From positions 62,001 through 126,000 of the forward strand of contig JAFVBB010000018.1 in NCBI GenBank assembly GCA_017480225.1: a stretch of DNA of 64,000 nucleotides, written 5' to 3'. The position numbers were made by a program, and so were the translations under genes. Positions 1-64,000 of this stretch are shown here, piece by piece. The DNA comes from Bacteroidales bacterium (GTDB taxonomy: Bacteria > Bacteroidota > Bacteroidia > Bacteroidales > P3). Below the pieces are notes generated by a model, which saw nothing but the letters and a program-made list of their open reading frames with translations, was not told where the DNA came from and did no database searches. Within the stretch, counting starts at the first letter, position 1; every line of letters starts with the position of its first letter.

Positions 1-28
1 GTGGTTTTGCGCGCCGTGTGGAAAGCGT

Positions 29-62
29 GACGGGCCGCCAGCTGGGTTGCTGGCGGCCCGTC
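29..62. terminator. GC-rich hairpin downstream of adk
   Basis: A perfect 13-bp stem (29-41 with 50-62) encloses an 8-nt loop, 26 bp beyond the adk stop codon on the minus strand. There is no clear T-run on either side, so it is either a Rho-independent terminator of the weak-tail kind or a 3'-end stabilising hairpin. It could also serve a plus-strand gene entering from the left edge. Confidence 0.6.
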
Positions 63-87
63 GGGGCAAAGGGGGTGTCGGCAGGCG

Positions 88-645
88 TCAGCCGATGGCC
101 TGGCGTATGCGGGCGGCAATCTCCTCCACGGTGCCGAGGCCGTCAATCAGCCTCTGCTTGCCCTGGGCTGCGTAGTACTCGGCCACGGGCAGTGTTTTGG
201 CGCGGTATTCGGCCAGCCTGTTGGCGATGGTGGCCTCGTTGTCGTCGGCGCGGCCCTGTATGGTGGCGCGCTCAAGCAGGCGGCGCATGAGTTCCTCTTC
301 GGGCACTTCGAGCTGCACCATGCATGAGAGGGCGCGCCCATGGGCGGCCAGCAGGCGGTCGAGGGTCTCGGCCTGCGCCACGGTGCGCGGGAAGCCGTCG
401 AAGAGCATTCCCTGGGTGTCGGCGGCGATGGCTTTGTCCATCATCTCCACCACAATGTCGTCGCTCACCAGCTGGCCGGCGTCCATGATGCCCTTGATGC
501 GGCGACCCAGCTCGGTGCCGTCGGCTATCTCCTTGCGCAGCAGGTCGCCGGTGGAGACGTGGTTGAGGCCGTAGTGCTCTACGATGAAGTCGCTTTGGGT
601 GCCTTTGCCTGCACCGGGGGCTCCGAAGATTACGATGTCTTTCAT
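88..645 (-). CDS. adk: Adenylate kinase
   Basis: Converts AMP plus ATP to two ADP in the cytosol. The 185-residue protein opens with a P-loop (GAPGAGKGT, about residues 7-15), followed by the AMP-binding segment STGDLLR, the FDGFPRT motif and a short LID region around RATIQGRADDNEA. It is therefore the short form without a zinc finger, of the size usual in Bacteroidota. The open frame runs further upstream, but the family N-terminus MKDIVIFGAPG fixes the start at 645. That ATG overlaps the TGA of the upstream FKBP gene by 4 bp, which suggests translational coupling. It is the last gene of a four-gene minus-strand run. Confidence 0.97.
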   Translation of the reverse strand: MKDIVIFGAPGAGKGTQSDFIVEHYGLNHVSTGDLLRKEIADGTELGRRIKGIMDAGQLVSDDIVVEMMDKAIAADTQGMLFDGFPRTVAQAETLDRLLAAHGRALSCMVQLEVPEEELMRRLLERATIQGRADDNEATIANRLAEYRAKTLPVAEYYAAQGKQRLIDGLGTVEEIAARIRQAIG

Positions 646-1547
646 TTCACGCTTTGTATGTTGATGTTGAACACGAGGGGCGAGTAGGGGGGTATGGGGC
701 CGCCGGGGGTGCCTTGCGGGCCGTAGCCAAGGGCCGAGGGGATGATGAGCATGACCTCGCTGCCTTCGTTCTGTCCCATCACGCCACGCTCCCAGCCGGG
801 AATGAGGCTCATATTGCCCACGATGTAGGTGAGGGGGTCGTGCCACTGCAGGCCAGCGGCGGCGCAGTCGGCTTCGTTGCTTGAGTCGAACACGGTGCCG
901 TCGAGCAGGCGGCCGGTGTAGCTGAGGGTGACGGTGCGTCCGACAGCCACCTGCGGGCCGTTGCCTTTCTTGCGCACCACAATGTAGAGGCCGTCGGCGT
1001 CGGGCTTGGCGGTGATGCCGTTTTCGGCCACATACTTGGCAATGAGGTCGGGCTCTTGCTCGCGTGCCTGCTGCATCTGCTGGTCGAAGTTGGCCTGCTC
1101 CTGGGCAAACTCGTCGCGCGAGAGGATGTCCTCAAGGTTGATTTCATAGTAGAACTTCATGCCCTGGCCTTTGCGGTACTGGTCGGGCATCTGGTTGGGC
1201 TGCAGGAACTTGGCCATGCTGTCGGCCTCGATGGCGAAGACAGCGCGGTCGCCTTTGTGCATCATGAGCAGGCCCTCGTGGAGCACGCCGGAGTAGGTGG
1301 GGATGGCGGGCATGAGGCGCTCGGTGTGTCCCACGTTGGTGCGCAGCACGGTGCTGTCGATGCGGATGGTCATCTGCCCTATCAGCACGTCGCCTTCCCG
1401 CACCGGCAATGAGTCGGTGCATTGTTGGTCAAAACGGTAGTAGAGTCCGTTTTCGGTTTGCTTGTAACCTTTCATGCCGCTGCCGCAGGCGGCCAGCATT
1501 GCCGTGGCGGCTATGGCCATGGCGGCGGTAATCAGTTTGTTGTTCAT
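642..1547 (-). CDS. FKBP-type peptidyl-prolyl isomerase lipoprotein
   Basis: A 301-residue exported protein. A signal peptide ends in the lipobox LAAC (Cys about residue 21), so it should be lipid-anchored in the envelope. The C-terminal ~110 residues form an FKBP domain: VTLSYTGRLLDGTVFDSS, LIPGWERGVMGQNEGSEVMLIIPSALGYG, and a final PLVFNINIQ strand. The N-terminal ~170 residues are a second, more diverged region (GQMTIRIDSTVL, GLLMMHKGDRAVFAIEADSM) that looks like a degenerate FKBP fold, as in other Bacteroidota paired FKBP lipoproteins. Likely role is folding of envelope proteins. It sits 24 bp behind another FKBP lipoprotein and overlaps adk by 4 bp. Confidence 0.88.
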   Translation of the reverse strand: MNNKLITAAMAIAATAMLAACGSGMKGYKQTENGLYYRFDQQCTDSLPVREGDVLIGQMTIRIDSTVLRTNVGHTERLMPAIPTYSGVLHEGLLMMHKGDRAVFAIEADSMAKFLQPNQMPDQYRKGQGMKFYYEINLEDILSRDEFAQEQANFDQQMQQAREQEPDLIAKYVAENGITAKPDADGLYIVVRKKGNGPQVAVGRTVTLSYTGRLLDGTVFDSSNEADCAAAGLQWHDPLTYIVGNMSLIPGWERGVMGQNEGSEVMLIIPSALGYGPQGTPGGPIPPYSPLVFNINIQSVK

Positions 1548-1571
1548 TTGTTGTTATTGTTGTGTTTGATT

Positions 1572-2096
1572 TTACTGTCGGTTGAGTATCGGGCCTACCT
1601 CCACCTTGCACACCAGCACCACGCGCTGCCCGATGGACTGGCCGTCGCCCACGACGCCGTAGGCCTGTTCTGACGGCATCAGCACTGTGGCTTTAGCTCC
1701 TTGCCGCAGGGTGAGCAGCGCGGCGTCGAGTCCGCGCGTGGGTTTCAGCCGTCCGGCCACCACGGTGTCGTCAATGTGGCTGTAGATGACGCGTCCGGCG
1801 AGATCTTCGACGCTGTAGGCAATGGCCACGGTGTCGTCGGGCTGCACTTGGTGCCCACTGCCACTGGTGGTGACCATCACGCGTGCGCCTCCGCCAAGCC
1901 GTGTGGCGTTCCAGTGGCGTCGTTCGAGATAGGAATCGATCTGCAGTTCTTCGGTCTGTGCCATGATGCGGTTTGCGCTGATCATACGCTCGGCCAGCGA
2001 GTCGCGTTTGGGCGCGGCGATGTCGATGTCGGGCACCGGCCTGCAAGCCGCAGCCAGCACCGCCATCGCCGCCGCTATGAACCACATTCTACGCAT
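1572..2096 (-). CDS. FKBP-type isomerase lipoprotein, GldI-like
   Basis: A 174-residue protein with a signal peptide and lipobox (LAAAC, Cys about 18). The rest is one FKBP-like domain: DTVAIAYSVEDLAGRVIYSH, a region ending LKPTRGLDAALLTLRQGAKATVLMPSEQAYG, then QRVVLVCKVEV. Single-domain FKBP lipoproteins of this size include GldI of gliding flavobacteria. The resemblance is in layout only, and no gliding operon is next to it. Several active-site aromatics expected of a catalytic FKBP are not evident, so it may be a binding protein rather than an efficient isomerase. It overlaps the upstream nrnA-like gene by 8 bp. Confidence 0.75.
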   Translation of the reverse strand: MRRMWFIAAAMAVLAAACRPVPDIDIAAPKRDSLAERMISANRIMAQTEELQIDSYLERRHWNATRLGGGARVMVTTSGSGHQVQPDDTVAIAYSVEDLAGRVIYSHIDDTVVAGRLKPTRGLDAALLTLRQGAKATVLMPSEQAYGVVGDGQSIGQRVVLVCKVEVGPILNRQ

Positions 2097-3132
2097 CGAT
2101 GCCCAGCTTTTCTTTCACGGCCTGCACCGTTTCGGCCATAGTCAGTGTGCTTGTGGCGCCTGCGGCGCGTTTGTGACCGCCGCCTCCGAACAACTCGGCG
2201 GCCATGCGGTTCACGTCGAAGCGTTCCTTTGAGCGGAGCGACAGGCGCACGCGGCCATCCTCTTCACGCACCAGCACAGCGCAGTCGACGCTGCGCAGCC
2301 GCATCACCTCGTTGACAAGCCCCGTAAGCTCGTGGCTCTGCACACCATGGCGGCGCATGTCGTCGGCGGTGAGTGTCATCAGTGCCACTCCCTTGCCCTC
2401 GTCGACAATGAGCCGCTCGCTCATGGCGAAGCCGAAGAAGCGCAGCCGTGCTGCAGTGAAGGTGTTTCTGATCTGTCGGTTGATGCGCATGGGGTCAATG
2501 CCATAGCCCAGCAGATTGGCCGCGGCCAGATAGACAGATGAGCGGTCGTTGCTGTAGCTGAATGTGCCAGTGTCGGTGCAGATGCCGGTGTAGAGGCTGG
2601 TGGCTGTGTCGCGGTCGAGCGCGTCGCGGCCGTAGAGGGCTGTTGCCAGCCAGTAGACAAGTTCGCAGGTGCTCGAAGCCCGCGGTTCGCTCACCATAAG
2701 GTTGAATGAGGAAGTTTCCGGCTCCTCGTGGTGGTCGACAAGAACTTTGGAGGCTGTAGAGCCGTGCAGCCATTGCTCAAGGCAGCCGGTGCGTGAAAAT
2801 CCGCAGATGTCAAGTCCAACAATGAGGTCGGCCTCACCGATTGCCGTGCGGCAGCGGTCGCCGTCGGCATTGCCGCACAGTACGTAGGAAGCGCGTGGCA
2901 GCCAGGAGAGGTCGTCGGGTACACCATCGGGCAGCATGGCGGTTACTTTGCAGCCTGTCTTTCCGAGAATGCCCAGCATGGCGGTGACCGACCCCACGGC
3001 ATCGCCGTCAGCGTTGGTGTGCGCCACCAACACCGCCTTGTGCGAGGCGGCTATTGTGTCGCGCAGGGCCGCAACAGGCCATCCGCTGTCGAAACACACC
3101 GTAGTGTGCTGCTCTATCTTCATGAAAGACAA
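2089..3132 (-). CDS. DHH-family phosphoesterase (NrnA-like oligoribonuclease/pAp phosphatase)
   Basis: Family members degrade very short RNAs and/or 3'-phosphoadenosine-5'-phosphate using two metal ions. The 347-residue protein carries the DHH domain motifs HTNADGDAVGS (H38, D42, D44), GLDICG (about 106-110) and VDHHEEP (D132-H133-H134), then a DHHA1 domain ending in FGGGGHKRAAGA (about 314-325). All expected metal ligands are present. The start may be Met1 or Met4; Met4 would also fit. It is first in the nrnA-FKBP-FKBP-adk run, and a TATCTTTG box lies 37-44 bp upstream of the start. Confidence 0.9.
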   Translation of the reverse strand: MSFMKIEQHTTVCFDSGWPVAALRDTIAASHKAVLVAHTNADGDAVGSVTAMLGILGKTGCKVTAMLPDGVPDDLSWLPRASYVLCGNADGDRCRTAIGEADLIVGLDICGFSRTGCLEQWLHGSTASKVLVDHHEEPETSSFNLMVSEPRASSTCELVYWLATALYGRDALDRDTATSLYTGICTDTGTFSYSNDRSSVYLAAANLLGYGIDPMRINRQIRNTFTAARLRFFGFAMSERLIVDEGKGVALMTLTADDMRRHGVQSHELTGLVNEVMRLRSVDCAVLVREEDGRVRLSLRSKERFDVNRMAAELFGGGGHKRAAGATSTLTMAETVQAVKEKLGIDA

Positions 3133-3168
3133 TGTTTTGTTGTTGCTTGCACTCTTCTTTCAAGGATG

Positions 3169-3176
3169 CAAAGATA
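3169..3176 (-). promoter_or_regulatory. -7 box upstream of the nrnA-like gene
   Basis: TATCTTTG on the minus strand matches the Bacteroidota -7 consensus TAnnTTTG and lies in the divergent gap between the nrnA-like gene and ffh. No good TTTG is seen 19-21 bp upstream, so only half of the promoter is supported. Confidence 0.45.
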
Positions 3177-3316
3177 CGACATTTTTTCGCTATTGTCCCC
3201 TGTTTTTGCAAAATCTTTTCAACCGTTGTGCAATAAAAGCGCGGAGCGGTGCGTTAGAAGGGTGATTTTTGTGGAACGGATGCCAGCCACCGCTTCCCCA
3301 GACCAAAAAGATAGAT

Positions 3317-4642
3317 ATGTTTGAGAACCTTAGTGCCAAAATAGAGAAAGCGTTGCACACCCTGCGTGGAAAGGGCAGCATCACTGACATAAACGTGGCG
3401 GAAACCGTCAAGGAGGTGCGCAAGGCGCTGCTTGACGCCGATGTGAGTTATCCCATTGCGAAAGAGTTTACCGACAAGGTGAAGGCCGAGGCCATGGGTC
3501 GCAACGTGATAAGCAGCCTTGAGCCTGGCCAGTTGATGGTGAAGATAGTGCACGAGAAGCTGACCGAGCTTATGGGGTCGGAGGCTGTTGACATCAACGT
3601 CAAGGGGCAGCCGGCAGTGGTGCTTATTGCAGGCCTTCAAGGCTCAGGTAAGACCACATTCAGCGCGAAATTGGCCAACATGCTGCGCACGAAGCGTGGC
3701 AAGAATGTGCTGCTTGTGGCTGGCGACGTGTACCGTCCGGCGGCAATCAGCCAGTTGCAGACGCTGGGTGAGCAGATAGGAGTGCCTGTCTACACGGAAG
3801 AGGGCAACACCAATCCGGTGCTGATTGCTCAGAACGCCATACGTGAGGCAAAGGCCAAAGGAGTGGGGGTGGTGATTGTCGATACGGCTGGCCGTCTGGC
3901 TGTTGACGAGCAGATGATGGACGAGATTGCCGCTTTGAAGCGTGAGCTTCAGCCTCAGGAAACACTCTTTGTGGTCGACTCGATGACAGGCCAGGATGCC
4001 GTCAACACCGCCAAGGCGTTCAACGACCGCATTGATTTTGACGGAGTGGTGCTTACCAAGCTGGACGGCGACACCCGCGGCGGCGCGGCGCTCACAATAC
4101 GCTACACTGTACAGAAACCCATCAAGTTTGTGGGTGTCGGTGAGAAGATGGATGCGCTCGACGTGTTCCATCCCGACCGTATGGCCAACCGCATTCTTGG
4201 AATGGGCGACGTGGTGAGCCTTGTGGAAAGGGCACAGGAACAATACGACGAAGAGGAGGCGCGCCGCATTCAGAAAAAGCTGGTGCACGACGAGTATAAC
4301 TTCGAGGACTTCCTGTCGCAGCTGGCACAGATAAAGAAAATGGGGTCGATGAAAGACCTCATGGGAATGATTCCGGGCATGGACAAGTTGACGCGCAATG
4401 TGGAGATCTCCGACGATGCATTTGTGCCAATAGAGGCCATGATTGGGTCGATGACTCCATACGAGCGCCAGCATCCGCAGTGCCTGAACGGAAGCCGCAA
4501 GCAACGCATAGCGGCAGGCAGTGGCCGCTCAATACAGGAGCTCAACCGTTTCTTGAAGCAGTTTGACGACACACGAAAAGTGATGAAGATGGTTAGCAAG
4601 GGACGCGGCAAGTCTCCTGTGAAGGCAAAGAAGAGAAAATAA
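3317..4642 (+). CDS. ffh: Signal recognition particle GTPase Ffh
   Basis: Binds 4.5S RNA and signal sequences and delivers ribosomes to FtsY at the membrane. In the 441-residue protein the N domain occupies about 1-90. The G domain shows GLQGSGKTT (K112), DTAGR, TKLDGDTRGG and the GVGEKMDALD segment. The Met-rich M domain (about 295-430) ends in a Lys/Arg-rich tail. An upstream in-frame start at 3269 is open, but the family N-terminus MFENLSAKIEKAL selects 3317. It is the first gene of a plus-strand pair, 24 bp before folD, and diverges from the nrnA-like operon. Confidence 0.97.
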   Translation: MFENLSAKIEKALHTLRGKGSITDINVAETVKEVRKALLDADVSYPIAKEFTDKVKAEAMGRNVISSLEPGQLMVKIVHEKLTELMGSEAVDINVKGQPAVVLIAGLQGSGKTTFSAKLANMLRTKRGKNVLLVAGDVYRPAAISQLQTLGEQIGVPVYTEEGNTNPVLIAQNAIREAKAKGVGVVIVDTAGRLAVDEQMMDEIAALKRELQPQETLFVVDSMTGQDAVNTAKAFNDRIDFDGVVLTKLDGDTRGGAALTIRYTVQKPIKFVGVGEKMDALDVFHPDRMANRILGMGDVVSLVERAQEQYDEEEARRIQKKLVHDEYNFEDFLSQLAQIKKMGSMKDLMGMIPGMDKLTRNVEISDDAFVPIEAMIGSMTPYERQHPQCLNGSRKQRIAAGSGRSIQELNRFLKQFDDTRKVMKMVSKGRGKSPVKAKKRK

Positions 4643-4666
4643 ATCCCCATCTATATTAAGACACAG

Positions 4667-5551
4667 ATGACGACACAGTTACTTGACGGCAAGGCTTTGG
4701 CCCTGCAGATTAAAGATGAGATAGCCGGTGAGGTGCGCCGTTTGACGGCTGAAGGCCATCGCGCCCCGCATCTGGCAGCAGTTATTGTCGGCAGCGACGG
4801 CGCAAGCATGACCTATGTGGCGAACAAGGAAAAGTCGAGCCATGAAGTGGGATTCACGTCGAGCGTATACCGAATGGGCGAGGGCACAAGTGAGAAACAG
4901 TTGCTTGAAACCATCGAATTCCTGAACAACGACCCTGATATTGATGGCTTCATTGTTCAGCTTCCGTTGCCGAAGCACATTGACGAGCAGAAGATAATCA
5001 ATGCCATATCTCCAGAGAAGGATGTTGACGGCTTCACTCCGGTCAATATTGGGCGCATGGTGCTTGGTGAGGATTGCTTCGTGCCGGCCACACCAATGGG
5101 TATATGCACATTGCTTCGCCGTTATGGTATTGAGACTGCAGGCAAGCACTGTGTCGTCATTGGCCGTTCTAATATTGTCGGCACGCCGGTTGCCAACCTT
5201 CTCTCAAGAAAGGGTTTTGACTGTACGGTCACCATTTGCCACAGCCGCACACACAATTTGGCAGAGCTTACACGTCAGGCTGACATCTTGGTGGTTGCCA
5301 TAGGCAGACCCGAGTTCGTGACAGCCGACATGGTCAAGCCTGGCGCTGTGCTTGTCGATGTGGGCATACACCGAGTGGAGGACAGCACCAAGAAGAACGG
5401 CTACAGGGTTATCGGCGACGTTAAGCACTCGGAGGTCGACCCCATGTGTTCGTGGGTAACGCCAGTGCCGGGCGGTGTGGGGCCGCTGACAATAGTGTCG
5501 TTGCTTGAAAACACGCTCAAAGCCTACAGGCGCTCAATGAGCAAACGATAA
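4667..5551 (+). CDS. folD: Bifunctional methylene-THF dehydrogenase/methenyl-THF cyclohydrolase FolD
   Basis: Interconverts 5,10-methylene-, 5,10-methenyl- and 10-formyl-tetrahydrofolate with NADP. The 294 residues match the family length. Tyr50, Lys54 and Lys56 in the segment TYVANKEK are the catalytic/folate site. GFIVQLPLP (about 94-102), DVDGFTPVN and PATPMGI follow, then the nucleotide-binding VVIGRSNIVGTPVANLL and the closing TPVPGGVGPLT. The gene is followed at once by a strong terminator. Its product feeds one-carbon units that gcvP, also in this window, generates from glycine. Confidence 0.97.
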   Translation: MTTQLLDGKALALQIKDEIAGEVRRLTAEGHRAPHLAAVIVGSDGASMTYVANKEKSSHEVGFTSSVYRMGEGTSEKQLLETIEFLNNDPDIDGFIVQLPLPKHIDEQKIINAISPEKDVDGFTPVNIGRMVLGEDCFVPATPMGICTLLRRYGIETAGKHCVVIGRSNIVGTPVANLLSRKGFDCTVTICHSRTHNLAELTRQADILVVAIGRPEFVTADMVKPGAVLVDVGIHRVEDSTKKNGYRVIGDVKHSEVDPMCSWVTPVPGGVGPLTIVSLLENTLKAYRRSMSKR

Positions 5552-5555
5552 AGAG

Positions 5556-5589
5556 GAAGCCCCGCCAGCGGTAATGATGGCGGGGCTTC
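5556..5589. terminator. Bidirectional terminator between folD and the 5.6-kb lipoprotein gene
   Basis: A perfect 12-bp stem (GAAGCCCCGCCA paired with its complement, 5556-5567 with 5578-5589) with a 10-nt loop is followed by TTCTTT on the plus strand. It lies 5 bp after the folD stop and 17 bp from the stop of the converging gene, so it can end both transcripts. Confidence 0.85.
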
Positions 5590-5605
5590 TTCTTTGGGTG
5601 ACGAG

Positions 5606-6073
5606 TCAGTCTATCTCGTACATCACCGGCACAGTAGCCACGGCACGGAATACGAGGGGTGCTGTGTACTCGGTGCCTTCAGGCATGTTGCCGTCAAGGT
5701 CTTGGCGGATAAAGGTAATCTCGCCCGGACGGATGTCGAAGCTGATGTCTTGCGGCACGACGAGGTGGCTCCCATCGTTGAGTGTGTAGTCAACGGGGTA
5801 GATGTAGGGCAGGGGCTTTTGGTATGTGCCGTCGTAGACATAGGCCACCACGGTGCCGTAGTTCACTACCTGCTCTGTGAGGAAGTCCCATCGCAGGGTC
5901 ACGTAGTGATAGTTGACGTTGGGGTCGTTGGTAGTCCACTCGTTCCAGTGAATCTCTTTTTGCATCGTCCTGGTGACGACGCTTTGCACTTGCTGCGGTT
6001 CGCTGCATGACGTGGCAAAACAGCTTGCCAAAGCCGCTCCAATCAATGCCACCGCTAATCTTAACTTTTTCAT
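5606..6073 (-). CDS. Hypothetical envelope (lipo)protein
   Basis: A 155-residue protein not recognised at family level. The N-terminus is an export signal with a possible lipobox (LASC, Cys18; a second Cys at 23). The mature part is rich in alternating hydrophobic and polar residues (VTLRWDFLTEQVVNYGTVVAYVY, split here only by reading; VPVMYEI at the end), suggesting a beta-sandwich. Bacteroidales genomes hold many small secreted proteins of this look without known function. It is monocistronic, converges on folD, and has a TATCTTTG box about 66 bp upstream. Confidence 0.7.
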   Translation of the reverse strand: MKKLRLAVALIGAALASCFATSCSEPQQVQSVVTRTMQKEIHWNEWTTNDPNVNYHYVTLRWDFLTEQVVNYGTVVAYVYDGTYQKPLPYIYPVDYTLNDGSHLVVPQDISFDIRPGEITFIRQDLDGNMPEGTEYTAPLVFRAVATVPVMYEID

Positions 6074-6138
6074 AAAGTATTGTGTTTTAGTTGTTATTCG
6101 TCTATTGGCAACGCATTGCGCTCATTCTTTTACTGTTG

Positions 6139-6146
6139 CAAAGATA
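6139..6146 (-). promoter_or_regulatory. -7 box upstream of the 5.6-kb lipoprotein gene
   Basis: TATCTTTG on the minus strand fits TAnnTTTG and would give a leader of about 60 nt. The -33 element is not clear. Confidence 0.4.
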
Positions 6147-6286
6147 CGCATTCTTCGACAATAAAATTCGGCAGAGGCAAATATTTTTCCGAAAAAAAGT
6201 GTATCATGACGTAACAAATGAACTCTTTTTGCGTTATCAAGGCGTTATTTGACAAGACAAAAGGAAATAAGGAACAAGGAAAGCGT

Positions 6287-7147
6287 ATGAGACAACTGAA
6301 GATTACCCATTCGATAACCAACCGTGACATCAAGTCGCTCGACAAGTACCTGCAGGACATTTGTAGCGAGGAGCTTCTGACGCCGGAGCAGGAGGTGATG
6401 CTGGCACAGCGAATCAAGCAGGGCGACGAGGCCGCGCTGGAGCGTCTGACCAAGGCCAATCTGCGCTTTGTGGTCAGCGTGGCCAAGCAGTACCAAAACC
6501 AAGGATTGAGCCTGCCCGACCTTATCAACGAGGGCAATGTGGGGCTCATCAAGGCTGCCAAACGCTTCGACGAGACGCGTGGGTTCAAGTTCATCAGCTA
6601 TGCCGTCTGGTGGATCCGCCAAAGCATACTGCAGGCCATTGCGGAGAACAGCCGAATAGTGCGCCTGCCGGCCAACCAGCTCGGCGCATTGAACAAACTG
6701 AAGAAAGAGATTGGCAAACTGGAGCAGCAGCTTGAGCGTCCGCCTTCAGAGGAGGAACTTGCCGAGTTGCTCGACCTTCCGGAGGACAAAGTCAAGGCCA
6801 TCCTTGGAATAAGCGGGCGCCATGTCTCTATCGACGCCCCGTTGGCAAGCGACGAGGATGTCAACTTTGTCGACGTGCTTCCAAATGAGGACACCCCCCC
6901 GACCGACAGCAAACTGATGCAGGAAAGCCTCTCGCAGGAGATTGAGCGTTGCCTTTCCACACTGACCGAGTATGAGCGTGAGGTAATAAAGATGTATTTC
7001 GGCATAGGTATGCCACACCCATTGAGCCTCGACGAGATTGCCATGAAGTTCAACCTCACCCGTGAGAGAGTGAGGCAGATTAAGGAAAAGGGCATCAAGC
7101 GCCTCAAGACCAGCAGCAAAAGCAAGCACCTTAAGCAGTACTTGTAG
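6287..7147 (+). CDS. rpoD: Primary sigma factor (RpoD/SigA), Bacteroidota type
   Basis: Housekeeping sigma-70 subunit of RNA polymerase, 286 residues. It lacks region 1.1 and the long non-conserved region, as is usual in Bacteroidota. Region 1.2 is SLDKYLQDI. Region 2 contains [37 protein letters not shown] and [19 protein letters not shown]. Region 4 ends with [18 protein letters not shown]. Met at 6287 is chosen over an upstream in-frame ATG (6218) because [14 protein letters not shown] is the family start. This sigma factor is the one expected to read the TTTG/TAnnTTTG promoters noted here. A strong terminator follows. Confidence 0.96.
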
Positions 7148-7169
7148 TATCTGCCACATGCACTAAAAA

Positions 7170-7210
7170 GAAGACACACGGGCTGTCGCGGCTCGTGTGT
7201 CTTCTTTTTT
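7170..7210. terminator. Bidirectional terminator between rpoD and yebC
   Basis: A 14-bp stem with one G-U pair (7170-7183 with 7191-7204) carries TTTTTT on the plus side (7205-7210) and TTTTT after it on the minus side. It lies between the converging rpoD and yebC stops. Confidence 0.92.
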
Positions 7211-7224
7211 CGTATTATCTGCGC

Positions 7225-7935
7225 TCACGCCATGTTGTGGAACACGTTCACCACATCGTCGTCGTTCTCAAGGCGCTCAAGCAGGCCGTTGACATCCTCC
7301 TGCTCCTCGGGCGAAAGCTCGCGCAGAGTCAACGGAATGCGCTCAAACTTGAAACTCTTTATCTCCAGCCCCTTCTCCTCCAGGAACTTTGAAATGTTGC
7401 CGTAGTTCTTGAAGTCGGCGGAAATAACAATCTCGTCCTCGTCGCGGAACACCTCGTCTATGTCGCAGTCGATAAGCTCCAGCTCCAGCTCGTCCATGTC
7501 AATGCCATCCTGCCACGCCACAGTGAATGTGCATTTGCGCTCGAAGAGGAAGTCGTTCATGCCCATCGTGCCAAGCTCGCCTTTCCCGCGGACGAAGGCA
7601 GCCCTCAGGTTGGCCACGGTGCGGGTCGGGTTGTCGGTGGCGGTCTCCACCACCACGGCCACGCCGTGTGGGCCTTTGCCGTCGTAGACGACCTCCTTGT
7701 AGTCCGACGTATCCTTAGACGTGGCGCGCTTTATTGCGCGCTCCACGTTCTCTTTGGGCATACTCTCGTTCTTCGCCGTCTGCATCAGCAGGCGCAGGCG
7801 CAGGTTTGCTGCCGGGTCGGGGCCGCCTGCCTTCACGGCAATCTCTATCTCCTTCCCGATGCGTGTGAATGTGCGGGCCATGTTGCCCCAGCGCTTCAGC
7901 TTGCGAGCCTTGCGGTATTCAAATGCTCTTCCCAT
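7225..7935 (-). CDS. yebC: YebC/PmpR family protein
   Basis: Family members are cytosolic proteins reported either as DNA-binding regulators or as translation factors that help ribosomes through difficult motifs. The 236 residues follow the family plan: RAFEYRKARKLKRWGNMARTF at the N-terminus, then IEIAVKAGGPDP, MPKENVERAIKRA, and the VYDGKGPHGVAVVVE loop. An acidic C-terminal domain follows. The usual MAGHSKWANI opening is replaced by MGRAFEYRKARKLKRWG, a variant typical of Bacteroidota. The gene appears monocistronic. Confidence 0.93.
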   Translation of the reverse strand: MGRAFEYRKARKLKRWGNMARTFTRIGKEIEIAVKAGGPDPAANLRLRLLMQTAKNESMPKENVERAIKRATSKDTSDYKEVVYDGKGPHGVAVVVETATDNPTRTVANLRAAFVRGKGELGTMGMNDFLFERKCTFTVAWQDGIDMDELELELIDCDIDEVFRDEDEIVISADFKNYGNISKFLEEKGLEIKSFKFERIPLTLRELSPEEQEDVNGLLERLENDDDVVNVFHNMA

Positions 7936-8353
7936 CTTATTTGTGTTTATTGATTTCCGATTTGTTTGCAGAGCCTCAACGCGGCAAGTTCAGGTTTATT
8001 GTGCCGCAAGGCGACAAAATCTGCCAGCAGACCCACCCATCAGGCACAGCCCTGCGTGGCAAAGCGCCACTTTGTTAATTTATAGATACTTGCAATAAAC
8101 GGTCATTGTATTTGACTGAAAACCAGTCCGAATGAGCATTAAGGCAATGTCAACACCGTCTGTTCTTCGATTGTTCTCCGATTGTTCTTCGATTGTTCTT
8201 CGATTTAGCATCGGAGAACAATCGAAGAACAATCGGAGAACAATCGAAAAACAGGCGGCCTTTTACCGAAGTAGTTGCATTTTGATGTTGAATCTACGAC
8301 GCACTTTTTTCTTACACGGCGCAATAATTAGGCAGTGAAGGCGTTTATTCGCT
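7936..8353. other. 418-bp divergent intergenic region with one family A palindrome
   Basis: This gap separates yebC (leftward) from the thioredoxin-fold gene (rightward). Its right half holds the 93-bp palindrome described separately. The left half is ordinary non-coding sequence. I see no complete TTTG/TAnnTTTG promoter for either gene and no RNA gene. Confidence 0.7.
8161..8253. repeat. Family A palindrome, copy 1 (4+4 units of 11 bp)
   Basis: Four tandem copies of an 11-mer (consensus TGTTCTTCGAT; the second reads TGTTCTCCGAT) are followed by the 5-nt loop TTAGC and four copies of the complementary 11-mer. Total length is 93 bp. Arms pair over 44 bp with a G-U pair in the innermost unit and a mismatch in the outermost. 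The left flank is TCAACACCGTC, shared with the other two copies at 13641-13733 and 60789-60881. Confidence 0.95.
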
Positions 8354-9772
8354 ATGGTTATCAAGAGAAACAATATTCCGGAGTCTGTTTTTCGGCGGTT
8401 GGCTGTTGTGTTGGCCGCTGTCGCCTATTCGTCGGCTTCCTTGGCCGGTGTTTCGTATAAAATTACTTTCCAGCCGAAAGGGAGTTCCGACTCGGTGGTC
8501 TATCTGTGCTATTATTATGCACAGCACGAGAAAATTTTCGATTCGGCCATTGTTGACCGCAAGGGGCGTTTTGTGTTTGAGGGTAGCCGCCGTATGCCCG
8601 ACGGCATGTATTTTTTCAATAGCCGTGATGGACGGCGGGCAGATTTTGTCGTCTTCCATGAGAAGCCGCAGTTTAGGTTTGTCACCGACAACCGTGACTG
8701 GCAGCGAAACATGGTTGCCTCCGGGTCGAAGCAGAACGAGGTGTTTTTCAACTTCAACCGCGTGCTTGCCACATTCCACGATGAACTTGATGAGGCGAGA
8801 CGCGACATGGATTCGGCGACTTTCGCAGCTTTCCGTCTGCGCCGTCTGCACCAGCTTGACACGGTGAGGATGCAGTTCATAGAGCAGTATCCGGAGGCTA
8901 TGGTGTCGCGCATGATGATGGCCACGCGCGACCCCGCCGCCCCGCCGGATTCGGTTCGAGGCAATGACCGCTATTTTTACGTGATGCACCATTTCTTCGA
9001 CAATGTTCCTTTGGACGAGGATTTCATACTGCGCACGCCGAGGAATGTGTTCTACGACCGTCTGTCTGAGTATGTTGACAAGCGTATGCACGGCCTTACT
9101 CCCGAGTTGGCCATACCGCTGCTCGACTCGTTGATTGACCGTTCGGAGCCCTCGCCGGAGGTATTCAAGTATCTGGTGCACACCCTCACCGAGAAATATT
9201 TGCAGAGCAACATAATGGTGTACGACGAGATCTACGTCCACCTTATCAATCGCTACTACGCCAGTGGCAAGGCTGTGTGGGCCGAGGCATCGTGGCTTGA
9301 CAAGGAGCTTGAGCGCGCCTCCAAGTGGGAGCGGCTGCTGGTGGGTCGAGAGGCTCCGGAGCTGATACTTTTCGACACCACGCATCGCGCCTATTCGCTC
9401 CATCACATGCCGGGACGTTACACCCTGCTGTTGTTTTGGAGCCCGTCGTGCGGTCATTGCCGCGAGATAATACCCGATGTGTACAGTCGTTTTGTGCGTG
9501 TGGCCGACAGCCTTGACATGACGGCCTTTGCCATCCTTTCCGAGCCAGACGAGGGCACCACGGTCAAGTGGAAGAAGTTCATTCACGAGCACGGCATGGA
9601 CAGCCCCCGCTGGATTCATCTTCATGGCGGCGAGGCCAATGTGAACTGGCGCGATGTGTACGACATCACATCCACGCCGCAGATTTTCCTGATTGAGAAC
9701 AAGACTCACAAGTTTGTGGCAAAGAAGATGGGTGGCGAGCTCTTCGATCAGATTTGCCGTCACCTGCAATAG
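8354..9772 (+). CDS. Exported DUF4369/thioredoxin-fold (TlpA-like) protein
   Basis: A 472-residue protein with an N-terminal signal sequence (hydrophobic 15-30, ending near SASLAGV). The early part (about 33-130) resembles DUF4369, then comes a helical middle region, then a TlpA/ResA-type thioredoxin domain from about residue 335. That domain has APELILFD, the active site C366-G-H-C369, and the cis-Pro strand TSTPQIFLI. Proteins of this build are thiol-disulfide oxidoreductases of the periplasm or outer-membrane face in Bacteroidota; the substrate is unknown. The M3 peptidase starts 21 bp downstream, so the two are probably cotranscribed. Confidence 0.87.
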   Translation: MVIKRNNIPESVFRRLAVVLAAVAYSSASLAGVSYKITFQPKGSSDSVVYLCYYYAQHEKIFDSAIVDRKGRFVFEGSRRMPDGMYFFNSRDGRRADFVVFHEKPQFRFVTDNRDWQRNMVASGSKQNEVFFNFNRVLATFHDELDEARRDMDSATFAAFRLRRLHQLDTVRMQFIEQYPEAMVSRMMMATRDPAAPPDSVRGNDRYFYVMHHFFDNVPLDEDFILRTPRNVFYDRLSEYVDKRMHGLTPELAIPLLDSLIDRSEPSPEVFKYLVHTLTEKYLQSNIMVYDEIYVHLINRYYASGKAVWAEASWLDKELERASKWERLLVGREAPELILFDTTHRAYSLHHMPGRYTLLLFWSPSCGHCREIIPDVYSRFVRVADSLDMTAFAILSEPDEGTTVKWKKFIHEHGMDSPRWIHLHGGEANVNWRDVYDITSTPQIFLIENKTHKFVAKKMGGELFDQICRHLQ

Positions 9773-9793
9773 ACACCGTCATTACAGCAAACA

Positions 9794-11821
9794 ATGAAAA
9801 AAACAGTATTCGCATCCGTGGCCGTGCTGGCGGCTCTTTCGCTGGCAGGCTGCAAAGACAGCAAAGATATGGACAATCCTTTTTTCAGTGATTGGGGCAC
9901 CCCATACGGTATACCTGATTTCGGGCGCATACGCGCTGACCATTATATGCCTGCATTCCTCGAAGGCATGGCTCGCCAAAAGGCCGAGGTTGAGGCCATC
10001 ACCTCGTGTGCTGACGAGCCTGATTTTGAGAACACGGTACTGGCCTATGAGTATAGCGGCAGTCTGCTCACCGAAGTGAGCGGGGTGTTCTTTAACCTGA
10101 GCGAGTGCGAGAGCAGCGACGAGATGGTTGCCGTTGCCGAGGAGGTGGTGCCGTTGCTCTCCGCCCACGAGGACGACCTGGCTCTCGATGCAGCCCTTTT
10201 TGCCCGCGTGAAGTCGGTGTATGAGCGCAGGCACGAGCTTGGGCTGAATGCCGAGCAGCTGCGTCTGGTAGAGGAACGTTACAAGGGCTTTGTCCGTGCA
10301 GGCGCCAACGTGCCGGCTGACCAACAGGAGCGTTTCCGTGAACTGAACTCACAGATAGCGTCGCTAACGCTGCGTTTCGCGCATAATGTGCTAAATTCCA
10401 CCAACGCCTACCGCAAGGAACTGGCGGACGGCACTGAGGTTACGCTCGACATTCCCACCTGGGAGCCATTCATGCAAACCTGCCCAGACCGCGCCCTGCG
10501 TGAAGAGGTGTGGCACGCCTATGCCGACCGTTGCCGGGGTGGGGAGTTCGACAACACAGACATCATTGACAGCCTGGTGAACCTTCGCCTTGAGCGGGCC
10601 AATATTCTCGGCTATGCCACCCATGCCGACTATGTGCTTGACAACTGCCTGGCCGCCAACCCAGCCAATGTCTACCGTTGTTTGATGGACATATGGACAC
10701 CGGCGCTGAATATGGCCAAGCGTGAACGCGACGAGTACCAGCGTATGCTTGATGTGGATGAACCCGGAGCACGCCTGCAGCCGTGGGATTGGCGCTACTA
10801 TGCGGAGAAGCTGCGTGCAGAGCGCTATGCGCTTGATGATGCCGAGGTGCGCCCCTATTTCTCGCTCGACAGTGTGCGCGAGGGGGCTTTCATGGTGGCC
10901 GGCAGGCTCTATGGCCTCACGTTCCGCGAGCGTACCGACCTGCCCTCATACAACGCCGAGGCTCGATGCTTTGAGGTGCTGCAAGGCGACAGCACCGTTG
11001 GAATCCTCTACATGGATTTCCATCCACGCTCCAGCAAGCGTAGCGGCGCGTGGATGACGGAGTTCCGTGGCCAGCACCGCGATCGGCAAGGCAACAATGT
11101 AATGCCCATTATACAGGTGGTGTGCAACTTCACCAAGCCCACCGCAGGCAAACCCTCACTCCTGAACTTCGACGAGAGCGAGACCCTCTTCCACGAGTTT
11201 GGCCATGCCCTGCACGGCCTGCTGTCGCGCTGCACCTATCCGTCTTTGGCTGGAACCAATGTGCCCCGCGACTTTGTTGAGCTGCCCTCGCAGGTGATGG
11301 AGAATTGGTGCAGGCACCCGCAGGTGATGAAGATGTATGCCCGTCATTACCAGACAGGCGAGGCAATCCCCGACTCGCTCATCGCTCGTGCCCGCGCGGC
11401 GCAAACCTATGGGCAAGGGTTTATGACCACCGAGCTGCTGGCAGCCTCGCTGCTTGACATGGATTACCACACCGTCAAGTCAGGACGACATATTGACGCC
11501 GTGACCTTTGAGGACGAGGCCATGGCAAAAATCGGTATTATACCCGAGATTATCAGCCGTTACCGGTCGCCGTATTTCCAGCATATCTTCACTACTGGCT
11601 ACGACGCAGGCTACTACAGCTACACGTGGACTGCCATTCTTGATGCCGATGCGTTTGAGGCTTTCGAGGAGAGTGGCGACCTCTTCAACCCTGAGCTGGC
11701 CGCGCGTTTCCGTCATTTGCTTGAGAGTGGCAACACTGTTGACCCGATGGTTCTCTACCGCCAGTTCCGCGGAAAAGACCCCTCGCCGCGAGCCCTGCTT
11801 AAGCGCAAGGGTATGCTTTGA
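9794..11821 (+). CDS. M3-family oligopeptidase lipoprotein (Dcp-like)
   Basis: A 675-residue zinc metallopeptidase related to peptidyl-dipeptidase Dcp and oligopeptidase A, which trim short peptides. The zinc site is HEFGHALH (H467, E468, H471), with the downstream glutamate helix expected after about 20-30 residues (ELPSQVMENW). Unlike cytosolic relatives it starts with a signal peptide and lipobox (LAGC, Cys about 20), so it should act in the envelope. The final segment ...YDAGYYSYTW... is the family signature that closes over substrate. Its stop lies 20 bp before the PspC gene. Confidence 0.93.
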   Translation: MKKTVFASVAVLAALSLAGCKDSKDMDNPFFSDWGTPYGIPDFGRIRADHYMPAFLEGMARQKAEVEAITSCADEPDFENTVLAYEYSGSLLTEVSGVFFNLSECESSDEMVAVAEEVVPLLSAHEDDLALDAALFARVKSVYERRHELGLNAEQLRLVEERYKGFVRAGANVPADQQERFRELNSQIASLTLRFAHNVLNSTNAYRKELADGTEVTLDIPTWEPFMQTCPDRALREEVWHAYADRCRGGEFDNTDIIDSLVNLRLERANILGYATHADYVLDNCLAANPANVYRCLMDIWTPALNMAKRERDEYQRMLDVDEPGARLQPWDWRYYAEKLRAERYALDDAEVRPYFSLDSVREGAFMVAGRLYGLTFRERTDLPSYNAEARCFEVLQGDSTVGILYMDFHPRSSKRSGAWMTEFRGQHRDRQGNNVMPIIQVVCNFTKPTAGKPSLLNFDESETLFHEFGHALHGLLSRCTYPSLAGTNVPRDFVELPSQVMENWCRHPQVMKMYARHYQTGEAIPDSLIARARAAQTYGQGFMTTELLAASLLDMDYHTVKSGRHIDAVTFEDEAMAKIGIIPEIISRYRSPYFQHIFTTGYDAGYYSYTWTAILDADAFEAFEESGDLFNPELAARFRHLLESGNTVDPMVLYRQFRGKDPSPRALLKRKGML

Positions 11822-11841
11822 ACTATCAAATACTTGCCACT

Positions 11842-12039
11842 ATGGAAAATCCGACCTACAAACGATTGACCCGCAGCAGGAGCGACCGCAAGATAGCCGG
11901 TGTTTGCGGCGGGCTGGCACGCTACCTCAACATCGACCCCACCGTGGTGCGCATAGCCTTCCTTGTGGCCTTGCTGTGCGGCAGCATAGGGTTCTGGGCA
12001 TATGTCATTGTGTGGATTGCGGCGCCCGAGGGCGAGTGA
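11842..12039 (+). CDS. PspC-domain membrane protein
   Basis: A 65-residue protein consisting of one PspC domain: a basic start (YKRLTRSRSDRKIAGVCGGLA), RYLNIDPTVVRIAF, then one transmembrane helix ending IVWIAAPE. PspC domains sense or respond to membrane stress. Stand-alone short forms are common in Bacteroidota and their role is not settled. The ATG at 11842 is chosen because the residues that follow are the conserved start; a TTG at 11818 overlapping the M3 stop is also in frame. A terminator follows. Confidence 0.88.
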   Translation: MENPTYKRLTRSRSDRKIAGVCGGLARYLNIDPTVVRIAFLVALLCGSIGFWAYVIVWIAAPEGE

Positions 12040-12062
12040 CGGCCTTGATGGCGAACTGTTGA

Positions 12063-12104
12063 AAACCGGAGCAGACAGGATTGACTGTCTGCTCCGGTTT
12101 TTTT
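12063..12104 (+). terminator. Terminator after the PspC gene
   Basis: A perfect 16-bp stem (12063-12078 with 12085-12100) with loop GATTGA is followed by TTTT. On the minus strand four T follow the stem as well, so it may also end the glmM transcript (stop at 12122). Confidence 0.93.
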
Positions 12105-12121
12105 GTATGTGGACAAAAGGT

Positions 12122-13507
12122 CTACATTTCGCGCATTACGCTCTCTGCCAACTGGTTGGCACGAGCCTCATCGGCAGCCTCGGCATATATGCGCACTATC
12201 GGCTCGGTATTGCTCTTGCGCAGGTGCACCCACCCGTCGGCAAAGTCAATCTTCACGCCGTCGATGGTTGTCACCGTGCAGCCTGGCTGTCCTTCGTAGG
12301 TGGCCGCCACGCGCCGCAGCAGCGCGTCCACGTCCATGTCGGGCGTCAGGTCGCGGCGGTTCTTGGTAATCACATATTCGGGATAGGTGCGGCGCAGTTC
12401 ACTGGCCTTCATCCCGCTCTTTGCCAGCAGCGTGAGAAACAGCGCTGTACCCACCAGCGCGTCGCGGCCGTAGTGCAGCTCGGGGTAAATCACGCCTCCG
12501 TTGCCTTCGCCGCCAATCACGGCATTGGTCTGGCGCATCAGCGTGGTGACGTTCACCTCACCCACTGCGGCGGCGTTGTACTGGCAGCCTGCGCGGCGCT
12601 GCGTGACATCGCGCAGCGCGCGGCTCGACGAGAGGTTGCTCACGGTGTTGCCGGGTGTGTGGTCGAGCACATAGTCGGCAACGCTCACCAGCGTGTACTC
12701 CTCGCCAAACATGCGTCCATCCTCGCACACCAGCGCCAGACGGTCCACGTCGGGATCGACCACCACGCCCAGGTCGCAGCCGTTTTCGCGCACCACGCGC
12801 GATATGTCCTCCAGGTTCTCTGGAATGGGCTCGGGGTTGTGGGCAAATTTTCCGGTGGGTTCGCAGTTGAGTTCCACCACCTCCTTCACGCCCAGTGCGT
12901 GTAGCAGGCGGGGAATTGCCAGCCCGCCGGTGCTGTTCACGGCGTCCACCGCCACGCGGAAGCCTGCCTTGGCAATGGCCTCGCAGTCGACCAGCGGCAG
13001 CGCCACCACGCGCTTGATGTGGCGGTCTATCCAGTCTTCTTCCACGGTGACGCGCCCCAGGTCGTCGACCTGGGCATACTCCAACTCGTCGCTCTCGGCC
13101 AGCCGCAGCACCTCCTTACCGTCGGCGTCGCTGATGAACTCGCCGCTTGCCCCGAGCAGTTTCAGCGCGTTCCAATGTTTAGGATTGTGGCTGGCGGTGA
13201 TGATGATGCCGCCGTCCAGCCGGCCGTCGATTACAGTCATCTCAACCGTCGGGGTGGTGCTGAGCCCTGTTTCCAGCACGTCCACGCCGCAGCCTGCCAG
13301 TGTGCCGACCACAAGGCGGTCCACCATCGGGCCGCTGATGCGGGCGTCGCGCCCCACTGCCAAGCGGAGCCTGCGACCGGGGTTCTTGCTTTGTAGGAAG
13401 GTGGCAAATGCCGTGGTGAACTTCACCACATCAAGCGGGCTTAATCCCTCGCCGGGGCGGCCTCCTATGGTGCCGCGAATGCCGGATATTGATTTAATCA
13501 GGCTCAT
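12122..13507 (-). CDS. glmM: Phosphoglucosamine mutase-type phosphohexomutase
   Basis: Interconverts glucosamine-6- and -1-phosphate on the way to UDP-GlcNAc (or acts on a related sugar). The 461 residues carry all four phosphohexomutase sites. These are the phosphoserine loop TASHNP (S106), the metal loop DPDVDR (D251, D253, D255), the sugar loop GGEGNGG, and the phosphate loop RKSNTEP near the C-terminus. The family also includes phosphomannomutases, and assignment to GlmM rests on overall similarity to the Bacteroidota enzyme. The gene stands alone, with a family A palindrome behind its promoter region. Confidence 0.88.
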   Translation of the reverse strand: MSLIKSISGIRGTIGGRPGEGLSPLDVVKFTTAFATFLQSKNPGRRLRLAVGRDARISGPMVDRLVVGTLAGCGVDVLETGLSTTPTVEMTVIDGRLDGGIIITASHNPKHWNALKLLGASGEFISDADGKEVLRLAESDELEYAQVDDLGRVTVEEDWIDRHIKRVVALPLVDCEAIAKAGFRVAVDAVNSTGGLAIPRLLHALGVKEVVELNCEPTGKFAHNPEPIPENLEDISRVVRENGCDLGVVVDPDVDRLALVCEDGRMFGEEYTLVSVADYVLDHTPGNTVSNLSSSRALRDVTQRRAGCQYNAAAVGEVNVTTLMRQTNAVIGGEGNGGVIYPELHYGRDALVGTALFLTLLAKSGMKASELRRTYPEYVITKNRRDLTPDMDVDALLRRVAATYEGQPGCTVTTIDGVKIDFADGWVHLRKSNTEPIVRIYAEAADEARANQLAESVMREM

Positions 13508-13640
13508 GGTTGGTATGCTTTTTTGTCGTTATTCCGTTTAGGACACACAACGCGGCCGCTGCCGATTTATTGTGTTGTCGAGTCGATGACCCTATTTTTT
13601 AGAGCTGCCGCCTTCGCCGTGGCGCTCTGCCAGGGCGGGC

Positions 13641-13733
13641 TGTTTTTCGATTGATGTCCGATTGTTCTTCGATTGTTCTTCGATGTAAAATCGAAGAACA
13701 ATCGGAGAACAATCGAAGAACAATCGAAGAACA
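13641..13733. repeat. Family A palindrome, copy 2 (inverted orientation)
   Basis: Same 93-bp plan as copy 1: four 11-bp units, 5-nt loop (GTAAA), four 11-bp complementary units. It is in opposite orientation, since the shared flank appears on the right as GACGGTGTTGACA. The order of the TTC and TCC unit variants differs from copy 1, and the second unit from the left reads TGATGTCCGAT. It lies in the 288-bp gap upstream of glmM. Confidence 0.95.
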
Positions 13734-13795
13734 GACGGTGTTGACACGGACCCAATGCGGCCTGTCAGGCTTTTGGGTGGGCGCTTTCAGGTGCG

Positions 13796-14323
13796 TCAGT
13801 CCACGCTCTTGATGAACCTGGCCGGGTTGCCGCCCACGACGGTGCCAGGCTGCACGTCACGGGTCACCACCGCCGCTGCGGCCACAACGGCGTCGTCGCC
13901 AACGGTGACGCCTGGCAGTATGGTGGCTCCGGCCCCTATCCAGGCGTTGCGGCCTATGCGCACGGGCTTGCATAGCAGCAGCCTGCGGTTGTGCAGGTCG
14001 TGGTTGTTGGTGATGAGCTGGACGTTGGCGGCCACCAGCGCGCCGTCGCCAATGGTGATGCCGCCGCGTGCCATCATGAGGCAGTTGTTCATTACGGTCA
14101 CGCCGCGGCCGATGTCAACGCGGTCGAAGCACACCCCGGCCAGCCCGGGGCGCACCGTGCTGCCTTCGCCCAGCCTGCTGCCGAACAGTTCGCGCAGCAG
14201 GGCGTCGTACTCTTCGGTGAAGGGCATGGTGTGGTTCAGTCTGAAGAGGGTCTGTGCCTGGCGCGAGTGTTCTGCGCGCTCCTCGTCAGTGGTCAGTGCG
14301 GGATCCACAATCACGGTGTCCAT
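13796..14323 (-). CDS. Hexapeptide-repeat sugar O-acetyltransferase (MAT/NodL/LacA-like)
   Basis: A 175-residue left-handed beta-helix acyltransferase that moves acetyl from acetyl-CoA to a sugar hydroxyl; the acceptor is unknown. The N-terminal ~50 residues match the maltose-acetyltransferase helical cap. Hexapeptide repeats run from about residue 70 (VDIGRGVTVMNN, ITIGDGALVAANV). The catalytic histidine is in ITNNHDLHNR (about 104-113). The closing IGAGATILPGVTVGDDAVVAAAAVVTRDV is split here only for reading. It begins 14 bp after the SulP gene and ends the operon that starts at rnpB. Confidence 0.88.
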   Translation of the reverse strand: MDTVIVDPALTTDEERAEHSRQAQTLFRLNHTMPFTEEYDALLRELFGSRLGEGSTVRPGLAGVCFDRVDIGRGVTVMNNCLMMARGGITIGDGALVAANVQLITNNHDLHNRRLLLCKPVRIGRNAWIGAGATILPGVTVGDDAVVAAAAVVTRDVQPGTVVGGNPARFIKSVD

Positions 14324-14337
14324 AGGCCGGGTGTGCG

Positions 14338-16047
14338 TCAGTTTTTTTTTTCGCCGAGAAGGTCGTGCAAGTAGGTGGTGCAGGCCTCGAAGGTGGGGAA
14401 GGTGTGGCTCTCGGGCACGATGTCGGGAATGAGGTTCATCTTGGTGAGCATGTACATGGGTTGCGGCTGTATGATGGTCATGAGCACCTGCACGCCGCGA
14501 GCCTGCAGGTCTTTGATGGCCTCCTCCATGGCGTAGAGGCCGCTTTGGTCCATGAAGCTCACCAGCCTCATGCGGATGATGACTATCTTGGCATCCTGCG
14601 GCACGGTCTGCATCACCTCCTTGAACTTGTTGATGGTGCCGAAGAAGATGGGGCCGTTCAGTCGCTGCACGTAGATTTTGTGTGCCACGGTGTCGGGCAT
14701 ACCGTGCTCGTCGTCCCAGGGGCTCTCTTTGTCGAAGTTGGTCAGCTCCTGACTGCTGTAGCCGCCCTCCACAAGGTCGGAGGCGCGTTTCATGAAGAGC
14801 ACGCAGGCGATGACCATGCCGATGCCGACGGCGGTGAGGAGGTCGACGAAGACAGTGACGAGGAAGACCACGATGAGCACCACGGCGTCGGCGCGCGGTA
14901 TCTTTGGCAGGTCGCGGAAGCCCTTGAAGTCGATGATGCCCCAGCCGACGGTGATGAGGATGCCGGCCAGCACCGAGAGCGGCACGTATTGCACCAGCGA
15001 GCCGAGCCCCAGCATGATGGCCAGCAGCAGCAGCGCGTGGACCATGCCGCTGAGCTGGGTGCGGCCGCCGCTTTTCACGTTGACCACAGTGCGCATGGTG
15101 GCGCCTGCGCCGGGCAGGCCGCAGAAAAGGCCTGCCATGGCGTTGCCAATGCCCTGGCCGATGAGCTCGCGGTTGCTGTTGTGGCGGGTCTTGGTGATGT
15201 TGTCGGCCACCACCGAGGTGAGCAGCGTGTCGATGCTGCCCAGTCCGGCCAGCGTCAGTCCGGGAATGATGGCGGCCTTGAGCACCTGCATCCAGTCGAT
15301 GCCGGCAAGGGTCACCTTGGGGCTGGCGAAGAAGGGCAGGGGCAGGCCGGAGGGTATTTTGCCGATGGTGGGCACCTCGGCCAGGCCTGGTATGAGCGAA
15401 ACGAGGGTCATCACCAGCAGGGCTACCAGTGTTGACGGCACCTTCTTGGTGATCAGTGGGAAGAGGTAGATGATGGCCACCGTGCCGAGCCCTAACAGGA
15501 GTGCTGTGAGCGAAGTGTGGCCGAAGGCCGAGGGCAGCCCGGCAAGCAGGTTGAGCATGGAGCCGCTGCCGCTTTGCCCGACGAGTGGGTAGAGCTGCTG
15601 CAGGATGATGATGACGCCGATGCCGCTCATAAAACCGCTCAACACGGGGTAGGGGATATAGCGCACGTATTTGCCGAGTTTTATCAGACCGAACAGTATC
15701 TGGAACACCCCGCAGAAGATACCCGCCAGGGCCATGCTTACCAGCACGGTGGAGAGGCTGCCGCCGCTTGTGGCGAAAGCGCCGCCCACGAGGGTGGCGG
15801 TGATGACTGTCATCGGGCCTGTGGGGCCGCTGATCTGGCTGTGTGTGCCGCCGAAGAGTGCGGCGAAGAAACCGAGCAGGGTGGCGCCGACCAGTCCGGC
15901 GTAGGCTCCCATCGAGGCTGCGTCGGGGTTGGCTATGCCGCTGAATGCCTGTATGCCGAATGCCAGGGCCAGTGGCAGTGCCACGATGCCGGCAGTGATG
16001 CCTCCGAAGAGGTCGCCTTTGAGGTTTTTGGTAGTGATAAGTGACAT
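14338..16047 (-). CDS. SulP-family anion transporter with STAS domain
   Basis: A 569-residue inner-membrane transporter for an inorganic or small organic anion (sulfate, bicarbonate and dicarboxylates are known in the family). Around 11-12 hydrophobic helices occupy about 10-410, with family motifs GLVGATLLGFFAALFGGTHSQISGPTGPM (given in part), SGFMSGIGVIIILQQ and GLGSIDTLLTSVVAD. A STAS regulatory domain follows (about 450-565), with IYVQRLNGPIFFG and FMDQSGLYAMEEAI. The substrate cannot be read from the sequence. It follows the PAP2 gene by 28 bp and precedes the acetyltransferase. Confidence 0.92.
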   Translation of the reverse strand: MSLITTKNLKGDLFGGITAGIVALPLALAFGIQAFSGIANPDAASMGAYAGLVGATLLGFFAALFGGTHSQISGPTGPMTVITATLVGGAFATSGGSLSTVLVSMALAGIFCGVFQILFGLIKLGKYVRYIPYPVLSGFMSGIGVIIILQQLYPLVGQSGSGSMLNLLAGLPSAFGHTSLTALLLGLGTVAIIYLFPLITKKVPSTLVALLVMTLVSLIPGLAEVPTIGKIPSGLPLPFFASPKVTLAGIDWMQVLKAAIIPGLTLAGLGSIDTLLTSVVADNITKTRHNSNRELIGQGIGNAMAGLFCGLPGAGATMRTVVNVKSGGRTQLSGMVHALLLLAIMLGLGSLVQYVPLSVLAGILITVGWGIIDFKGFRDLPKIPRADAVVLIVVFLVTVFVDLLTAVGIGMVIACVLFMKRASDLVEGGYSSQELTNFDKESPWDDEHGMPDTVAHKIYVQRLNGPIFFGTINKFKEVMQTVPQDAKIVIIRMRLVSFMDQSGLYAMEEAIKDLQARGVQVLMTIIQPQPMYMLTKMNLIPDIVPESHTFPTFEACTTYLHDLLGEKKN

Positions 16048-16075
16048 GTGTTGTCTGTGTTATGTGAATGTTTGG

Positions 16076-16702
16076 TTAATCGCCTATCCAGTAGGTTGCC
16101 CCGACGCATATCAAGGCCACGCCAGCCCCGGCCATCACGTCGCCCAGCCAGTGGCGGTTGTTGTATACACGCATGGCGCCAACCATTGCGGCCACGGCAT
16201 ACCCAGCCGCGGCCAGCCAGGGGTGGCTTTGGCCGAATTCTCGCCTCAGCACTTCGGCTCCGGTGAAGGCAATGAAGGTGTGGCCACTAGGGAAACTGTT
16301 CACTCCCACGCCCTCTGGCCGGTGCACGTGCAGGCCGTATTTTGCCGCCTGCACGAAGGTGGAGCCAAGCAGGAAGCTGGCAGTCTCGAGCAGGGCTATC
16401 CGTGCCAGCGAGTGGCGGCTCTCCAGACCGCAAAGCTTAAGTGCCGGTGGCAATGCCAGGGGCAGCAGTTGCAGTTCGTTGTCGAAGGAAAGATGCTGGT
16501 GGCCGTCGGCCTGAATGGCGTCGCGGAGGCTGCGTTGCAGCGAGTTCATGCCGGGCTGGAAAGTGAATGCCGCGCCGCTTGCCACACTTGCCGCACCGAT
16601 GCCTATTGGCAACATTGAGTGGCGCGCGGCGGTGTCGCGCTGTGCCATCAGGGGCTGCGCGGCGAACAGGAGCAGCAACAGTATGGAGGCAAGAGCCCTC
16701 AT
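16076..16702 (-). CDS. PAP2-superfamily membrane phosphatase
   Basis: A 208-residue protein with a signal/anchor segment (MRALASILLLLLFAAQPLMA). The three PAP2 motifs are KYGLHVHRP, FPSGHT and RVYNNRHWLGDVMAG, with several hydrophobic helices. Such enzymes remove phosphate from lipid phosphates (phosphatidic acid, undecaprenyl diphosphate, lipid A) on the outer side of the inner membrane; the substrate is unknown here. It overlaps comB by 4 bp, so it is part of a translationally coupled set. Confidence 0.9.
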   Translation of the reverse strand: MRALASILLLLLFAAQPLMAQRDTAARHSMLPIGIGAASVASGAAFTFQPGMNSLQRSLRDAIQADGHQHLSFDNELQLLPLALPPALKLCGLESRHSLARIALLETASFLLGSTFVQAAKYGLHVHRPEGVGVNSFPSGHTFIAFTGAEVLRREFGQSHPWLAAAGYAVAAMVGAMRVYNNRHWLGDVMAGAGVALICVGATYWIGD

Positions 16703-17400
16703 ATGGTTAGTTGGCCGTCCGTGAGCGTCGGCACCACAGGGCAGGTGTCGGTACGCAGGGCAAAGTCTACATCCTCCTGCGCGCCCAGCGAAACAAGGCG
16801 TTGCACGTGCGAGGCACTGGCACAGAAGCCGTGCAGGTCGAGCTTGGCCATTTGCCAGAGACTTAACGCCATGTGTGCCGCGTCGCCGAATGGCGAAGAG
16901 ATGTCGTCCAGCTGTTCAATGACGGCACCGGCAACGAGCGTGTCCTCAATGCAAAAGTCACCTTTCCAGCCCGAGCATAGCAGCACGGTGTCGGTGCGTC
17001 CGTCGCGCAGTTTCTGGCAAAGAGCCGAAAGATTGGCAAAACACCCGGCCATCACAGTGCCCGACCCTGCGGCCAGCAGCAGGGTGCGCGTGCCGTTGGT
17101 GGTGCTGAATGCCAGCTTGGTGCCGTGCATGTCGGTGCGCAGGTATTCGGTGGGTGAGTTGCCATACTCGGCGTCGCCCACCTTTGCGCCGTTCCTCTCC
17201 GCAGCCAGTTTGTAGCCCATCTGCCGGTAGCGGCTGATGTCGTCGAGCGTGTCGAGCGGCACTATGCTTTGGCATCCGGCAGTGAATGCGGCGCAAAGCG
17301 CTGTGGTGGCGCGGAGCACGTCTATGGCCACGGTTGCGTGGTTGGCCGTGATTGTGCGGCAGGGATAGAGCAGTGGACTCAGGACGACTTCAAGTCTCAT
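16699..17400 (-). CDS. comB: ComB-family phosphatase (2-phosphosulfolactate phosphatase-like)
   Basis: Family enzymes hydrolyse 2-phosphosulfolactate to sulfolactate, a step first assigned to coenzyme M synthesis in archaea. The 233 residues show the family landmarks VAIDVLRATTAL near the N-terminus, NSPTEY, FSTTNGTRTL, and GWKGDFCIEDTLVAGAVI. Many bacteria, including Bacteroidota, have comB with no coenzyme M, and its role there is open. It overlaps both neighbours by 4 bp (DUF799 upstream, PAP2 downstream), so expression is probably coupled to these envelope proteins. Confidence 0.88.
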   Translation of the reverse strand: MRLEVVLSPLLYPCRTITANHATVAIDVLRATTALCAAFTAGCQSIVPLDTLDDISRYRQMGYKLAAERNGAKVGDAEYGNSPTEYLRTDMHGTKLAFSTTNGTRTLLLAAGSGTVMAGCFANLSALCQKLRDGRTDTVLLCSGWKGDFCIEDTLVAGAVIEQLDDISSPFGDAAHMALSLWQMAKLDLHGFCASASHVQRLVSLGAQEDVDFALRTDTCPVVPTLTDGQLTI

Positions 17401-18164
17401 AGATCCTCTTCGTTTTTCAACACCATCACGCTTCCGTCAGGGGTGATGTGCAATGCAAAATACTCGGGATGGCTGCTGACGTATCGCTCCACATTGTTGC
17501 CGCGTGCGCGTTGGCCGCTTGGGAGGTCGCCAAGCACAAACTGGTTTAGTATTTCGACCAGGCGGCAGCGTTGTGCCGTGTGCAGGTCGCAGCCGTATTT
17601 TTTCGCGAATGCCTCGTCGTCGGCAAGTGGCTTGGGATTTCCCTTGAAGTCGGTGCCGAGCATCTTGGTGGCTCTTACGCGGGTGTGCATCAACTCGCCG
17701 CCATGACGCGCCGAGCGCAGCTTGTAGTCCACCTCAACAGTCCAAGAGTTGTGGGTATTGTTCCATTCCATCACCTCGATGAAGAGCACGGCTTCCATAC
17801 CCAGATCGTCGTAGTAGTCGGTGATGTTGTCGTTGCGCAACTGTTTCAGGGTGCGCGTTTCGGTCGAGGCCATCTGTGCCGAGGTGAGCGGGCCGGGAAC
17901 GTAGTAGCCTTTCCTCACCAGTGGCGACGAGGCTGTGAGGTACAGTTGCCGTGTGGCAACATCGAGAGAGGCATTGTAGGCCGAGTCTTCCATTGTGCGC
18001 ACAGCGCGCCGCTCCGACCGGTCGTCGAGTGGTGCAATGTAGAGAGTGGCAGGATGGTCGCGGTACACCTCGCCGTATTTCACCATTTTTTTGTCTCCGG
18101 AGCAGCCAGCGGCCAGCATGGCCATAAGTGCGGTGGCGATTAAGCCCCGTGTTGTCGCTTTCAT
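17397..18164 (-). CDS. DUF799 (GNA1162-type) lipoprotein
   Basis: A 255-residue lipoprotein; the signal peptide ends in LAAGC (Cys about 21). The body carries the DUF799 plan: an early TLYIAPLDDRSER, LTASSPLVRKGYYVPGPL, and AVLFIEVMEWNNTH followed by a beta-rich core. In proteobacteria DUF799 is encoded with DUF4810 and a CsgG/HfaB-like lipoprotein, and the three are thought to form an outer-membrane complex. Here DUF4810 is directly upstream with a 4-bp overlap but no CsgG homologue is next to them. ComB follows with another 4-bp overlap. Confidence 0.85.
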   Translation of the reverse strand: MKATTRGLIATALMAMLAAGCSGDKKMVKYGEVYRDHPATLYIAPLDDRSERRAVRTMEDSAYNASLDVATRQLYLTASSPLVRKGYYVPGPLTSAQMASTETRTLKQLRNDNITDYYDDLGMEAVLFIEVMEWNNTHNSWTVEVDYKLRSARHGGELMHTRVRATKMLGTDFKGNPKPLADDEAFAKKYGCDLHTAQRCRLVEILNQFVLGDLPSGQRARGNNVERYVSSHPEYFALHITPDGSVMVLKNEEDL

Positions 18165-18994
18165 TTCCCAACCTCCTTTTTCTGTTTCTTTTGGCGTTCC
18201 CGCTCGGCGGCCTGCTCTTTCTTTGCCTTTGCTTTGGCGGCAGCCTGCTCTTTCTTGGCCTTCTCCTTCAGTGTCTGTTCTTTCTTCTTCTGTTTTGCCT
18301 TGGCCTTGCGCTCTTTCTCTTTTGCCTTTTTGTCTTTCTCGCGTTGCACTTTGGCTTCTTTGCGGGCGTCTATCTTGGCTTGTTTTGCGGCGGCAATGCT
18401 GTCGGCTATGGCCTGTTTGCGCATTTCAACCTCGGCTTGTTGTTGCTGCAGAAGCTCGCGTTTTTGGTTGGCGGTGAGCCTTATCGGGATGTCGACCGAG
18501 TCTATGGGGGTCTGCATTCGCAGCCATGCGGTGTCGGTGCTGTCGATTACGGCTGCGATGCGCGGCAGTTGCTGCATTGCCTTCACCGAATCGTATGCCC
18601 ATAACGCAAGCTGTTGAATGTTGGCTGTGTCGTAGAGGTTGGCCACTGTGTCGTTCATCATGTCTGGCAGAAGGTGAGCCTTGACGCGCATCACCATGCC
18701 GCGGCTTTCCGGGAATGCCCTCATCTCTGCGTTGAACATGCGGCAGGCTGTGCCTTTGTGTCCCATCATGGCCAGGGCCACGCCGTAGTCGGCATACATG
18801 CCCGGGTGCAGTGTGTCCTCCTTCACTGCAGCGTTGATGGCCTCGGCATAGGCCGTGGCCATGGCGTGGAGCGAGCCGTAGGTGGCGCGGGTCTGGTAGT
18901 CGAGCACCTCCTCGCGAGGCATTCCCTTGTACTGGCCAGAGCAGGCCGCCGCAAGCATGCCTGCTATGATTGTTATGATCAGTCGGTTTCTCAT
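18161..18994 (-). CDS. DUF4810 lipoprotein with a Lys/Ala/Glu-rich tail
   Basis: A 277-residue lipoprotein (lipobox LAAAC, Cys about 18). Residues ~20-110 match DUF4810, with MYADYGVALAMMGHKGTACRMFNAEM and FPES as clear landmarks (given in part). From about residue 185 the sequence becomes an almost uninterrupted charged helix of Lys, Ala, Glu, Gln and Arg (KKAKEKERKAKAKQKKKEQ and similar), about 90 residues long and ending KKEVGK. That tail is unusual for the family. Its ATG is only 16 bp beyond the 3' end of rnpB, so it either shares rnpB readthrough or has a promoter inside rnpB. Confidence 0.83.
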   Translation of the reverse strand: MRNRLIITIIAGMLAAACSGQYKGMPREEVLDYQTRATYGSLHAMATAYAEAINAAVKEDTLHPGMYADYGVALAMMGHKGTACRMFNAEMRAFPESRGMVMRVKAHLLPDMMNDTVANLYDTANIQQLALWAYDSVKAMQQLPRIAAVIDSTDTAWLRMQTPIDSVDIPIRLTANQKRELLQQQQAEVEMRKQAIADSIAAAKQAKIDARKEAKVQREKDKKAKEKERKAKAKQKKKEQTLKEKAKKEQAAAKAKAKKEQAAERERQKKQKKEVGK

Positions 18995-19010
18995 CGTCCT
19001 TTCAAAAAAA

Positions 19011-19365
19011 AATAGCGCCAGCCTGTAAGCCGGGTTCTGTCGTGTCCTATCATCAATCTAGGGCCGCCGTCGCCGACGGCCTCTATCAACCTACCCCCCG
19101 GCAACGGACGAGCCAGTCCTTAAATGCCGGTATACATGGTCTTTCAGCCCATGAGGCTTGCCATCGCGCCTGTCACCAGGACGCGTCGTGGGCTCTTACC
19201 CCGCGTTTTCACCCTTGCCCGAAGGCGGTATGTTCTCTGTGGCGCTTGCTGTCACCGGTTTGTTGCCGCGCCGGTGCCTTCCCGTTAGGAAGCATGGTGG
19301 CTCGCGCTGCCCGGACTTTCCTCCCACCGGCTTGGCGGCGGGCGATAGGATAGCCGGCGCTATTC
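19011..19365 (-). ncRNA. rnpB: RNase P RNA, bacterial type A
   Basis: The catalytic RNA of RNase P, about 355 nt on the minus strand. The 5' end (19365) reads GAATAGCGCCGGC and pairs with the 3' GGCGCTATT. Diagnostic conserved segments are GGAGGAAAGTCCGGGC near the 5' end and ACAGAACCCGGCTTAC near the 3' end. The stem closing the molecule is followed by TTTTTTTT on the minus strand (18-nt window just left of 19011), which serves as terminator. A good promoter lies 7 bp upstream of the 5' end. Confidence 0.97.
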
Positions 19366-19371
19366 AAGCGG

Positions 19372-19403
19372 CAAAAGTACGAATTTTTTGCCACATAGTC
19401 CAA
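19372..19403 (-). promoter_or_regulatory. rnpB promoter
   Basis: TTTG (19403-19400) and TACTTTTG (19379-19372) on the minus strand are separated by 20 bp and end 7 bp before the RNase P RNA 5' end. This is the Bacteroidota primary-sigma consensus with correct distance to a start that is known from the RNA structure. Confidence 0.88.
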
Positions 19404-19453
19404 ACTCCTTGCGCAATTAGTGACTAACTGTCTGCAATGCACTATTATAAGCC

Positions 19454-19488
19454 ACCGCCAACACCTGCAGGAGGCGTGTGTTGGCGGT
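19454..19488 (-). terminator. Hairpin downstream of the anti-sigma-like gene
   Basis: An 11-bp stem (ACCGCCAACAC, 19454-19464, with 19478-19488) is found 41 bp beyond the stop of the 19.5-kb gene. Only a weak AT-rich tail follows, so the terminator role is likely but not certain. Confidence 0.6.
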
Positions 19489-19528
19489 GTGATGCCGGTC
19501 GTATGGCGGCTGTTTTGTGTGGCCGTGG

Positions 19529-20365
19529 CTATCTGACAACCGTCACGCTGCCCTGCTCGCGTCTGGCGTTGCCCTCGCTGTCGCGGAATGTGGCCACCCA
19601 CACGTAGGTGCCCTGCGGCACGTCGCTGCCGTTGCATGTGGCATCCCATGGATGGTCGATGTCCTTGCTGCTGAATACCTGGCGGCCGCCACGGTTGAAA
19701 ACCACGATGCTGAAGTTGCTTACCGTACCCGACGCCTTCACCCTGAACTGGCCATTCTCAATGTCACCCGATGCTGGCAGGATAATGTTTGGCGCCCACA
19801 GCAGGTTGTTGTATCCGTTGTCGTGTGTCGACTTTGAGGGCACCTTGTCTGACAGCTGTTCCTGCTCGGCCTCTCCTTGCTTGATGTCTGATGCCAGTAT
19901 TGCCTCGGCCACGTTGATTGGTGCAGGCTCGCCTATGGCCGACGGCAGGCTCTGCTGTGGCGTGGTGTGCTGCTCGGTCTGCACGTGAATGGGCTCCACC
20001 ATGGGGGCAACCTCTGCCGGTGTCGATTCCGCTTTTGTCACCTCTTCTGTGGTAGGCAGTGTTGCCGCCGGTATTGTAGTCTGCGGGGTGGGGGAGGATT
20101 GGCGGGCTGGTTCGGCCACGTTCTGCGGCACGGCAGGTGTCGGCAAGGCGACGTCAGGCCGAGCCTCGGCCACCTGCCGGTCTGTGTTGTCGGCGCTGCT
20201 GCTGCCGGGCAGTGCAATCCACAGCACTGCCGAGGCCGCGACCGCCACGGCCACGATGGAGGCGACCGTGCGTGCCGCCTTGCGGCGTGCCACCTTGCGC
20301 TCCACTTTCTCGAAGAGGCCTTCCGGTGGCTCTGCGGTGTATCCTTTCAGTTCGTTGTATTCCAT
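19529..20365 (-). CDS. Membrane protein with anti-sigma-like N-terminus and gliding-type C-terminal domain
   Basis: A 278-residue single-pass membrane protein. Residues 1-35 are a short cytosolic segment with amphipathic basic helix (LFEKVERKVARRKAARTV). One transmembrane helix follows (about 35-53), then ~140 residues of Pro/Thr/Glu-rich linker. The C-terminal ~90-residue beta domain (NIILPASGDIENGQFRVK..., FNRGGRQVFSS, GTYVWVATFRDSEG) resembles the gliding-motility-associated C-terminal (CHU_C) domain. It starts 2 bp after the ECF sigma gene, the place of an anti-sigma factor. The open frame upstream of 20365 overlaps the sigma gene and is not used. Confidence 0.8.
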   Translation of the reverse strand: MEYNELKGYTAEPPEGLFEKVERKVARRKAARTVASIVAVAVAASAVLWIALPGSSSADNTDRQVAEARPDVALPTPAVPQNVAEPARQSSPTPQTTIPAATLPTTEEVTKAESTPAEVAPMVEPIHVQTEQHTTPQQSLPSAIGEPAPINVAEAILASDIKQGEAEQEQLSDKVPSKSTHDNGYNNLLWAPNIILPASGDIENGQFRVKASGTVSNFSIVVFNRGGRQVFSSKDIDHPWDATCNGSDVPQGTYVWVATFRDSEGNARREQGSVTVVR

Positions 20366-20367
20366 TG

Positions 20368-20889
20368 CTATGTTTTTTTTTCTGTCAGTATTCGTCTTAA
20401 GTTGCTCTTTGCCCGGCTCAGGCTGACGCGCATGTTGGCATTGGTGCTGTGCATTGCCGCCGCCGCCTCGTCGAGGCTGCAGCCTTCCACCTCGACCAGG
20501 TTGAACACCGCGCGTTGCCTGGGGCTGATGTGTTGCAGTGCGTCGACCACCTCTTGCAGTGCGAAGGGGTCGGCGGGCGGTGCCCATGGCTCGTCGTAGT
20601 CGGCTGCCGGGTCGGGCTGCCTGGATTGGCGGCTTGCCTGGCGAAGGCACACGTTGACCACCACACGGTGCACCCAGCCGCCCAGCCGCTCCGGATCCTT
20701 GAGCCCTCCTATGCGCTCGAACACACGCACGAAGCTGTCTTGCAGCATGTCCTCGGCCTCGGCGCGGCTTCCGGCGAAGCGCATACACACACCCATGGCC
20801 ATGGGCGCGAATGCGTCGTAGAGCGCGCGTTGCGACTTGCGGTCGCCACGACGGCAGCCTTCGACGATTTGTGTGTAGCACTGCGTCAT
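20368..20889 (-). CDS. ECF sigma factor
   Basis: A 173-residue sigma-70 family protein with regions 2 and 4 only. Region 2: YTQIVEGCRRGDRKSQRALYD, then AEDMLQDSFVRVFERI and the promoter-melting segment LGGWVHRVVVNVCL. Region 4: LQHISPRQRAVFNLVEVEG, then the helix-turn-helix SLDEAAAAMHSTNANMRVSLSRAKSNLRR (given in part). A run of Pro/Asp links them. Its partner membrane protein starts 2 bp downstream. Target promoters are not evident in the window. Confidence 0.92.
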   Translation of the reverse strand: MTQCYTQIVEGCRRGDRKSQRALYDAFAPMAMGVCMRFAGSRAEAEDMLQDSFVRVFERIGGLKDPERLGGWVHRVVVNVCLRQASRQSRQPDPAADYDEPWAPPADPFALQEVVDALQHISPRQRAVFNLVEVEGCSLDEAAAAMHSTNANMRVSLSRAKSNLRRILTEKKT

Positions 20890-20961
20890 CTGACAGAAAA
20901 GATACAGTGGAATGGGGAATTGTTGCCGGCTTAACTATTTTTAACGCCCGCCGGCGTGGCG

Positions 20962-21543
20962 TCAGTTGCGACCCTTGCGGCCGTTCTTTTTCACCGAGAA
21001 GCCGAAGCCCCCCAACCGTTCGCCGAGGGTGAAGTAGCGTCCGTGGGAATAGGCCAGAGGCTCGGCGTGGTTCAGGTGGAACTGGCCTGTGGTGTGGTCG
21101 ATGAGGCTGTCCTCGGCGTCGATGGCCACCACGTTGGCAATGAACATGTCGTGGCTGCCGAGGTTTTTCACCTCGCACACCTTGCATTCAATCGACAGCG
21201 GGCTCTCCCTTATCAGCGGGGCTTTGACCAGCTGCGCGGGCTCGGGGTGCAGACCCATCTCGCGGAACTTGTTGTAGTCGCGCCCGCTGCGCACCCCGCA
21301 CCAGTCGGTTGCGCGCGCCAGGCTGCGCGTTGTGAGGTTGATGGCGAACTCGCCGGTGCGCTCTATCAGCGCGTGGCTGTGGCGCTCGGGGCGTATGCTG
21401 ACGTAGCACATCGGAGGATCGCTGCACACTGTGCCTGTCCATGCCACGGTGATAATGTTCCACTCCTCCTTGCTCGCGCCGCATGTCACCATGACCGCCG
21501 GCAGCGGATAGATGAGGGTGCCCGGCTTGAAGGCGGTCTTCAT
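20962..21543 (-). CDS. Flavin reductase-like FMN-binding protein
   Basis: A 193-residue split-barrel flavoprotein. YPLPAVMVTCG, NIITVAWTGTVCSDPPMCYVSIRPERHS and GEFAINLTT are the family signatures for flavin binding, followed by DWCGVRSGRDYNKF. A basic tail ends KKNGRKGRN. Members reduce flavins with NAD(P)H or are redox-partner proteins; the physiological role is not predictable. It overlaps the dnaA stop by 4 bp, so it is translationally coupled to the replication initiator, an arrangement with no obvious functional reason. Confidence 0.9.
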   Translation of the reverse strand: MKTAFKPGTLIYPLPAVMVTCGASKEEWNIITVAWTGTVCSDPPMCYVSIRPERHSHALIERTGEFAINLTTRSLARATDWCGVRSGRDYNKFREMGLHPEPAQLVKAPLIRESPLSIECKVCEVKNLGSHDMFIANVVAIDAEDSLIDHTTGQFHLNHAEPLAYSHGRYFTLGERLGGFGFSVKKNGRKGRN

Positions 21544-22991
21544 TGCTCGCTGAACTTCTTCTCAAGCTCCTCCACCATACTGCGCATGTAGCGGTCGGTC
21601 TGCCGCAGGTTCTCTATCTGCTTGCAGGCGTGCAGCACCGTGGCGTGGTCCTTGTTGCCGCACTGCGCGCCAATCACGGCAAGCGACGACTTGGTGATGC
21701 GCTTGGCGAAGTACATCGACAGTTGGCGGGCCTGCACTATCTCGCGCTTGCGCGACGGCTGCTGTATGCAGTCGACCGGCAGCTCCAGGTAGTCGCACAC
21801 CACCTTCTGTATGTAGTCGATGGTCACCTCGCGCGACGAGCTTTGCACATACTTGTCTATCATCTGCTTGGTGAGGTCGAGCGTGATCTCCTTGCGGTTG
21901 AACGAGCTCTGCGCCATGAGTGATATGAGGGCGCCTTCCAGTTCGCGCACGTTGGTGTTGATGTTGTAGGCGATGTACTCCACCACGTCGTCGCTCATCT
22001 CGGCGCCAGCCTCTTGCAGCTTTTGGCGCAGTATGCGCTTGCGGGTGTCGACGTCGGGCGTCTGCAGGTCGGCCGCCAGACCCCACTTGAGCCTGCTGAG
22101 CAGTCTTGGCTCAAGCCCCTGCAGCTCGCCCGGAGCCTTGTCGGAGGTGATGATGATCTGGCTGCCGCGGCGGTGCAGGTGATTGAAGATGTGGAAGAAC
22201 GCCTCCTGTGTGCCGTGGCCGCGGTTCGACCAGAACTGTATGTCGTCGATAATCAGCACGTCAATCAGCTCGTAGAAATGGATGAACTCGCCGGTGGTGC
22301 CGTCGCGCCCGGCCTGGGCGTACTGCGCCAGGAACTGCTCGCTGGTCACGTAGAGCACCGTCTTGTCGGGGTCGAGCTCCTTGGTCTTCAATCCTATGGC
22401 GTTGGCAAGATGAGTCTTGCCAAGTCCCACCCCGCCGTAGAGCAGCAGGGGGTTGAAGCTGGTGGTGCCGGGTTTCTCGGCCAGGGCGTAGCCCACCGAC
22501 CGCGCCAACCGGTTGCAGTCGCCCTCGACGAAGTTCTCGAGCGTGTAGTTGGCGTTGAGCTGCGACGGCACGCGGCTTTTCTGTATGCCGGGCACGACGA
22601 AGGGGTTCGGCAGCTCGCGCGAGCCGTCTTTGTTGAGGTTCACCGGAAGGTCAGACAGAGGGTTGCGCGTCGAGCGGCGTGGCTGCGACGCGAGGGTGGT
22701 CACCAGCGGGTCGCCGGGTATGGTCTGGTCCATGACGATGCTGTATTTGAGCATGGCGTTAGGCCCCAGGTGCATCCTTATCACGCGGCGCAGCAGGTCG
22801 ATGTAGTGCTCCTCTATCCATTCATAGAAGAACTGGCTCGGCACCTGCACCAGCAGCGTGGCGCCCTCGAGCTGCAGCGGCACGATGGGGGTGAACCACG
22901 TCTCGTAGGCCTTCCTGTTCTCTGGTCCCAGCGTGTCCTTTATCACTTCCAGGCACTCGGCCCACACTCTTTTGTAATCTTCCTCTGCCAT
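21540..22991 (-). CDS. dnaA: Chromosomal replication initiator DnaA
   Basis: Binds DnaA boxes and opens the origin. The 483 residues contain domain I (about 5-85), a linker, the AAA+ domain with Walker A YGGVGLGKTH (K192, T193), Walker B VLIIDDIQF (D249, D250), sensor segment ITSDKAPGELQGLEPRLLSR, and the DNA-binding domain IV with CGNKDHATVLHACKQIENLR. All key residues are present. A TAATTTTG box lies about 120 bp upstream. The upstream 1.1-kb gap holds two DnaA-box-like 9-mers and a family B palindrome. Confidence 0.97.
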   Translation of the reverse strand: MAEEDYKRVWAECLEVIKDTLGPENRKAYETWFTPIVPLQLEGATLLVQVPSQFFYEWIEEHYIDLLRRVIRMHLGPNAMLKYSIVMDQTIPGDPLVTTLASQPRRSTRNPLSDLPVNLNKDGSRELPNPFVVPGIQKSRVPSQLNANYTLENFVEGDCNRLARSVGYALAEKPGTTSFNPLLLYGGVGLGKTHLANAIGLKTKELDPDKTVLYVTSEQFLAQYAQAGRDGTTGEFIHFYELIDVLIIDDIQFWSNRGHGTQEAFFHIFNHLHRRGSQIIITSDKAPGELQGLEPRLLSRLKWGLAADLQTPDVDTRKRILRQKLQEAGAEMSDDVVEYIAYNINTNVRELEGALISLMAQSSFNRKEITLDLTKQMIDKYVQSSSREVTIDYIQKVVCDYLELPVDCIQQPSRKREIVQARQLSMYFAKRITKSSLAVIGAQCGNKDHATVLHACKQIENLRQTDRYMRSMVEELEKKFSEQ

Positions 22992-23111
22992 ATTGTTTTT
23001 CTACCTTTCTTTTGTCGGTTCCGTTCTGCGGCGCAAAGGGCTGTCATTCACCCGCGCTTCCCTTTCGGGGGCACTCCTGGCCCGCGCCTTTTTCACGCTG
23101 CAAATTTCAAC

Positions 23112-23119
23112 CAAAATTA
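23112..23119 (-). promoter_or_regulatory. -7 box upstream of dnaA
   Basis: TAATTTTG on the minus strand matches TAnnTTTG, about 120 bp upstream of the dnaA start. No TTTG is present at the right distance. Confidence 0.35.
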
Positions 23120-23225
23120 GTGCATAGAAATTGAAAAAAATATTTGCAACTGTTTCCGGAATTTCGTAAAGCAAACGCCCGCCTCGCCGAGGCGCAGGCC
23201 TCCTCCAAAGTGTAAATGGCTGATT

Positions 23226-23234
23226 TTAACCACA
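23226..23234 (+). other. DnaA-box-like 9-mer
   Basis: TTAACCACA differs from the consensus box TTATCCACA at one position. It lies 235 bp upstream of the dnaA start. Confidence 0.3.
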
Positions 23235-23495
23235 GGCTTTCCGCGCACAGGGCAGTCTTGTCGCACGTAATATACGAATTTTTGATGAATGCGACGAAAA
23301 AAATATCAACATTTTTGCCAACCGTGGCGGCGGCTGTTGGAAAGTCCGCAGCCTTTTGAACAATAGCGCCTTGTGTGTTGGCATCTTTCGCATAGTGTTG
23401 ATTTGCCGAAATTTGCGGCAAATGGCTGATTTTCAAAACGCATTTTTCAGCCCCGATTTCCCAACTCGTTGACGCTGTGCCGGCTGGTGGGAAAG

Positions 23496-23504
23496 TGTGC
23501 ATAA
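23496..23504 (-). other. DnaA box
   Basis: TTATGCACA on the minus strand fits the consensus TTATNCACA exactly. It lies 505 bp upstream of the dnaA start, next to an AT-rich block. Confidence 0.4.
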
Positions 23505-23641
23505 CTAAGTTGAAAAATATTTCGCGGAAACAGCAAAACCGATTTTGAAAAAAACGGTCTGCGTCGCCCCTGGCCATGCCGCTGCCGTCGGCCAGTCATG
23601 GAGTGGGCGGAGGCAATCCGGGGTAGGGGCGAGGCCGCATG

Positions 23642-23740
23642 AACTACTTGTCACAAACTACTCTTCATCTTGTCATCGCCTACTTATGTAGCGGTTGATT
23701 AGGCGATGGGTAGTAGTTGAGTAGGAGATGAGTAGGAGTT
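23642..23740. repeat. Family B palindrome, copy 1
   Basis: Read on the minus strand, the well-preserved arm is AACTCCTACTC, ATCTCCTACTC, AACTACTACCC, then ATCGCCT: three 11-bp units and a part unit, preceded by TAGACC. A 19-nt loop follows, then a degenerate arm in which the innermost 7 bp pair exactly and the outer 11-bp units match at 4, 7 and 8 of 11 positions. Related copies are at 38289-38365 and 50035-50122. Confidence 0.88.
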
Positions 23741-24030
23741 GGTCTATACTTAATGTTGATTTACAGCTGTTTATGGTGTGTTCTTTTATACCCCGCGGTT
23801 CTGTTTTGTAATCTGTTGGATTTTAGGTAGTTGTGATTTGGGCTTGAAAACGGGCTTTGCTGTTGTGGCTGCGGCTCTGCCGGCGGCAAGGCCACGTGTG
23901 CGGCGTATGCCTCGCGACGGGGGGCGACATGGGTCGGCAAGTGCCTGTAAATGCTGGCCATGGGTGGCAATGAGCGGCGGGCTGTTGATAAAAATATATT
24001 CGTGCGTGCATCCATGTGAAAAAAAATGCG

Positions 24031-24038
24031 TAACTTTG
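24031..24038 (+). promoter_or_regulatory. -7 box of ppdK promoter
   Basis: TAACTTTG matches TAnnTTTG and lies 62 bp upstream of the ppdK start. A run of A residues precedes it. The -33 TTTG is not recognisable. Confidence 0.55.
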
Positions 24039-24099
24039 CAGCCTCAATTTGACAGAGAAACAAACGGAACAAACAATATTTAACACACTTAAACAACTG

Positions 24100-26823
24100 A
24101 TGACAAAGTACGTTTACACATTTGGAGGCAAGAAGGCCGAGGGTAAGGCCGACATGAAAAACCTGCTTGGCGGCAAGGGTGCCAACCTGGCCGAGATGTG
24201 CCTGCTTGGACTGCCGGTGCCTGCCGGACTGACGATTACGACCGAGTGCTGCACAGCATATTACGACAACGACTGCAACCTGCCCGAGGGTCTTATGGAC
24301 GAGGTGTGGAAAGGCGTGGAGAACATCGAGCAACTGATGGGCATGAAGTATGGCGACGCGGAGAACCCGCTGCTGGTGAGCTGCCGCTCGGGCGCGCGCA
24401 CGTCGATGCCCGGCATGATGGACACGGTGCTCAACATCGGCCTTTGCAGCAAGACCCTGCCCGGCCTGATCAAGAAGACCGGCAACGAGCGCTTTGTCTA
24501 CGACTCGTATCGCCGCCTGATCATGATGTATGCCGACGTGGTGATGGAGAAGAGCGAGGGCATTGAGCCCGCCGACGGCAAGGGCATACGCAAGCAGCTC
24601 GACGACATGCTCGACGCCTATAAGCTTGAGCACGGCTACGAGCACGACACGCAGCTCACGGCCGACGACCTCAGGCAGCTGGCCGAGATGTTCAAGGTGC
24701 GCGTCAAGGAGGTGCTGGGCACCGAGTTCCCCGACGACGCACGCGCCCAGATGGAGGGCGGCATCAAGGCCGTCTTCAAGAGCTGGAACGGCAAGAAGGC
24801 TGTGAGCTACCGCAAGATTGAGGGCATCCCCGACGACTGGGGCACTGCCGTCAACGTGCAAGCCATGGTCTTTGGCAACATGGGCGACACCAGCGCCACC
24901 GGCGTGGCCTTCACGCGCGACCCGGCCACCGGCGAGAACGTCTTCTACGGCGAGTGGCTCATCAACGCGCAGGGCGAGGACGTGGTGGCCGGCATACGCA
25001 CCCCCAACCCCCTCAACGACGCCACCAAGAACGAGAAGAACAAGGCCATGCCCTCGCTGCAGCAGCTGATGCCCGACACCTACGCCGAGCTTTGCGAGAT
25101 ACGCAACCTGCTGGAGCACAGCTACCACGACATGCTCGACATCGAGTTCACCATACAGGAAGGCCGCCTGTACATGCTGCAGTGCCGCGTGGGCAAGCGC
25201 ACCGGCATGGCTGCCGTCACCATGGCGCTCGACATGCTCAAGGAGGGCATGATTGACGAGCGCGAGGCTGTGATGCGCGTGAGCCCAGCGCAGCTCGACG
25301 AGCTGCTGCACCCCATCCTCGACAGCAAGGACGAGAAGCTGCACGACGTGCTTGCCAAGGGTCTGCCCGCAGGCCCCGGCGGCGCGGTGGGCGTCATTGC
25401 GCTCACCAGCGAGAGGGCCAAGGCATACCGCGAGGCGTGCATCAGCAACATCCTTGTGCGCGAGGAGACCAACCCCGAGGACGTAGAGGGTATGCGCGCG
25501 GCCGACGGCATTCTGACCGCACGTGGCGGCATGACCAGCCACGCCGCCCTGGTGGCACGCGGCTGGGGCAAGTGCTGCGTGGTGGGCTGCGACGCCGTGA
25601 AGATAGGCACCGACCAGGCTGGCACCGTCAGCATCAACGGCCGCGTGTTCCACGAGGGCGACCTCATCTCGCTCAACGGCACGAAGGGCTATGTCTATGC
25701 CGAAAGGGTGAAGACCATCGACACCAGCATCGACACCCCGCAGTTCCGCAGCATCATGCAGCTGGTCGACAAGTTCCGCAAGATGGGTGTCCGCACCAAC
25801 GCCGACAACCCCGAGGACGCGCAGAACGCCATCAACATGGGTGCCGAGGGCATCGGCCTCTTCCGCATAGAGCACATGTTCTACGGCAAGAACAGCGAGG
25901 AGCCGCTTGAGAAGCTGCGCAACATGATCCTGGCCGACACTGCCGAGGCGCGCCGCGCCGCGCTCGCCGAGCTTGAGCCCTACGTGCGCGAGAGCGCCAA
26001 AGGCACGCTCAAGGTGATGGACGGCAAGCCGCTCACCTTCCGCCTCATGGATCCCCCGCTGCACGAGTTCGTGCCGCAGACGGAGGACAAGCAGCGCGAG
26101 GTGGCCAAGGCCCGTGGCCTCGACTTCGACAAGCTGCGCGCCCGCATCGAGGGTATGCACGAGGTGAACCCGATGATGGGTCTGCGCGGTGTGCGCCTGG
26201 GCATCATCTACCCGGAGATAACCGAGATGCAGTTCCGCGCGCTTTTCAGCGCCACCGTCGAGCTGAAGAAGGAGGGGTGCAACCCGATGCTTGAGATCAT
26301 GGTGCCGCTCACCATCAACGCCGCCGAGCTGCGCAACCAGAAGCGCGTGGCCGACCGCGTGAAGCGCGAGGTGGAGAGCAAGTACGGCATGGAGTTCAAC
26401 TACAAGTTCGGCACGATGATTGAGATACCGCGCGCCGCCCTTGTGGCCGGGCAGATAGCCGAGGTCGCCGAGTTCTTCAGCTTCGGCACCAACGACCTCA
26501 CGCAGATGACCTACGGCTTCAGCCGTGACGACGTCAACGCCATAGTGAAGACCTACATCGACGAGAAGATTATTCCGGCCGACCCGTTTGACTCGTTTGA
26601 CAGCGAGTGCGTGGGCGAACTGGTGAAGATTGGCGTGGAGCGTGGCCGCAAGACCCGCCCCGAGCTGAAGTGCGGTGTGTGCGGCGAGCATGGCGGCGAC
26701 CCGACGGCTGCAGGCTTCTTCTTCCGCACAGGCCTCAACTATGTGAGCTGCTCGCCCTTCCGCGTGCCGGTGGCCAGGCTGGCTGCCGCGCAGGCTGCAA
26801 TCGTCGAGGAGCGCGGCAAGTGA
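24100..26823 (+). CDS. ppdK: Pyruvate, phosphate dikinase
   Basis: Interconverts pyruvate, ATP and phosphate with phosphoenolpyruvate, AMP and diphosphate. The 907-residue protein has the N-terminal nucleotide-binding domain (LLGGKGANLAEM, about 19-30, and SCRSGARTSMPGMMDTVLN). The phosphohistidine loop is GGMTSHAALVARGWGKCC (H481). The C-terminal PEP/pyruvate TIM barrel shows FFSFGTNDLTQM, and its active-site Cys lies in KCGVCGEHGGDP. Met at 24100 is chosen by family alignment; an in-frame TTG at 24049 is possible. Third codon positions are almost all G or C, as in strongly expressed genes. pckA is next, giving a PEP-node pair. Confidence 0.97.
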   Translation: MTKYVYTFGGKKAEGKADMKNLLGGKGANLAEMCLLGLPVPAGLTITTECCTAYYDNDCNLPEGLMDEVWKGVENIEQLMGMKYGDAENPLLVSCRSGARTSMPGMMDTVLNIGLCSKTLPGLIKKTGNERFVYDSYRRLIMMYADVVMEKSEGIEPADGKGIRKQLDDMLDAYKLEHGYEHDTQLTADDLRQLAEMFKVRVKEVLGTEFPDDARAQMEGGIKAVFKSWNGKKAVSYRKIEGIPDDWGTAVNVQAMVFGNMGDTSATGVAFTRDPATGENVFYGEWLINAQGEDVVAGIRTPNPLNDATKNEKNKAMPSLQQLMPDTYAELCEIRNLLEHSYHDMLDIEFTIQEGRLYMLQCRVGKRTGMAAVTMALDMLKEGMIDEREAVMRVSPAQLDELLHPILDSKDEKLHDVLAKGLPAGPGGAVGVIALTSERAKAYREACISNILVREETNPEDVEGMRAADGILTARGGMTSHAALVARGWGKCCVVGCDAVKIGTDQAGTVSINGRVFHEGDLISLNGTKGYVYAERVKTIDTSIDTPQFRSIMQLVDKFRKMGVRTNADNPEDAQNAINMGAEGIGLFRIEHMFYGKNSEEPLEKLRNMILADTAEARRAALAELEPYVRESAKGTLKVMDGKPLTFRLMDPPLHEFVPQTEDKQREVAKARGLDFDKLRARIEGMHEVNPMMGLRGVRLGIIYPEITEMQFRALFSATVELKKEGCNPMLEIMVPLTINAAELRNQKRVADRVKREVESKYGMEFNYKFGTMIEIPRAALVAGQIAEVAEFFSFGTNDLTQMTYGFSRDDVNAIVKTYIDEKIIPADPFDSFDSECVGELVKIGVERGRKTRPELKCGVCGEHGGDPTAAGFFFRTGLNYVSCSPFRVPVARLAAAQAAIVEERGK

Positions 26824-26839
26824 CATTCCGCAGGCCGGG

Positions 26840-26871
26840 GCTGCCGTGCCACCATGTGGCGGCGCGGCAGC
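26840..26871 (+). terminator. Hairpin between ppdK and pckA
   Basis: A GC-rich stem (GCTGCCG, 26840-26846, with CGGCAGC, 26865-26871) with an inner GCCAC/GTGGC helix begins 16 bp after the ppdK stop. No T-run follows, so it may attenuate or stabilise rather than fully terminate. Confidence 0.55.
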
Positions 26872-26948
26872 CTGAAGGCCGCGGAGTCAGCCTTTGTCGA
26901 CCCTGTAACGGCAAAAATAGTTATAACAAATAATAAACAACAGTAACA

Positions 26949-28565
<1,617 letters not shown>

Positions 28566-28574
28566 AAAGCTGTA

Positions 28575-30080
28575 ATGAAACGACTTTTCATAATCCTCAT
28601 GCTGGGTGTGGCCCTGCCCGTGTTCGCGTTTGACTTCGAGTCGCGTCGCGATGAGGGCTACACCCTCTACTTCAACATCCTCGATGACGACGAGGAGAAT
28701 GCGGTCGAGGTGACCTACCCGGTTGCCACCGGCTCCAACCACTGGCAGGGACACCGTCAGCCGTGGGGCGAGCTGGTGATTCCTTCCAATGTGGAGCATG
28801 AGGGTGTCACCTACAGTGTGGTTGCCATAGGCGACCGTGCTTTCTCGAACTGCCACGACATCACCGCAGTGGTTCTGCCGTCAACTGTATCGGAGATAGG
28901 GGCTTACTCTTTCTACAACTGCACTGGCATCGCCGGTGAGTTGACGTTGGGCGAGGAAATAGTCCGCGTAGGGCGCTCGGCCTTCTATGGATGCAGTGGA
29001 TTGACGACTTTGGTGTTCAATGCCATCAAGTGCGAAAGCATGGGTGGCACGCGCAGCTCGACTGCATTCGGCAACTGCCGCTCGCTGGTGGAAGTCAAGT
29101 TCGGTGCCCATGTCACACGTATTCCAGATTATTCCTTTGTGGGCATGGATGCGCTTCGGATGGAGCTGAAACTGCCTGAAAGGTTGGAGTATGTCGGCGA
29201 GTATGCGTTTGCATACTGCAGCAAGATTACTGGAGAGCTTCGCCTGCCCGCTTCGGTGAGACAGGTTGGAGCATACGCTTTCGCGCAGTGCCATGCGCTG
29301 ACCATGATTGAGCTGCCGCTGCGCCTTGAGCGCATTGACCAGCGTGCGTTTTACCAGTGTATCGGTGTGAAGGAGGTCAATGTTAAGACCCTCACGCCAC
29401 CGCAGATGGGCGCTGATGTGTTTGGAGGATTGAAGCAGTCTGTGGTCTACAATGTTCCGTGCATCACGGTGGATCGATACAAGGATGCGCCTACATGGAA
29501 GCGGCTGCGCAACCTCCGCACCAGCTATCCCTGCAAACTTGACCTTATTGCCAGGCCGAGTGACCCGGCGGCAGGTGAAATCATTGGAGGTGGCACGTAT
29601 GAGGTCGGAACCACAACCAAGCTCACGGTTGTGTGCAATGCAGGATATGGCTTCCGCTCGTGGAGTGACGGCAATACTGACAACCCTCGCCCTGTCACGG
29701 TCAACGACACAGTTACCTACGTTGCCATTATGCAACCGGCGACGGTTCTGCACGAGGTGAAGTACGTACATGACACCACCTATATGGATGGTCGCGACAC
29801 AATCGTTGAGTACTACGAAATTGGCGATGTGGCTGTGCCTATCGCATCGCAGCAGGAGGTGGTTTACAATCGTGACAAGCGCCGCATAGAGGTGCCAATA
29901 GACAAGGCAGACATTATCAGTGTGTCGCTATACAACGATGCCGGCCAGTGCGTCATGACAGGCCTTCCAAAGCATGGGCATGTCAATATGCGCCGTTTCC
30001 CGACTGGAGCATATATAGTGAGGGTAAGCACGCTGTATGAAGACATCGCTGTGCGTTTCTTCCATGCTCGTAAGAGATAA
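28575..30080 (+). CDS. BspA-type leucine-rich-repeat protein with T9SS-type C-terminus
   Basis: A 501-residue secreted protein. The signal peptide is MKRLFIILMLGVALPVFA. About six LRR_5 units of the pattern IGDRAFSNC, IGAYSFYNC, VGRSAFYGC, VGEYAFAYC, VGAYAFAQC, IDQRAFYQC run from about residue 75 to 260. A beta domain with GTYEVGTTTKLTV and GYGFRSWSDGNTDNPRPVTV (about 335-385) resembles the InlB B-repeat. The final ~65 residues (SVSLYNDAGQCVMTGLP, FPTGAYIVRVS) fit a type IX secretion sorting domain. It may be a surface adhesin. It sits between two central-metabolism genes, 9 bp after pckA and 22 bp before gcvP. Confidence 0.87.
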   Translation: MKRLFIILMLGVALPVFAFDFESRRDEGYTLYFNILDDDEENAVEVTYPVATGSNHWQGHRQPWGELVIPSNVEHEGVTYSVVAIGDRAFSNCHDITAVVLPSTVSEIGAYSFYNCTGIAGELTLGEEIVRVGRSAFYGCSGLTTLVFNAIKCESMGGTRSSTAFGNCRSLVEVKFGAHVTRIPDYSFVGMDALRMELKLPERLEYVGEYAFAYCSKITGELRLPASVRQVGAYAFAQCHALTMIELPLRLERIDQRAFYQCIGVKEVNVKTLTPPQMGADVFGGLKQSVVYNVPCITVDRYKDAPTWKRLRNLRTSYPCKLDLIARPSDPAAGEIIGGGTYEVGTTTKLTVVCNAGYGFRSWSDGNTDNPRPVTVNDTVTYVAIMQPATVLHEVKYVHDTTYMDGRDTIVEYYEIGDVAVPIASQQEVVYNRDKRRIEVPIDKADIISVSLYNDAGQCVMTGLPKHGHVNMRRFPTGAYIVRVSTLYEDIAVRFFHARKR

Positions 30081-30102
30081 GTAAAAGTAACATAATAATA
30101 AA

Positions 30103-32943
30103 ATGACAAACAACAATTTCGCATCGCGCCATAACGGAGTGACCAAGGCCTCCGAGATGGATAAGATGCTCGGCGCCATTGGTGTCGGCTCGATGGACGA
30201 ACTGATTGAAAAGGCGGTGCCACGTGCCATTCGCTTAGATTCGCCGCTACAACTTGAGGACGGTATCAGTGAGAATGCCTTCCTTGCAAGGATGCGCAGT
30301 CTGGCCGCCAAGAACAAGGTGTGGCGCACCTACATAGGAATGGGCTACTACGGCACCGTCACCCCTGCCGTAATCATGCGCAACGTGTTTGAGAATCCGG
30401 GCTGGTACACATCATATACTCCGTATCAGACCGAAATCAGCCAGGGCCGCCTTGAGGCTTTGATGAACTATCAAACCATGATTGCCGACATGACCGGGCT
30501 GCCGTTGAGCAACGCTTCGCTGCTTGACGAGGCAACTGCTGCTGGTGAGGCAATGATAATGTTCTTTAACAGCCGATCGCGTCAGGCTGTGAAGGATGGC
30601 GTGTGCCGCGTTTTTGTAGACGAGGGTATTCTGCCGCAGACACTTGCTGTCATGCAGACCAATGCCGCGCCGCGAGGAATAGAGATTGTTACCGGCAAGG
30701 CTTCGCAGACCGAACTGGATGGCTCTTATTTCGCTGCTTTCGTGCAGTATCCTAACCAATTTGGTGAGGCTCAGGATTGGACAAGCTTCATCGCGGATTG
30801 CCACTCGAAGGGCATTTTTGTTGGTATGGCCACTGATTTGATGGCTCTTGCCCTTATGAAGACCCCTGGTGAGATGGGGGCAGATTGCGCCATTGGAAAT
30901 GCGCAACGCTTCGGTCTGCCCATGGGCTTTGGCGGCCCTCATGCAGGTTTCTTTGCATTCACCGAGCAGTTCAAGCGCCAGTTCCCTGGCCGAATAATAG
31001 GCTGGACTGTCGACGCAAAAGGCAACCCCGCACTGCGCATGGCCTTGGGTATGCGCGAGCAGCACATCAAGCGTGACAAGGCTACCTCGAATATTTGCAC
31101 TGCTGCTGCGCTTGTGGCAAATATGAGTGGCTTCTATGCAGTGTGGCATGGCGCAGAAGGTATCCGTGCCATAGCCGGCAACATCTTCAAGAAGGCGCAT
31201 CGTTTGGCATCTGAACTTGAGAAGTACGGCTACAAGCAGTGGAACAACATCTTCTTCGACACGTTGGCTCTGCAGTGCCCCGTGCCCACCGCCAAAGTGC
31301 GTGAAGTCGCCGAAAAGCATGAAATCAACTTCCGCTATATTTGTGACGAATGCATCGGCATTTCTATCGACGAGACAGTGTGCCATGCCGATATAGAGGC
31401 TATTATCTGCTGTCTGGCCGAAGCGGTTGGAAAGCAGGCAGGGCCTCTCGTTTGTGGCAATAACTGCACGGCAGGAACGTTACCTGTTGAACTTCAGCGT
31501 CAGAGTGCATACCTCACCCAGAAGGTATTCAACAGCTACCACGATGAGACTTCCATGATGCGCTACATCAAGCGCCTCGAAGAAAAAGACCTGTCTCTCA
31601 ACCGTGCAATGATTCCCCTCGGGTCGTGCACTATGAAGCTCAATGCAGCAGCCGAGATGATGCCCCTTTCGTGGAGCGAGTTTGGCAGCATCCATCCATT
31701 CGTCCCTGCGGAGCAGGCTGAGGGCTACCTTGAGATGATTCATGACATTGAGCATCGTTTGGCAGTAATTACCGGATTTGCAGGAGTCTCGTTACAGCCC
31801 AATTCCGGTGCATACGGAGAATACAGTGGACTGACTGTCATTCGTAACTACCATATTGCCAACGGTCAGTCCCAACGCAATGTTTGCCTAATCCCAGCAA
31901 GTGCCCATGGCACCAACCCAGCAAGTGCCGCCAAGGCAGGCATGACGGTGGTTGTTGTGAAGTGCAACGAGCGTGGTGATGTTGACGTTGATGATCTCCG
32001 TGCCAAGGCTGAACAGTACAAGGACACCTTGAGCTGCCTCATGATCACCTACCCCTCCACCCACGGTGCCTTCGAGGAAGGCATCCTTGAAATTGTTGAC
32101 ATTATCCACAGCACCGGTGCTCTGGTTTATATGGACGGAGCCAACATGAACGCTCAGGTTGGCCTTACCAGCCCTGGCCACATGGGCGCTGATGTGTGCC
32201 ATCTCAATTTGCACAAGACGTTTGCCATGCCTCACGGTGGCGGTGGTCCTGGCGTGGGTCCGATAGCGGTCTGCCAGAAACTGGTCGATTCCCTGCCCAC
32301 TCATCCTGTTGTTGGCGTTGGTGGTGGCAAGGGCAACACTATGGCTGCCGCTCCGTATGGCAGCGCCATGCTCCTCCCCATCACGTATGGCTATCTTCTC
32401 ATGCTTGGTGCCGAAGGATTGACTGATGTCACAAAACACGCAATTCTCAACGCCAACTATCTGCGCGCCCGCTTGCAGCAGCACTACAAGATTCTCTATA
32501 CCAACCGCAACGGCATGTGCGGACACGAGATGATTGTAGACTTTAGCGAGTTTAGCCTCAAGGTGAGTGTTGGCGATGTGGCAAAACGGTTGATGGACTA
32601 TGGATTCCATGCACCCACTGTTGCGTTCCCGGTTCACAACACACTCATGGTTGAACCGACCGAGAGCGAGCCTTTGAGCGAGCTGGACCGTTTCTGCGAT
32701 GCCATGATTGCCATCCGCCAAGAGATTGACGACGTTATGTCGGGTCGCTCTGAGGAGAAGAACAACCCCATCTGCAATGCACCGCACACCATGCAGGTTG
32801 TCTGCGCTGACGAGTGGACTCTGCCCTACAGCCGTCAGAAAGCGGCCTTCCCGCAGCCTCATTGCGAGAAGTACTGGCCAACCATTAGCAAGATTGATGA
32901 CGCCTACGGCGACCGCAACCTGCAGGCCGTATGGGCTGAGTAG
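30103..32943 (+). CDS. gcvP: Glycine dehydrogenase (decarboxylating), P protein
   Basis: Decarboxylates glycine and loads the aminomethyl group on lipoyl-H protein, the first step of glycine cleavage. This is the fused ~950-residue form (946 aa). The non-PLP half starts SRHNGVT and contains YIGMGYYGTVTPAVI and YTPYQTEISQGRLE. The PLP half contains PNSGAYGEYSGL, CLIPASAHGTNPASA, and the PLP lysine K705 in NLHKTFAMPHGGGGPG. No glycine riboswitch precedes it: only 22 bp separate it from the LRR gene. gcvT and gcvH are not in the window. Strong terminators follow. Confidence 0.97.
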   Translation: MTNNNFASRHNGVTKASEMDKMLGAIGVGSMDELIEKAVPRAIRLDSPLQLEDGISENAFLARMRSLAAKNKVWRTYIGMGYYGTVTPAVIMRNVFENPGWYTSYTPYQTEISQGRLEALMNYQTMIADMTGLPLSNASLLDEATAAGEAMIMFFNSRSRQAVKDGVCRVFVDEGILPQTLAVMQTNAAPRGIEIVTGKASQTELDGSYFAAFVQYPNQFGEAQDWTSFIADCHSKGIFVGMATDLMALALMKTPGEMGADCAIGNAQRFGLPMGFGGPHAGFFAFTEQFKRQFPGRIIGWTVDAKGNPALRMALGMREQHIKRDKATSNICTAAALVANMSGFYAVWHGAEGIRAIAGNIFKKAHRLASELEKYGYKQWNNIFFDTLALQCPVPTAKVREVAEKHEINFRYICDECIGISIDETVCHADIEAIICCLAEAVGKQAGPLVCGNNCTAGTLPVELQRQSAYLTQKVFNSYHDETSMMRYIKRLEEKDLSLNRAMIPLGSCTMKLNAAAEMMPLSWSEFGSIHPFVPAEQAEGYLEMIHDIEHRLAVITGFAGVSLQPNSGAYGEYSGLTVIRNYHIANGQSQRNVCLIPASAHGTNPASAAKAGMTVVVVKCNERGDVDVDDLRAKAEQYKDTLSCLMITYPSTHGAFEEGILEIVDIIHSTGALVYMDGANMNAQVGLTSPGHMGADVCHLNLHKTFAMPHGGGGPGVGPIAVCQKLVDSLPTHPVVGVGGGKGNTMAAAPYGSAMLLPITYGYLLMLGAEGLTDVTKHAILNANYLRARLQQHYKILYTNRNGMCGHEMIVDFSEFSLKVSVGDVAKRLMDYGFHAPTVAFPVHNTLMVEPTESEPLSELDRFCDAMIAIRQEIDDVMSGRSEEKNNPICNAPHTMQVVCADEWTLPYSRQKAAFPQPHCEKYWPTISKIDDAYGDRNLQAVWAE

Positions 32944-32965
32944 CATTCACGAAACGCATTTCGGC

Positions 32966-33000
32966 AAGGGACATGAATAATCTTCATGTCCCTTTCTTTT
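32966..33000 (+). terminator. gcvP terminator
   Basis: A perfect 12-bp stem (AAGGGACATGAA, 32966-32977, with 32983-32994), loop TAATC, and a following TCTTTTT lie 22 bp after the gcvP stop. Confidence 0.95.
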
Positions 33001-33009
33001 TCTACAAAA

Positions 33010-33044
33010 AAAAATGAATGCCTCATTATCTGGCATTCATTTTT
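33010..33044. terminator. Bidirectional terminator between gcvP and tRNA-Gln
   Basis: A 13-bp stem (AAAAATGAATGCC with its complement, loop TCATTATCT) has A-runs on the left and T-runs on the right. It can stop gcvP readthrough and end the tRNA transcript coming from the right. Confidence 0.9.
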
Positions 33045-33061
33045 CTTTGTTTTTAGGGAAG

Positions 33062-33132
33062 TTGTCCCACAAGGATTCGAACCTTGGCAAGCAGAACCAA
33101 AATCTGATGTGCTACCATTACACCATGGGACA
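33062..33132 (-). tRNA. tRNA-Gln (anticodon TTG)
   Basis: A 71-nt cloverleaf on the minus strand: acceptor TGTCCCA/TGGGACA plus discriminator A, D arm around GTGTAATGGTAGCAC, anticodon stem CAGA/TCTG with loop TTTTGGT (anticodon TTG), and T arm CAAGGTTCGAATCCTTG. CCA is not encoded. It stands alone. Confidence 0.96.
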
Positions 33133-33162
33133 AGCGTGTCTCTATTCCATTTTTTCAGCGTG

Positions 33163-33194
33163 CAAAAGTAGCATTTTTTTTGCACACGGCCAAA
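33163..33194 (-). promoter_or_regulatory. tRNA-Gln promoter
   Basis: TTTG (33194-33191) and TACTTTTG (33170-33163) on the minus strand with a 20-bp spacer, 31 bp upstream of the tRNA. It is identical in both boxes and spacing to the rnpB promoter. Confidence 0.85.
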
Positions 33195-33246
33195 TTTATT
33201 TTACTCAATGCTGTGTTTCAAACCTCTATGGTCTGCATTGTTGATG

Positions 33247-34464
33247 CTATTCTTTATGCAGTTCATGGGTTGCCCGTCCGGTTTCGCCTGGTGTGATAGT
33301 GAGGAATGCAAGTACCGATCCTATGAACAGCAGCCCCATCTGTCTTTCCAGCATAGATTCAAAGAGCAGGTTCAACGCTATTACAGCCACCAGCAGCATT
33401 GCCTCGAAACGAGGTCTGCGTTGTGCGGCCAGTGGGGCGACCAGCATGGCCAGCAAGGCCAAAAGACATGGGACACCGGCAGCCAGAAGGCTCTCAACAT
33501 ACTGGTTATGGGCGTTGTAGGTAGTCTGCTCGCCTTTGAAATAGTTCATGTCGCCATATTGGTGTTGCTGCATGGCATGGTAGTCGCCTGCGCCGTAGCC
33601 AGCCAATGGGTTCTTCATTGTAAGTGTTAGGTTTGCGTGATATATTTTCACGCGTGCATCCCCATCGACATTCTGCATTGTTGCCGATATTCTGTTTGTA
33701 TGGCTTGGAACAAGATGCGTGGCCGCAAATATTCCGACGGCCAACGACACGCCGACAATCGCCGTGATCCGCAGGTCTCGATACATAATGAAAGTGTGTA
33801 CAGTGCACGCTGCTGCCACGAGTACGAGCGCAATCATTCCTGCGCGCGAGTTGACCAGCACAATGTACAGTATCTGTATTGCGGCAGCCAGCACGAGGGC
33901 TGTCCTGTGCCACGGTGCTGATGATGTCCACCGGCGCGAAAGCTCTCTGTACACGAATATCAAGGCAGCCGAGGCGTATAGCGCTGTGTAGGCGTGATGG
34001 CGAGGGTCGAACTCACTGCCGGCCTCTATCACACCGAGGCCGCGCAGTATTGCACGCCCGGTGAAGTAAAGGAACACGGCCGTTTGTGCAAGCAGCAGTG
34101 AATAGCCCACGTATCGGCGCCGATTCTCGTCAAGATAGCCTGTGTCCGTTGCCAGCATCGCTACCGAGAATGCTGGCAGGCTTAATTTCAGAGACAAAAG
34201 CTGCCATCCTGTCGCCAGGTCGTTTGTCCATAGAAGGCTGGCCGCAAGCACCAGCCAATACACAACCGGCGCCAGCAGCCACAGCCGTGCACGCCGGTTC
34301 AGCGAGTGGTTGCCCAACCGTCTCTCGGCAATGGCTTTTGCGAGCGAGGTCGCGAGCAGAATAATGCAGGCCCATATCCCAACATGGAAGTCCAATGGCA
34401 TCGAGGCCGCCGTGAACAGCAGTGCAGCAAAGTGTAGCCTTTCGGTTGTGGACAGTCTTTTCAT
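33247..34464 (-). CDS. O-antigen ligase/polymerase-family membrane protein
   Basis: A 405-residue inner-membrane protein with about ten to twelve hydrophobic helices. Landmarks of the Wzy_C/WaaL family are the NSRAG motif (about 205-210) followed by a helix, and a large periplasmic loop containing NPLAGYGAGDYHAMQQ and YNAHNQYVESLLAAG. Members join O-antigen or other polysaccharide to lipid A-core, or polymerise repeat units; which one cannot be told here. It overlaps uvrB by 4 bp, and no other glycan gene is adjacent. Confidence 0.85.
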   Translation of the reverse strand: MKRLSTTERLHFAALLFTAASMPLDFHVGIWACIILLATSLAKAIAERRLGNHSLNRRARLWLLAPVVYWLVLAASLLWTNDLATGWQLLSLKLSLPAFSVAMLATDTGYLDENRRRYVGYSLLLAQTAVFLYFTGRAILRGLGVIEAGSEFDPRHHAYTALYASAALIFVYRELSRRWTSSAPWHRTALVLAAAIQILYIVLVNSRAGMIALVLVAAACTVHTFIMYRDLRITAIVGVSLAVGIFAATHLVPSHTNRISATMQNVDGDARVKIYHANLTLTMKNPLAGYGAGDYHAMQQHQYGDMNYFKGEQTTYNAHNQYVESLLAAGVPCLLALLAMLVAPLAAQRRPRFEAMLLVAVIALNLLFESMLERQMGLLFIGSVLAFLTITPGETGRATHELHKE

Positions 34465-36530
34465 CGTGCAGTTTCCAGTAGTTCTTGCATCTCTTTGATT
34501 TGGTCGCGCAACGTGGCAGCGGTCATGAAGTCAAGTTCTTTGGCGGCAAGCTGCATTTTGTGCTGCGCGTCGCGTATCTCCTTGCGCAGTTGTTCTTTCG
34601 ACATTGCCATCAGCTTGGTGTCGGGTGCAGGTTTTTCTTCAGCCGCCGTTGGCATCTCTTCCACCGGGCTTGCGTAGGGGCGCACCTCGGCCTGTGCGCC
34701 GCGCCTGCCCTCTTCGGCGGCCAGTTCTATCACGCTGGTGGTGCCGATGATGGCTTCGGTGCTCTTCACGATTTGCCGTGGCACGATGCCGTGCTGCATA
34801 TTGTAGCGTATCTGTTTCTCTCGGTGGGCGTTGGTGAGGTCTATTGCCCTCTGCATGGAGCCCGTGACGCTGTCGCCGTAGAGTATGGCTTTGCTGTGAA
34901 CATTGCGCGCCGCGCGGCCTATGGTCTGTATCAAGGCACGGTCGCTGCGCAGAAAACCCTCCTTGTCAGCGTCGAGTATGGCCACCAGGCTCACCTCCGG
35001 CAGGTCAAGTCCCTCACGCAGCAGGTTGACGCCCACCAGCACATCGAACACACCCATGCGCAGGTCGCGCATTATCTCCACTCGCTCCAGCGTGTCAACA
35101 TCGCTGTGTATGTACTTGCTGCGTATGCCCAGGTTGGTCAGATAGCCAGTCAGCTCCTCGGCCATGCGTTTGGTCAGTGTGGTGACGAGCACTCGCTCGC
35201 CTTTGTCCACAGTCTTCTCTATCTCGTCAAGCAGGTCGTCGACCTGGCTCACGGCCGGCCGCACCTCAACCACCGGGTCGAGCAGACCTGTGGGACGGAT
35301 TACCTGCTCCACTACAACACCCTCGGCTTCGCGGAGCTCGTAGTCGGCAGGCGTGGCGCTGATGTATACGGTCTGCCCCGTGAGTGCGTAGAATTCATCG
35401 TAGGTCAGCGGTCGGTTGTCGAGTGCCGAGGGCAGGCGGAAGCCATATTCCACCAACGAGGTCTTGCGCGAGCGGTCGCCGCCATACATGGCTCCAATCT
35501 GCGGCACGGTGACGTGGCTTTCGTCTATCACCAGCAGGAAGTCGTCGGGGAAGTAGTCTATCAGGCAGAATGGCCGCGTTCCGGGGGGGCGGCCGTCGAA
35601 GTAGCGGCTGTAGTTCTCTATGCCGGAGCAGTAGCCCAGCTCCTGTATCATCTCCACGTCGTAGTTCACGCGCTCCTCCAGCCTTTTGGCCTCAAGGTTC
35701 TTGCCGATGGAGTAGAGGTAGTCGCGCCGCTCTATCATGTCGTATTTTATTTGCAGCAGGGCGTCGCCCATGTGCTCTTTGCTGGTGAGGAAGTTGCTGG
35801 CGGGGTATATGACCACCTCGTCAAGCCTTTCTATGCGCTGCCCGCTGATCGGGTCGAAGCTTTCCAGGCTCTCCACCTCGTCGTCCCAGAAACTAACGCG
35901 GTAGCAGAAGTCGGCAAACGAGGGGTACACGTCCACCGTGTCGCCCTTGACGCGGAAACGTCCGTTGACGAACTCTATCTCGTTGCGCACATACTGTGCC
36001 TCCAGCAGTTGGAGCAGCAGGTCGTCGCGCCTCACTCGGTCGCCAACGCGGAGTGCCACCGTGCCACGCTTGAACTCGTCGGGGTTGCCTATGCCGTAGA
36101 TGCAGCTCACCGAGCTGACCACGATTACGTCGCGCCGCCCGCTGAGCAGTGCCGAACTGGCCCTGATGCGCAGTTTCTCCAGCTCGTCGTTTATGGCCAG
36201 ATCCTTCTCTATGTAGGTGTTGGTGGCGGCAATGTATGCCTCGGGCTGGTAGTAGTCGTAGTAGCTTACGAAGTACTCCACGGCGTTGTTTGGGAAGAAC
36301 TGCTTGAACTCGCCGTAGAGCTGCGCGGCCAGGGTCTTGTTGTGGCTCATCACCAGCGTTGGGCGGTTCAGCTCCTTGATGACGTTGGCCACGGTGAACG
36401 TCTTGCCGCTGCCGGTGACGCCTTGCAGCACCTGTGCCCGCGTGCCGCCGCGCACTCCCTCCACCAGCTGCCTTATTGCCTCTGGCTGGTCGCCCATGGG
36501 GGCGAAGTCCGATTTCAGTTCAAAGTCCAT
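34461..36530 (-). CDS. uvrB: Excinuclease ABC subunit B
   Basis: Damage-verifying helicase-like subunit of nucleotide excision repair. The 689 residues show Walker A QGVTGSGKTF (K43), the beta-hairpin region VSYYDYYQPEAYI, helicase motifs DESHVTVPQIGAM and the C-terminal helicase half with GVNLLREGLDLPEVSLVAILDADKEGFLRS (given in part) and QTIGRAARN. A UVR motif that contacts UvrC lies at about 645-687. Full length and standard. It is followed by the ligase-type gene with a 4-bp overlap and preceded by the RsmI-like gene. Confidence 0.97.
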   Translation of the reverse strand: MDFELKSDFAPMGDQPEAIRQLVEGVRGGTRAQVLQGVTGSGKTFTVANVIKELNRPTLVMSHNKTLAAQLYGEFKQFFPNNAVEYFVSYYDYYQPEAYIAATNTYIEKDLAINDELEKLRIRASSALLSGRRDVIVVSSVSCIYGIGNPDEFKRGTVALRVGDRVRRDDLLLQLLEAQYVRNEIEFVNGRFRVKGDTVDVYPSFADFCYRVSFWDDEVESLESFDPISGQRIERLDEVVIYPASNFLTSKEHMGDALLQIKYDMIERRDYLYSIGKNLEAKRLEERVNYDVEMIQELGYCSGIENYSRYFDGRPPGTRPFCLIDYFPDDFLLVIDESHVTVPQIGAMYGGDRSRKTSLVEYGFRLPSALDNRPLTYDEFYALTGQTVYISATPADYELREAEGVVVEQVIRPTGLLDPVVEVRPAVSQVDDLLDEIEKTVDKGERVLVTTLTKRMAEELTGYLTNLGIRSKYIHSDVDTLERVEIMRDLRMGVFDVLVGVNLLREGLDLPEVSLVAILDADKEGFLRSDRALIQTIGRAARNVHSKAILYGDSVTGSMQRAIDLTNAHREKQIRYNMQHGIVPRQIVKSTEAIIGTTSVIELAAEEGRRGAQAEVRPYASPVEEMPTAAEEKPAPDTKLMAMSKEQLRKEIRDAQHKMQLAAKELDFMTAATLRDQIKEMQELLETAR

Positions 36531-36569
36531 CTCTGCGTTGTTGAACGTGTGTTGCCAGCTTGTTATTGT

Positions 36570-37277
36570 TCACCCTATCAGGAACACGGTGTTGCGCTTG
36601 TGCAGGTCGGTCTCGGCGCGGTGTTTGCGCCATTGCGCGGCGGTCATGGTCAGGATGCTTTGCGATGGCAGCGTCAGGTCGGTGGCCACGCAGAGCAGCG
36701 TGCCAGGTTTGAGCGTGGCAGACAGAGCCTCGAGCATTTGGTTGTTGCGGTAGGGGGCCTCGATGAATATCTGCGTCTGCCGCTCGGCGTGCGCGCGTTC
36801 CTCAAGCCTGCGTATTGCCGCCGCGCGCTTTTGCTTTTCTACAGGCAGGTAGCCCGCGAAGGCGAAGCTCTGCCCGCCAAGCCCGCTGCCCATCAAGGCC
36901 AGCATCAGCGACGAGGGGCCGACCAAAGGCACCACCTCGATGCCGCGCCGCTGTGCCATGGCGGTCACCACCGCACCGGGGTCGGCCACGCAGGGCAGCC
37001 CGGCCTCGCTCAGCAGGCCTATGTTCTCGCCCCGCTCGGCGGCGTCAAGGTAGGTTCCTGTCTGGCCTGGGTCGGTGTGCTCGTTCAGCTCGAGGAACAC
37101 CGTGCTGTCGATAGGGTGGGGGTAGCCCGCCCTTTTCAGGAAGCGGCGCGCCGTGCGCACCTCCTCTACGATGAAGGTGCGGCATGTGGCCAGCTGGCGC
37201 TGGTTATCCGCCGGCAGCGAGCAGTCTATGTCCTCGGCCCCGATGGGCACGGGGAAGAGTATCAGTTTTCCTTTCAT
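36570..37277 (-). CDS. Tetrapyrrole-methylase-family SAM methyltransferase, RsmI-like
   Basis: A 235-residue member of the fold that includes RsmI (16S rRNA C1402 ribose methylation) and cobalamin-pathway enzymes. Recognised segments are LILFPVPIG at the start, FIVEEVRTARRFLKRAG, GLLSEAGLPCVADPGA, VVPLVGPSSLMLALMGSGLGGQSFAF (in part), and FIEAPYRNNQMLEAL. RsmI itself usually has a GNPLDIT opening and a C-terminal extension absent here, so this is probably the paralogous Bacteroidota form of unknown target. It begins 6 bp after nfo. Confidence 0.85.
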   Translation of the reverse strand: MKGKLILFPVPIGAEDIDCSLPADNQRQLATCRTFIVEEVRTARRFLKRAGYPHPIDSTVFLELNEHTDPGQTGTYLDAAERGENIGLLSEAGLPCVADPGAVVTAMAQRRGIEVVPLVGPSSLMLALMGSGLGGQSFAFAGYLPVEKQKRAAAIRRLEERAHAERQTQIFIEAPYRNNQMLEALSATLKPGTLLCVATDLTLPSQSILTMTAAQWRKHRAETDLHKRNTVFLIG

Positions 37278-37283
37278 GAGGTC

Positions 37284-38126
37284 TCATTGTTGGCTGCGCA
37301 GCCACTTTATCTCGTCGGGCCAGCGTATGGGGTCGGGGGTTTCAAGAATGAGCGGAATGCCGTCGAACCTGGCGTCGCGCATCAGTCTGGCGAAACAGTC
37401 CTGCCCGATTGCGCCCAGTCCCAGGCTCTCGTGGCGGTCCACATGGCTGCCTGCCCCTTTCTTGCTGTCGTTAAGGTGCATGGCGCGGAGGTAGCGGAAA
37501 CCCACCACGCGCTCGAACTCGTCGAAGGTGAAGTTGTAGCCCATCTCGGTGCTGATGTCGTAGCCTGCGGCCATCGCGTGGCAGGTGTCTATGCACACGC
37601 CCACGCGGCTCTTGTTCTCCACGCCCTCAATTATCCGTGCCAGGTGCTCAAAGCGCCAGCCCAGGTTGGAGCCCTGCCCGGCGGTGTTCTCGATGACGGC
37701 GGTGACGCCCTCGGTCTGCTCCAGGGCAAGGTTGATCTCGCGGGCTATCTGGTCCAGGCACTCTTCCTCGCCCATGCGGTTAAGGTGGCTGCCAGGGTGG
37801 AAGTTGAGCAGGCGCAGGCCGAGCTGCTGCGCGCGGCTCATCTCGTCGAGGAAGGCGGCACGGCTTTTCTGCAGCGTTGCCTCGTCGGGCGAGCCGAGGT
37901 TGATGAGGTAGCTGTCGTGGGGCAGCACGAAGGCAGGGTCGAAGCCTCGCTCCGCCAGCAGGTCGCGGAAGGCGTGCACCTCAGGCTGCGCCAGCGGCTT
38001 GCTCGTCCAGCTGCGCTGGTTGCGGGTGAAGAGTGCGAAAGCGTCGGCCCCGATGGCCTCCGCGTTGAGAATGGCGTTGCACACACCGCCCCCCGCGCTC
38101 ACGTGAGCCCCTATGTGTTTGCTCAT
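37284..38126 (-). CDS. nfo: Endonuclease IV (AP endonuclease)
   Basis: Cleaves DNA 5' to abasic sites in base excision repair, using three zinc ions. The 280 residues are the family length. They include [11 protein letters not shown] (first zinc His), [69 protein letters not shown] and LILETPD. All ligands appear present. First gene of the nfo-RsmI-uvrB-ligase run; a TATCTTTG box lies 33-40 bp upstream. Confidence 0.96.
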
Positions 38127-38158
38127 TGCGTAGTTTTTTTGTGTTCAGAAAACGGCTA

Positions 38159-38166
38159 CAAAGATA
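38159..38166 (-). promoter_or_regulatory. -7 box upstream of nfo
   Basis: TATCTTTG on the minus strand matches TAnnTTTG. A TTTG lies 24 bp further up, somewhat beyond the usual 19-21 bp. Confidence 0.5.
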
Positions 38167-38288
38167 CAAAAAAAAATCCACACCGCGACACAAATATTGA
38201 ACCCCGCATCCGAAACATCGCAAGGGGCGGAAACAGGCCTAAAAAAGCCAATTTTGAAATGCTTGAAAATCAATGCGAAGACCATATC

Positions 38289-38365
38289 AACTCCTACTCA
38301 ACTACTACCCATCAACTACTCATCACCTACAGAAGCAGTAGATGAGTAGGTGATGGGCAGTTGTT
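38289..38365. repeat. Family B palindrome, copy 2
   Basis: Left arm: AACTCCTACTC, AACTACTACCC, ATCAACTACTC, ATCACCTAC (three 11-bp units and one of 9), loop AGAAGCA. The right arm consists of GTAGAT, GAGTAGGTGAT and GGGCAGTTGTT, which pair with the inner left units at 10 of 11 and 8 of 11 positions. The innermost unit is shortened by 3 bp. It lies between divergent nfo and the ABC exporter gene. Confidence 0.88.
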
Positions 38366-38539
38366 GATAATTGATTAATATGGATTTATGGTTGCCGCAG
38401 CGCTTCATTTCCGCGCTTTGCGAGCCTCCTTGCGAGGCTGTTTTTTTATTTTGGGCGCAGGGCGCAATAATTCGGGGCAGGCGTCGTTTGTGTGTCAAAG
38501 AAGTAGAATCCACAGCGCGGGCGCGACCCGCTGACGACG

Positions 38540-40171
38540 ATGGCAGACCACAAACAACAACAAGGCGCGAGGCCGCTGTGGCGGGCTTTTGCCATGGTGT
38601 GGCGGGCGGCACCCGGCAGGGTGGCCGTCAAGGTGGTGTGCGCGCTGGCGCAGAGCATTGTGCCGCTGGCGGGTGTCTACTGCCTGAAGCGCATGATCGA
38701 CGCCGTTGTGGCCGGGGGCGGCGGGGTGATGGTGTGGCTGGCGGCCATGGCGGCGGCATTCCTTGTGGCGCGCGTGGCCGGTGCGGCCGACCGCGTGAAC
38801 GGCGACGTGCTGGCGCAGCGGCTCACCGACTATATGAGCGACCTCGTCCAGCGGCAGGCCTCGCGCCTCGACCTGGCTTATTACGACACCCCTTCCTACC
38901 ACGACACCCTGCACCGCGCCCAGCTCGAGGCCGCCACAAGGCCGCTGGCTGTGCTCGGCAGCTTCATCGCCGTGGGCGGCTCGCTGGCCGCCATGGCGGT
39001 GATTGTGGCCATGCTGGCCGAGGCGTCGTGGTGGGTGGCTCCGGTGCTGGTCGTGGCTGTGGTGCCGAGCCTGGTGGTGCGCCTGTGCAAGGCCAGGGAG
39101 GTCTACCGCTTCAGGCGCGGCCACACCCAGCTCTACCGCCGCACGGCCTACTACTCGCGCCTGCTCACCTCGCGCGAGGCCGCCGCCGAGATGCGCTCGT
39201 CGCGGCTGGCGCCCCACTTCCGCCGCCTCTTTGTCGAGGCCAGGGCCAGGCTCGTGAGCGACCTGCTGCGCATATCGCGCCGCATGGGAGTCGCCGACGT
39301 GCTGTGCGGCATTGTCGAGGCGGAGGCCATGCTGCTGGTGCTCGGCCTGCTGGCAGGGCAGGCGGTGGCCGGCGCCATTGGGGTGGGCACGCTGGTGATG
39401 CTGGCCGAGGCCATGCGCCGTGGGCAGGGGCAGATGGCCTCGCTCGTCGGCGGGCTGGCAGGGCTGTACGACAACCGCCTCTTTGCTGGCAACCTTGTGG
39501 AGTTCCTCGACATGGAGCCCACCATAACCGACCCCGACAGCCCTCTCGACCCGCCAGCCGTGGTGGAGAGCCTGGAGCTGCGCGACGTCACGTTCCGCTA
39601 TCCCGGCATGGAGCGCGACGTGCTTTCGCATTTCAGCCTCAAGGCGGTGCGTGGCGAGCTGTGCCGCATCGACGGCGAGAACGGACGCGGCAAGAGCACC
39701 GTGGTCAAACTGCTGCTCCGCCTCTACGACCCGCAGGAGGGGCAGGTGCTTCTGAACGGTATCGACGTGCGCCGCTTCAGCCTCGACGGCCTGCGTCGCA
39801 CGATGGGTGTGCTCTTCCAGAACTTCGTGTGCTACCAGGCCACGCTGGCAGAGAACATTGCGGTGGGCGACATCGACCGGCCGGGGCGCGGGGTGGGGCG
39901 GGCAGCCTCCCTGAGCGGTGCCGACCGCGTGGCCGCCGGGCTTCCGCAGGGGGAGGGCACCATGCTGGGGCGCATGTTTGACGGCGGGCAGGAACTGAGC
40001 ATGGGGCAATGGCAGAGGGTGGCCCTGGCGCGTGCGCTGCAGAGCGACGCACAGGTGCTGCTGCTCGACGAACCGGCCGCATGGCTCGACGCCACTGCGC
40101 GCGCCGACTTCCTCGCCGCCCTCGAAAAACTGAAAAAGGACAAAATAATAGTACTGATAACACACACGTGA
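38540..40171 (+). CDS. ABC transporter, fused permease/ATPase (exporter type), C-terminally short
   Basis: A 543-residue half-transporter. About five to six transmembrane helices lie in residues 20-300, the ATPase domain from about 345. Walker A is DGENGRGKST (K385), the Q-loop is VLFQNF, the signature is LSMGQ (486-490) followed by WQRVALARAL, and Walker B is VLLLDEP with the D-loop WLD. The protein ends LITHT, one residue after the switch histidine, so the ~40 residues that normally follow are missing. The next gene starts 2 bp after the stop. The substrate is unknown. Confidence 0.88.
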   Translation: MADHKQQQGARPLWRAFAMVWRAAPGRVAVKVVCALAQSIVPLAGVYCLKRMIDAVVAGGGGVMVWLAAMAAAFLVARVAGAADRVNGDVLAQRLTDYMSDLVQRQASRLDLAYYDTPSYHDTLHRAQLEAATRPLAVLGSFIAVGGSLAAMAVIVAMLAEASWWVAPVLVVAVVPSLVVRLCKAREVYRFRRGHTQLYRRTAYYSRLLTSREAAAEMRSSRLAPHFRRLFVEARARLVSDLLRISRRMGVADVLCGIVEAEAMLLVLGLLAGQAVAGAIGVGTLVMLAEAMRRGQGQMASLVGGLAGLYDNRLFAGNLVEFLDMEPTITDPDSPLDPPAVVESLELRDVTFRYPGMERDVLSHFSLKAVRGELCRIDGENGRGKSTVVKLLLRLYDPQEGQVLLNGIDVRRFSLDGLRRTMGVLFQNFVCYQATLAENIAVGDIDRPGRGVGRAASLSGADRVAAGLPQGEGTMLGRMFDGGQELSMGQWQRVALARALQSDAQVLLLDEPAAWLDATARADFLAALEKLKKDKIIVLITHT

Positions 40172-40173
40172 AT

Positions 40174-41610
40174 ATGAACTACACCCTTGAACCCATAGAC
40201 GCGAAGACCTACGAGGGCTCGCTGCTGCTGCTTTATGGCGACGACGTGTCGGAACGCTCGCTGCCGCTCAACCGCAAGGAACTGGAGGTGCTGAAGAAAC
40301 GGCGCGAGGATGGACGCGAGCGGCTGCTTGCCTTCGACCGCCTGCCCCACAGGCTGTATGTGCTCTCATTCAACAGCGAGAAGCCCGAATGCCAGGAGGC
40401 ACTGCGCCGCCAGGCCACCGGCCTGCTGAGGATGCTTGAGGACGACGACTGCCGCGAGCTGGCCGTGACCGGGGTTGGCACCCTGCCGGAAGAGGTGATG
40501 GCCTTCGTGGAGGGCCTGACGCTGGCCGACTACAGCTTCGACCGCTACCGCAACAAAGAGGTGTTCCACCTTGACCGGCTCATCATCGACGGGCTGTTCA
40601 TCAAGCCCGACGAGCTGGAGCAGGCCGAGCGGCTGTGGAATCGCATCTTCTGGTGCCGCGAGTGGGTAAACATGCCTGTGCAGGACCTTGACGCTGTGCG
40701 CTTCGCTGACGAGCTGGAGGCCGTGGCCGATGACCTTGAGGGAGTGGAGTGCACCGTCATGGACAAGAAGAAAATTGAGGCGCTGCGCATGGGCGGGCTG
40801 CTGGCTGTGAACCGTGGCAGCGTGACCGAGCCGCGCTTCGTTGTGCTTGAATACCGGGGTTCGGACAATGCACCGATATGCCTTGTGGGCAAGGGGGTGA
40901 TGTATGACACCGGCGGATTGAACATCAAGCCCGACGACTACATGTGCGAGATGAAGAGCGACATGGCCGGTGCCGCCACCATGGCCAGCGTGCTCTTCGC
41001 CGCTGCCGACAACAATCTGCCGGTGCACCTGGTGGCCCTGCTGCCTCTCACCGACAACCGCCCTGGCTTCAACGCCTACGCAGCCGACGACATTCTGACC
41101 ATGTATGACGGCACGACGGTCGAAGTGACGAACACTGACGCCGAGGGGCGCCTGGTGCTGGCTGACGCCATAGCCTATGCGGCCAAGAACTACTCGCCGT
41201 CGCTCATCATCGATGCCGCCACACTCACCGGCGCTGCCGTGCGAGCCATTGGCACCTTCGGCATAGCCGCCATGCAGACCGGCGCAGACAACCCGATGAC
41301 GATGCTCAAGATAGTGGGCTCGCAAGTGTACGAGCGGCTGGTCGAGTTCCCGATGTGGAGCGAGTACGACACACTGCTGGAAAGCCCTGTGGCCGACCTG
41401 CGCAACTGCAACCTCAAGCCCGAGGCCGGTGCAATCACGGCAGGCAAGTTTCTGGCCCACTTTGCAGGGGCGGTGCCCTATGTGCACCTCGACATTGCCG
41501 GTGTGGCCTTCTTCTCGGCAGCGCAGCACTACTACCGCGCCGGAGCGTCGGGCTACGGCATTAGGCTGCTCTACGCCTTCCTCCAGATGCAGGATATGAT
41601 TGAGAAATAA
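40174..41610 (+). CDS. pepA: M17 leucyl aminopeptidase
   Basis: Cytosolic hexameric aminopeptidase with two metal ions. The 478 residues hold the M17 catalytic domain: LVGKGVMYDTGGLNIKP (Lys240), MKSDMAGAATM, the signature NTDAEGRL (320-327), then AATLTGA. The N-terminal ~160 residues are a diverged non-catalytic domain. The start at 40174 is set by MNYTLEPID; the frame is open further left inside the ABC gene but in a different frame from it. pdxA follows after 26 bp. Confidence 0.93.
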   Translation: MNYTLEPIDAKTYEGSLLLLYGDDVSERSLPLNRKELEVLKKRREDGRERLLAFDRLPHRLYVLSFNSEKPECQEALRRQATGLLRMLEDDDCRELAVTGVGTLPEEVMAFVEGLTLADYSFDRYRNKEVFHLDRLIIDGLFIKPDELEQAERLWNRIFWCREWVNMPVQDLDAVRFADELEAVADDLEGVECTVMDKKKIEALRMGGLLAVNRGSVTEPRFVVLEYRGSDNAPICLVGKGVMYDTGGLNIKPDDYMCEMKSDMAGAATMASVLFAAADNNLPVHLVALLPLTDNRPGFNAYAADDILTMYDGTTVEVTNTDAEGRLVLADAIAYAAKNYSPSLIIDAATLTGAAVRAIGTFGIAAMQTGADNPMTMLKIVGSQVYERLVEFPMWSEYDTLLESPVADLRNCNLKPEAGAITAGKFLAHFAGAVPYVHLDIAGVAFFSAAQHYYRAGASGYGIRLLYAFLQMQDMIEK

Positions 41611-41636
41611 ACATCCAACCCCCATATTTATCAGCA

Positions 41637-42677
41637 ATGAACCAAGACAACCAGAATATCAAGGTGGCCATTACCCACGGCGACCTCAACGGAGTGGGCT
41701 ATGAGGTGATCCTCAAGACATTTGGCGACAGCCGCATGTTCGATGTATGCACTCCGATAGTGTATGGCTCCACGAAGGTGGCCTCCTATCACAAGAAACT
41801 GCTCACCTCGATGCCGCAGGAGATGGTGTTCACCGCCGTTGCCGACGCGTCGCAGGCTCAGGACAAGAAGTTCAACTTCGTCAACCTCACAGCCGAGGAG
41901 GTCAAGATTGACCTCGGCAAGAGCACCGAGGTGGCCGGTCTGCTGGCTCGCGAAAGCCTCAACAAGGCCTGCGCCGACCTTAAGGAAGGCAAAGTTGACG
42001 TGTTGGTGACCGCCCCCATCAACAAGCGCAACATACAGGCCGACGACTTCGACTTCCCAGGACACACCGAGTACCTGTCGCACCAGTTCGGCAGCCAAAG
42101 CCTCATGCTCATGGTGTGCGACCGCATCCGCATCGGCATTGCCACCAACCATGTGGCCTTGAAGGATGTGCCTTCCGCCATCACCCACGACCTGCTCTAC
42201 AGCAAGATGATGCTCCTCGACCAAAGCCTGCGTCGCGACTTCCGAATCACCCGCCCGAAGATAGCCATACTGGCGCTCGACCCGCACGCCGGCGACGACG
42301 GTGTGATTGGCGATTTCGACAAGAAGGTGGTGCGCCCGGTGATTGACGAAGTGCAGGAAAAGGGGGTGCTTGCCTATGGCCCCTACCCAAGCGACGGATT
42401 TTTCGGCTCGTCGGAGTTCAACAAATTCGATGGTGTGCTGGCACTTTACCATGACCAGGGTTTGATACCGTTCAAGCTTATGTCGTTCACCGAAGGGGTG
42501 AACTACACGGCGGGTCTTCCCTATGTGCGCACTTCGCCCGCGCATGGCACCGGCTACGACATCGCGGGCAAGGACAAGGCCAGCGAGCAGTCGTTCCGCT
42601 CGGCCATCTATCTGGCGTGCAATATACTCCGCAACCGTAAGGAATACGACGAGCTTACAGCCAATCCGTTGAAATGA
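41637..42677 (+). CDS. pdxA: 4-hydroxythreonine-4-phosphate dehydrogenase
   Basis: Oxidises 4-phosphohydroxy-threonine in the DXP-dependent vitamin B6 pathway. The 346 residues begin VAITHGDLNGVGYEVI and contain VTAPINKRNIQADDFDFPGHTEYL, the metal-site DPHAGDDG, GPYPSDGFF, LYHDQGLIPFK and the C-terminal SPAHGTGYDIAG. Motifs and length are as expected. It overlaps polA by 4 bp. Confidence 0.95.
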   Translation: MNQDNQNIKVAITHGDLNGVGYEVILKTFGDSRMFDVCTPIVYGSTKVASYHKKLLTSMPQEMVFTAVADASQAQDKKFNFVNLTAEEVKIDLGKSTEVAGLLARESLNKACADLKEGKVDVLVTAPINKRNIQADDFDFPGHTEYLSHQFGSQSLMLMVCDRIRIGIATNHVALKDVPSAITHDLLYSKMMLLDQSLRRDFRITRPKIAILALDPHAGDDGVIGDFDKKVVRPVIDEVQEKGVLAYGPYPSDGFFGSSEFNKFDGVLALYHDQGLIPFKLMSFTEGVNYTAGLPYVRTSPAHGTGYDIAGKDKASEQSFRSAIYLACNILRNRKEYDELTANPLK

Positions 42678-45319
42678 AGAAGCTGCTGCTGATAGACGGC
42701 ATGGCTGCGGTATACAGGGCCTACTATGCCCTCAACCGCAATCCGCGCGTCAACTCGAAGGGCATGAACACCTCGTGTGTCCTTGGGTTCACCACCATGC
42801 TCTACGACCTGATCCGCACGCAAAGCCCCACGCACATAGGCGTGGCATTCGACCTGCCAAAGCCCACATTCCGCCACGAGATGTACAGTGAGTACAAGGC
42901 TGGGCGCGATGCCATGCCTGAAGAGATTCAGATAGGGTTGCCGTGGGTGAGGAAGATGATTGAGGCATTCCGAATTCCGATACTCACGTGCGAGGGTTTC
43001 GAGGCCGACGATGTTATAGGCACTTTGAGCCATGCCGCCGAGGTGGCAGGTTTCGATCAGGTGCTGATGGCAACACCCGACAAGGATTTTGCCCAGTTGG
43101 TGACCCCGTGCGTGAATGTGTACCGCTTTTCGCGCGGAAAAACGCCAGACACCATTATGGGTGTGGCCGAGGTAAGGGCAAAGTTTGATGTGGATGAGCC
43201 TAAGCAGGTGATAGATTTGCTTGGATTGTGGGGTGATGCGTCCGACAACATACCCGGCATTCCGGGGGTGGGGGAGAAGACAGCCAAGAAACTCGTGGCC
43301 CAGTTTGGCAGTGTGGAGAACATGGTGGCCCACGCTGAAGAAATCAAGAATGACAAGGTTCGCGCCCTGGTTGGCCAATATGCGGAGCAGGCTCTGTTCT
43401 CCAAGCAGTTGGCCACAATTCGCTTGGATGCCCCTATTGTTTTCGACGAGAAAGCATTGCAGTTGGAAGATCCTGATTATGCCACGCTGCGCCAGTTGTG
43501 TGACGAGCTGGAGTTCCGGCAATTTGCCAACAAGGTGTTCTCCGATTTGAGTGTGAACAACCCGGAAGTTGCCATGCGGTGGAAGGGTGGTTCGAAGCCT
43601 AAAGCCCAGCCCATACAGTCGGCACCCACATTGTTTGACGACACCGTGGCAGAGGAGGCTCCGCAGAGTGTGGCAAGTGGCACTCTCACTGCCGAGGTTC
43701 TGCGCGGAATTGTGGGCAAATCGGTGTCGGTTGTGATTGAGGGTGAAATGGTGGCACTTGCCACCGGAGCCGACAATGTGTGGGTGGCAAGGCTGGCCGA
43801 GGTCGACCTCACTCTTCTTGCCGCGGTGATGGAGGATAAGTCCACTACCAAGCTGTGCTTTGATTTGAAGGCACTGAAATACCGCCTGTCGTCCATGTCA
43901 TGTGTTGTCTGTGGCGAAGTCTTCGACGCACAGCTGGCGCATTACCTGCTTGATGCCGAGATGCGCCACTCGTTTGAGTTCGTGTCGTCGTCTATGTTAG
44001 GCTACGAGCCTGCCGACATTCAGGCGCGTGCTTCATCCCTCTGGAAGATGTACCCAATCATGACAGCCCGCCTTCACGACGCCGGTCTTTCCGACATCTA
44101 CTGCGAAGTAGAGCTGCCCTTGGTGGACGTTTTGGTTGATATGGAGCGCGAGGGTGTAAGAATTGACGTCGATGCCCTTCGCCAATATTCTGCACAGCTG
44201 GGTGCCGAGAGGCAATCAATCGAGGAACAGATCTATTCCCTGGCAGGCGTCAGGTTCAACATTGGCTCACCGAAGCAGTTGGGTGAGGTGCTATATGAGC
44301 GGCTGAAAGTCACAGACAAGCCGCCACGTACAGCCACCAAGCAGTACTCTACAGCCGAGGATGTACTGGCCAAACTCGCCGCCAGTCACCCCATTGTGCC
44401 TCTCATACTCGAATATCGCTCAATCTCGAAGTTGGTTGGAACCTACCTTGATTCGTTTCCGAAGCTTATTAACCACGCCGACCAGCGTCTGCATACCGAG
44501 TTCAACCAGACAGTCACCGCTACCGGTCGATTGTCTTCCTCCAATCCCAATCTGCAGAATATACCTGTGCGCACCGAACGAGGCCGCGAGATAAGGCGCG
44601 CCTTTGTGCCGCGCAACGATGACTACCTGCTGCTGGCTGCCGATTATTCTCAGATTGAGCTTCGCATCATAGCGGCACTTTCCCACGACGAGCACATGCT
44701 CAATGCCTTTGCCAGCCACTACGACATTCATGCTGCCACTGCCGCAAAGATATACCATTTGCCCATTGACCAGGTGAGCAAGGAGCAGCGTCGCAACGCC
44801 AAGAGTGTGAATTTTGGTATTGTATACGGCATCTCGTCATTCGGATTGAGTGAACAACTGGGCATCAGCCGCAAAGAGGCCTCTGCTTTGATTGATGAAT
44901 ACTTTGCCCAGTACCCGGACATTATGAGTTTCATAGAGCAGTGCAAGCAGTTCGCCCGCGAGCATGGCTACGCCCGCACACTGCTTGGTCGCCGCCGTTA
45001 CCTCCCCGACATTGGCAGCCGCAATGCCGCAGCCCGCTCATTCGCCGAGCGCAACGCTGTGAATATGCCCATACAAGGCACTTCTGCCGACATGATAAAG
45101 ATTGCCATGGTGCGTATTCACGAGCGTATGAAGAATGAGGGCATGAAGAGCCGTATGCTTCTGCAGGTGCACGACGAACTGGTCTTCGACATGTATCGTC
45201 CGGAGGAGTCTGTGCTGCGCGAGGTGGTTGAGTACGAGATGAAGAACGCCTTGCCTCTTGATGGCATAGACATAGAGGTGGGAATCGATGTCGGCAACAA
45301 CTGGCTTGAGGCTCACTAA
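42674..45319 (+). CDS. polA: DNA polymerase I, apparently without proofreading activity
   Basis: Removes primers and fills gaps. The 881 residues hold an intact 5'-nuclease domain (LLLIDGMAAVYRAYYAL, FEADDVIGTL, ATPDKDFAQL, GDASDNIPGIPGVGEKTA) and an intact polymerase domain: motif A AADYSQIELR (D657), motif B RRNAKSVNFGIVYG (K710) and motif C QVHDELVF (H833-D834-E835). The middle 3'-5' exonuclease domain (about 330-480) is degenerate. The DxE motif is absent, the segment that should read like NLKYD is DLKAL (397-401), and no YxxxD follows. Coupled to pdxA by a 4-bp overlap; murL starts 15 bp after its stop. Confidence 0.95.
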   Translation: MKKLLLIDGMAAVYRAYYALNRNPRVNSKGMNTSCVLGFTTMLYDLIRTQSPTHIGVAFDLPKPTFRHEMYSEYKAGRDAMPEEIQIGLPWVRKMIEAFRIPILTCEGFEADDVIGTLSHAAEVAGFDQVLMATPDKDFAQLVTPCVNVYRFSRGKTPDTIMGVAEVRAKFDVDEPKQVIDLLGLWGDASDNIPGIPGVGEKTAKKLVAQFGSVENMVAHAEEIKNDKVRALVGQYAEQALFSKQLATIRLDAPIVFDEKALQLEDPDYATLRQLCDELEFRQFANKVFSDLSVNNPEVAMRWKGGSKPKAQPIQSAPTLFDDTVAEEAPQSVASGTLTAEVLRGIVGKSVSVVIEGEMVALATGADNVWVARLAEVDLTLLAAVMEDKSTTKLCFDLKALKYRLSSMSCVVCGEVFDAQLAHYLLDAEMRHSFEFVSSSMLGYEPADIQARASSLWKMYPIMTARLHDAGLSDIYCEVELPLVDVLVDMEREGVRIDVDALRQYSAQLGAERQSIEEQIYSLAGVRFNIGSPKQLGEVLYERLKVTDKPPRTATKQYSTAEDVLAKLAASHPIVPLILEYRSISKLVGTYLDSFPKLINHADQRLHTEFNQTVTATGRLSSSNPNLQNIPVRTERGREIRRAFVPRNDDYLLLAADYSQIELRIIAALSHDEHMLNAFASHYDIHAATAAKIYHLPIDQVSKEQRRNAKSVNFGIVYGISSFGLSEQLGISRKEASALIDEYFAQYPDIMSFIEQCKQFAREHGYARTLLGRRRYLPDIGSRNAAARSFAERNAVNMPIQGTSADMIKIAMVRIHERMKNEGMKSRMLLQVHDELVFDMYRPEESVLREVVEYEMKNALPLDGIDIEVGIDVGNNWLEAH

Positions 45320-45334
45320 TGTAATTTTCCGTCA

Positions 45335-46789
45335 ATGAAAAATACAGAACTTCAACACGAGCATGTGGTGCAGCCTAATATGAGCGGGGATGACTCAACC
45401 GTCGCGATGTCGCAGGCGCGGTGTAACTCGACATGTCACACAAAAGATAACCAGCGACTCTTCGACACTCTGCGCCAGCGTCACTCTCGGTTCGACTACT
45501 GCGGCTATAGTTACTCGTGTGATGACGATGGCCTGCACCTGAGGTTCGATTTCAGGATCGACGAGATTGAGTTCCACCCTACAGCCACTATTGAAAACCG
45601 TCCGTTCCTTGATTTCAACTCCGCAAACTTGGATTTGCTGGTGTTTAACATCGGCATGGTTGAGTTGGTGAGCTACTGGAAGTGTGCCTGTCCGCCACAG
45701 GTTCGGGTGATGTGCGGCTCGCTCGATGCCGACAGCCTGGCATTTTGGCGCAAGCTGTTTTGGCATGGTTTAGGCGAGTTCTTCTACACCAACGGAATAA
45801 GTGCCGACATCGACAGTTTCATGAAGATAGAGTGCACTGGTATGCCGTTGCCCCAGGGTGCAAGGCACTGCCTGGCCGACGACTACCTTGTGCCGATTGG
45901 CGGCGGCAAGGATTCGGTAGTCAGCCTCGAGCTGCTCCGCCGTGCGGGGCGCAAGGTGAGGCCTCTTGTCATGAATCCGCGCGGCGCCACCATTGGTTGC
46001 GCCGCTGTCGCTGGCTTTCCGTTGGAGGAGGTGTTGGTGATTCGCCGCGCCATCGACCCGCAACTTTTGCGTCTCAACGCCGAGGGCTACCTAAACGGAC
46101 ACACGCCTTTCTCGGCCATGCTGGCTTTCTACACCCTGCTTGCCTCCGAGTTGGCTGGGGTGCGTAACATCGCCTTGAGCAATGAAAGCTCGGCCAACGA
46201 AAGCACTGTGCCTGGCAGCAGCGTGAACCATCAGTATTCGAAAAGCATTCAGTTCGAGGACGATTTCCGCCGCTACGCGGCATCAATGGGCGTGGAGAGC
46301 AATTATTTCTCGTTTCTTCGCCCACTCACCGAACTGCAAATCGCCTCTCTTTTCAGTCGCTTGGATTGCTATCACAGTGTTTTCCGGTCATGCAACGCAG
46401 GCAGCAAACAGGATGTGTGGTGCGGTCGTTGCGCCAAGTGCCTCTTTGCCTATATCATTCTGTCTCCGTTCATCGCCCCTGCAAGGCTGGCGCAGATATT
46501 CGGCAAGCCAATGCTCGACGACCTGTCGCTGCAACCAGAATTCGACGAGCTTGTCGGCAATGCGCCAACGAAGCCCTTCGAGTGTGTGGGCACAGTGAGC
46601 GAGGTGAGGCAGGCTTTGGCCATGGCTGTCAGCAGGTGGTATGGCGGCGACTTGCCGTTATTGCTGCGTGGCGTTGACGCCGCCTCGTGGCTATGCCCGC
46701 AAAGGCTCGACTGCATCGCATCCGAGGGCAACCTCAACGCTTTCGAGTTTGACTTATTGAGAAAAGCATGTTCAGAGAGAACCATTTGA
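45335..46789 (+). CDS. murL: UDP-MurNAc-L-Ala-L-Glu epimerase, MurL-like
   Basis: MurL, characterised in Xanthomonas oryzae, inverts the terminal L-Glu of UDP-MurNAc-L-Ala-L-Glu to D-Glu using ATP and Mg. This 484-residue protein shows what I recall as its signatures: VPIGGGKDSVVSLELLRRAG (187-206), GHTPFSAMLAF (255-265), SNESSANEST, VNHQYSKSIQFE (297-308), YFSFLRPLTELQIASLF (324-340) and a four-Cys-rich WCGRCAKCLFAYIILSPF (362-379). The first ~40 residues are poorly conserved and the true start may be Met16 or Met25. A MurD-type ligase overlaps its 3' end by 22 bp, which is the known MurL partner arrangement. Confidence 0.85.
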   Translation: MKNTELQHEHVVQPNMSGDDSTVAMSQARCNSTCHTKDNQRLFDTLRQRHSRFDYCGYSYSCDDDGLHLRFDFRIDEIEFHPTATIENRPFLDFNSANLDLLVFNIGMVELVSYWKCACPPQVRVMCGSLDADSLAFWRKLFWHGLGEFFYTNGISADIDSFMKIECTGMPLPQGARHCLADDYLVPIGGGKDSVVSLELLRRAGRKVRPLVMNPRGATIGCAAVAGFPLEEVLVIRRAIDPQLLRLNAEGYLNGHTPFSAMLAFYTLLASELAGVRNIALSNESSANESTVPGSSVNHQYSKSIQFEDDFRRYAASMGVESNYFSFLRPLTELQIASLFSRLDCYHSVFRSCNAGSKQDVWCGRCAKCLFAYIILSPFIAPARLAQIFGKPMLDDLSLQPEFDELVGNAPTKPFECVGTVSEVRQALAMAVSRWYGGDLPLLLRGVDAASWLCPQRLDCIASEGNLNAFEFDLLRKACSERTI

Positions 46790-48015
46790 GGCGACTGCTC
46801 GAGGGCAGGCGCATCCTGATTGCTGGCTATGGCCGCGAGGGTAGAAGTGCCGGACAAATTATCGGAAGGCTGCTTCCGGAGGCCAAGCCTGCCATTGCCG
46901 ATGGCAACGCACAGATTGCCGAACAGGCCGCCAAGGGCTACGACTTGATTATCAAAAGCCCGGGTGTGCCGCTCAGCGTTCTGGGCGGAGCGGCCAATGT
47001 AAGCTCGCTCACCGACCTCTTCCTGCAGGTCTATGCCGACCGTGTGGTTGGCGTCACCGGCACCAAGGGCAAGAGCACCACTGCCAGCCTGGTGCACCAT
47101 CTGCTGCCCGGAAGCCTGCTTGCCGGCAACATCGGCATACCTCTGTTCGACATCATCGACCGCCTGAACGCCGATTCTGTTGTGGTTGCCGAGTTGTCGT
47201 GCCATCAGCTCGAAGTGTTGCGCCATGGGCCTCGTGTGGGCGTGCTGCTCAATCTTTTCGAGGAGCACCTCGACCACTACGCGTCATACCACGACTACAA
47301 GATGGCCAAGATGCAGCTCGGTCTGCGGCAAGATGCCAATGGCCATCTGTTCTACTGCACCGACAACGACGAGCTTGCCTCCATGGTGCAGACGTTGCGC
47401 GGCAGCCTGCCCGCTTCTCTCCACCCCTACAGCCACTGTGAGGTCGACCCTGGCGAGGCCGAGGCGTTGCGCAAGTTGCCTCTGCCGGGAGCCCACAACC
47501 ATAGCAACGCGCTGGTGGCCCTGCGTGTGGCCAGGCTGGTGTCTGGCAAAAGCAATGAGGAGCTCGGCAATCTGATGGCTTCATTCAAAGGTTTAGCCCA
47601 CCGCCTTCAACCGCTTGGTTGCTACGCAGGTCTGCAGTGGTTCGATGACAGCATCTCAACCATCCCGGCGGCAACACTGGCAGCCTTGGGTTCACTGGGC
47701 AGGGTCGACACATTGATAGTCGGCGGAATGGACCGTGGCATAGACTACGCGCCGCTGGCCGACGCGCTGCGCGCCGGGGCTGTTGCCCGCGTGGCTTTTG
47801 TGGGCAAGGCTGGCAGTCGGGTGCTCGCACTTGTAGGCAAGCCGGAGTTCGACTACATTGTCGAGGACGACTACAGCGCCATTGTGCGCTGGTGCGCCGA
47901 CAGCACGCCCCGTGGGGGGACGGTGCTCCTGTCACCGGCAGCGGCAAGCTACGACGCGTTCCGCAACTTCGAGCACCGAGGCGACTACTTCCGTCAACAG
48001 ATTGAAAACTTGTAG
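46768..48015 (+). CDS. murD2: MurD2-type UDP-MurNAc-L-Ala-L-glutamate ligase
   Basis: A 415-residue Mur ligase that, with MurL beside it, should add L-Glu (not D-Glu) to UDP-MurNAc-L-Ala. The N-terminal Rossmann part (RILIAGYGREGRSAG) is followed by ATP-binding GVTGTKGKSTTASLV (K100, K102), the central-domain ELSCHQLEVL and NLFEEHLDHYASYHDY, and the C-terminal HRLQPLGCYAGLQWFDDSI. The P-loop reads GTKGKST rather than the GTNGKTT usual in MurD. The ATG at 46768 lies inside murL. The amidohydrolase gene starts 4 bp after its stop. Confidence 0.87.
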   Translation: MFRENHLRRLLEGRRILIAGYGREGRSAGQIIGRLLPEAKPAIADGNAQIAEQAAKGYDLIIKSPGVPLSVLGGAANVSSLTDLFLQVYADRVVGVTGTKGKSTTASLVHHLLPGSLLAGNIGIPLFDIIDRLNADSVVVAELSCHQLEVLRHGPRVGVLLNLFEEHLDHYASYHDYKMAKMQLGLRQDANGHLFYCTDNDELASMVQTLRGSLPASLHPYSHCEVDPGEAEALRKLPLPGAHNHSNALVALRVARLVSGKSNEELGNLMASFKGLAHRLQPLGCYAGLQWFDDSISTIPAATLAALGSLGRVDTLIVGGMDRGIDYAPLADALRAGAVARVAFVGKAGSRVLALVGKPEFDYIVEDDYSAIVRWCADSTPRGGTVLLSPAAASYDAFRNFEHRGDYFRQQIENL

Positions 48016-48019
48016 CATA

Positions 48020-49075
48020 ATGACCGACTACACCGCCCTGCGCCGCCAGCTGCACGACCACCCGCAGACTGCCGGAAACGAATGTTTCGCACACGACACC
48101 ATCGTCGCCCACCTTCAGTCCTTGTCGCCCACACACGTCTTCACCCATGTGGGTGGATGGGGAGTGGTGGCGGCATGGATCAGGGACCCCGGCAGGCCGG
48201 TGGTGGCTTTCCGGGCCGACACCGACGCCTTGCCGATAGGCCACCGCTGCGGTCACGACGGCCACACGGCCATCTTGATGCGCCTGGCCGAGCTGGTGGA
48301 CGGCGGCAGCGGCAACGCGCTGCTGCTGTGGCAACCGGCTGAGGAGACATGGCAGGGGGCTCTCGCCGTGATTGAGAGCGGAGTGCTCCAGCGCTTCGAC
48401 ATCAAAGCTATCTATGGGCTGCACAACATTCCTGGCTACCCCCTGGGCACCGTGTTGCTGCGGCAAGGCACCTTTGCGGCTGCCTCGACGGGCATCGTGT
48501 GCCGTATGAAGGGTGTTGTCACCCATGCCTCGACCCCCGAGCTGGGACGCAATCCGGCCCTTGCTGTGGCCGCGATGGTCAACGCACTGGCAGCAATGGA
48601 CAGCCCTGGCGACGAGGCTTTCAGGCAGTGCACCCCCATCTGCATACGCATGGGCGAGCCCGCTTTCGGCACCTCGGCTGGCGAGGCGGAGGTGATGTAC
48701 ACCCTGCGGGCGTTCAGCAACAGCACTATGCAGGCATTGCTGGCCGATGTGCGCGACCTTGTCGAGCGCAGGCTGGCCAGCGACTACGGCCTCGATTGCC
48801 AGTTGTCGCTTGTCGAGCCCTTCCGTGCTGTGGAGAACAGCGCGGAGCACGTGGCAAAAATAGAGCAAGCGGCCCTGTGCGAGTCGCTTGCGGTAAGTTA
48901 TCTTTCCCGGCCCATGCGCTGGAGCGAGGACTTTGCCGAGTACCTCGTGCGCTGGCCAGGCGCTTTCTTCGGAGTGGGCAGCGGAGAGCTGCAGCCAGAG
49001 CTGCACAACCCTGCCTACGACTTCCCCGACGCCATTATTGAGCTGACTTCAAGAGTGTTGGCGAGGATGGTGTAG
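48020..49075 (+). CDS. M20-family amidohydrolase
   Basis: A 351-residue metal-dependent amidohydrolase of the IAA-amino-acid hydrolase/N-acyl-amino-acid deacylase group. Metal sites: RCGHDGHTAI, PAEETWQGA (catalytic Glu), and GLHNIPG; C-terminal His in ELHNPAYDFPD. The substrate is unknown. The start at 48020 lies 4 bp after murD2, so it is likely in the same transcript; a role in peptide or cell-wall fragment metabolism is possible but unproven. Its 3' end overlaps the converging LEA-type gene by 41 bp. Confidence 0.87.
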   Translation: MTDYTALRRQLHDHPQTAGNECFAHDTIVAHLQSLSPTHVFTHVGGWGVVAAWIRDPGRPVVAFRADTDALPIGHRCGHDGHTAILMRLAELVDGGSGNALLLWQPAEETWQGALAVIESGVLQRFDIKAIYGLHNIPGYPLGTVLLRQGTFAAASTGIVCRMKGVVTHASTPELGRNPALAVAAMVNALAAMDSPGDEAFRQCTPICIRMGEPAFGTSAGEAEVMYTLRAFSNSTMQALLADVRDLVERRLASDYGLDCQLSLVEPFRAVENSAEHVAKIEQAALCESLAVSYLSRPMRWSEDFAEYLVRWPGAFFGVGSGELQPELHNPAYDFPDAIIELTSRVLARMV

Positions 49076-49682
49076 AGGGGGTTGTGGTGGTGCCGGTCTT
49101 CTTCTCCAGTTTGATGTAGTCGGGGAAGGGCACCGTGGCCGTGCCGACGCTCATGCTGGGCTTCACCCTCAAGCCTACCTTCGACGACACACCCTCGCTG
49201 GTGAAACTGCTGGCGAAGGTCTTCAACGCGTCGATGCCCTGCTTCGAAAAGAGGTCGGCCAAGTCGGCACTCACACCCAGCGGCACGGTGGTGGTGGCGC
49301 TGGGCTTGATGGTGTAGCCCTGGCTGTTGACGCCGCTGGCCAGGTCGGTGCCGTCGATGGCCAAAATCCAGTCGAGGGCGGTCATGGCCGCCTTGGTGGA
49401 GGTGGGGTTGGTGATGTCGACGTTGACGTCCATGCCCAGAGGCACCTTCTTGCTGTTGTAGGCGGCAACGAGCTTCAGCACGTCGGCGGCGGTGAGATTG
49501 CCATTCGTGACGTTCTTCACGTTGACGCCGGCCACGGTCACGTTGCTGACGTTCTTAAGGCTGAAATCACAGTTTACCAAATTGGCAACACTGACAAACT
49601 GGTCGGCGACCTGATTGAGCATGTCGCACGAATTGAGCAGGAATGTTCCTGCAAGCGCAAGCGCTAATGTTATCTTTTTCAT
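49035..49682 (-). CDS. LEA_2/WHy-domain lipoprotein
   Basis: A 215-residue lipoprotein with signal peptide and lipobox (LLNSC, Cys about 19). Residues ~40-180 read as a LEA14-like beta-sandwich: LKNVSNVTVAGVNVKNVTNG, VNVDITNPTSTKAAMTALDW, LASGVNSQGYTIKPSATTTV. Family members bind or shield envelope components; function is unknown in Bacteroidales. The tail is Thr/Ser/Pro-rich. A perfect promoter ends only 4 bp before the ATG, so the mRNA may be leaderless. Its end overlaps the amidohydrolase gene. Confidence 0.82.
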   Translation of the reverse strand: MKKITLALALAGTFLLNSCDMLNQVADQFVSVANLVNCDFSLKNVSNVTVAGVNVKNVTNGNLTAADVLKLVAAYNSKKVPLGMDVNVDITNPTSTKAAMTALDWILAIDGTDLASGVNSQGYTIKPSATTTVPLGVSADLADLFSKQGIDALKTFASSFTSEGVSSKVGLRVKPSMSVGTATVPFPDYIKLEKKTGTTTTPSTPSSPTLLKSAQ

Positions 49683-49686
49683 GCTG

Positions 49687-49717
49687 CAAAGTTACACCTT
49701 TTTTCACCGCTGGCAAA
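49687..49717 (-). promoter_or_regulatory. Promoter of the LEA-type lipoprotein gene
   Basis: TTTG (49717-49714) and TAACTTTG (49694-49687) on the minus strand with a 19-bp spacer are an exact Bacteroidota promoter. The start codon is at 49682, so transcription would begin at or next to the ATG. Confidence 0.85.
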
Positions 49718-50034
49718 ATTAATTTTTCAACATTGTGTTATCGGTGATTATTTTATGTTGATTTCCAGTTTGTATGCGATTTCTTTTTATGCTTCACTTT
49801 AATTGTCGGCATTCCGGAAAGTCTTTCTGTAGCCTTTCCCGGCTGGAATGCACATCTTTCTGTGCTGTCTGGCATGGGAACGGCTTTGATGTGGCGCGCC
49901 CCTGGCCGCAATACGAGTTGAATATTGTCATATTATTGGTATTCAGTGTTTTGTAATGCCTGAATACTGGGTCATAAACTGTCCAAAATTTAACCCCTGC
50001 ATAAAATACTGCAAATCAGCCTAAAGGATAGACC

Positions 50035-50122
50035 AACTCCTACTCAACTCCTACTCATCTACTACTCATCGCCTACCCAACTGGTACTTTTGTAGGCGAT
50101 GAGTAGTAGAAGAATAGATGAT
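50035..50122. repeat. Family B palindrome, copy 3
   Basis: Left arm: AACTCCTACTC twice, ATCTACTACTC, ATCGCCTAC (three 11-bp units and one of 9), preceded by TAGACC. A 15-nt loop follows, then GTAGGCGAT (perfect pairing over 9 bp), GAGTAGTAGAA (10 of 11) and GAATAGATGAT (7 of 11). It lies between divergent genes. Confidence 0.92.
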
Positions 50123-50313
50123 TACATGTTGTTGACTTTGCCTTGATGCCACTGCATGACGGGCACAGTATCTGTTGTATTGGTTTAATTAATTGATGTA
50201 ATATGCTGATATGAATATTATGCTGAAAATATTCTGTTAAAATTTACGCTTGCAAATAATAATGTAGTGCGGCTTGCGTTAATGGGAGGACTGAATGTAG
50301 AACCCACAATGGC

Positions 50314-53046
50314 TTGAACAAACGCCTCCTAAATATAGCAGCCACGCTGTTTGCCGTGCTGGCCATGACCTCCTGCTCGACCGAAAAGGCCAAGTGGTCT
50401 AACGTCGCGTTCCACAACACGACGTGTCATTACAATGTGTGGTGGAATGGAAATGAGAGCCTTAAGGCCGGTGTGGAAAAACTTGCCAAGAACGCGCCCG
50501 ACGATTACACCACCTTTCTTCCCGTGGAGCGGCTGGGCAGCGCCGACGCGGCGCGCACCATCAATCCGGAGATGGACCGTGCCGTGGAGAAAGGCGTGAA
50601 GGGCATTAAGAAGCACAGCATATTCGTGGGCGGGCAGGAGCATGTGCCCTACATCAAGGAGTGCTACCTGCTGACGGCCTATGCCACCTTCTACAAGCAG
50701 GACTATGCCGCCACGGCCAACACGGCGAGCATACTTGTGAGCCAGTTTGGCGGCACCCATGCCGCCGACGAGGGGGCGGTGCTGATGGCGCGGTGCATGT
50801 CGCGCGAGAAGCGCTACACCGAGGCCGAGGCCACCCTGGACCAGCTGGCCCACGAGCTGCAGGAGGGGCGCTTTGGCAAGCAAAGCCGCGAGAAGCTTTA
50901 TCTGGCCATGGTCGAGGCCACTGTGCCGCAGGAGAAGTACAAGAAGGCGGTGGAGTACATTCACCTGGCTCTCGACTGCACGCGCAGCCGCGACACAAAG
51001 GCGAGGCTCAACTTCCTGCTGGCGCAGATCTACCAGTCGCTCGACCGCCGCTCCATTGCAGCCAAGTACTACCGCCGGGTGGTGGCGCTGGGGCCGGAGT
51101 ATGTCATGGAGTTCAACGCGAGGCTGGGCGAGGCGTCGTGCGCCGATCTCTCCACAGCCGACATCCCGAAGCTTGAGCGCCAGCTTGACGCCATGCTGCG
51201 CGAGCGGAAAAACTACGAGTACCGCGACCAGATCTACTATGCCAAGGGCATGATGTACCTCGGGGTGAAGGATGCCAAGCGGGCGTGCGACAACCTTCGC
51301 CGCAGCGTGGCGGTGGCAGCCGCTGGCAGCCCGCAGAAGGCCAAGAGTGCCCTCGAGCTGGGTAGGGTGCTCTACGAGGTGTATGAGAACTACGAGCAGG
51401 CACAGCCTTACTACGACACAGCCATGCAGTGCCTGGCGGCCGACTATCCGGGCTATGCCTCAATCAGGCGCCGTCGCGATGTGCTTGACGAGCTTTGCTC
51501 CTACACGCGTGCCTTCCACCGAGGCGACAGCCTGCTGGCGGTGGCGGCAATGAGCGACGAGGAACGCGACTCGCTGATAATGGCCAAGATTGACACATTG
51601 GTGGCGCAAGAGAAGCGCGCCGCCGAGCAGGCGCGCCTCGACGCCCTCAACGCCGGCCGCAGGGCGCAGCAGAACACGCTCAAGGGCGACTGGTATTTCT
51701 ACAACCAAAGCACCGCGCAGAAAGGCCGCGACGCTTTCGTCAAGACGTGGGGTGACCGTCCGCTTGAGGACAACTGGTTCCTCTCGAGCAAGCAGTCGTT
51801 GGGCATGATGAGCCTTGCCGACAACACACAGCAGGCCGACAGCTCCACGGCCGACGGCACAGAGGCTGGCGGTCAGTCAACAGCGCAGGCCGCTGCCGAC
51901 AACCCCAACGACCCGCACAGCAAGGCCTTCTACCTGAAGGAACTGCCAGCCACGCAACACGCCATTGACTCGCTCGACTCGCTGATTGCCATCAACCTGC
52001 TTGGCGCGGGCTACCTGTACTACGACGGTGTGCACAACATACCACTTGCCCTCGAGTGCTACCACCGCCTGGCCGACAGCTACGCCGGTTTCGAGCAGTC
52101 GGAGCAGACCCTGTACATGCTTTACCGCATATACGACAAGATGGGCAACACGCCGCAGGCCAACTACTACCGCGACATGGTGCTCATGGGTTTCCCCGAC
52201 GGTGACTTCGCCAATATCATTCGCGACAACGAGTACTACAAGGAGTTGCTGCGCCGCGAGGGCATCGTGGAGCAGGCCTATGCCGAGCTGTACGACAACT
52301 TCCAGCTTCGCCAGTACGAGGAGGTGATTGATCAGGCCGAGCTGGCCGACGACCTCTACGGCGGTCATCCAATGCTGGGCAAGTTCCGCTACTGGAAGGG
52401 TCTGGCCCTGGCTGCCGTGGGCGACCGCGAGGCGGCTATATCCACACTGGAGGGCTTGGTTAACAGTGTGCCGCGGTCTGACACCGTCCACATGTTGGCA
52501 TTGAGCCAGCTGGAGTACCTGCGTGCCGACAGCTCAAAGCTGGAGATGATAAAGAGCCGTCGCCAGGCCCGCCGCGACGACCGCGCAGCCAGCAGACAGG
52601 AGCAGCCCCGCGCCGACCGGCAGGGCGAGGACCTTGCTTCCACCGACACCGAGCTGCCGCCCGAAGCACAGGTATTCCGTCACAGGCAAGGGCAGCAGTA
52701 CTACGTCATCGTGCTGCTTAACGACAGGCGCCTCAAGGGCACCGAGGTGCAATACCGGATGGCCGACTTCAACTCCGAGTACTACTCAAACATGTCGTAT
52801 CAGGTTAACGCCACTCTCTTCAACGACACCACGCACCTGCTCACCATCCACCGCTTCAAGAACGAGGAGGCCGCGATGGGCTACTATCACCACCTGCTGC
52901 AGGACGAGAGTCCGTTGCGCCGCTACAGCGAGGACGACTACAGGGTTTTCGCCATCAGCACAATGAACTATGCCACGTTGTACAACCGCAAGAATGTGGA
53001 CGCGTACGAGCTGTTTTTCAAGAAATATTTACTCAAAAACAAATAA
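50314..53046 (+). CDS. SprE/PorW-like TPR lipoprotein of the type IX secretion system
   Basis: A 910-residue lipoprotein (lipobox MTSC, Cys about 21). The early segment AKWSNVAFHNTTCHYNVWWNG is the typical opening of SprE/PorW, which is needed for type IX secretion and gliding. TPR-like helices fill most of residues 90-650 (YYRRVVALGPEYVMEFNARL, ALECYHRLADSYAGFEQSEQ). The C-terminal domain HYYVIVLLND-like, KGTEVQYRMADFNSEYYSN and LTIHRFKNEEAAMGYYHHL matches the family end. The first codon is TTG; an ATG 5 bp upstream hits a stop at once in another frame. Bactofilin follows after 13 bp. Confidence 0.88.
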   Translation: MNKRLLNIAATLFAVLAMTSCSTEKAKWSNVAFHNTTCHYNVWWNGNESLKAGVEKLAKNAPDDYTTFLPVERLGSADAARTINPEMDRAVEKGVKGIKKHSIFVGGQEHVPYIKECYLLTAYATFYKQDYAATANTASILVSQFGGTHAADEGAVLMARCMSREKRYTEAEATLDQLAHELQEGRFGKQSREKLYLAMVEATVPQEKYKKAVEYIHLALDCTRSRDTKARLNFLLAQIYQSLDRRSIAAKYYRRVVALGPEYVMEFNARLGEASCADLSTADIPKLERQLDAMLRERKNYEYRDQIYYAKGMMYLGVKDAKRACDNLRRSVAVAAAGSPQKAKSALELGRVLYEVYENYEQAQPYYDTAMQCLAADYPGYASIRRRRDVLDELCSYTRAFHRGDSLLAVAAMSDEERDSLIMAKIDTLVAQEKRAAEQARLDALNAGRRAQQNTLKGDWYFYNQSTAQKGRDAFVKTWGDRPLEDNWFLSSKQSLGMMSLADNTQQADSSTADGTEAGGQSTAQAAADNPNDPHSKAFYLKELPATQHAIDSLDSLIAINLLGAGYLYYDGVHNIPLALECYHRLADSYAGFEQSEQTLYMLYRIYDKMGNTPQANYYRDMVLMGFPDGDFANIIRDNEYYKELLRREGIVEQAYAELYDNFQLRQYEEVIDQAELADDLYGGHPMLGKFRYWKGLALAAVGDREAAISTLEGLVNSVPRSDTVHMLALSQLEYLRADSSKLEMIKSRRQARRDDRAASRQEQPRADRQGEDLASTDTELPPEAQVFRHRQGQQYYVIVLLNDRRLKGTEVQYRMADFNSEYYSNMSYQVNATLFNDTTHLLTIHRFKNEEAAMGYYHHLLQDESPLRRYSEDDYRVFAISTMNYATLYNRKNVDAYELFFKKYLLKNK

Positions 53047-53059
53047 CAACCACAATATT

Positions 53060-53464
53060 ATGGCAAAGACAATGGAAACCGAGGCCAGCCCTCTCAACTC
53101 GATAACCGACGGCACCGTCATCAAAGGCGACATCATTGCCAGCGGCGATTTCCGCCTCGACGGCAAGCTGGAAGGCAATATCCAGCTAAACGGCAAGCTG
53201 GTCGTGGGTGACACCGGCATAGTGAACGGCAACGTGCTGTGCCAGAATGCCAGCATCATAGGTACCGTAAACGGCAACCTGTCGGTGAAGGAGTTGCTGT
53301 CGCTTCATTCCAGTGCCCGCGTGCGCGGTGACATACTGATCAACAACCTCTCCATAGAGCCGGGCGCGGTGTTCAGCGGCAAGTGCCGCATGATTGACGA
53401 GGTTCGCGCCGAGCACGAGCAACAGGCCGCCGCACAGGAGCAGCAAGAGCAGCAAGTGCAATAG
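53060..53464 (+). CDS. Bactofilin
   Basis: A 134-residue cytoskeletal protein that self-assembles without nucleotide through a right-handed beta-helix. The core (about 18-110) shows the repeating GDIIASGDFRLDGKLEGNIQLNGKLVVGDTGIVNG pattern (in part). A Gln/Glu-rich tail follows (EQQAAAQEQQEQQ). Bactofilins commonly scaffold cell-wall enzymes. Start at 53060 is set by MAKTMETEA. It is flanked by sprE (13 bp) and the kinase/RapZ-C fusion (2 bp). Confidence 0.93.
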   Translation: MAKTMETEASPLNSITDGTVIKGDIIASGDFRLDGKLEGNIQLNGKLVVGDTGIVNGNVLCQNASIIGTVNGNLSVKELLSLHSSARVRGDILINNLSIEPGAVFSGKCRMIDEVRAEHEQQAAAQEQQEQQVQ

Positions 53465-53466
53465 GG

Positions 53467-54849
53467 ATGGAGCGTTTGAAGACGCTTTTTCGCCGCTGGA
53501 GCGGCGAGGAGTGCCAGCGTTGCCGCCAGTTGAGTGGCGGCGGTTCGCAGCGCGTTTATTACCGCATGGAGGGCGCGTCGCGCAGTTGCGTCGGCACCGT
53601 GGCCGGCGACATGCGCGAAAACAGGGCTTTCTTCGCGTACACGCGCCATCTGTATGGGCGGGGAATGCCGGTGCCCGAATTGTATGCTGTCGACGACGAT
53701 GGCCTGCGCTACCTGCAGCAGGACCTCGGCGACCGTTCGCTCTACTCTGTCCTGCTCGACAAGAGGCGGCAGGGTGTCGGGTTCGATGCCGAGATGCTGT
53801 CGATGTACAAGCAGGCATTGACCGACCTCGACGCATTGCAGCGGGCTGGGGCAGACATGGATTTCAGTGTGGGTTATCCTCGTGGCGCTTTCGACAGGAG
53901 GTCGATGATGTGGGATCTCAACTACTTCAAGTATTTCTATCTGAAGCTGGCCCATATCCCATTCGACGAAGAGCTGTTGGAGAACGACTTCGAGATGTTG
54001 GCCGACTGGCTGCTTGAGGCCGACACCGGTTATTTCCTATACCGCGACTTCCAGGGGCGCAACATCATGGTGGGTGACAGGCTGTACTATATCGACTACC
54101 AGGGTGGCAGGCGCGGCGCGGCGCAGTACGACGTGGCATCGCTGCTTTACAGTGCAAAGAGCGACCTGCCCGAGGCCGTAAGGGGTGAGCTGCTGCGCCA
54201 CTACACCTCCATCCATGGCGACTCCGGCTTCATGCGGCATTTTTGGGGCTACGCCATGTTGCGCATACTGCAGACGCTCGGCGCCTATGGCTACCGCGGC
54301 CTGTATGAGCGGAAGCCCTACTTTGCAGAAAGCATCCCTTTGGCGGTTGGCAACCTGCGCCGTTTGATGGATGAACATGGTGTGCCGGAGGGGCTTGTCG
54401 AGTTGGCCCGTTGCCTCGAGCGTGTGTGCAGGGCGGATGCCGGAAGTGTGTTGAAAGCTGACCGATTGACGGTTAGCGTCATGAGTTTCAGTTATAAAAA
54501 GGGATTGCCCAACGACTCGAGCGGTAACGGCGGCGGCCACATATTCGATTGCAGGGCTTTGCCAAACCCCGGACGTTATGAACAATACAGAGCCTACACC
54601 GGTCGCGACGAGTGCGTGGCTGCCTTCCTGTCGGCACAGCCTGAGGTAGGTGCATTCTTGGAACATGCACGTGCGATTGTTGCACAGAGCGTAAAAAAGT
54701 ATGTGGAGCGGCGCTTCACCCATTTGCAGGTGGCTTTTGGTTGTACTGGTGGCCAGCACCGCTCCGTGTACTGTGCCGAGCGCACGGCCGAGTGGCTACG
54801 GTCGGCTTTCCCCGATGTCGATGTAGTGTTGGTGCACCGCGAGTGGTAG
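53467..54849 (+). CDS. Fusion of AmgK-like sugar kinase and RapZ C-terminal domain
   Basis: A 460-residue two-domain protein. Residues ~1-325 are an aminoglycoside-phosphotransferase-fold kinase resembling AmgK, the anomeric MurNAc/GlcNAc kinase of wall recycling. It has LSGGGSQRVYYR at the nucleotide end, FLYRDFQGRNIMV (D194, N199; the usual His before Arg is Tyr192), YYIDYQGG and AAQYDVASLLY. Residues ~339-460 match the RapZ C-terminal domain: SFSYKKGLP, FDCRALPNPG, TGRDECV and GCTGGQHRSVY (425-435). RapZ-C binds glucosamine-6-phosphate in enterobacteria. The RapZ P-loop half is absent. It follows bactofilin by 2 bp and converges on tgt. Confidence 0.88.
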   Translation: MERLKTLFRRWSGEECQRCRQLSGGGSQRVYYRMEGASRSCVGTVAGDMRENRAFFAYTRHLYGRGMPVPELYAVDDDGLRYLQQDLGDRSLYSVLLDKRRQGVGFDAEMLSMYKQALTDLDALQRAGADMDFSVGYPRGAFDRRSMMWDLNYFKYFYLKLAHIPFDEELLENDFEMLADWLLEADTGYFLYRDFQGRNIMVGDRLYYIDYQGGRRGAAQYDVASLLYSAKSDLPEAVRGELLRHYTSIHGDSGFMRHFWGYAMLRILQTLGAYGYRGLYERKPYFAESIPLAVGNLRRLMDEHGVPEGLVELARCLERVCRADAGSVLKADRLTVSVMSFSYKKGLPNDSSGNGGGHIFDCRALPNPGRYEQYRAYTGRDECVAAFLSAQPEVGAFLEHARAIVAQSVKKYVERRFTHLQVAFGCTGGQHRSVYCAERTAEWLRSAFPDVDVVLVHREW

Positions 54850-54853
54850 CCCC

Positions 54854-56017
54854 TTATAACCGCTTGCCGAGCTGACTTACCATGGTCTGCTTCCATTGAC
54901 CGAAGTCGCCGTTCTGTATCCGCCTGCGGGCCTCTCCAACAAGCCAAAGGTAGAAGCGGAGGTTGTGTATGGAGCAAATCTGCAGACCCAGTATCTCGTC
55001 GGCTTTTATAAGGTGGTGCAGGTAGGCCAGTGTGTAGGGGGTGTGTCGGCGATTGTCGGAAGCGGCCTCGGTGTCGGTTGTTATCACCCCGGTGAACTGT
55101 TCGAGTGGTTCGAAGCACTGCTCCCATTTCTTGTTTTTGATGTTGATAGTACCCATCGGTGTGAAAAGCAGGCCGTTGCGGCCATTGCGTGTCGGCATCA
55201 CACAATCGAACATGTCCACGCCTCGGTCGATGGCCTCCAGCAGGTTCTGCGGTGTGCCCACCCCCATTAGATAGCGTGGCCTGTCGGCTGGCAGCACCGC
55301 GTTAACCACCTCTATCATCTCGTACATCACCTCGGTAGGTTCACCCACTGCCAGGCCGCCAATCGCACAACCCTCGGGCTCCTTGGATGCAATGTATTCC
55401 GCACTTTGGCGACGTAGGTCGGCATACTGGCAGCCTTGCACTATGGGAAAGAGCGCCTGATGGTGGCCATAAAGTGGACTGGTCTCGCCAAAACGCTTGA
55501 TGCAGCGGTCGAGCCATCGGTGAGTAAGTTCCATACTCTGTTTGGCGTAGCGATAGTCGGCATCTCCAGGGGCGCATTCGTCGAAGGCCATCATAATGTC
55601 AGCCCCGATAATACGCTCAATGTCCATCACTCCCTCCGGGGTGAAAAGGTGGCGGCTGCCATCAATGTGGCTGCGGAATGTGCAGCCCTCCTCCTTCAGT
55701 TTTCGGTTGGCTGCCAGCGAGAAGACCTGGAAGCCGCCGCTGTCGGTGAGGAGGGGCAGGTGCCACCCGTTGAACTTGTGCAGCCCTCCTGCCTGCCGCA
55801 GCAGGTCGCAGCCCGGACGCAGGTAGAGGTGATAGGTGTTGCCAAGGATAATTTGTGCCCCGATGTCGCCCAGCAGTTCATGCTGGTGCACCGCCTTGAC
55901 CGAGCCCGCTGTGCCCACGGGCATGAATATCGGGGTGAGTATGTCGCCATGGTCGGTGTGCACTACACCGGCTCGTGCGTTGCCGCACGTGGCTTTGATG
56001 TCGAATGTCAGTGGCAT
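54854..56017 (-). CDS. tgt: Queuine tRNA-ribosyltransferase (TGT), form without zinc cysteines
   Basis: Exchanges the guanine of anticodon position 34 for a queuine precursor in tRNAs for Asp, Asn, His and Tyr. The 387 residues keep the active site: TDSGGFQVFSL (D92), MMAFDECAPG, VQGCQYADLR, GGLAVGEP and the nucleophile region FDCVMPTRNGRNG (D271). The CxCxxC zinc motif expected near residue 310-320 is absent; the segment reads VITTDTEAASDNRRHTP, although the later H351 remains. From memory several Bacteroidota TGTs lack these cysteines. The converging kinase/RapZ-C gene ends 4 bp away. Confidence 0.94.
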   Translation of the reverse strand: MPLTFDIKATCGNARAGVVHTDHGDILTPIFMPVGTAGSVKAVHQHELLGDIGAQIILGNTYHLYLRPGCDLLRQAGGLHKFNGWHLPLLTDSGGFQVFSLAANRKLKEEGCTFRSHIDGSRHLFTPEGVMDIERIIGADIMMAFDECAPGDADYRYAKQSMELTHRWLDRCIKRFGETSPLYGHHQALFPIVQGCQYADLRRQSAEYIASKEPEGCAIGGLAVGEPTEVMYEMIEVVNAVLPADRPRYLMGVGTPQNLLEAIDRGVDMFDCVMPTRNGRNGLLFTPMGTINIKNKKWEQCFEPLEQFTGVITTDTEAASDNRRHTPYTLAYLHHLIKADEILGLQICSIHNLRFYLWLVGEARRRIQNGDFGQWKQTMVSQLGKRL

Positions 56018-56026
56018 AGCGTGTGT

Positions 56027-56785
56027 TTACTGGCGCGCCAGCGACGAGCGCAGGTGCTCGGTGGTGTTCTTGAAGTGCAGTGTGTGCGGGTTGTCGGGGC
56101 AGTTCTGCTGCAACCCCTCCAGCACGAGGTCGTACCAGTCGATACTTCCGGGGTCGCGTGTGTCGATGAGCAGGCGGTTGTTGAAGGGCTTGTACAGGGC
56201 GATGAGGGTCGACAGCGAGCCGCTGTTTTCCTCAATGAAGCGGCACACGTAGTCCTGCTGCTCCTCGAAGGCCAGTCTGTACATCGAGTCGGTCTCCTCT
56301 TTTTTGCGCAGCACGTCGTCTTGGGTGATCTTGCCGTCGAAGAGCAGCTGAGCATAGAGTTCGGTGGTGTCGATGAGGGCGAGCAGCACCTTTGAGCCGT
56401 CGTTTGTGAACTGCTGGAGCTGCCACAGCAGGGCGCTTTCTTGTGACCCTTCCACGGTGTAGCTCAGTGACAGGTTGTCCCATTGTCCGCGCACCTTGAC
56501 GTTTTCTCCATAGTCGGGCAGGGTGACGATGTAGTTGTCGGCAGTGGTGTGCAGGTTGTATAGCGAGCGGTAGGGCATACTGTAACTGTACTTGAAGTGC
56601 CCGCGGCTGTCAATGTGTATGGAGTCGATGAACAACGGCCCGTCGGGGGCAATCTCTTCCAGCCACATGGTGTGGCCTGCGCCGCCGTCGATGGTGCCGC
56701 TGATGGTGAACTTGTTGCGCCCGCAGGCGGCGGTGAGCGCGAGGGTGGCGGCCATGGCTGCCAGTGCTATTGTCTTTCTAGTCAT
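56027..56785 (-). CDS. DUF4369 lipoprotein
   Basis: A 252-residue lipoprotein (lipobox LTAAC, Cys about 21). The domain after it (FTISGTIDGGAGHTMWLEE, FIDSIHIDSRGHFKYSYSMPY) is DUF4369, found as the N-terminal part of many Bacteroidota envelope proteins that often carry a thioredoxin domain. Here the thioredoxin part is absent; a helical region (about 120-250) without CxxC follows instead. Function unknown. It overlaps aroC by 4 bp and precedes tgt by 9 bp. Confidence 0.85.
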   Translation of the reverse strand: MTRKTIALAAMAATLALTAACGRNKFTISGTIDGGAGHTMWLEEIAPDGPLFIDSIHIDSRGHFKYSYSMPYRSLYNLHTTADNYIVTLPDYGENVKVRGQWDNLSLSYTVEGSQESALLWQLQQFTNDGSKVLLALIDTTELYAQLLFDGKITQDDVLRKKEETDSMYRLAFEEQQDYVCRFIEENSGSLSTLIALYKPFNNRLLIDTRDPGSIDWYDLVLEGLQQNCPDNPHTLHFKNTTEHLRSSLARQ

Positions 56786-57696
56786 AACAGATAGTTTATC
56801 AGGCAGAGGGCTGCCATCGATTCAACTATTACTGGAACGCGTGTCACTGCGCAACGGTCGTGGCGTCCGCCCACATCAAGCGGCTCCAGGTGGCCGTCTT
56901 CGTGCAGGCACTCCACTGTCTGCGGCAGCGTCGCCACCGGGTGGAAAGCCACGCGGAACTCTATTGGCATTCCGTTGCTTATTCCACCCTGCACACCTCC
57001 GCAGTGGTTGCTTGTGGTAATGGGCGAGAGCAGCCCGCTCCAGCGGTCTACATACTGGCTGCCGGTCATCAGCGCTGCCGCGAAGCCTGCGCCCATCTCA
57101 AACCCTATGGCCGACGGAATGCTCATCATCGCCGAGGCCAGCGAGGCTCCCAACTTGCCGAACACAGGCTCGCCCACACCGGCAGGCAGCCCAGTGACGC
57201 GGCATTGCACAATGCCACCGCAGGTGTCGTTCTCCAGTCTGGGGCCTGTCTCGGCAACAGTGGCCTCTATCGCGAGCTCCGGCATCAGCTGGCGTGCCAC
57301 GCATCCGGCTACCACGCGTGCAGTGGTTTCGCGAGCCGAGGCGCGGCCTCCACCGCGATGGTCGCGCAGTCCGTATTTGGCATGGTAGGTGTAGTCGGCA
57401 TGTCCCGGACGGAACAGGTGCTCAAGCCGGTCGTAGTCGTCCGGGCGCGAGTCGCCGTTGCCGATACTGAAAGCCAGCGGGGTGCCCAGCGTGACGCCAT
57501 CTTTCATCCCCGACAGCCACACCACCCGGTCGGCCTCTGTCCTCGGCGCGCCGTTGCGGCGACGAAGCAGAGCCTGCTCCACGGCGTCCATGTCTATGGC
57601 CATCCCTGCGGGGCAGCCGTCGATAACAGCACCTACGGCGAGCCCGTGGGACTCGCCGTAGGTCGTCACTCGAAACCTCTCGCCGTAGGTGTTCAT
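56782..57696 (-). CDS. aroC: Chorismate synthase, compact form
   Basis: Forms chorismate from EPSP with reduced FMN, the last common step to aromatic amino acids. The 304 residues keep the main motifs: YGESHG (13-18), RRRNG, FRPGHADYTYHAKYG, GGGRASARETTARV, GEPVFGKLGASLASAMMSIPSAIGFEMG (in part), NHCGGVQGGISNG and GGRHDRCAVTR. The usual length is about 355. The shortfall lies mostly between residues ~150 and 160, where the stretch containing the family SPVRCPD segment is missing. Activity is likely but not certain. It abuts the FKBP gene without a gap. Confidence 0.92.
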   Translation of the reverse strand: MNTYGERFRVTTYGESHGLAVGAVIDGCPAGMAIDMDAVEQALLRRRNGAPRTEADRVVWLSGMKDGVTLGTPLAFSIGNGDSRPDDYDRLEHLFRPGHADYTYHAKYGLRDHRGGGRASARETTARVVAGCVARQLMPELAIEATVAETGPRLENDTCGGIVQCRVTGLPAGVGEPVFGKLGASLASAMMSIPSAIGFEMGAGFAAALMTGSQYVDRWSGLLSPITTSNHCGGVQGGISNGMPIEFRVAFHPVATLPQTVECLHEDGHLEPLDVGGRHDRCAVTRVPVIVESMAALCLINYLL

Positions 57697-58500
57697 CTAC
57701 TTTGGGTTGATTTCCAGCAGCTCCACCTCGAATATCAGTGTCGATCCGGCAGGAATCGTCCCGGCGGGATGCTCGCCGTAGCCGAGGTTGTAGGGCAGGT
57801 ATAATATGTACTTCGAGCCTTCGTCCATCAGCTGCAGGCCTTCTGTCCAGCCGGGAATCACCTCGTCAAGCCGGAATGTAATCGGTGTGCCGCGGTCTAC
57901 GCTGCTGTCGAACTTCTTGCCGTCAATCAGCGTGCCGGTGTAATGCACACGCACACGGTCGGTGGCCTTGGGGCGCTTGCCGTTGCCGTCCTTCAGTTTG
58001 CGGTACTTCAAGCCACTGGCTGTCGTGTAGACCGATTTGTTGCGGCCCAGCTCGTGCATGAACTTCTCGCCGGCCTCGATGTTCTGTTGCAGACCGGCGT
58101 TCTGCCTGTCAACGAAGTTCTGCTGGAAGCGGTGCAGCAGTCTCGACGCCTGTGCGTCGGTCATCTGGCTGAAACCCTGCGAGTCGTCCTTCAGGGCCTG
58201 CGCGGCCATCTCGGCGTTGATGCCCAGCCCGCGCTGGGTCCACTGCGTGTACATGTCGCGGCCTATGGCGTAGGAGGCCGAGTCGTTGAACGTGCGGGGC
58301 GAGGGTGTAATCTGCAGCACCCTGAGCTTGGCCACCTCGTTCTTCAGCCCCTCCAGCGAGTCGGCCTTGCGGCACAACTCGTTGTATTGAGCCTCGGTCA
58401 TGGTCACCTTGCCCTTCTTCACCTTGATATCCTGAGCACCGGCAGCCGACGCACCCAGCGCCGCGGCCAGCGTCAGCGCCGCTATCGCTTTCTTGTTCAT
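57697..58500 (-). CDS. FKBP-type peptidyl-prolyl isomerase (Mip/FkpA-like)
   Basis: A 267-residue exported isomerase. Signal peptide MNKKAIAALTLAAALGASAAGAQ is followed by a helical dimerisation region (about 40-150), then a full FKBP domain: TDRVRVHYTGTLIDGKKFDSS, FRLDEVIPGWTEGLQLMDEGSKYILYLP (in part), GYGEHPAGTIPAGSTLIFEVELLEI. The Tyr, Phe, Asp and Trp of the active site are present. Start at 58500 is chosen over an upstream ATG because it opens the signal peptide. Its stop abuts the aroC start. Confidence 0.93.
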   Translation of the reverse strand: MNKKAIAALTLAAALGASAAGAQDIKVKKGKVTMTEAQYNELCRKADSLEGLKNEVAKLRVLQITPSPRTFNDSASYAIGRDMYTQWTQRGLGINAEMAAQALKDDSQGFSQMTDAQASRLLHRFQQNFVDRQNAGLQQNIEAGEKFMHELGRNKSVYTTASGLKYRKLKDGNGKRPKATDRVRVHYTGTLIDGKKFDSSVDRGTPITFRLDEVIPGWTEGLQLMDEGSKYILYLPYNLGYGEHPAGTIPAGSTLIFEVELLEINPK

Positions 58501-58548
58501 TGCTTGTGGTTTCTGCCGCGCACCCGACCAGGGCACGCGGCCTTGTTG

Positions 58549-59640
58549 CTACTTGTATTCTTTCACTTCGACGCCGTCGAGCACCTCCTTGCCGCAGATG
58601 GCCAGGGCAAGCATCTCGTTCTCGCCCTTGTAAATCTTGACAGGGGCCAGCCACCCGATGCGCTCCTCTATTTTCGCCATCCAGGGCTTGCTGTAGGCTA
58701 TGCCGCCGGTGAGCAGGATGGCGTCGACCTTGCCGCGCACCACGGCTGCCAGACGGCTTATCTCCATCGCCACCTGGTAGGTGAACGCCTCGACCAGCAG
58801 CTCGCACTTCTCGTCGCCTGCCAGGGCGCGTTTCTCCACCTCGTAGGCGTCGTTGGTGCCCAGGTAGGCCACGAAGCCGCCCTCGGCGGTCACCATCTTC
58901 TTCAACTGGGCCTCGGTGTACTTGCCGCTGCAGGCCACCTCAATCAGCTTGCTGGCGTTGATACTGCCGCAGCGGGTGGGGGAGAAGGCTCCCAGGCCGC
59001 ACAGGGCGCGGTTCACCTCGGTGACACGGCCGTGCTCGTGCACGCCCACGCTCACGCCGCCGCCCATGTGGGCTATAATCAGGTTCAGGTCCTCGTATCT
59101 GCGGCCCACCTCGCGGGCATAGAGCTTGGCGGTCATCTTCTGGTTGAGGCAGTGCCAGATGGGGCCTTCCACGCGCTCGTCGAGGTCGAACACCGGATGG
59201 CCGCTGATCTTGGCGAATGCCGGGCGCTCGTCGACGATGCCGGGGTCGGCTATGTAGGCGCACTCCAGCCCTATCTCACGGGCAATCGAGTCGCTGATCA
59301 GCGCTCCCAGGTTGCAGGCGTGCTTGCCCTGTATGCCGGCGTGGCACTCCTCTTTCATCAAGTCGTTCACGCGGTAGCAGCCGCTCTCGCACGGGCGGGT
59401 GAGGCCGCCGCGGCCCATGACGACCGCTATTTCGTCGGTGCCGACGCCGTGGCTCTTCACCATCTCCAGTATCGCGCCCTTGCGGTATTCGAACTGGTCG
59501 GCCACCTCGGCATATTTCTGTATCTCCTCGATGGGGTGCTTCAGGTTCTCGGTAAACACCTCGTTCTCACCATCATAGATAGCTGCCTTTGTCGACGTTG
59601 CTCCTGGGTTGATTACCAGCGTGTATCTTCTTTTGCTCAT
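58549..59640 (-). CDS. buk: Butyrate kinase-type acyl kinase
   Basis: An ASKHA-fold kinase forming acyl-phosphate from a short or branched fatty acid and ATP, or the reverse. The 363 residues open with YTLVINPGATSTKAAIY (phosphate 1) and contain VMGRGGL, RPAFAKISGHPVFDL, IIAHMGGGVSVGVHEHGR (adenosine/phosphate 2) and ILLTGGIAYS. Phosphotransbutyrylase (ptb), its usual partner, is not adjacent. Start at 59640 is set by MSKRRYTLVINPG; a long open frame continues left of it without coding character. A promoter-like pair lies 38-69 bp upstream. Confidence 0.92.
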   Translation of the reverse strand: MSKRRYTLVINPGATSTKAAIYDGENEVFTENLKHPIEEIQKYAEVADQFEYRKGAILEMVKSHGVGTDEIAVVMGRGGLTRPCESGCYRVNDLMKEECHAGIQGKHACNLGALISDSIAREIGLECAYIADPGIVDERPAFAKISGHPVFDLDERVEGPIWHCLNQKMTAKLYAREVGRRYEDLNLIIAHMGGGVSVGVHEHGRVTEVNRALCGLGAFSPTRCGSINASKLIEVACSGKYTEAQLKKMVTAEGGFVAYLGTNDAYEVEKRALAGDEKCELLVEAFTYQVAMEISRLAAVVRGKVDAILLTGGIAYSKPWMAKIEERIGWLAPVKIYKGENEMLALAICGKEVLDGVEVKEYK

Positions 59641-59677
59641 GTGTGTATTGTGTGTTGTGTTTATTGTTTCGAAAGTG

Positions 59678-59709
59678 CAAAGATAAGAAAAAAAAAGCGA
59701 ACCCGACAA
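59678..59709 (-). promoter_or_regulatory. buk promoter
   Basis: TATCTTTG (59685-59678) on the minus strand with GTTG about 21 bp upstream (consensus TTTG). Good -7 box, one mismatch in the -33 box. Confidence 0.6.
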
Positions 59710-59796
59710 CTTTTTTTTAATCCACTTTTCAACAGCACGCCGCCCGCCAGCTTTGGCCGTCACAATAACCGGCCGCGGGGCGGCGTTGTGGTATGT

Positions 59797-60678
59797 ATGG
59801 AAAACTGCAACATCCACGCTGTCGGCGCCTCCGCTGGCCGCACCCAAGGGGCGAGCCTCCACCTGCGGGGCATAACCGCCGTCTTCTTCAGTCCCTGCTC
59901 CGGCACGGCCGGACGTGTGGGCCTTCTCTGCTCTGCCCTGGCGCAGCGGCTTGGCCTGCCTGTGCGACGCGTAGACTACACCCTGCCTGCCGCCCGCGTC
60001 CAGCTGCCGCCATTCGGCCCCTACGAGCTGGTGGTGTGGGGCTCGCCGGTCTATGCCGGCCGCCTGCCGAACAAACTCAAGGACTATGTCGAGGCCAGCC
60101 TGCGGGGCGAGGGCAGCCCCTTCGTGGGGCTGGTCACCTTCGGCAACCGCAGCCACGGCGACGCGCTCTCCGAGCTGGTCGGCCTTGCCCGCCGCGGAGG
60201 CCTGCGTCCGATCGGTGCCGCCGCCCTGGCCATGCCGCACGTCTTCTCCGCCCTCATCGCCGCAGGCCGCCCCACCGCTGCCGACGACGAGGGCCTTCTG
60301 CGCTTTGCCGATGCCGTGGCCGAGGCCGTTGTCGGCGGTGTCGGCTGCCTGCCTCCATTCGGCAACGAGAGCCCCGACGCCTACTACACGCCCCTGCGGG
60401 TCGACGGAAGCCCAGCGCGCTTCCTCAAGGCCACGCCGCAGGCCGACGTGCGGCTCTGCACACGCTGCGGCCTCTGCGCCACTGTCTGCCCCATGGGCAG
60501 CGTGTCCATGGAGGGGCTGCCGCGTTTTGGTGGCGTCTGCATCAAGTGCCAGGCCTGCATTTCTGCCTGCCGTCGCGGTGCGTTGAGCTTTGCCGACGGC
60601 GACTTCCGCTCGCACGTGGCCATGCTGGAGCAGACCTTCACCTGTCCGGCTCCCAACGTTTTTTACACCCTCCAATGA
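59797..60678 (+). CDS. EFR1-type flavodoxin/ferredoxin fusion
   Basis: A 293-residue electron carrier with a flavodoxin-like half and a two-cluster ferredoxin half. The first half shows AVFFSPCSGTAGRVG (FMN phosphate loop, here SPCSGTAGR), ELVVWGSPVYAGRLPNKLKDY and VTFGNRSHGDALSELV. The second has CTRCGLCATVCPMGSV and CIKCQACISACRRGAL, each a 4Fe-4S motif. EFR1-type proteins occur in many anaerobes, with unknown partners. The ATG at 59797 is preferred; an ATG at 59793 is out of frame. It diverges from buk with 156 bp between. Confidence 0.9.
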   Translation: MENCNIHAVGASAGRTQGASLHLRGITAVFFSPCSGTAGRVGLLCSALAQRLGLPVRRVDYTLPAARVQLPPFGPYELVVWGSPVYAGRLPNKLKDYVEASLRGEGSPFVGLVTFGNRSHGDALSELVGLARRGGLRPIGAAALAMPHVFSALIAAGRPTAADDEGLLRFADAVAEAVVGGVGCLPPFGNESPDAYYTPLRVDGSPARFLKATPQADVRLCTRCGLCATVCPMGSVSMEGLPRFGGVCIKCQACISACRRGALSFADGDFRSHVAMLEQTFTCPAPNVFYTLQ

Positions 60679-60788
60679 CCGGTTAACATCTGGTTCCCAA
60701 TCATTAAGGTGATTGTTTTCGCTTGTCTGTGCGTGCAACTGCCTCATTTTCAGTGCCGACAAGGTGTCAAGTCCGTATCAACACCGTC

Positions 60789-60881
60789 TGTTCTTCGATT
60801 GTTCTCCGATTGTTCTTCGATTGTTCTTCGATTTGCAATCGAAGAACAATCGGACATCAATCGAAGAACAATCGAAGAACA
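60789..60881. repeat. Family A palindrome, copy 3
   Basis: Four 11-bp units (TGTTCTTCGAT, TGTTCTCCGAT, then TGTTCTTCGAT twice), loop TTGCA, four complementary units of which the second is ATCGGACATCA. Length 93 bp, as in copies 1 and 2. Left flank TATCAACACCGTC; right flank ACCGCCCCTGGC, which resembles the outer flank of copy 2. Confidence 0.95.
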
Positions 60882-60920
60882 ACCGCCCCTGGCGCCCTGT
60901 TGCAGCCTCTTTACTGACTA

Positions 60921-60958
60921 AAAAAACCGGGCGTGGCCGTGTGGCCTCGCCCGGTTTT
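60921..60958 (-). terminator. clpB terminator
   Basis: An 11-bp stem (AAAACCGGGCG, 60923-60933, with 60948-60958) is followed on the minus strand by a T-run (A-run at 60921-60926 on the plus strand). It lies 22 bp beyond the clpB stop. Confidence 0.9.
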
Positions 60959-60979
60959 GCCGGTTTGTGATGGGTGGCG

Positions 60980-63586
60980 TCACTGCGCCGCACCCATTGT
61001 TGCCGGGTTGTAGAATACGAACTGACCGTCGATGACGTCGATTATTATCGTCTCGCTGCTGTGAATTTTCCCTTCGAGCAGCTGTCGGCTCATCTCGTTG
61101 AGTATCTCGCGCTGTATGACTCGCTTCACGGGCCGCGCGCCCATGGCCGGGTCGTAGCCCACCTCGGCCAGACGGTTCACCGCCTCGTCGGTGGCGCTGA
61201 TGGTGATCTCGTTGCGCTCGAGCATGGCCGCCACGCCGCGCAGCTGTATGCGCACTATCTCCTTCAGCTGGCTTTGAGTCAGCGGCTGGAACATGATGGT
61301 CTCGTCGATGCGGTTGAGGAACTCCGGGCGTATGCGCTGGCGCAGCAACTCCATGACGGCCTGCTTTGCCTCGTCGAGCTGGTAGGGTGTAGGCACGCCG
61401 TGCTCCAGCTTTTCGCGGATGATGTCGCTGCCCATGTTGGAAGTCATGATGATGATGGTGTTCTTGAAGTCGCAGGTGCGCCCCTTGTTGTCGGTAAGGC
61501 GGCCGTCCTCAAGCACTTGCAGCAGTATGTTGAACACATCGGGGTGGGCTTTCTCGATTTCGTCGAAGAGGACTATCGAGTAGGGCTTGCGGCGCACTGC
61601 CTCGGTGAGCTGGCCGCTCTCGTCGTAGCCCACGTATCCCGGAGGCGCCCCGATGAGGCGCGACACCGAGTGGCGCTCCTGGTACTCGCTCATGTCGATG
61701 CGCACCATCATGTTCTCGTCGTCGAAGAGCACCTCGGCCAGCGCTTTGGCCAGCTCGGTCTTGCCCACACCTGTGGTGCCGAGGAAGATGAACGACCCGA
61801 TGGGGCGGCGGCCGTCGCTCAAGCCTGTACGCGAGCGGCGCACTGCGTTGGCGATGACGCTGATGGCCTCGTCCTGACCCACCACGCGCCTGTGCAGTTC
61901 CTCCTCGAGGTGAAGCAGGCGCTCGCGCTCGCTTTGCAGCATCCTGGTCACGGGTATGCCGGTCCATTTGCTCACCACCTCGGCAATCTGCTCCGAGTCA
62001 ACCTCCTCGTTGATCAATGCCCCTGAGGCCTGCATCTGCTTCAGCTGCAGCTTGAGGTCCTGCACGCGCTTCTCGGCCTCCTTGATGCGGCCGTAGCGCA
62101 GCTCGGCCACGCGGCCGTAGTCGCCGCTGCGCTCGGCCTGCTCGGCCTCGAACTTGAAGCTCTCTATGTTCTTCACCTCGGCCTGTATGGCCTCGACAAT
62201 CTGCTTCTCGTTCTGCCAGCGAGCCTTCATCTGGTCGCGCTGCTCGCGCAGCGAGGCCAGCTCCTTGTCTATCTGTGCAATCTTGTCTTGGTCATTCTCA
62301 CGCTTGATAGCCTCGCGCTCAATCTCCAGTTGGCGAATGCGGCGCTCTATCTCGTCCAGCTCTTCGGGCACGGAGTCAATCTCGAGGCGCAGTTTTGCGG
62401 CGGCCTCGTCGATGAGGTCGATTGCCTTGTCGGGCAGGAAACGGTCGCTGATGTAGCGGTGCGAGAGCTCGGCGGCGGCGATGATGGCCTCGTCCTTGAT
62501 GCGCACGCGGTGGTGCACCTCGTAGCGTTCCTTGAGGCCGCGCAGTATCGAGATGGTGTCAGGCACCGAGGGCTCGTCGATGAGCATGCTCTGGAAGCGT
62601 CGCTCCAGGGCCTTGTCTTTCTCGAAGTACTTCTGGTACTCGGCAAGCGTCGTCGCGCCTATGGCCCGCAGCTCGCCGCGTGCCAGTGCAGGTTTGAGTA
62701 TGTTGGCCGCGTCCATGGCGCCCTCGCCGCCGCCGGCGCCCACCAGGGTGTGTATCTCGTCGATGAAGAGTATTATCTCGCCATCGGCCTCGTTTATCTC
62801 GCGTATCACGCTTTTCAGCCTTTCCTCGAACTCTCCCTTGTACTTTGCACCGGCGATGAGGGCGCCCATGTCGAGCGAGTAGATGGTCTTCGACTTGAGG
62901 TTCTCGGCCACGTCGCCACTTACTATGCGCTGCGCCAGCCCCTCGGCAATGGCGGTCTTGCCCACGCCAGGCTCGCCGATGAGGATGGGGTTGTTCTTTG
63001 TGCGGCGGCTCAATATCTGCAGCACGCGGCGTATCTCCTCGTCGCGTCCTATCACCGGGTCGAGCTTGCCTGCCTGCGCCAGCTGGTTGAGGTTCTTGGC
63101 ATACTTGCCGAGGGCGTTCATCGTCTGCTCCTGGTTCTGGCTGGTGACCTTGCTGCCCTTGCGCAGGTCGGCGATGGCGGTGTTGAGCGACTTCTCGCTG
63201 CATCCGGCGTCTTTCAGCATCTGGCTCACCCGGTCGCGGCCTCCGATCAGGGCAAGCAGCAGGTGCTCCACGCTTACAAACTCGTCGTTCATCTTGGAGG
63301 CCGTCTGTTGCGCCTTGACCAGCGCCTGGTTTGCGTCGTTGCTCAAATAGACCTGTCCGCCGCTGACGCGAGGCATGGCGGCCAGGATGTCGTCAACCTG
63401 CTGGGTGAGGCGCGGAATGTTCACCTCCATCTTCTTGAGCAGGTAGGGGGTGACGTTCTCGTCCTCCGAGAGCAGGCCTTTCAGCAGGTGGGCCGTCTCG
63501 ATGGCCGGATGCTGCCCGCCGAGGGCAATCTCCTGCGCTTTCTGCACGGCTTCCTGCGCCTTGATTGTGAATTTGTCCAGTGTCAT
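60980..63586 (-). CDS. clpB: ClpB disaggregase
   Basis: Hexameric AAA+ chaperone that, with DnaK, pulls proteins out of aggregates. The 868 residues have the N domain (about 1-145: [31 protein letters not shown]), AAA1 with GEPGVGKTA (K210), the coiled-coil middle domain (about 400-530), AAA2 with GTTGVGKTE (K609), and the sensor/C-terminal [14 protein letters not shown]. The middle domain separates ClpB from ClpA/ClpC. The start at 63586 is set by [14 protein letters not shown]. No heat-shock operator is recognised upstream. Confidence 0.97.
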
Positions 63587-63649
63587 GTTTATTTCGGTTT
63601 GCTTTGTTCCGCAATATGTTTTCGCCATGGTATCAGTCACAAAATGTAC

Positions 63650-63698
63650 CAGCCCGCCCCCGACTGCCATTTTGACAGTCGCCCGGCGGGCTGTTTTT
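63650..63698 (+). terminator. Terminator-like hairpin between divergent clpB and the dehydrogenase gene
   Basis: A 9-bp stem (CAGCCCGCC, 63650-63658, with 63685-63693) with an inner GACTG/CAGTC helix is followed by TTTTT on the plus strand. No plus-strand gene precedes it in the 63-bp gap from the clpB start, so its role is unclear. Confidence 0.5.
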
Positions 63699-63759
63699 CT
63701 GCCTTGCCCGCCTGTGTCTTGGAAAATAAACGGCGCTGTTGCGGCGTTACTGGGGCATT

Positions 63760-64000
63760 ATGAGAACAATTGCTGTTGACCTTTCGCCGGAGCAGTACCA
63801 CGACCCTGAGGCCATGCGCCGCCGTGTGGCCGGGGAGCTAGGCGTGGCGTGTGGGGATATTGGCGAGGTGAGAGTGACTCGGCGCATCCTCGACTGCCGC
63901 CGACGCAACATTGTGTACCACACCGAGGTGGCTGTCACCATGCGTGGCGAGACCCTGCCTGATACTGAGCGTATGGAGCCGGTGCGCCCCGTCCCGGCCG
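63760..64000 (+). CDS. FAD-dependent dehydrogenase, N-terminal part (cut by window edge)
   Basis: The first 80 codons of a gene running off the right edge. MRTIAVDLSPEQYHDPEAMR, then VRVTRRILDCRRRNIVYHTEVAV match what I recall of the N-terminal domain of a large uncharacterised FAD-dependent dehydrogenase family (COG2509), where RRSIDARKK-like and YxVEV segments precede the FAD-binding fold. The FAD motif itself would lie beyond the window. It diverges from clpB. Confidence 0.7.
   Translation, partial: MRTIAVDLSPEQYHDPEAMRRRVAGELGVACGDIGEVRVTRRILDCRRRNIVYHTEVAVTMRGETLPDTERMEPVRPVPA

Follow-up and report, generated by a model that had tools for sequence, protein, structure and literature searches.

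We identified a small basic protein, encoded on contig C7 of the genome from which the 64,000-nucleotide stretch analysed here (the window, C11:62001-126000 of a 2.05-Mb assembly that is 97.6% complete) was taken, as the candidate partner of the 93-bp palindromes in this stretch, and we consider it likely from sequence comparison that this protein binds such arrays sequence-specifically and probably controls its own gene, and that its sites have spread. Each palindrome would offer it eight sites, four facing four. The N-terminal part of the protein would read each 11-bp unit, residue 25 with position 10 and residue 49 with position 5, and as 11 bp per unit is about one B-DNA turn, successive units would present the same face of the DNA. 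The founding array would lie between the promoter of the gene and its start codon, so that the protein probably regulates its own expression; copies of the array would then have spread to about 140 places in the genome, so that a single protein would have roughly a thousand sites.

The comparisons point to an undescribed protein-DNA pairing in gut bacteria, in which changes in the protein track single-base changes in the array units. Further, we lean towards seeing here a genomic system of a new class in Bacteroidota. The new family and DUF6266 would form a superfamily in which the genes have their own phased 11-bp (sometimes 10-bp) arrays, read by a residue-base code, and in which the occasional escape of an array would fill the chromosome with sites for one protein, with no transposase of its own and with a unit that differs by species. 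No description of this array-protein system was found in the open-licence PMC literature, which is no proof that it is unpublished. If right, our reading would mean that an uncharacterised family, and probably also its remote relative DUF6266, has its first known function in the sequence-specific binding of arrays, would provide dozens of natural protein-array pairs for reading a recognition code, would represent a route other than RAYT/REPIN to a large chromosomal site population matched to one resident gene, and would explain one repeat family of this genome, probably a second.

Family A arrays in the window and across the genome

All three palindromes previously described in the window were recovered at their positions with the loops given for them, each with four units, a 5-nt loop and four inverted units in 93 bp (Table 1). 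With at most one mismatch, TGTTCTTCGAT has 24 matches in the window, 22 of them inside arrays (100 dinucleotide shuffles: mean 0.65, largest 4). Across the whole assembly, the 16-mer GATTGTTCTNCGATTG has 320+349 = 669 matches at the same tolerance and its reversed control none, and we estimated about 140 family A copies in the genome (~138, scaled from 87 16-mer matches in a sample with 18 dispersed copies).

Table 1. Palindromic arrays of families A and B in the window and their long flanks. The strand of the 8161..8253 array was chosen so that the long flank is at its 3' end, matching the leader of the C7 gene.
Feature	Position	Strand	Details
Family A array	8161..8253	-	4+4 units, loop TTAGC
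Long flank of the 8161..8253 array	8116..8160	-	CTGAAAACCAG at 8116-8126, TCAACACCGTC adjoining the array
Family A array	13641..13733	+	4+4 units, loop GTAAA on the + strand
Long flank of the 13641..13733 array	13734..13769	+	GACGGTGTTGACACGG...
Family A array	60789..60881	-	4+4 units, loop TTGCA
Long flank of the 60789..60881 array	60743..60788	-	CTCATTTTCAG at 60743-60753
Family B array	23642..23741	+	11-bp AGTAGGAGTTG-type units, left arm diverged
Family B array	38287..38379	-	missed by the anchor search
Family B array	50034..50118	-	

The earlier note had taken the length to be always exactly 93 bp, which holds for all three copies of the window; genome-wide, 14 of the 18 dispersed copies read in about 370 kb are 93 bp long and four are 82 bp long, i.e. 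one unit fewer, and the spacings of the 16-mer matches suggest a few copies elsewhere with one unit more. The length of family A is nearly, not strictly, constant. The many different lengths that the same note associated with neutral drift are not seen in this genome; between species, unit numbers differ. Unit variants that had seemed shuffled are not in free order, many arms running T-C-T-T from the outside inwards. The outer flank TCAACACCGTC is indeed common to the copies, mainly on one side, and the two flanks of a copy are unlike each other, one being long and the other short (CCAGGGCCGTC type). By our rough gene calls, the three window copies overlap no called ORF and are intergenic as first described, seven of the 18 dispersed copies (none of these in the window) lie inside called ORFs that are mostly short and of doubtful coding, and the orientation of genes around dispersed copies shows no preference. 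The minus strand of the window also carries an RNase P RNA (19010-19361) and a tRNA (33062-33132), both ordinary.

A protein family linked to the arrays

When 99 genomes of the genus were searched with the 16-mer, arrays with other units were found, two of them directly upstream of homologous ORFs. Neither of these first two linked proteins has a hit in Pfam; one of them matches NCBIfam far below the cut-off. Homologues are present in 56 of the 99 genomes; the one in the genome of the window lies outside the window at C7:124316-125011 on the minus strand, and a profile search found no second homologue there. Its product is an uncharacterised, positively charged protein of 245 aa with no Pfam or PDB match. 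The 5' leader of the gene contains a family A array of 93 bp with 4+4 units, spanning about -157 to -65 relative to the start codon, and a TAnnTTTG box lies ahead of it at -216; with this arrangement, autoregulation by the C7 protein would be expected.

The N-terminal 65 residues have a net charge of +9 to +16 in all 29 proteins compared, and the N-terminal part of the protein (net charge near +12) is predicted by a structural model to form strands followed by a helix. No known DNA-binding fold was recognised in the linked protein, and Pfam gave no match in the 29 members to a MerR-type DNA-binding domain or, at E up to 5, to a transposase family. PADLOC found no known anti-phage defence for two proteins, and a tblastn search of 50,697 phage and 72,556 plasmid records with the protein of this genome gave no match. 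At three loci (L075, L077, L079) the gene downstream of the new-family gene resembles smpB by eye, a neighbourhood that hints at vertical inheritance of the locus.

The linkage was scored in a scan of named genomes, in which 221 relatives were found and 80 kept, with titles all of Bacteroidetes/Bacteroidales MAGs, including Prevotella and Bacteroidaceae. Two of these 80 loci were left out for masked bases, leaving 78 evaluable, and the 80 partly overlap with the 30 loci of the genus homologue search because the same genomes occur under two names. A period-11 array lies within 280 bp upstream of the gene in 75 of the 78 relatives, with units that differ, and 68 of the 75 also have a good palindrome; of the remaining three, two have the palindrome only and one has neither. 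The period-11 controls gave zero downstream, zero in shuffles and 0/98 in control ORFs of the same loci, and at the same threshold the other periods from 5 to 30 were found upstream in at most one of 78, except the multiple 22 (52). A TAnnTTTG box precedes the array by no more than 150 bp in 55 of 74 genes (5% in shuffles).

Dispersed arrays match the resident gene

The unit of family A has 669 matches in its own genome (G000), 310 in G075 and 87 in G076, and at most eight in each of the other 96 of the 99 genomes. G000, G075 and G076 each have a gene whose leader array has exactly this unit, and only these three of the 99 are known to do so. Similarly, the TTGTCCGCTTG unit has 302 matches in G069, 43 in G075, 19 in G048 and 13 in G002, all of which have a gene bearing such a unit, 1-7 matches in 13 other genomes and none in the genome of the window. 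Large numbers of dispersed arrays are found only in genomes that have a resident gene with the unit in question. G067 has a gene with the TTGTCCGCTTG unit, yet only the two matches of its leader and no dispersed copies; therefore a leader array can exist without dispersal. Both the linkage and the unit matching are solid, and the leader array would be the source of the dispersed copies.

Residue-base covariation

For the covariation analysis we used the 82 gene-linked arrays that passed an axis filter. Placed in register on the palindrome axis, they share the consensus WTGTNCRNTWG, with C at position 6 in 96% and T at position 9 in 91%. Protein identity correlates with unit identity (r 0.53, 0/999 permutations), as would be expected also from common ancestry by itself. 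Among single columns, residue 25 was conspicuous for its link to unit position 10, and residue 49 for its link to position 5. Lys25 occurs with T10 in 39/39, and Arg25 (n=42) with A10 in 36, C10 in 5 and T10 in 1; Ala49 occurs with A5 in 19/20, and Gln49 with C or T at position 5 in 55/56 and with A5 in 1/56.

A tree was built from 97 proteins of the training and held-out sets, with columns 25 and 49 left out. On it, all independent contrasts were concordant for K/R25 (9/9) and for Q/A49 (4/4), two tip pairs serving both sets. Among 125 columns tested alike, only residues 25 and 49 were perfect, the next best reaching a net 6 of 14, and seven of the ten best-covarying columns fall in residues 1-65, which hold 55 of the 212 variable columns. 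A sign test of the 9/9 contrasts across 125 columns is not significant (0.49). A third position, E/Q38 with G3, was rejected (0/5 contrasts).

The held-out set consisted of 42 genes (40 fetched plus L205 and L206), of which 15 passed filters that were set after seeing their table; the 27 that were dropped include many without an array that could be put in register, and three that duplicate training genes. Held-out residue 49 followed the rule (A5 in 7/7 with A49 and in 0/5 with Q49), and held-out residue 25 was not significant (T10 in 1/1 with K and in 1/10 with R, p 0.18). Six of the dropped genes (L296, L298, L299, L301, L309, L310) fit both rules, and two, L308 and L318, break the one for position 10. 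That rule is also broken by L206, which combines R25 with T10 and comes from one of the three genomes with the family A unit, and the C7 protein itself has Gly at residue 49. The case for covariation rests on rank, on the counts and on held-out residue 49.

Because of this covariation, direct reading of the unit is the best explanation, and we infer that the protein binds the array directly. Among the roles first suggested for the palindromes, the protein-binding array has gained support from the candidate linked protein and from the putative residue-base pairs.

Mobility and relation to known repeat systems

A more doubtful explanation is a miniature transposon of the MITE/REPIN type, in which a transposase would move a non-autonomous element that has the arrays as its ends, with the linked protein as a passenger or as that enzyme. 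It is in line with the roughly 140 dispersed copies, which are conserved in their one long flank, and with a locus that is free of copies in two relatives. Two genes that are separated in the window, at 7224-7950 and from 14371 (14396 in G075), adjoin each other in G076 and G075, with gaps of 57 and 68 bp and no array in them; the window segment 8984-13508 is found in G076 as one piece elsewhere, without arrays in 9 kb, and in G075 as two pieces. In the genome of the window, a family A copy lies near each junction of the segment 7950-14371, and insertion of copies, recombination between copies, or both would explain its rearrangement. The recombination site proposed in the earlier note was not borne out, the observation closest to it being that one segment placed elsewhere in a relative is bounded by two copies.

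CGTC immediately outside 27 of the 38 family A array ends also recalls the CGTC-tagged REPs, insofar as these are described in PMC3733652, but at the gene-linked arrays CGTC is found at 1/75 left and 0/75 right ends. Moreover, the genome of the window has no match to the Y1/HUH (RAYT) transposase PF01797, Y1 being the transposase family that was searched; among relatives, G069 has three matches, G076 one and G075 one below threshold. Target duplication was not established, the ends of the copies are not sharp (flanks of 18 copies), and the status of a passenger would leave the covariation unexplained. The non-autonomous mobile element suggested for the palindromes is thus upheld in part, by dispersed copies that match the leader of a resident gene and by one locus without them in two relatives, but no mobilising enzyme of the Y1 type was found.

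Several known systems resemble the arrays in part. According to the parts of PMC9304148 that describe them, the operators of CarH, a MerR-type photoreceptor repressor, are made up of 11-bp repeats, three or four in tandem, which lie near the promoter under control and are bound by a single protein, as is predicted here; they are direct repeats (nnnnTnnACAn) at operators of specific genes, whereas the arrays here are palindromic and dispersed in about 140 copies. REPINs are short palindromic repeats that replicate in the genome, and RAYT transposases have reportedly co-evolved with them (PMC8049555, PMC8266576, in the passages on this point). The arrays likewise form a dispersed population in many intergenic copies (669 matches, about 140 copies), but their linked protein is not a Y1/HUH transposase, PF01797 is missing from the genome, and the repeat is an array of 11-bp units. 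The BrickBuilt MITE of Porphyromonas gingivalis, as outlined in PMC4596501, likewise lies between genes in a Bacteroidetes genome and is built around a core of tandem repeats, with leader and tail parts, in 19 copies; it differs in its 23-nt unit and in having inverted repeats only at the ends, and the passages on it name no linked protein. The CGTC-/GTAG-tagged REPs share with the arrays the high copy number and the short palindromes, and differ in that they are palindromes of 20-40 bp, as far as PMC3733652 details them, and that the gene-linked arrays of the relatives are without the tag. The TAACTGA heptamer repeats are short intergenic tandem repeats, many just before start codons, and are proposed binding sites, but they have a fixed 7-bp unit, are nearly all direct and come with no linked protein family in the account that PMC4679880 gives of them. 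By analogy, the array system would in its working join an 11-bp operator array of the CarH type to a population of the REPIN type; the tests made place it in neither group.

DNA or RNA as the target

Eleven bp is about one turn of B-DNA, and about one A-form turn too. An action of the leader hairpin in the mRNA, with the protein binding the transcript and controlling translation and the dispersed copies being by-products, appears improbable to us. The array is probably transcribed in the gene leader. It is located between a promoter-like box and the start codon in 55/74 genes, its arms form long hairpins, and in the outer 22 arm pairs G-U is commoner than A-C (140 vs 102 of 1892). In the inner 22 pairs, which are the best paired, G-U is however the rarer (53 vs 84 of 1892), as it is in the 18 dispersed family A copies (9 vs 19 of 792). 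The arms of L104 and L105 pair poorly yet keep inverted units, some relatives in the wider family have period 10, dispersed family A copies occur in all gene orientations, and no Rfam match was found at the arrays. The deficit of inner G-U pairs, the poorly pairing arms and the period-10 relatives favour duplex DNA as the putative target, with one turn per unit, and the structured RNA considered in the earlier note is not favoured. We therefore infer DNA rather than RNA as the target of the protein, and helical phasing would be the reason for the 11 bp.

Neutral drift, i.e. functionless 11-bp arrays produced by slippage and gene conversion, is scarcely credible: units are alike within an array and unit number varies somewhat, but drift predicts neither the upstream-only linkage to one protein family (75/78; controls 0/98), nor period 11 alone, nor a consensus common to 82 arrays, nor the residue-base covariation.

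The wider family and family B

None of the 29 members of the linked-protein family matches PF19781 (DUF6266) at E up to 5. In a phylum sample of 296 genomes, the one distant match besides the genome of the window is a DUF6266-like protein, L212 (19.2 bits, cut-off 23.4), with which the family profile aligns over 139 columns (hhalign probability 95.4%, E 1.9e-8); judged by profile similarity, the new family is a remote relative of DUF6266 through this intermediate. PF19781 occurs in 26 of 395 Bacteroidota genomes versus 72 of the 99 of this genus, with up to 29 matches per genome, and DUF6266 is greatly expanded in this genus. No paper on DUF6266 / PF19781 was found in the open-licence PMC literature.

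Upstream of 41 DUF6266 genes from the phylum searches (threshold 0.66), period 11 was found in 18, period 10 in seven, period 9 in three and periods 12 and 13 in none; the 41 include three genes of the genome of the window, and one of the arrays of these is a dispersed family A copy. For the 30 best-scoring DUF6266 genes of the genus the counts were six for period 11, seven for period 10 and at most three for others except period 20 (seven), and for 19 other DUF6266 genes 12 for period 11, three for 10, six for 22, five for 14, four for 7 and none for 12, 13 and 15-17. The new family thus shows a strong link to arrays, and DUF6266 a partial one. Period 10, not 11, is seen upstream of some DUF6266 genes, such as L221 (C14 of the genome of the window) and L337 (G075). 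At L226 (C18 of the genome of the window) a second DUF6266 gene of this genome is preceded, at a distance of about 350 to 240 bp, by a family A array, possibly a chance dispersed copy. A different conserved 5' leader, which resembles GTGAGTCAAGAGGATGCGCGCGACCTTGCGACAC and follows a CATCTTTGCATCGTCTTTC-like start, is common to many of the best-scoring DUF6266 genes in the genus (L261-L274).

Also in the window is another array family, built alike but more diverged (family B), with CAACTCCTACT-type units near 23.7, 38.3 and 50.1 kb. An anchor search, which missed the 38.3-kb copy, found 15 family B copies in about 370 kb, and 11 of the 15 lie between divergent genes, compared with 26 of the 80 gaps that measure 150 bp or more (p 0.004, from rough gene calls). 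Family B units occur about 178 bp before the start of a DUF6266 gene of the same genome (C11:235626-236177, outside the window), which is one of three DUF6266 genes there, and a gene of G012 that is similar to it by eye is also preceded by family B units. By chance, a family B copy would fall within 300 bp of any of the three DUF6266 genes with a probability of about 3.6%; family B probably, though not firmly, pairs with a DUF6266 gene.

The motif CTGATTTNCAG occurs in the longer flank of family A and family B copies; six of its 20 sites adjoin family A, eight adjoin family B and six adjoin neither. In these long flanks a CTGATTTNCAG-like motif (e.g. window 8116-8126) is seemingly repeated about 45-50 bp farther out.
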